Shown in pieces: positions 1 through 14,868 of a DNA stretch of 14,868 nt. The translations under genes and the position numbers were made by a program. How positions within the stretch are numbered: the first letter of the stretch is position 1; each line of letters begins with the position of its first letter. The DNA is taken from positions 1-14,868 of the forward strand of contig DAOVYB010000019.1 of NCBI GenBank assembly GCA_030635835.1. Reading direction: 5' to 3'. The DNA is from Gammaproteobacteria bacterium. GTDB taxonomy: Bacteria; Pseudomonadota; Gammaproteobacteria; UBA6429. The notes beneath the pieces are model-generated. The model did not search any database, had not been told where the DNA came from, and worked only from the letters and a program-made list of their open reading frames with translations.

Positions 1-1481
1 CCCGGTATCAGAAGTTTAACGGCTTGTTCTGCTGTACCTACGGTCAATTCAGTATTAAAACCAAAATACACATTCGCCAGTACCAAAATCCACATGGGAA
101 TTAATAACATCAGGGGGGCTTCTTTTACTGATGCCACTGACGACTGAGTTGATTCGTTAACCGGTTTGAAATACAACACTTCAATCAGTTTCCAGACATA
201 AATCACGGCTAACAAGGAACCGATTAATATAACTGCAACAATCAACCAATGTTGTTGTTCTATTGCAGCCAGCACCAAATACCATTTACTAATGAAACCG
301 GCTGTACCCGGTACACCAATTAAACTTAAACCTGCAATAACAATCGCGGCAAACGTCCAGGGCATTTGTTTACCTAACCCGGAAAAGTGTTCAAGCCGAC
401 TCGAACCAATGCGGTAAACCAATGCGCCAATAGCCATAAACAAAGCGCCTTTCATTAGCGCATGATTAAATAAATGAACGAGTGTTGCAGTGACACTCAA
501 TACGCTACCTAATCCAATGCCCAGCATCATGTAACCAATTTGTGCCACACTGGAGTAAGCCAGCAAACGTTTGCTGTCTTTTTGATAAATAGCGTAAAAC
601 GACATCATTAATATGCCCATCACACAGAGCAATATAAATAATTCATCGGTCGGCGTATTTTCAATAAACGAAAAACCAAATACAGTGAAAACAACACGGA
701 GCATCACATAAACAGCAACCTTGGTCGCGGTGGCCGCAAGAAAAATCGTGACGACAGTTGGTGCATAGGTATAGGCATTCGGTAACCAGAGATGTAACGG
801 GAATAAAGCCAGCTTTAAAGCAAAGCCGACCATAATAAAGGCAAATGCTGTGTGTATAGTGCGATGTTCATATAACTCAGGTAAGCGTTGCGACAAGTCC
901 ATCATATTTAATGTGCCGGTCATGGCATATAACAAACCCACACCAATAATAAAGAACGTCGCACCAATCGTACCCATGATCAGATATTGATAAGCCGCGG
1001 TCAGTGCCTGACGTTTTTTACCCAGACTAATTAAAGCATAAGATGATAATGAAGATATTTCTAAAAAGACAAAGAGGTTAAAAATATCACCCGTTAGTGT
1101 TATGCCTAATAAACCGGTCAGGCATAACATGAAGGCGGCATAAAATAATGAATGTTGTTTTTCAGGAATTTCACTGGCAACACTTTTAAGAGCATATGGT
1201 AAAGCCAATGCGGCTATCCCCGATACAATTAAAGCCACTAATGCATTTGCGGCATCAATGCGATATTCGATTCCCCATGGCGGTGCCCAACCACCAAGTT
1301 CATAACTAATAACATTACCCGTACTGACATTCATTAACTGCCAGCATGCAAGATAAAATATTGACCAACTTACAAAGGTGCTAACCAACCATGGCAGACG
1401 GCCATTAGGCAAAGCAGCAACAAGAGGCGCGGTGATTAATGGGATAACAACAATAAGAAGGCTTAAATGACTTTCTATCAC
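1..1481 (-). CDS. mnhD: Mrp/Mnh antiporter subunit D (proton-conducting membrane protein), 3' end cut off by the window
   Basis: I translated this region by hand: 493 complete codons are open from a GTG at 1481 to the window edge, so close to the full family length of about 500 residues. The protein is polytopic and belongs to the NuoL/M/N-like antiporter family (Proton_antipo_M). The family's key ion-path residues are visible: a TM5-type glutamate near residue 141 in NLFVFLEISSLSSYAL, and a TM7-type lysine near residue 223 in GFALKLALFPLHLWLPNA. MnhD subunits carry H+ across the inner membrane in exchange for Na+ within the multi-subunit Mrp complex. The GTG start overlaps the mnhC stop (GTGA, 4 bp), has AGGA 9 nt upstream and implies translational coupling. 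It is the last gene visible in the operon; more may follow outside the window. A closely related D-like paralogue or NuoN-like protein is the main alternative. Confidence 0.93.
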   Translation of the reverse strand, partial: MIESHLSLLIVVIPLITAPLVAALPNGRLPWLVSTFVSWSIFYLACWQLMNVSTGNVISYELGGWAPPWGIEYRIDAANALVALIVSGIAALALPYALKSVASEIPEKQHSLFYAAFMLCLTGLLGITLTGDIFNLFVFLEISSLSSYALISLGKKRQALTAAYQYLIMGTIGATFFIIGVGLLYAMTGTLNMMDLSQRLPELYEHRTIHTAFAFIMVGFALKLALFPLHLWLPNAYTYAPTVVTIFLAATATKVAVYVMLRVVFTVFGFSFIENTPTDELFILLCVMGILMMSFYAIYQKDSKRLLAYSSVAQIGYMMLGIGLGSVLSVTATLVHLFNHALMKGALFMAIGALVYRIGSSRLEHFSGLGKQMPWTFAAIVIAGLSLIGVPGTAGFISKWYLVLAAIEQQHWLIVAVILIGSLLAVIYVWKLIEVLYFKPVNESTQSSVASVKEAPLMLLIPMWILVLANVYFGFNTELTVGTAEQAVKLLIP

Positions 1482-1834
1482 AACGATTGATCCTGATTAT
1501 GTATTTCGTCTTCTTCTATGGTGCCGTAGGCTTCCTTAATACGTATTACCAACGCTAAACCCAATGCAGTCGTTGCCACACCAACCACAATCGCGGTAAG
1601 AATTAATACATGGGGTAATGGGTTTGAATAAAGCGTAACGCCTTCTTCTATAATGGGCGTTGCGCCGCCTTTCACATTACCAATACTGATATAAAGTAAA
1701 AACACAGACACCTGAAAAATATTCAAGCCCACAATTTTTTTAATCAGGTTGCCGCGACTAATGACTGTGTAAAATCCTGCCATCATAATAATGATGACTA
1801 ACCAGTAATTATAATGTCCAATAATTAAATCCAT
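1478..1834 (-). CDS. mnhC: Mrp/Mnh antiporter subunit C (NuoK-like)
   Basis: This small membrane protein is 118 residues long from the chosen start, with three predicted membrane spans (about 9-26, 30-52 and 76-98). It belongs to the MnhC/NuoK family: GLNIFQVSVFLLYIS at 36-50 and the signature NPLPHVLILTAIVVGVATTA at 71-90 match MrpC. It is an integral subunit of the Mrp Na+/H+ antiporter. The ATG at 1834 was preferred over one at 1861 because it lies one base after the mnhB stop, has AGGA just upstream and gives the usual family length; the upstream ATG would add nine polar residues and overlap mnhB. The gene's TGA overlaps the mnhD GTG. The C-terminal tail is acidic and hydrophilic. Confidence 0.93.
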   Translation of the reverse strand: MDLIIGHYNYWLVIIIMMAGFYTVISRGNLIKKIVGLNIFQVSVFLLYISIGNVKGGATPIIEEGVTLYSNPLPHVLILTAIVVGVATTALGLALVIRIKEAYGTIEEDEIHNQDQSL

Positions 1835-1835
1835 A

Positions 1836-2294
1836 TTATTCCTGTTCCTGATTATATTCATGTTCTAATTCAGGTTCAGCGCGACCTCGCTCTGCGAAAG
1901 CAAAGAACATAATCAACATGACTGCCATTACAGTCATACCCACACCGAGTTCAATAACTAATATGCCAAGATGCTGCCCCGCGACTTGAGTTGAACCTAA
2001 CACACCATACTCTAAATATTTTCCGCCGAGTAACAACGTCGCTACACCCGTGCCGGCATAAATCAAAACACCTAGACTCGCGAGAACGCGCAAAATATAA
2101 GGAGGGATGACTTGCTTTGCCATGTCGACTCCAAAAACCAGTGCATAAAGAATGATTGCGGCACTAAAAATAACACCCGCCTGAAAACCACCTCCGGGTC
2201 CAAAGTCTCCATGAAATTGCACATAAAGTGCAAACAGGAAAATTAAAGGAATCAAAAATTTTGCAACAACTTTTAAGATCAGGTTATGTTTCAA
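1836..2294 (-). CDS. mnhB: Mrp/Mnh antiporter subunit B
   Basis: This is an MnhB-domain membrane protein, about 152 residues from a TTG start. The family signature HGDFGPGGGFQAG lies at about 28-40, following a first membrane helix at 12-27; three more hydrophobic helices follow, then an acidic tail rich in Glu. Start choice: a TTG at 2294 has AGGGG six bases upstream and begins the protein as (L/M)KHNLILKVVAKF, close to the usual MnhB N-terminus. An in-frame ATG at 2345 would add 17 non-conserved residues and overlap the upstream gene by 62 bp instead of 11 bp. I favour the TTG, but the ATG is not excluded. As the small MnhB subunit it belongs in the membrane part of the antiporter beside the MrpA-type C-terminal domain, which the preceding gene encodes. 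Confidence 0.9.
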   Translation of the reverse strand: MKHNLILKVVAKFLIPLIFLFALYVQFHGDFGPGGGFQAGVIFSAAIILYALVFGVDMAKQVIPPYILRVLASLGVLIYAGTGVATLLLGGKYLEYGVLGSTQVAGQHLGILVIELGVGMTVMAVMLIMFFAFAERGRAEPELEHEYNQEQE

Positions 2295-2871
2295 TGTTAT
2301 CCCCTGTCTTTTCAATTTTAGGTTTTGAGCGGCGACGAGGTCCACCGATTAAAAGCAGTACTGCGATGCCTGCGGTAAAGATAACGGTCACTTCACCTAA
2401 CGTATCAAAGCCACGATAACTCGCCAGTACTGCGGTTACCACGTTAGGCACACCCGTCTCGGGTAAACTTTTTTCTAAATAATAAGGAGCAACATGTTTT
2501 TGTGCAGGTGCATCAGGATCACCAAAGGCAGGAAGATCCCATGTACCGTATATGAGCAATGCACCGGTTATAAATACAACGGTCAAAGGGAGCCACGGTT
2601 TATGTGTTGGTAAGGTTTCTTCTTTTTCAGATTTAGGGGCATAGGTTAATGCCAGTGTTGCTAACATCAAAATAGTGGATATGCCTGCACCGACCGCTGC
2701 TTCAGTAAAGGCCACATCGGCTGCATCCATGACAACAAACAAACCTGCTGATAAAAAACTGAAACCACCGAATAACATAACGACCGCGAACAAACTTCGC
2801 ATGCGAATGATAGCAATAGCGTGAATGGCAAGCAGAGTTAATAATGTGATATCAACAATATTATCAATCAT
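2284..2871 (-). CDS. DUF4040/MbhE-like subunit (detached MrpA C-terminal region) of the antiporter
   Basis: This 195-residue membrane protein corresponds to the C-terminal part of MrpA, or to the MbhD plus MbhE subunits of membrane-bound hydrogenases, here as a separate polypeptide. Residues 1-78 form a DUF4040/MbhD-like domain with three helices and the motif DVAFTEAAVGAG at 52-63. Residues 92-178 resemble MbhE, with a conserved NVVTAVLASYRGFDTLGE at 143-160 ahead of a last helix. A basic tail (GGPRRRSKPK) follows. The large N-terminal proton-channel part of MrpA is absent. The ATG at 2871 overlaps the mnhG stop as TAATG. The standalone form implies that another NuoL-like subunit, here MnhD or a gene beyond the window, provides the missing channel. 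That is inference from family architecture. Confidence 0.85.
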   Translation of the reverse strand: MIDNIVDITLLTLLAIHAIAIIRMRSLFAVVMLFGGFSFLSAGLFVVMDAADVAFTEAAVGAGISTILMLATLALTYAPKSEKEETLPTHKPWLPLTVVFITGALLIYGTWDLPAFGDPDAPAQKHVAPYYLEKSLPETGVPNVVTAVLASYRGFDTLGEVTVIFTAGIAVLLLIGGPRRRSKPKIEKTGDNIET

Positions 2872-3167
2872 TACTTATCCAGCTTTGGTTTAAGTCCACC
2901 CAACATGGCAGCATTTGCTAATGAGTGTGATGACGTTGGGCTGGTAAAAAATATAAAAGCAAAAATCAAAAATAATTTAAAACTGGCAAGGGTTAAACCT
3001 GCCTGAAAACTTAGGCCTAATAAAAATAATGCAGCACATAATGTGTCTGTCGTTCCGACAGCATGAAGACGAGTATAAAAATCAGGAAAACGGATCACAC
3101 CTATTCCACCGATAATACCAAGCAAACCACCTAGAACCAGACAAATCCAACTGAGTATTTCCAACAT
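2871..3167 (-). CDS. mnhG: Mrp/Mnh antiporter subunit G
   Basis: This 98-residue MnhG/PhaG family protein has three membrane helices (about 5-25, 41-57 and 60-75). The signature RFPDFYTRLHAVGTTDTLCA starts at residue 26, and TSPTSSHSLANAA lies at about 75-87; both are typical of MrpG. It is an accessory membrane subunit of the cation/proton antiporter, and in studied Mrp systems all subunits are needed for activity. Its ATG at 3167 overlaps the mnhF stop codon by one base (TAATG), and its own stop overlaps the next ATG in the same way, so the operon is translationally coupled. Length matches the family (about 95-120 residues). Confidence 0.93.
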   Translation of the reverse strand: MLEILSWICLVLGGLLGIIGGIGVIRFPDFYTRLHAVGTTDTLCAALFLLGLSFQAGLTLASFKLFLIFAFIFFTSPTSSHSLANAAMLGGLKPKLDK

Positions 3168-3472
3168 TATTTTTCACTCACCTTTTGCTGATTTTCAATG
3201 GCAGTTTCACCATCAGTATAAAAATTTCCCTGCTCGACTAATTTTAAAACAGCAACCGTTCCAATAAAATTGATCAACGCATAAACCAAAGCAATATCCA
3301 GCAAATCATGCCTACCTGTTAAAAAAGCAAACACCGCGATAAGTAAAAGTGTTTTAGTGCCCAGCATATTCATTGCTGCAATACGGTCGTAAACAGTGGG
3401 GCCCAGTAAAGCACGAACCAGTGCCAATAAAATCGTAATCAAAATTGCAATAATGGCGACGGTGTACATCAT
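3167..3472 (-). CDS. mnhF: Mrp/Mnh antiporter subunit F
   Basis: This 101-residue MnhF/PhaF family protein has three helices. The conserved block GPTVYDRIAAMNMLGTKT lies at 24-41 and DIALVYALINFIGTVA at 59-74. The MrpF family is an inner-membrane subunit and has been linked to cholate/Na+ efflux in Bacillus. The hydrophilic tail after residue 80 is longer than in minimal homologues. The start is ATGATG, so either Met could be used; the first ATG overlaps the mnhE TGA by four bases (ATGA), consistent with coupled translation. It is the second gene of the operon. Confidence 0.93.
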   Translation of the reverse strand: MMYTVAIIAILITILLALVRALLGPTVYDRIAAMNMLGTKTLLLIAVFAFLTGRHDLLDIALVYALINFIGTVAVLKLVEQGNFYTDGETAIENQQKVSEK

Positions 3473-3945
3473 GATGCGATTTCCCCGTTATCCGGAACAG
3501 CTTTCGCCATTTTTCCGCTCTGTAAATCTTCTGCACCTTCCTTGCTTAATGCATGAATCTTAATTTCATCTCCCGCTAATTCCAGTGTCACTGTGCCCGG
3601 GGTCAAGGTAATGGAGTTAGCATAAATAACTTTGCTTAAATCAGTTTGTTTACTCGCAGGGATTGTGATGATTTGCGGGCTAATAGAGTTTCCAGGTGTG
3701 ATGATTCTTTTCATCACATCAATGTTTGCCTTTATGATTTCTTTGCCCAGAAACAGGTAGTAACGCAGCAAGCGAAAACTTAAATGAACGGGGTAGCTTT
3801 CATGGTCAATGATATTCATACGTTTTGAGAGGTAAACACTAAGCAGCGTTGAGAATATACCAAGTCCGATCAGTAAAGCTTCGGTATGTCCTGAAAGCAT
3901 AAACCAGAATAAAAAAATTAGACTCGCCACAATAATTGTTCTCAT
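3469..3945 (-). CDS. mnhE: Mrp/Mnh antiporter subunit E
   Basis: This 158-residue MnhE-family protein (PF01899 type) has two N-terminal hydrophobic helices (about 3-20 and 22-40) and a third amphipathic stretch at 58-78. The cytoplasmic domain carries the family motif KVIYANSITLTPGTVTLEL at about 104-122, which makes the assignment firm. MrpE is an accessory subunit that aids assembly and function of the antiporter. It is the first gene of the operon and follows the promoter region near 3995-4023; a GGAAAG sits about 12 bases before the ATG, a somewhat long spacing. The last 20 residues (from KMAKAVPDNG) appear non-conserved. In Bacillus the order is A-B-C-D-E-F-G, so starting the operon with E-F-G is a rearranged order. 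Confidence 0.92.
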   Translation of the reverse strand: MRTIIVASLIFLFWFMLSGHTEALLIGLGIFSTLLSVYLSKRMNIIDHESYPVHLSFRLLRYYLFLGKEIIKANIDVMKRIITPGNSISPQIITIPASKQTDLSKVIYANSITLTPGTVTLELAGDEIKIHALSKEGAEDLQSGKMAKAVPDNGEIAS

Positions 3946-3994
3946 TATTTTTAACTTTCCTTACCCGTTAGCTAAACAACTTAAAGCCGCAGCC

Positions 3995-4023
3995 AGTATA
4001 ACAACCCATTTTTCAGATAAAAA
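3995..4023 (-). promoter_or_regulatory. Putative sigma70-like promoter of the mnh operon
   Basis: Reading the minus strand, a TATACT -10 hexamer at 4000-3995 is preceded 17 bases upstream by a weak TTTTTA at 4023-4018. Transcription would start near 3988, about 43 bases before the mnhE ATG. The poor -35 and an adjacent direct repeat suggest that an activator may be needed. Sequence-only call. Confidence 0.4.
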
Positions 4024-4054
4024 GAAAATAAATCACAATAATCTTCAGATAAAA
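4012..4054 (-). promoter_or_regulatory. Pair of 11-bp direct repeats upstream of mnhE (possible operator)
   Basis: The minus-strand sequence TTTTATCTGAA occurs exactly twice, at 4022-4012 and 4054-4044. The copies are 32 bp apart, about three helical turns, so they lie on the same face of the helix. The proximal copy overlaps the weak -35 position of the proposed promoter and the distal one is centred near -61. That is a common arrangement for a dimeric activator, but no regulator is identified, and in AT-rich DNA a chance repeat is possible. Confidence 0.35.
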
Positions 4055-4164
4055 CACAAGAAAAATGACTAATTTTTAACCATATATACACTTTTAAGTT
4101 GAAGCCTGCCAAGACGGTTTTTAGTGACAAAACTGGATATTTTTGAAGGTCACAGCGGAAGAAA

Positions 4165-4196
4165 CAAAAAAGGCTTAGCATTTCTGCTAAGCCTTT
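4165..4196 (-). terminator. Intrinsic terminator of the tRNA-Lys gene
   Basis: On the minus strand, AAAGGCTTAGCA and TGCTAAGCCTTT form a perfect 12-bp stem (4196-4185 with 4180-4169) around a GAAA loop. The descending arm runs directly into six T's (4171-4166) and more T-rich sequence. The loop is a GNRA tetraloop. The terminator begins 8 bases after the tRNA 3' end and separates it from the mnh operon. Confidence 0.9.
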
Positions 4197-4203
4197 GATT
4201 GTA

Positions 4204-4279
4204 TGGTGGGCCGTCCGCGACTCGAACGCGGGACCAATGGATTAAAAGTCCACTGCTCTACCAACTGAGCTAACGGCCC
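4204..4279 (-). tRNA. tRNA-Lys (anticodon UUU)
   Basis: This 76-nt cloverleaf is on the minus strand. The acceptor stem GGGCCGT pairs perfectly with ACGGCCC, followed by discriminator A and an encoded CCA (4206-4204). The D arm contains AGCTCAGTTGGTAGAGCA. The anticodon arm reads TGGACTTTTAATCCA with anticodon TTT, decoding AAA and AAG as lysine. The T arm is GCGGG-loop-CTCGC type with TTCGAGTC. All stems and invariant positions are intact. The gene stands alone, with its own promoter upstream and a strong terminator downstream. Confidence 0.97.
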
Positions 4280-4295
4280 TTGTTTGGAGGCCGGA

Positions 4296-4323
4296 ATTTT
4301 ACCGAACTCACGGGGAATAACAA
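4296..4323 (-). promoter_or_regulatory. Putative promoter of tRNA-Lys
   Basis: On the minus strand, TTGTTA (4323-4318) and TAAAAT (4301-4296) are separated by 16 bp. Transcription would start near 4289-4288, leaving a leader of about ten bases before the mature tRNA. The discriminator after the -10 is GC-rich (TCCGGCC), a feature associated with stringent (ppGpp) control of stable-RNA promoters. A small hairpin (4307-4334) overlaps the -35. Confidence 0.55.
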
Positions 4324-4357
4324 GCCCCAATGAGTCGATAATTCCCTAATATTTCAA

Positions 4358-5632
4358 TTAAATTGCGTCTAATTTACGCATGCTCGCTGGTAGCAATTTC
4401 ATATCAACTAATGAGCTTAAAAGTGACTTAACAAAAGTGGCTTCTTCTTCATATACCATCTGGTAATACTGGATTTTCATGGTGATTGCACTACCAAATA
4501 CGATACTAATGAATACCAGGAATGAGCCCAGAGCTAATGTTGATACACCGGTGATAGCCTGACCGACAGTACAACCCATGCCTAATACACCACCAAACCC
4601 CATTAAAACAGCACCGATCATGTGCATGTAGAAGTCCTTGAACGAGTTAAACCATTCAATACGGAAGCTACGAGTAACAAGTGACCATATTAATGAGCCG
4701 AAAATCACACCTAATACCGCAACCACGCCAAAACTTAAAAAGGCACTTGAAAAACTTGAACCAATATAGCCAAACATCTGGCCTATTGGACTAATGAAGG
4801 TAAATGACTGTGCTTGAAGATTAGTAGAACCATTTTTTGGCTTACCTTCTTCGCTATCCATCATCATGTCCCATTCACCATAGAACTGGGTCATGCTGAA
4901 AGAGCCATCTTCTGTGTTTACAGCAACATTTGAAGTGAAATACCAGGCAAGTAATACAATGACACCGATTGTAACGCCGGCAAAAACATTGTCAGCACTT
5001 TTGCGGAACTCAGCAGACTTAAAGATATAACGTAATGCAATGGCTGCAACAACAGTACCTAAAATAAGGCGCATCGTTAATGCAGAAACCCCAAACCAGT
5101 TACCGGTAATACTACCTAAATCCTGAGGTGTGCTAAGAGACATTGAAGCGACACCTAACCATGGTGCGAAATAAGACTGGTACCAGGTTGCAGGTAGTTC
5201 TTTAAATGGATCAACCATGTAATAAGCTATCACAGCAATCACGGCAAAAACAAAAATTGACTTAATGTTGCCGCCGCCAATACGAATCAGCGTTTTATTA
5301 CCGCAACCACTGGCGAACGTCATACCTATACCAAAGAGTACGCCACCAAGGATATAACGCCCCCACTGGAACTCACTACCACGATAAGGAGGAAGAGTTG
5401 AAGAAAGGTCTGCTCGTCCCAGAGCTTCAAGAACCATGACGCCAATCAGGGCAACTGTTGCAGCTAATACCCAGGCGCGGAAACGGCCCGTATCACCCAT
5501 GTTAACTAAATCTGATACAGCCCCCATGGTGCAGAAATTTGTTTTATTAACAACTAAGCCTAAAATAAAGGCAAGAATGAATGTCGACCACAAGAAAAAT
5601 GATTGAGCCGATAAGAAGCTTTCGAATGACAT
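4358..5632 (-). CDS. YeeE/YedE family membrane transporter (sulfur-compound uptake)
   Basis: This 424-residue integral membrane protein is of the YeeE/YedE family (PF04143 type). Members import reduced sulfur compounds: the Spirochaeta thermophila homologue takes up thiosulfate through conserved cysteines lining the pore. Three such cysteines are visible: C34 in NKTNFCTMGAVSD, C110 in FASGCGNKTLIRIGGG, and C354 in GMGCTVGQAITG. The first and last motifs repeat the CxxG pattern expected of the internally duplicated fold. Hydrophobic helices cover residues 12-28, 54-70, 92-108, 124-140, 184-204, 217-232, 300-320, 338-352 and 364-384. A hydrophilic, Met- and acid-rich stretch (about 235-280) interrupts the middle. 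No TusA-like sulfur carrier gene is adjacent. It is probably monocistronic, with its own promoter. The substrate (thiosulfate, or another sulfur or selenium species) cannot be decided from sequence. Confidence 0.88.
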   Translation of the reverse strand: MSFESFLSAQSFFLWSTFILAFILGLVVNKTNFCTMGAVSDLVNMGDTGRFRAWVLAATVALIGVMVLEALGRADLSSTLPPYRGSEFQWGRYILGGVLFGIGMTFASGCGNKTLIRIGGGNIKSIFVFAVIAVIAYYMVDPFKELPATWYQSYFAPWLGVASMSLSTPQDLGSITGNWFGVSALTMRLILGTVVAAIALRYIFKSAEFRKSADNVFAGVTIGVIVLLAWYFTSNVAVNTEDGSFSMTQFYGEWDMMMDSEEGKPKNGSTNLQAQSFTFISPIGQMFGYIGSSFSSAFLSFGVVAVLGVIFGSLIWSLVTRSFRIEWFNSFKDFYMHMIGAVLMGFGGVLGMGCTVGQAITGVSTLALGSFLVFISIVFGSAITMKIQYYQMVYEEEATFVKSLLSSLVDMKLLPASMRKLDAI

Positions 5633-5679
5633 ACCTAAAGTCCTCTGAAGTAACTAATTGATTTTTATGCTTATTTAAC

Positions 5680-5697
5680 AATAAAAATGTTTTTATT
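5680..5697. promoter_or_regulatory. Perfect 18-bp palindrome at the start of the YeeE-family transcript
   Basis: AATAAAAA and TTTTTATT are perfectly complementary and separated by two bases. The site lies just downstream of the predicted start of transcription (about 5700), where a dimeric repressor could block RNA polymerase or an AU hairpin could cap the mRNA 5' end. AT-rich composition raises the chance of coincidence. Confidence 0.35.
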
Positions 5698-5706
5698 ATG
5701 GACTGA

Positions 5707-5734
5707 ATTATAGCCGAAGCAATTAATGAAGTAA
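5707..5734 (-). promoter_or_regulatory. Putative promoter of the YeeE-family gene
   Basis: A consensus TATAAT -10 lies at 5712-5707 on the minus strand. Only a poor match to the -35 (TTACTT, 5734-5729, 16-bp spacing) is visible. The predicted leader is about 68 bases, with GAGG located 9 bases before the ATG. A weak CCCGT/ACGGG hairpin (5735-5748) just upstream might end the queC transcript, but it has no T-run. Confidence 0.45.
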
Positions 5735-5770
5735 CCCGTAAAAACGGGAATTAGCGCAACAGTGCAATTT

Positions 5771-6472
5771 TCAATCTTCAGATTTCAAAATGGAATAGCA
5801 TGTTGGATCGGGAATATTGGCGGCTTCAAAACCTTGTTGACGCAAGAGACACGAATCGCACTTACCACATGCTTTACCCTTAACATCAGGCGAATAACAG
5901 GACAATGTTTGAGAGTAATCAATGCCTAATTCTACCCCTTTTTGAATAATTTCAGCCTTGCTTAAATGAATTAAGGGTGTTTCAATCTTAATCAGTTGGC
6001 CTTCTACACCTCTTTTTGTTGCTAAATTAGCCATGGTCTGAAAAGCGGCAATATATTCAGGACGACAATCCGGATAGCCCGAATAGTCAACGGCATTAAC
6101 GCCAATAAATATCGCTTCCGCATCCAGAACTTCGGCCCAACCTAAAGCTAAAGATAAAAATACGGTATTACGCGCAGGTACGTAGGTAACGGGTATTCCC
6201 TCAGGAATGCCCTTTGATGAATTATGAGGTACCGCAATAGTGTCATCGGTTAAAGCAGAGCCACCAATGTCACCTAAACCAAGATTAACAACTTTGTGTT
6301 CAACCACGCCAAGACTGGAAGAAACCGTTTTAGCACTTTCTAGTTCAATTTGATGTCGCTGACCATAATTAAAACTCATGGCATAACAGTCATAGCCAGA
6401 GTCACGGGCAATGGCGAGTGTGGTGGCGGAATCTAATCCCCCGGAAACAAGAACAACGGCTTTTTTAGTCAT
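5771..6472 (-). CDS. queC: 7-cyano-7-deazaguanine (preQ0) synthase QueC
   Basis: QueC is the 233-residue cytosolic enzyme that converts 7-carboxy-7-deazaguanine to preQ0 using ATP and ammonia, on the route to queuosine in tRNA. The N-terminal PP-loop [11 protein letters not shown] lies at 10-20, and [13 protein letters not shown] at 98-110 is a family motif. Four zinc ligands form the C-terminal cluster: C192 in [18 protein letters not shown], then C202, C205 and C208. The length is normal and all key residues are present. The gene follows queE but is separated from it by 142 bp holding a GC-rich hairpin and an AAAAG repeat, so its expression may be attenuated relative to queE. The Shine-Dalgarno sequence before the ATG is poor. 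Confidence 0.97.
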
Positions 6473-6494
6473 AAGATAATTTTACAAGAAACAA

Positions 6495-6519
6495 AAAAGA
6501 AAAGAAAAGAAAAGAAAAG
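6495..6519. repeat. Pentanucleotide microsatellite (AAAAG)5
   Basis: Five exact tandem AAAAG units lie 23 bp upstream of the queC start (CTTTT units on the coding strand). Slipped-strand copying could change the unit number and so the leader length between the upstream hairpin and queC. It is not in a coding region. Confidence 0.85.
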
Positions 6520-6523
6520 ATAA

Positions 6524-6600
6524 AACCACTGGGGGCACGGGGAACACGGGGAAAAGAAATTAAAATTATAAACCCCGTGTTCCCCGTGTTCCCCGTGGTT
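6524..6600 (-). terminator. Large GC-rich inverted repeat between queE and queC; possible attenuator/terminator
   Basis: The arms 6524-6551 and 6573-6600 are 28 nt each and match at 25 of 28 positions, around a 21-nt AT-rich loop. Each arm contains tandem CACGGGGAA units. On the minus (transcribed) strand the hairpin is followed by TTTTATCTTTTCTTTTC, so it has the shape of an intrinsic terminator or attenuator in front of queC. It could equally be an intergenic repeat element that happened to land here. The arms share no core sequence with the elements at 8700 and 14325. Confidence 0.6.
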
Positions 6601-6614
6601 ATTCTTTTTAAGTA

Positions 6615-7298
6615 TTAACGGCCCGGCTCATCGTTCCACAAATACTTGTGGAGTTGCATTTGAAAGCGTACTGCGAGCTGATCTTCTATAATCCAGTCTG
6701 CAAGTTGTTGTGGTTTTAATTGTTGATGGCTTGTAGAAAAGAAAACTTCACATCGAGATAACAAATCATATTCTTTAATTTTATTAACAGCCCATTCGTA
6801 ATCATTGCGATCACAAATAACAAATTTCAATTGATCATGAGCGGTTAACAATTCAATATTATTATAATCGTTTTTTGCCTCTTCTTTTGAGGCAGGTGTT
6901 TTCAAATCCATGACACGACTAACACGTTTATCAACAGCAGATATATCAAGCGCACCACTTGTTTCTAATGAAACCTCATAACCTTCATCACATAGTAACT
7001 TCAGTAAATTAATACACTGTTTCTGTGCTAAAGGTTCACCGCCCGTAACTGTAATATATTTTGCATTGTATTTTTTTACTTCAGACAGAATATCCTGCAA
7101 TGAAAACCATTCTCCACCTTTAAATGCATAGGTGGTGTCACAATATTCACAGCGTAATGGACAACCGGTTAAGCGAACAAATACTGTCGCGTAACCAGAT
7201 GTTCGGGATTCACCCTGCAAGGAATAAAAAATTTCAGTAATACGTAAACGTGAAGCAGATGATTCAACATCTGCTTCAGTTTCTTTAATTTGCGACAT
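6615..7298 (-). CDS. queE: 7-carboxy-7-deazaguanine synthase QueE (radical SAM)
   Basis: QueE is a 227-residue radical SAM enzyme that contracts the ring of 6-carboxy-tetrahydropterin to 7-carboxy-7-deazaguanine, the step before QueC. The iron-sulfur cluster motif CxxxCxxC is C46, C50 and C53 in GCPLRCEYCDTTYAF, and the SAM-binding GGEP is at 86-89 in TVTGGEPLAQ. Upstream, RITEIFYSLQGES at 19-31 is the typical QueE substrate-binding opening. The first 18 residues are poorly conserved, but no better internal start is evident. It lies five bases after cpoB, so it is probably cotranscribed with the tol-pal genes, an arrangement also seen in Pseudomonas. No queD is present in the window. Confidence 0.96.
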   Translation of the reverse strand: MSQIKETEADVESSASRLRITEIFYSLQGESRTSGYATVFVRLTGCPLRCEYCDTTYAFKGGEWFSLQDILSEVKKYNAKYITVTGGEPLAQKQCINLLKLLCDEGYEVSLETSGALDISAVDKRVSRVMDLKTPASKEEAKNDYNNIELLTAHDQLKFVICDRNDYEWAVNKIKEYDLLSRCEVFFSTSHQQLKPQQLADWIIEDQLAVRFQMQLHKYLWNDEPGR

Positions 7299-7303
7299 GA
7301 AAT

Positions 7304-8113
7304 TTACCGAACTTTTTGCAAGCGTATTTTTTGCAATAAGTTTTCTGCCTGACCGGCTTCAGTAGTACCCGGATAAGATTGAATTAATTTTTTCAAAACA
7401 ATTTTAGCTTTGGAAAATGATTTTAATTCAAATTGACTATAACCAATTTTTAATAATGCATCAGCACGTTTTGGACTATTAGGATACTGATCGATTAAGG
7501 TCTGGTAATCCTGAACAGCCACATCATATTTTCTTGTATGATAACTTGTTTCAGCTAACCAATATTGTGCAATATGTGCATAACGTCCATCCGGATAATT
7601 TTCTAAAAACTGGCGAAAGGCTTGTGTTGCTTTTTCATAGCGAAGCGCACGTAATAAATCAAAAGCTTTCTGGTAGGCAACCTGTTCTCCCTCTTTATTT
7701 TTAATTACTTTTGCTGATGAGGTTGGTTTGCTAGAAACAGATATAGATCTGTTTTTGCTCATTACTGGTTTTTGTTCAACCGGTTGAGGCAAAGGAACTG
7801 AAGTTCTACTGGAACCAGAACCACGTTCAATTTGAAGTAAACGGCGATCAATATCAACATACAGGTCACGCTGGCGTTTTTTTATTTCATCCAGACTGTG
7901 TTTTTGTAATTCAATTTCACCCAAAAGACGTTGCAATTCACTTTGCAGGCTTTCCACACGAACCATGATATCAACCAAACCTTTACTATTGACTAATCGT
8001 TCCATTCGCTTAAGGCGGTCTTCTACGCTCATTTCATTTTCTGCGGCAATCACAACTGAACTTGCGTTGCTAACAAAAAGAGAAACTAAAATAACCCATG
8101 TACTTTTTTTCAT
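7304..8113 (-). CDS. cpoB: Cell division coordinator CpoB (YbgF), Tol-Pal associated periplasmic protein
   Basis: This 269-residue exported protein starts with a signal peptide (about 1-24, ending VIAA|EN). An N-terminal coiled coil follows at about 28-97, the trimerisation region of YbgF. Next come a Ser/Pro/Lys-rich linker (98-142) and a C-terminal TPR domain with three repeats (about 147-180, 184-217 and 221-254, with motifs such as FLENYPDGRYAHIAQYWLAE). In E. coli CpoB links outer-membrane constriction by Tol-Pal with peptidoglycan synthesis by PBP1B during division. The start lies one base after the pal stop, so the two genes are coupled. The length matches the family and nothing is missing. 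Confidence 0.94.
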   Translation of the reverse strand: MKKSTWVILVSLFVSNASSVVIAAENEMSVEDRLKRMERLVNSKGLVDIMVRVESLQSELQRLLGEIELQKHSLDEIKKRQRDLYVDIDRRLLQIERGSGSSRTSVPLPQPVEQKPVMSKNRSISVSSKPTSSAKVIKNKEGEQVAYQKAFDLLRALRYEKATQAFRQFLENYPDGRYAHIAQYWLAETSYHTRKYDVAVQDYQTLIDQYPNSPKRADALLKIGYSQFELKSFSKAKIVLKKLIQSYPGTTEAGQAENLLQKIRLQKVR

Positions 8114-8114
8114 A

Positions 8115-8660
8115 TTAATAACCAGTATAAAGAATTTCTACACGACGATTCAAATTCCATGCAGAGGCATCATGGCCTAGTGCAACAGGACGCTCTTCGC
8201 CAAAACTAATCACCTGAATTTGATTTTCTGCCACACCCTGCAACGTCATGATTTGTTTTACAGATTTCGCACGTTTTTCACCTAGTGCAATATTATATTC
8301 ACGTGAACCTCGTTCATCAGCATGACCTTCCAGAACAATTGTTATATCTGAATGAGCTGCAAGAAATTCTGCATGTACAGTAATAATTTCGCGGTCTTCA
8401 TCTTTTATCTGGCTGCTATCCAGATCAAAATATAAAACACGTTGCGATAAAGGACTGTTAGGATCATTTAATGAACTGACTTCCAAAGCACTACCGGAAG
8501 TAAACTTTTTAGCTGAATCTTCATCAGTAGAACTGTATTGATTATCCTGCTGTTGCTCATCACTTGACTGGCCACCACGTTTTTTTAATGGCCCTAAGTT
8601 ACAACCGGCCAAAGTCACAATGACACTGAGTATTATAAAATAGCGCATTAATTTAATCAC
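8115..8660 (-). CDS. pal: Peptidoglycan-associated outer-membrane lipoprotein Pal
   Basis: This 181-residue lipoprotein has an N-terminal lipobox ending LAGC, with the lipidated cysteine at C20; Asn rather than Asp follows it, consistent with outer-membrane sorting. A polar linker (21-65) precedes the OmpA-like peptidoglycan-binding domain (about 72-181), with VLYFDLDSS at 75-83, EGHADERGSREYN at 111-123 and a C-terminal NRR at 171-173. Pal anchors the outer membrane to the cell wall and binds TolB. The start is GTG at 8660, with AGGAG six bases upstream; an ATG three bases higher is immediately followed by a stop. The gap to tolB is filled by a palindromic element. Expression may therefore depend on read-through of that structure. 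Confidence 0.97.
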   Translation of the reverse strand: MIKLMRYFIILSVIVTLAGCNLGPLKKRGGQSSDEQQQDNQYSSTDEDSAKKFTSGSALEVSSLNDPNSPLSQRVLYFDLDSSQIKDEDREIITVHAEFLAAHSDITIVLEGHADERGSREYNIALGEKRAKSVKQIMTLQGVAENQIQVISFGEERPVALGHDASAWNLNRRVEILYTGY

Positions 8661-8699
8661 ATTATGCTCCTTACATTCCTAAATAATTTTTTAAAACCT

Positions 8700-8823
8700 A
8701 TGACGGATAGCAAGAAGTCAGAGAACAAGGCAAAAAGTTATGAAAAAGCGGAGCTTACAATAAGTAAGTGAGCATTTTGAATAATTTTTTAACGCCGTTA
8801 TCTGATTTCTCGCTATTCGTCAT
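8700..8823 (+). repeat. Palindromic MITE-like element, copy B (between tolB and pal)
   Basis: The terminal inverted repeats at 8701-8722 and 8801-8822 match at 19 of 22 positions and open with GACGRATAG; one further complementary base on each side (8700 and 8823) is included. Inside lie blocks shared with the element at 14325-14450 at identical spacing: ACAAGGCAAAA (8725-8735), GAAAAAGCGGAG (8742-8753), a small hairpin CTTAC/GTAAG (8754-8768), TGAGCATTTTGA (8769-8780) and TTTTAACGC (8787-8795). The shared core is on the plus strand, antisense to the tol genes. It encodes no protein. One arm overlaps the tolB stop codon. Confidence 0.85.
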
Positions 8824-10133
8824 TTGTTAACCTTGTATGGGGACCATACTGGCTCCCTCACATCACCTTTATTAAAACTTAATCTTTGTCGTGCCCGTCC
8901 ATCAACAGATACAACAGATAATATGCCACGATACTTTTCTTCTGTTGCATAAATGATCATGCGACCATTTGGGGCAAAACTGGGAGATTCATCCAGTTGT
9001 CCGTTGGTTAGTATATTAAAATGTTTTGTCTCTCGTTCCAGAACAGCAATTCTAAACTTTCCCTGCGAGCGATGCACCATTGCAATATATCGACCATCTG
9101 CAGAAACTGCAGGACGTGCATTGTAATTTCCTTCAAAGGTTAAACGCTGTGCTCTGCCTGTTGGCCTGTAATGAGAGAGTTTTATCTCATACAATTGAGG
9201 TACACCTCCCCGATCTGAAGTAAAAATCAACCCTGTACTGTCAGGCAACCATTCTGGTTCTGTATCAATTGCATAACTTCGTGTAATACGCGTTAATTTT
9301 CTGGAGTTCACATTCATAATGTAAATTTCAGGATTGCCATCTTTCGATAAAGTTAGCGCAAGATATTTTCCATTAGGTGACCAGCGTGGCGCATTATTTA
9401 AACCTTTAAACGAAACCAGTTTTTCTTTTTTAGCAGAAAAAATATTTTGCACATATATTTCCGGGCGACCATTTAAAAAAGAAACATACGCCAGGCGTGT
9501 ACCATCAGGTGACCAGCTTGGTGACATTAATGGCTGCGATGAGCTATAAATGATTTTTTCGTTATAACCATCGGCATCTGCGATTGCGAGCTGATATAAT
9601 TTTTTATTCTTATTATTTCGGGTTACCGTTATATAAGAAATATGCGTATTAAATGCGCCCTCTTCACCCGTAATCGTTTTATAAATAATATCGCTTATGT
9701 GGTGTGCAGTACGGCGTAAACCACTGTTTAAACTTCGAATACTGTAACCTGCCAGCTGGCGTCCTTTAAAAACATCCAGTAACTGAAATTGAACCTGAAA
9801 ACTGCCATCAGACAGCTCATGGATTTTACCCACAACAAGGTAACCAACATTTAAAGCTCGCCATGTTTTATATTTTACCTGGTTACCTGCATGCGGTTTT
9901 GAAATTAGATCTTTATCGGGTAAAGGAGCAAACTGACCACTACGTTGTAAGTCTGCTGCAATAATATTTTTTAAACTTGCCGGGGCTGTTCCTTTACCCT
10001 TCCATTCAAAAGGCACTATTGCAACAGGTTGGGCACCTTCTGTTCCCTGCGTAATTTCAATTGTTAAAACGGCATGAGCCAGAGAACTGGATGCCAACCA
10101 TAGAATTAAATATGAAATACTTTTATTAATCAT
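8820..10133 (-). CDS. tolB: Tol-Pal system periplasmic protein TolB
   Basis: This 437-residue periplasmic protein has a signal peptide ending AHA|VL (about residue 21). The mature N-terminus (VLTIEITQGTEG) is the segment that contacts TolA in E. coli. An N-terminal alpha/beta domain (about 25-160) precedes a six-bladed beta-propeller (about 165-437), built from repeated blade motifs such as MSPSWSPDGTRLAYVS, APRWSPNGKYLALT, EPEWLPDSTGLIFTS and SPSFAPNGRMIIYAT. TolB shuttles between TolA and Pal during outer-membrane constriction. The protein ends WSPYKVNK: E. coli TolB ends at WSPYL, so the last few residues and the TGA stop come from, or lie against, the adjoining palindromic element. No strong Shine-Dalgarno precedes the ATG. 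An 86-bp gap separates it from tolA; it contains a perfect AT palindrome at 10157-10170. Confidence 0.97.
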   Translation of the reverse strand: MINKSISYLILWLASSSLAHAVLTIEITQGTEGAQPVAIVPFEWKGKGTAPASLKNIIAADLQRSGQFAPLPDKDLISKPHAGNQVKYKTWRALNVGYLVVGKIHELSDGSFQVQFQLLDVFKGRQLAGYSIRSLNSGLRRTAHHISDIIYKTITGEEGAFNTHISYITVTRNNKNKKLYQLAIADADGYNEKIIYSSSQPLMSPSWSPDGTRLAYVSFLNGRPEIYVQNIFSAKKEKLVSFKGLNNAPRWSPNGKYLALTLSKDGNPEIYIMNVNSRKLTRITRSYAIDTEPEWLPDSTGLIFTSDRGGVPQLYEIKLSHYRPTGRAQRLTFEGNYNARPAVSADGRYIAMVHRSQGKFRIAVLERETKHFNILTNGQLDESPSFAPNGRMIIYATEEKYRGILSVVSVDGRARQRLSFNKGDVREPVWSPYKVNK

Positions 10134-10219
10134 TACGTTATTTCTACTCTTTTCTAAATAAATATTTATTCATGTGCTGGCTTCTGTGTTCTACACCTTA
10201 ACCCAATCCACATCTAAAT

Positions 10220-11038
10220 CTAGGCATTTGGATCAAAAACAAGCTCAACTTCACGAAAATGTTCAAATAATCCGGTACTTGATTGTGGTACAGGTAATGG
10301 TGATGCTTTATTGACAGCCATTTCAACCGAACGATCAAAAGCACTATTACCACTACTTTGAATAACCCGAACACTTACAACATCTCCGCTTGGAATTAAC
10401 CTGACCAGCACCTTACATTTCATTCCCTTTTGATAGCTGGCCGGGAAGATCCAGTTACGGGTTATTTGACTTTTAATTAACCCTTCATATCTGAAAACTT
10501 CACTCTGTTCATATACTGCACGTTTCTTTTGCTCTACCGCACGTTTTTCTGCCGCAATTTTTGCCAACCTTTGTTTTTCTTCTTTTTCAAGTAAAGCTTG
10601 TTTTTCCTGCCGTTGTTTTTCCAGTTTGTTCAGCTTATCCTGACTTTCTTTTTGTTTGCGTTCAAGTTCTGCCAGTCGTTTTTTTTCTTTAATACGTTTA
10701 TTCTTATTTATTTGTTCCTGTTCTTTTTGTTTTTTCTTTAAGGCACGTAATTTTTGTTCTTCTTTTTTACGATCTTTTTTCGCCTTTTTAGCTTTATCCT
10801 GTAAACGTTTTTGTTTACGTTGTTTTTGTTTTTCAGCCTTTTTTAATTTATTAATTTCTTCATTTATTTTATTTTCATCAATCGCAACGGCAGTAATAAC
10901 TTTTTGCTGTTTTACCAGTGAAATCTTAGGTTCAGATGATTTAAAACTTACGCCAATTGCAATAAAAGCTAGTAGATGAATAATAATTGCCCAAACAAGT
11001 ACACTTGGATTACGTTTAATCGTTTGCCAGATAGTCAT
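10220..11038 (-). CDS. tolA: Tol-Pal system inner-membrane bridging protein TolA
   Basis: This 272-residue protein has the three-part TolA design. One membrane anchor lies at about 13-31 (LVWAIIIHLLAFIAIGV). A long Lys/Glu/Gln-rich helical stalk (about 54-178) spans the periplasm. The globular C-terminal TolA/TonB-like domain occupies about 183-272 (KSQITRNWIFPASY through VSVRVIQSSGNSAFDRSVEMAV). TolA is energised by TolQR and contacts TolB and Pal. It is shorter than the E. coli protein (about 420 residues) mainly in the stalk. The C-terminal domain has a single cysteine (C208), so the disulfide present in E. coli domain III cannot form; Ser/Asp residues occupy the partner region. It starts three bases after tolR. 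The A/T-rich composition follows from the lysine-rich stalk. Confidence 0.95.
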   Translation of the reverse strand: MTIWQTIKRNPSVLVWAIIIHLLAFIAIGVSFKSSEPKISLVKQQKVITAVAIDENKINEEINKLKKAEKQKQRKQKRLQDKAKKAKKDRKKEEQKLRALKKKQKEQEQINKNKRIKEKKRLAELERKQKESQDKLNKLEKQRQEKQALLEKEEKQRLAKIAAEKRAVEQKKRAVYEQSEVFRYEGLIKSQITRNWIFPASYQKGMKCKVLVRLIPSGDVVSVRVIQSSGNSAFDRSVEMAVNKASPLPVPQSSTGLFEHFREVELVFDPNA

Positions 11039-11041
11039 TGA

Positions 11042-11476
11042 TTATGAGTCCGGAGTTTCTGTTATCAAACCTACCCTGGCAACACCGGCTTTTTGTAACT
11101 GAGCCATAATCGTCACAACTGCACCATAGTTTACTGACTTATCCCCTTTAATATAAACACCCTGTCCCGGACGATGACGCAGAACAGCAGCAACACGTGT
11201 AATCAGTTTTTCTACCGATAAAGGTTTGTCTGTATCATCACCAATATTAATATAATATTGACCTTTAACATCAACTGAGACCACAACAGGCTCTTCCTGA
11301 TCCTTTGCCATTGTTTTAGCAAACGTTTGTGGTAACTCAACTTGCACACCTTCTGTTAACATCGGTGCTGTCACCATAAAAATTACAAGCAATACCAGCA
11401 TCACATCAATGTAAGGAACAACATTAATTTCTGACATACGGCGTTTGCGAAAACGTTTTGAAGATATTTCAGTCAT
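11042..11476 (-). CDS. tolR: Tol-Pal system proton-channel subunit TolR
   Basis: This 144-residue ExbD/TolR family protein has a short cytoplasmic N-terminus rich in Arg/Lys and one membrane helix (about 20-40). The helix carries the essential proton-path aspartate at D24 in INVVPYIDVMLVLLVIFMV. A periplasmic dimerisation domain follows at 60-140 (GQGVYIKGDKSVNYGAVVTIM). With TolQ it uses the proton motive force to drive TolA. Five bases separate it from tolQ and three from tolA, so it sits in a compact operon. Length and motifs are normal. Confidence 0.97.
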   Translation of the reverse strand: MTEISSKRFRKRRMSEINVVPYIDVMLVLLVIFMVTAPMLTEGVQVELPQTFAKTMAKDQEEPVVVSVDVKGQYYINIGDDTDKPLSVEKLITRVAAVLRHRPGQGVYIKGDKSVNYGAVVTIMAQLQKAGVARVGLITETPDS

Positions 11477-11481
11477 AAAAA

Positions 11482-12159
11482 TTAACTAATGTGGGCCTGT
11501 CGTTGTAACAAAGTTGAAAACTCTTCTGAGAAAATATCATATCGGTTGATTAATCTTTCAATATCATTGGAGTAACGGTTATAGGCAATTACGGCTGGAA
11601 TAGCGGCAAACAAACCCATCGCCGTAGCAATCAGCGCTTCTGCAATACCTGGTGCGACTGAACTAATCGAAGCATGTTGCACCGCACCCAGTGCTAAAAA
11701 TGAATTCATAATGCCCCACACCGTGCCAAACAAACCAATATAAGGACTAATAGAACCAACTGTTGCTAAAAAGGATAAATGATTTTCCAGTTCATCAACT
11801 TCACGATTCAGCGCAACTCGCATAGTGCGTTGTGCACCTTCAACAGTAACAACAGGGTCAATACCCGGGCTTTTTCGCAAATGAGCAAATTCACGAAAAC
11901 CGGATTCAAAAATGGCTTCTAAGCCTGCAACCCGTTTTTTTTTACCGGCAATTTTTGCATAGAGTTCAGCCAAATCAATACCAGACCAAAAACGACGTTC
12001 AAAATAATCGGCTGCAACTTTAGCGTCTCGTACCATAATCCATTTTGAACGGATAATAACCCAGGAAAGAATGGATAAAATTAATAAAAGCAGCATGACT
12101 AACTGCACCAGAAAACTGGCATCAAAAATCAAACTTATTATAGAAAGCTCGGTTGTCAC
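11482..12159 (-). CDS. tolQ: Tol-Pal system motor subunit TolQ
   Basis: This 225-residue MotA/TolQ/ExbB family protein has three membrane helices: about 16-37, 132-156 (ATVGSISPYIGLFGTVWGIM) and 172-193 (IAEALIATAMGLFAAIPAVIAY). A cytoplasmic domain lies between the first two. The conserved Thr and Gly residues of the last two helices, which line the proton path, are present. It forms the inner-membrane motor with TolR. The start is a GTG at 12159 with AAGGG nine bases upstream, and it lies 21 bases after ybgC. E. coli TolQ has almost the same length (230). Confidence 0.97.
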   Translation of the reverse strand: MTTELSIISLIFDASFLVQLVMLLLLILSILSWVIIRSKWIMVRDAKVAADYFERRFWSGIDLAELYAKIAGKKKRVAGLEAIFESGFREFAHLRKSPGIDPVVTVEGAQRTMRVALNREVDELENHLSFLATVGSISPYIGLFGTVWGIMNSFLALGAVQHASISSVAPGIAEALIATAMGLFAAIPAVIAYNRYSNDIERLINRYDIFSEEFSTLLQRQAHIS

Positions 12160-12180
12160 TATATTATCCCTTAATTACGG

Positions 12181-12588
12181 TTATATTTTATTATATAAAC
12201 TGTTTGGCAATACTGCCGGTTTAAAATCACTAGCATTCAAACACGCTATTTTAATTACTCCTTTACACAATAAAGTATCATCCCTTTTAACTACTTGTTC
12301 GACTGTAATGCTCGCTTTACCTTTCTTTATTACTTTTGTATAAATTAGTAGTTCATCATTAAATTTTGCCGGCGATAAATAATCTGCCTGAACTGAACGA
12401 ACTGCAAATATGACATTATCATTTGCAATCAGTTCATCCTGTTCGAAACCTTCTTCTCGCAGCCATTCTGTACGTGCACGTTCCATAAACTTCAGATAAT
12501 TTGCATAATAAACAACACCACCTGAGTCTGTATCTTCATAGTAAATGCGTACTGGCCAAAGGAACACGTTCTCATTTTCAATAGTCAT
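12181..12588 (-). CDS. ybgC: Tol-Pal associated acyl-CoA thioesterase YbgC
   Basis: This 135-residue hotdog-fold thioesterase belongs to the YbgC/4-hydroxybenzoyl-CoA thioesterase family. The catalytic aspartate is D21 in IYYEDTDSGGVVYYANYL, equivalent to D18 of E. coli YbgC, and FMERARTEWL at 34-43 is the following conserved helix. Family members hydrolyse acyl-CoA or acyl-ACP, and YbgC is tied to phospholipid metabolism through its fixed position ahead of tolQ. The residue after VVY is Tyr instead of the His of E. coli; I believe this occurs in other proteobacterial homologues. The 58-bp AT-rich gap from ruvB (12589-12646) could hold a promoter for the tol genes, but I cannot pick a convincing one, and no clear Shine-Dalgarno precedes the ATG. 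Confidence 0.94.
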   Translation of the reverse strand: MTIENENVFLWPVRIYYEDTDSGGVVYYANYLKFMERARTEWLREEGFEQDELIANDNVIFAVRSVQADYLSPAKFNDELLIYTKVIKKGKASITVEQVVKRDDTLLCKGVIKIACLNASDFKPAVLPNSLYNKI

Positions 12589-12646
12589 TGTTTTATAATA
12601 TATTAAGAATAATCAAATTAGTGTGATCAGGTTATAATTTGCTTTC

Positions 12647-13684
12647 TTATTCTTCATTATCTGATAAATATTGAGAAACAGATTCAGGCGGCTTTAATCC
12701 AAAATGTAAATAGGCATTTTGTGTTGCCACCCGACCACGTGGCGTACGCATTATAAAACCTTGTTGAATAAGATAGGGTTCAATGACATCCTCAATTGTG
12801 CCACGCTCTTCACTTAATACCGCAGCCAGATTTTCTACACCTACAGGCCCACCCTGAAACTTTTCAATCACGGCGAGTAACAATCGGCGATCCATCATAT
12901 CAAAACCAAACTTATCTACATCCAGCAAATCAAGTGCTTTTGTCGCTGTTGCTTCGTTAATCACACCATCAGCTTTAATTTCAGCATAATCTCGTACCCG
13001 GCGTAATAAACGATTAGTAATACGTGGTGTACCACGTGAACGGCGTGCTATTTCATTTGCACCAGAGTCATCTAACTTAACACCAAGAATATTCGCTGAA
13101 CGTTTTACTATTGAGATAAGGTCATCGGTTGAATAAAATTCAAGTCTTTGCACTATGCCAAAGCGATCACGTAGTGGTGAGGTTAATAAGCCGGCTCTGG
13201 TTGTTGCACCAACCAGAGTAAAAGGTGGTAAATCCAGTTTAATTGAACGTGCAGCAGGGCCTTCTCCAATCATAATATCCAACTGGTAATCTTCCATTGC
13301 TGGATAAAGAATTTCTTCAACAACAGGACTTAAGCGATGAATTTCATCAACAAACAAGACATCGTGTGGTTCAAGATTCGTTAAAAGTGCAGCAAGGTCT
13401 CCCGGCTTTTCTAACACCGGTCCTGATGTATGACGCATATTGACATCAAGTTCGTTCGCTATAATGTGCGATAAGGTTGTTTTACCTAAACCTGGTGGAC
13501 CAAAAATCAGAACATGATCCAGTGCTTCTTTCCTGCCACGTGCAGCCTGAATAAAAATATCCATTTGCTCACGTACTTTAGGTTGCCCAACATAATCAGC
13601 CAGTTTTTCAGGACGCATGGCTCTGTCGATAGCTTCTTCACCATCTTGAGAGTCTGCTGTGATTAAACGATCATTTTCAATCAT
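12647..13684 (-). CDS. ruvB: Holliday junction branch migration ATPase RuvB
   Basis: This 345-residue AAA+ motor forms hexameric rings that pull DNA through the RuvA-bound Holliday junction. Visible motifs are Walker [11 protein letters not shown] at 62-71, Walker B VDEIHRL at 112-118, sensor 1 GATTRAG at 159-165, and the LRDRFG segment at 171-176 with the arginine finger. The C-terminal winged-helix domain includes [23 protein letters not shown] (about 279-301) and ends with [13 protein letters not shown]. Length and all motifs are typical. It begins seven bases after ruvA, so the two are cotranscribed; there is only an A-rich stretch and no clear Shine-Dalgarno before the ATG. Confidence 0.98.
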
Positions 13685-13691
13685 ATTGTTT

Positions 13692-14306
13692 TTACTTTTG
13701 AATGGATGCCTTTAATGCATCACGAATAATTTCTTCACTGCTTAAATCGCGACTATCTATTTGAGTCACCATTCGACTTGCCTGCGGAGGTTTATAACCC
13801 AGTGCAATCAATGCACTAACCGCTTCTTCAACCGGATCGGCCTGATGTACGATATCAATCATCCCTGCTGGTGTTTTAGTATTAGATGTTGGATCAGTAT
13901 GCCAATCCTTCAGCTTATCACGCATCTCAATCACTAAACGTTCAGCCGTCTTTTTACCAACACCAGGTAATTTAACTAGTGTTGCTGTATCGCTGTCCTG
14001 TATACAGCGAGCAAAATCATCTGCACTAATTGCAGATAAAATACTCAATGCTAATTTTGGCCCAACACCATTAATTTTAATCAGACTACGAAACATACTG
14101 CGTTCAGCTTCAGTAGCAAAACCACAAAGTTGTTGAACATCTTCACGCACAACGAGGTGAGTATGTAAGATCACTTCCTGATTAACATCAGGTAACTGAT
14201 AAAATGTTGACATCGGTGCATCAACTTCATAGCCCACACCATTCACATCCAATAATAAGGTTGGTGGTTGTTTAGTGAGTAATATACCTTTTAGTCGTCC
14301 TATCAT
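13692..14306 (-). CDS. ruvA: Holliday junction binding protein RuvA
   Basis: This 204-residue RuvA has its three domains: an OB fold (1-62) with the acidic pin E55-D56 in VVREDVQQL, a double helix-hairpin-helix domain ([13 protein letters not shown] from 78 and [12 protein letters not shown] from 113), and a C-terminal RuvB-binding domain (about 158-204, [19 protein letters not shown]). It recognises four-way junctions as a tetramer and recruits RuvB. The linker 134-156 is variable, as usual. The upstream 160-bp gap to ruvC contains a palindromic element, so ruvA may be expressed differently from ruvC. Confidence 0.98.
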
Positions 14307-14324
14307 ATGTATCTTTTATGTAAA

Positions 14325-14450
14325 TTCACGAATAGTTAGGGGGGGAGATTACTGCGTTAAAAGCCACCTCAAAATGCTCATGTACTAAATGTACACTCCG
14401 CTTTTTCGTTGACTTTTGCCTTGTACTCTTCCCCCCTAACTATCCGTGAA
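14325..14450 (-). repeat. Palindromic MITE-like element, copy A (between ruvC and ruvA)
   Basis: The terminal inverted repeats at 14325-14348 and 14427-14450 match at 22 of 24 positions and open with TTCACGRATAG, ending in runs of G and C. The inner part, read on the minus strand, repeats the blocks of copy B at the same spacing: ACAAGGCAAAA (14424-14414), GAAAAAGCGGAG (14407-14396), a small hairpin TGTAC/GTACA (14395-14381), TGAGCATTTTGA (14380-14369) and TTTTAACGC (14362-14354). The 71-nt core shares 54 positions with copy B, with no indel. It carries no open reading frame. It begins 17 bases after the ruvC stop and ends about 19 bases before the ruvA start. Confidence 0.85.
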
Positions 14451-14466
14451 GAATCCTCATTCATTA

Positions 14467-14868
14467 TTATCGTGCTCTTCGGGCACGAGGTTTGTTTGAA
14501 AGCGCTTCAATTCTATTTCCCAATGTTTGTCCGGTATGCGCATGACATAGTGCAATAGCTAACGCATCAGCGGCATCTTCTTGTGGTGCTTGCGATAAAC
14601 CTAACAAATTCACCACCATGTGCTGTACCTGTGATTTAGCCGCATTACCCTTTCCGACGACCGCTTTTTTGATTTGCGTTGCCGTGTATTCACTCACCGG
14701 AATTTTTCTGAGAGCAACCGTACTAATTGCTGCCCCCCTTGCCTGGCCCAATTTTAAAGCTGAATCAACATTTTGGCTGACAAAGACTTTTTCAATCGCC
14801 ATTTCATCCGGTTGAAACTCATCTAATAAGGTATTTAATCCTTCCGAAATAATACAAAGTTTTTCAGC
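14467..14868 (-). CDS. ruvC: Holliday junction resolvase RuvC, 5' end outside the window
   Basis: The visible 133 residues are the C-terminal three quarters of RuvC; the frame is open to the window edge, so the true start (with the first catalytic Asp in the GIDPG motif) lies beyond 14868. The ATG at 14802 is internal. Seen here are the catalytic Glu in [11 protein letters not shown], the conserved [29 protein letters not shown], and the two C-terminal catalytic aspartates in [15 protein letters not shown]. RuvC cleaves Holliday junctions bound by RuvAB. It ends in a basic tail (PRARRAR). By comparison with E. coli RuvC (173 residues), about 45 residues are missing. Confidence 0.97.

Follow-up and report, generated by a model that had tools for sequence, protein, structure and literature searches.

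Two hairpins in a gammaproteobacterial genome are MITE-type insertions of a large ERIC-like family whose core shows covariation and a strand bias

We find that two hairpin elements in a 14,868-nucleotide stretch of a gammaproteobacterial genome (contig DAOVYB010000019.1; "the window" below means this whole stretch) belong to a large ERIC-like family of non-autonomous, MITE-type insertions, and that the structure-preserving change within this family is real and significant. On balance, we lean towards the reading that the core of these insertions is kept for the strand that folds, likely as an RNA that affects messages, and that the stems change by the copying of one arm onto the other.

Copy B is a complete hairpin element in the gap between tolB and pal (8701–8822). 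Its core strand is the plus strand, antisense to the tol-pal genes, and its right end contributes the tolB stop codon (TGA, 8820–8822 on the minus strand). Copy A, also complete, lies between ruvC and ruvA (14326–14449) with its core on the minus strand, sense to the ruv genes. (Both gene pairs are on the minus strand, and the gene identities were checked with Pfam.) The copies share an 84-nt inverted match of 76% identity, and both cores match our core model R1 (copy B: 8722–8802, plus strand, 81 positions of the model, 92.5 bits; copy A: 14347–14427, minus strand, 92.3 bits). Both copies fold far better than their own shuffles do, with z scores of −10.4 and −10.1 on the core strand and −6.9 and −8.1 on the other strand.

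Along the plus strand of copy B, the core alignment places the unpaired, nearly invariant block AAGGC of the 5′ side at 8727–8731. Next comes the 5′ half of a hypervariable 10-bp middle stem (8732–8741, from the covariation tests), followed in the core alignment by the GA of the lower tandem G.A (8742–8743, opposite the GA at 8779–8780) and by the AAAAGC stem half with the GGA of the upper G.A motif (8744–8752). The halves of the tip stem, GCTTAC (8753–8758) and GTAAGT (8764–8769), are defined by tip complementarity and covariation. On the 3′ side, GAGCATTTTGA (8770–8780, core alignment) holds the partners of both G.A motifs, GC, the bulged A, and TTTT; it is followed by the 3′ half of the middle stem (8781–8790, covariation tests) and the conserved, unpaired block AACGCC (8791–8796, core alignment). 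The initial annotation of the window had noticed that the paired segments differ between the two copies and yet stay complementary within each, and the segments do pair as it described. The tip stem is TGTAC/GTACA in copy A and CTTAC/GTAAG in copy B. The middle stem pairs GTCAAC with GGTGGC in copy A (4 of 6 Watson-Crick and one G-T) and AGTTAT with ATAATT in copy B (5 of 6 and one G-T). The outer arms are TTAGGGGGG:CCCCCCTAA in copy A and AAGAAGTCAGA:TCTGATTTCTC in copy B (9 Watson-Crick, one G-T, and one A-C of 11).

The window also holds a separate hairpin with CACGGGGAACACGGGG arms (6515–6609), between the frames 5771–6472 and 6615–7298. The window's Rfam hits, to microRNA and frameshift-element models and below threshold, fall on this separate hairpin (within 6495–6627) and not on copies A or B.

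At the tolB-pal site, related genomes show the element both present and absent. We compared four relatives (G001, G002, G003, and G011) whose TolB is 85–87% identical to that of the window. A full copy is present in the window and in G003, a middle-deleted copy is present in G002, and the site is empty in G001 and G011, where the pal leader follows shortly after the tolB stop codon. The same four relatives have 35, 40, 49, and 16 matches to R1, respectively, or 140 in total (E ≤ 0.01; the best 150 candidates per genome were scored). Both window copies lie between same-direction genes, as would be expected of an RNA by which the host regulates the tol-pal and ruv operons in cis. We consider that reading extremely improbable: 140 copies in four relatives refute it as a general reading, and it also has against it the empty sites, the opposite orientations at the two sites, and the lack of any Rfam match of the window copies. 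More broadly, the element is not a riboswitch-like RNA of the host because it is an insertion with transposon ends, as judged by the empty sites and by the TNA direct repeats and ISPst12-shared end described below.

Within the class to which the Salinicola genome belongs, 83 of 185 genomes have a match to R1 at E ≤ 1e-4 (best 25 candidates per genome scored), as do 31 of 198 within the phylum of the Alistipes genome (best 23 candidates per genome scored), where each set includes its centre genome. A scan of the collection gave at least 118 stretches. The taxa among the matches listed, which are not a census, include Pseudomonas, Halomonas and relatives, Nitrosomonadales, Ectothiorhodospiraceae, Desulfobacterales, Magnetococcales, Alistipes, and others. 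Seven genomes that were picked for having a hit carry 5 to 82 copies each, with high counts in an Alistipes genome (49), a deltaproteobacterial genome (82), and a Pseudomonas genome (74). Some 255 R1 matches were aligned in three sets (near, wide, and Salinicola). The wide set comprises loci L001–L100 of 118 genome-contig loci, of which L029, L049, and L058 are also in the near set. Copies of identical score at or near contig ends in one genome (G092) were excluded. In a Magnetococcales genome (G203), contigs C45, C46, C78, and C113 (L326, L327, L329, and L330) end inside ERIC-like hairpins; draft assemblies may therefore lose or break copies.

The fold is supported by covariation across the family. 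R1 was built from 41 cores, and its proposed structure has 27 pairs. (These are 41 of 52 diverse cores, which had been chosen from the core occurrences by two-block and identity filters. We dropped the Bacteroidota-titled L015, L026, L027, L036, L060, L071, and L102, and also L025, L064, L056, and L109.) In the 41 cores, 93.4% of pair cells are paired, as compared to 76.0% in shuffles. The covariation score is 0.503 versus 0.169 in shuffles (0 of 500 reach it), and slid structures score at most 0.098. Seventeen pairs are changed on both sides, versus 14.9 in shuffles (5 of 500 shuffles reach 17). Also, the two tip positions that our search pattern did not fix are complementary to each other in each of the 126 core occurrences (not de-duplicated), in five combinations. 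For a test that considers the tree, we applied a test of our own, modelled on R-scape, with a threshold of E < 0.05, on the 89 of 113 unique cores that are exactly 81 nt long. With 100 null alignments that keep the tree and the substitutions, 13 column pairs were significant, and 13 of 13 were inside the 27-pair structure; with a null that also keeps the column rates, 10 were significant, and 10 of 10 were inside it. The second part of the initial observation, that the unpaired blocks between the paired segments are nearly invariant, holds in the 41-core alignment: these parts are AAGGC, AACGC, the two tandem G.A motifs, and the bulged A. The AAAAGC:GCATTTT pairs show hardly any variation in the 41 cores. 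We also considered a reading frame that starts from RTGAGCATTTTGA and rejected it: in 89 cores, it meets 28 in-frame stops within 11 codons.

Double changes in the stems arise fast and together, as they would if one arm were copied onto the other. We compared 34 pairs of copies whose flanks match (in 4 pairs, both copies are from one locus), and their middle-stem cells comprise 170 that are the same, 107 double-compensated, 22 single-wobble, and 30 broken. The ratio of double to single wobble changes is 107:22, or about 5:1, which fits arm-to-arm copying too, so covarying arms are not sufficient evidence for selection. At the ruvC-ruvA site, three genomes (the window, G001 [L205], and G003 [L165]) have three different self-complementary arm pairs, beside RuvA and RuvC proteins that are 87–91% identical. 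The window's arm TTAGGGGGG has no other occurrence in the 445 kb of the 104 near sequences, which means that none of the other copies in this set was its source. The three self-complementary arm pairs at this site point to arm-to-arm copying plus selection.

The two strands of the hairpin are not equivalent. On the core strand, imperfect pairs in the middle stem are G-T rather than A-C by 56:10 in the near set (p = 7e-9) and by 48:13 in the wide set (p = 8e-6), where the p values are too small because related copies are counted repeatedly and the two sets share three places. The ratio is 17:2 in the Salinicola copies, and all three sets agree in direction. In the outer arms beside the core, the ratio is 137:24, as counted in the 70 of 105 near copies that are in register (11 of 104 wide copies and 0 of 30 Salinicola copies are), and 37 of the 137 come from a single position with a mostly fixed G-T. 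In the fitted alignments, the ratio for the first five outer pairs is 9:15 in the near set and 18:12 in the wide set, so there is no wobble bias there. RNA folding favors the core strand over its complement in 97 of 102, 99 of 103, and 27 of 30 copies, and the fixed G-U and G.A positions add to this difference. As G-T is favored over A-C on the core strand, the fold of one strand seems to be under constraint.

These data bear on whether the covariation could be purely mutational, due to template switching between the arms of the palindrome with no selection on folding. Such switching would account for the excess of double-compensated over single-wobble cells and for the three arm versions at ruvC-ruvA, one of which occurs nowhere else in the near sequences. 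However, copying would also mend AAGGC/AACGC, the G.A pairs, and the bulged A, all of which stay nearly invariant, and it would leave G-T and A-C equal. So, we think that a purely mutational origin is quite improbable, and as copying alone would neither spare the mismatched blocks nor favor G-T, we keep both copying and selection. The initial annotation had gone further and proposed that the pattern is the signature of a folded nucleic acid rather than of a decaying insertion. The significant structure-preserving change, the kept blocks, and a wobble bias that implies folding of one strand support this proposal in part. What it leaves out is that the element was inserted and has the ends of a transposon, and that covariation of the arms is by itself no proof of selection.

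The ends of the elements also carry information about how they move. Direct repeats of TNA flank 10 of 15 places with GAACCTGTTCA-type ends (L166, counted in the 15, matches by chance) and 9 of 14 with GAGGGTGTTTACAAA-type ends. (In scoring the borders, up to 2 substitutions were tolerated per end.) TNA triplets that are repeated directly at both borders are true duplications of the target site; we see them in other members of the family and not at the window copies. For three further end types, TA is present at both borders of 15 of 22, 8 of 9, and 7 of 9 places, and there a TA duplication and a TA end look the same because TA is self-complementary. In P. chengduensis, the left end of one copy (L004) is identical to that of ISPst12 over 16–17 nt, and its right end is one base off. 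This Pseudomonas left end reads GCAGGCCGTTGAAAAA, flanked on the outside by TA, exactly as in ISPst12. Annotations of ISPst12 (1333 bp) exist on one plasmid each of P. putida and P. aeruginosa, and ISPst12 ends at the same spacing, with no transposase named there, are found on another P. putida plasmid. The ISPst12 protein is an IS5-family transposase (DUF772 and DDE_Tnp_1; NF033581 at 264 bits, cutoff 140). It is probably an ISPst12-type transposase that moves the Pseudomonas branch, as judged by this similarity of ends. With empty sites in relatives, target-site duplication, and, in the Pseudomonas branch, ends in common with an autonomous element, the family has the features of MITEs.

The family is not simply an internal deletion of ISPst12, as the hairpin core has no match within the ISPst12 stretches. 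Furthermore, the ends vary between hosts and inside one chromosome: in Salinicola tamaricis, one core is found behind GAGGGTGTTTACAAA, GGGTTTGTACGAAAA, GGTGCTGTCTGAAAA, and related ends. Because the core is present behind several unrelated ends, it is not needed by one transposase. We searched G002 and G003 for an autonomous element that has the ends of the window's lineage at the element's spacing and found none. No autonomous element was found in the Magnetococcales genome or in Salinicola, where the listed frames at places with a single end were inspected by eye. The Magnetococcales genome does have an element of about 52 bp (L334:144–196) that consists of two ends only, without a core, and is possibly an internal deletion product. 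The Pseudomonas copy has matches in 8 plasmid records and 0 phage records, and 3 stretches of viral contigs match the core search pattern.

In the window's lineage, the copies that lie between co-directed genes are mostly antisense (68 antisense versus 12 sense, n = 80, by core strand). The antisense:sense counts per genome are 20:4, 21:3, 18:3, and 8:1, with 1:1 in the window. Eighty copies of this lineage have an antisense gene on their right, and in 64 of the 80 its stop codon is 7–32 nt from the end of the core, which is at or inside the arm of the element. We found no orientation bias in Salinicola (9 sense and 8 antisense of 30) or in the wide set (20 sense, 25 antisense). (All of these counts rest on simple frame calls, and they exclude 12 of 106 near places, at contig edges, and 40 of 111 wide places, 22 at edges and 18 inside a long frame.) The bias may reflect the removal of sense copies inside tight operons of the window's lineage. 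As orientation is unbiased outside this lineage, an effect on messages would not be general.

Another explanation for the strand bias is that the folding strand works as single-stranded DNA, on the lagging strand or as an intermediate of transposition or excision, and that a protein reads its unpaired blocks, as with REP or IS200/IS605 hairpins. Tandem G.A and bulges fold in DNA too, G-T over A-C is expected for DNA hairpins as well, and the orientation bias in the near lineage could reflect a directional target. This seems rather unlikely, though, because TNA direct repeats and IS5-type ends mark double-strand DDE transposition. Also, copies on the complete Salinicola chromosome show no significant replication-strand bias (40 versus 27 as estimated from positions and skew, p about 0.14).

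We return to a core that works as RNA, which we propose operates as follows. Each copy is one long imperfect hairpin with species-specific transposon ends on the outside and the core on the inside. In order, the core presents the AAGGC/AACGC loop, the free 10-bp stem, a tandem G.A, AAAAGC:GCATTTT with its bulged A, a second G.A, and the 6-bp tip. The ends would be moved in trans by DDE transposases, as suggested in Pseudomonas by the identity of ends with ISPst12 (IS5), and presumably elsewhere as well. The core would be retained because its strand folds and displays the invariant blocks. It would act most likely as RNA, transcribed from the neighbouring genes, and the folded RNA would probably alter the processing or stability of messages, as reported for Yersinia ERIC. 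In the window's lineage, copies between co-directed genes would be tolerated mostly when their folding strand is antisense. Most double changes of the stems would come from copying one arm of the palindrome onto the other, and selection would then preserve the unpaired blocks and the wobble pairs of one strand.

A broader reading is possible, and we offer it tentatively. The core might be a portable folded module, probably RNA, that was repeatedly captured by unrelated transposon ends and spread through Gamma- and Betaproteobacteria, Desulfobacterales, Magnetococcales, and Bacteroidota, with ERIC as one enterobacterial offshoot. A factor common to these hosts would read the unpaired blocks, and hence the blocks would be fixed and the stems and ends free. 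If so, a conserved folded core behind interchangeable ends would mean that MITEs can carry functional structured cargo. Regardless, the family provides candidate ends, one candidate transposase, and a testable fold across several phyla, and matching sites with different self-complementary arms are a natural means to separate palindrome copying from structural selection.

Some copies contain inserts. The apical loop of nine near copies is extended by an insert of about 52 nt, alike among them (L190:267–399, L195:2446–2578, L198:2551–2684, L199:2498–2627, L202:2474–2608, L204:538–668, L168:2585–2718, L182:3903–4038, and L187:7878–8009). On the strand opposite the core, this insert has two hairpins with ANGGA-type loops, such as GAACAAGGATGTTC, which we take to resemble the binding consensus of CsrA/RsmA. 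Several of these copies are core-antisense, so the message would show twin ANGGA sites. A second, nested insert (CGTAGTGCCC .. GAGGGTAAACGC type) is found at the AACGC block of several near copies (L189, L140:1329, L182:2071, L183, L184, L197, L204, L185, L220:2627, and L187:7878), as if a smaller element targets the ERIC-like hairpin. A search for UUCG/CGAA tetraloop hairpins (TTCG or CGAA with at least 4 Watson-Crick pairs), which would be a sign of RNA, found none in 243 copies. By eye, a few Salinicola copies with inserts (L283, L284, L295, L296, and L297) have C(TTCG)G hairpins next to the tandem G.A of the core strand.

The nearest known kind of element is ERIC (also IRU or RU-1), of about 127 bp, from enterobacteria and Vibrio. 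ERIC elements have been known since 1990–91 (PMC2229807), and a 2011 paper on ERIC in Gammaproteobacteria is cited in PMC10969869. As described in PMC2229807 and PMC2759123, ERIC is also an intergenic, long imperfect hairpin that has TA ends and makes additions at the 3′ ends of genes. In Yersinia, it is co-transcribed and destabilises upstream messages, and its orientation is crucial (PMC2229807). How such repeats move is described in PMC2759123 as not elucidated. The similarity to R1 is a weak match: in a search of 1,688 bases, one E. coli ERIC (L225) scored 19.0 bits (E = 3e-4), and a second locus scored only 13.4 bits (E = 0.012), over the tip. L225 has CAAG, GGAGCTTAC..GTAAGTGA, and AACGCAG in the same order as the family core, but the AAAAGC:GCATTTT helix is missing from ERIC in the R1 match. 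As for the TA borders of ERIC, our family has TA on both sides in three end types and TNA triplets in two others. We describe the family as ERIC-like without assigning it to ERIC.

On the core strand, the E. coli ERIC copies L225:359–478 and L226:359–482 match the Rfam model RF02818 (V_AS5, Vibrio RNA AS5) with 44.5 and 46.4 bits, where the cutoff is 96. We count this sub-threshold match towards the RNA reading, and V_AS5 may be a Vibrio form of ERIC. A literature search for the origin of V_AS5 found nothing. The window copies have no match up to E = 5 among 4227 Rfam models, V_AS5 included, and six further loci that are not from E. coli match only two microRNA models up to E = 1, off the element. 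Our literature searches, by core sequence and for related repeats, found no description of the family in the sources covered, which left out most subscription journals. The repeat families of P. fluorescens described in PMC2718517 could include members.

Other short mobile repeats share some of these features. REPs and REPINs, with their RAYT transposases, are also intergenic palindromes in Pseudomonas, but REPs are 20–40 bp and tagged with GTAG or CGTC (PMC3733652), whereas ERIC-like copies are mostly about 120–142 bp with TNA or TA borders. MITEs of the IS5 family (ISPst12-like) are similarly short, with TA or TNA borders and inverted ends in common with an autonomous element, but the interior of our family does not match ISPst12 and is found behind several unrelated ends. 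Finally, PMC6382973 describes MITEAba12 of Acinetobacter as a 113-bp MITE that presumably relies on a resident element for its mobilisation in trans. In contrast to our family, it has GGCTTTGTTGCACAAA ends and 9-bp duplications, and its ends are its most conserved part, which is the reverse of the ERIC-like family.
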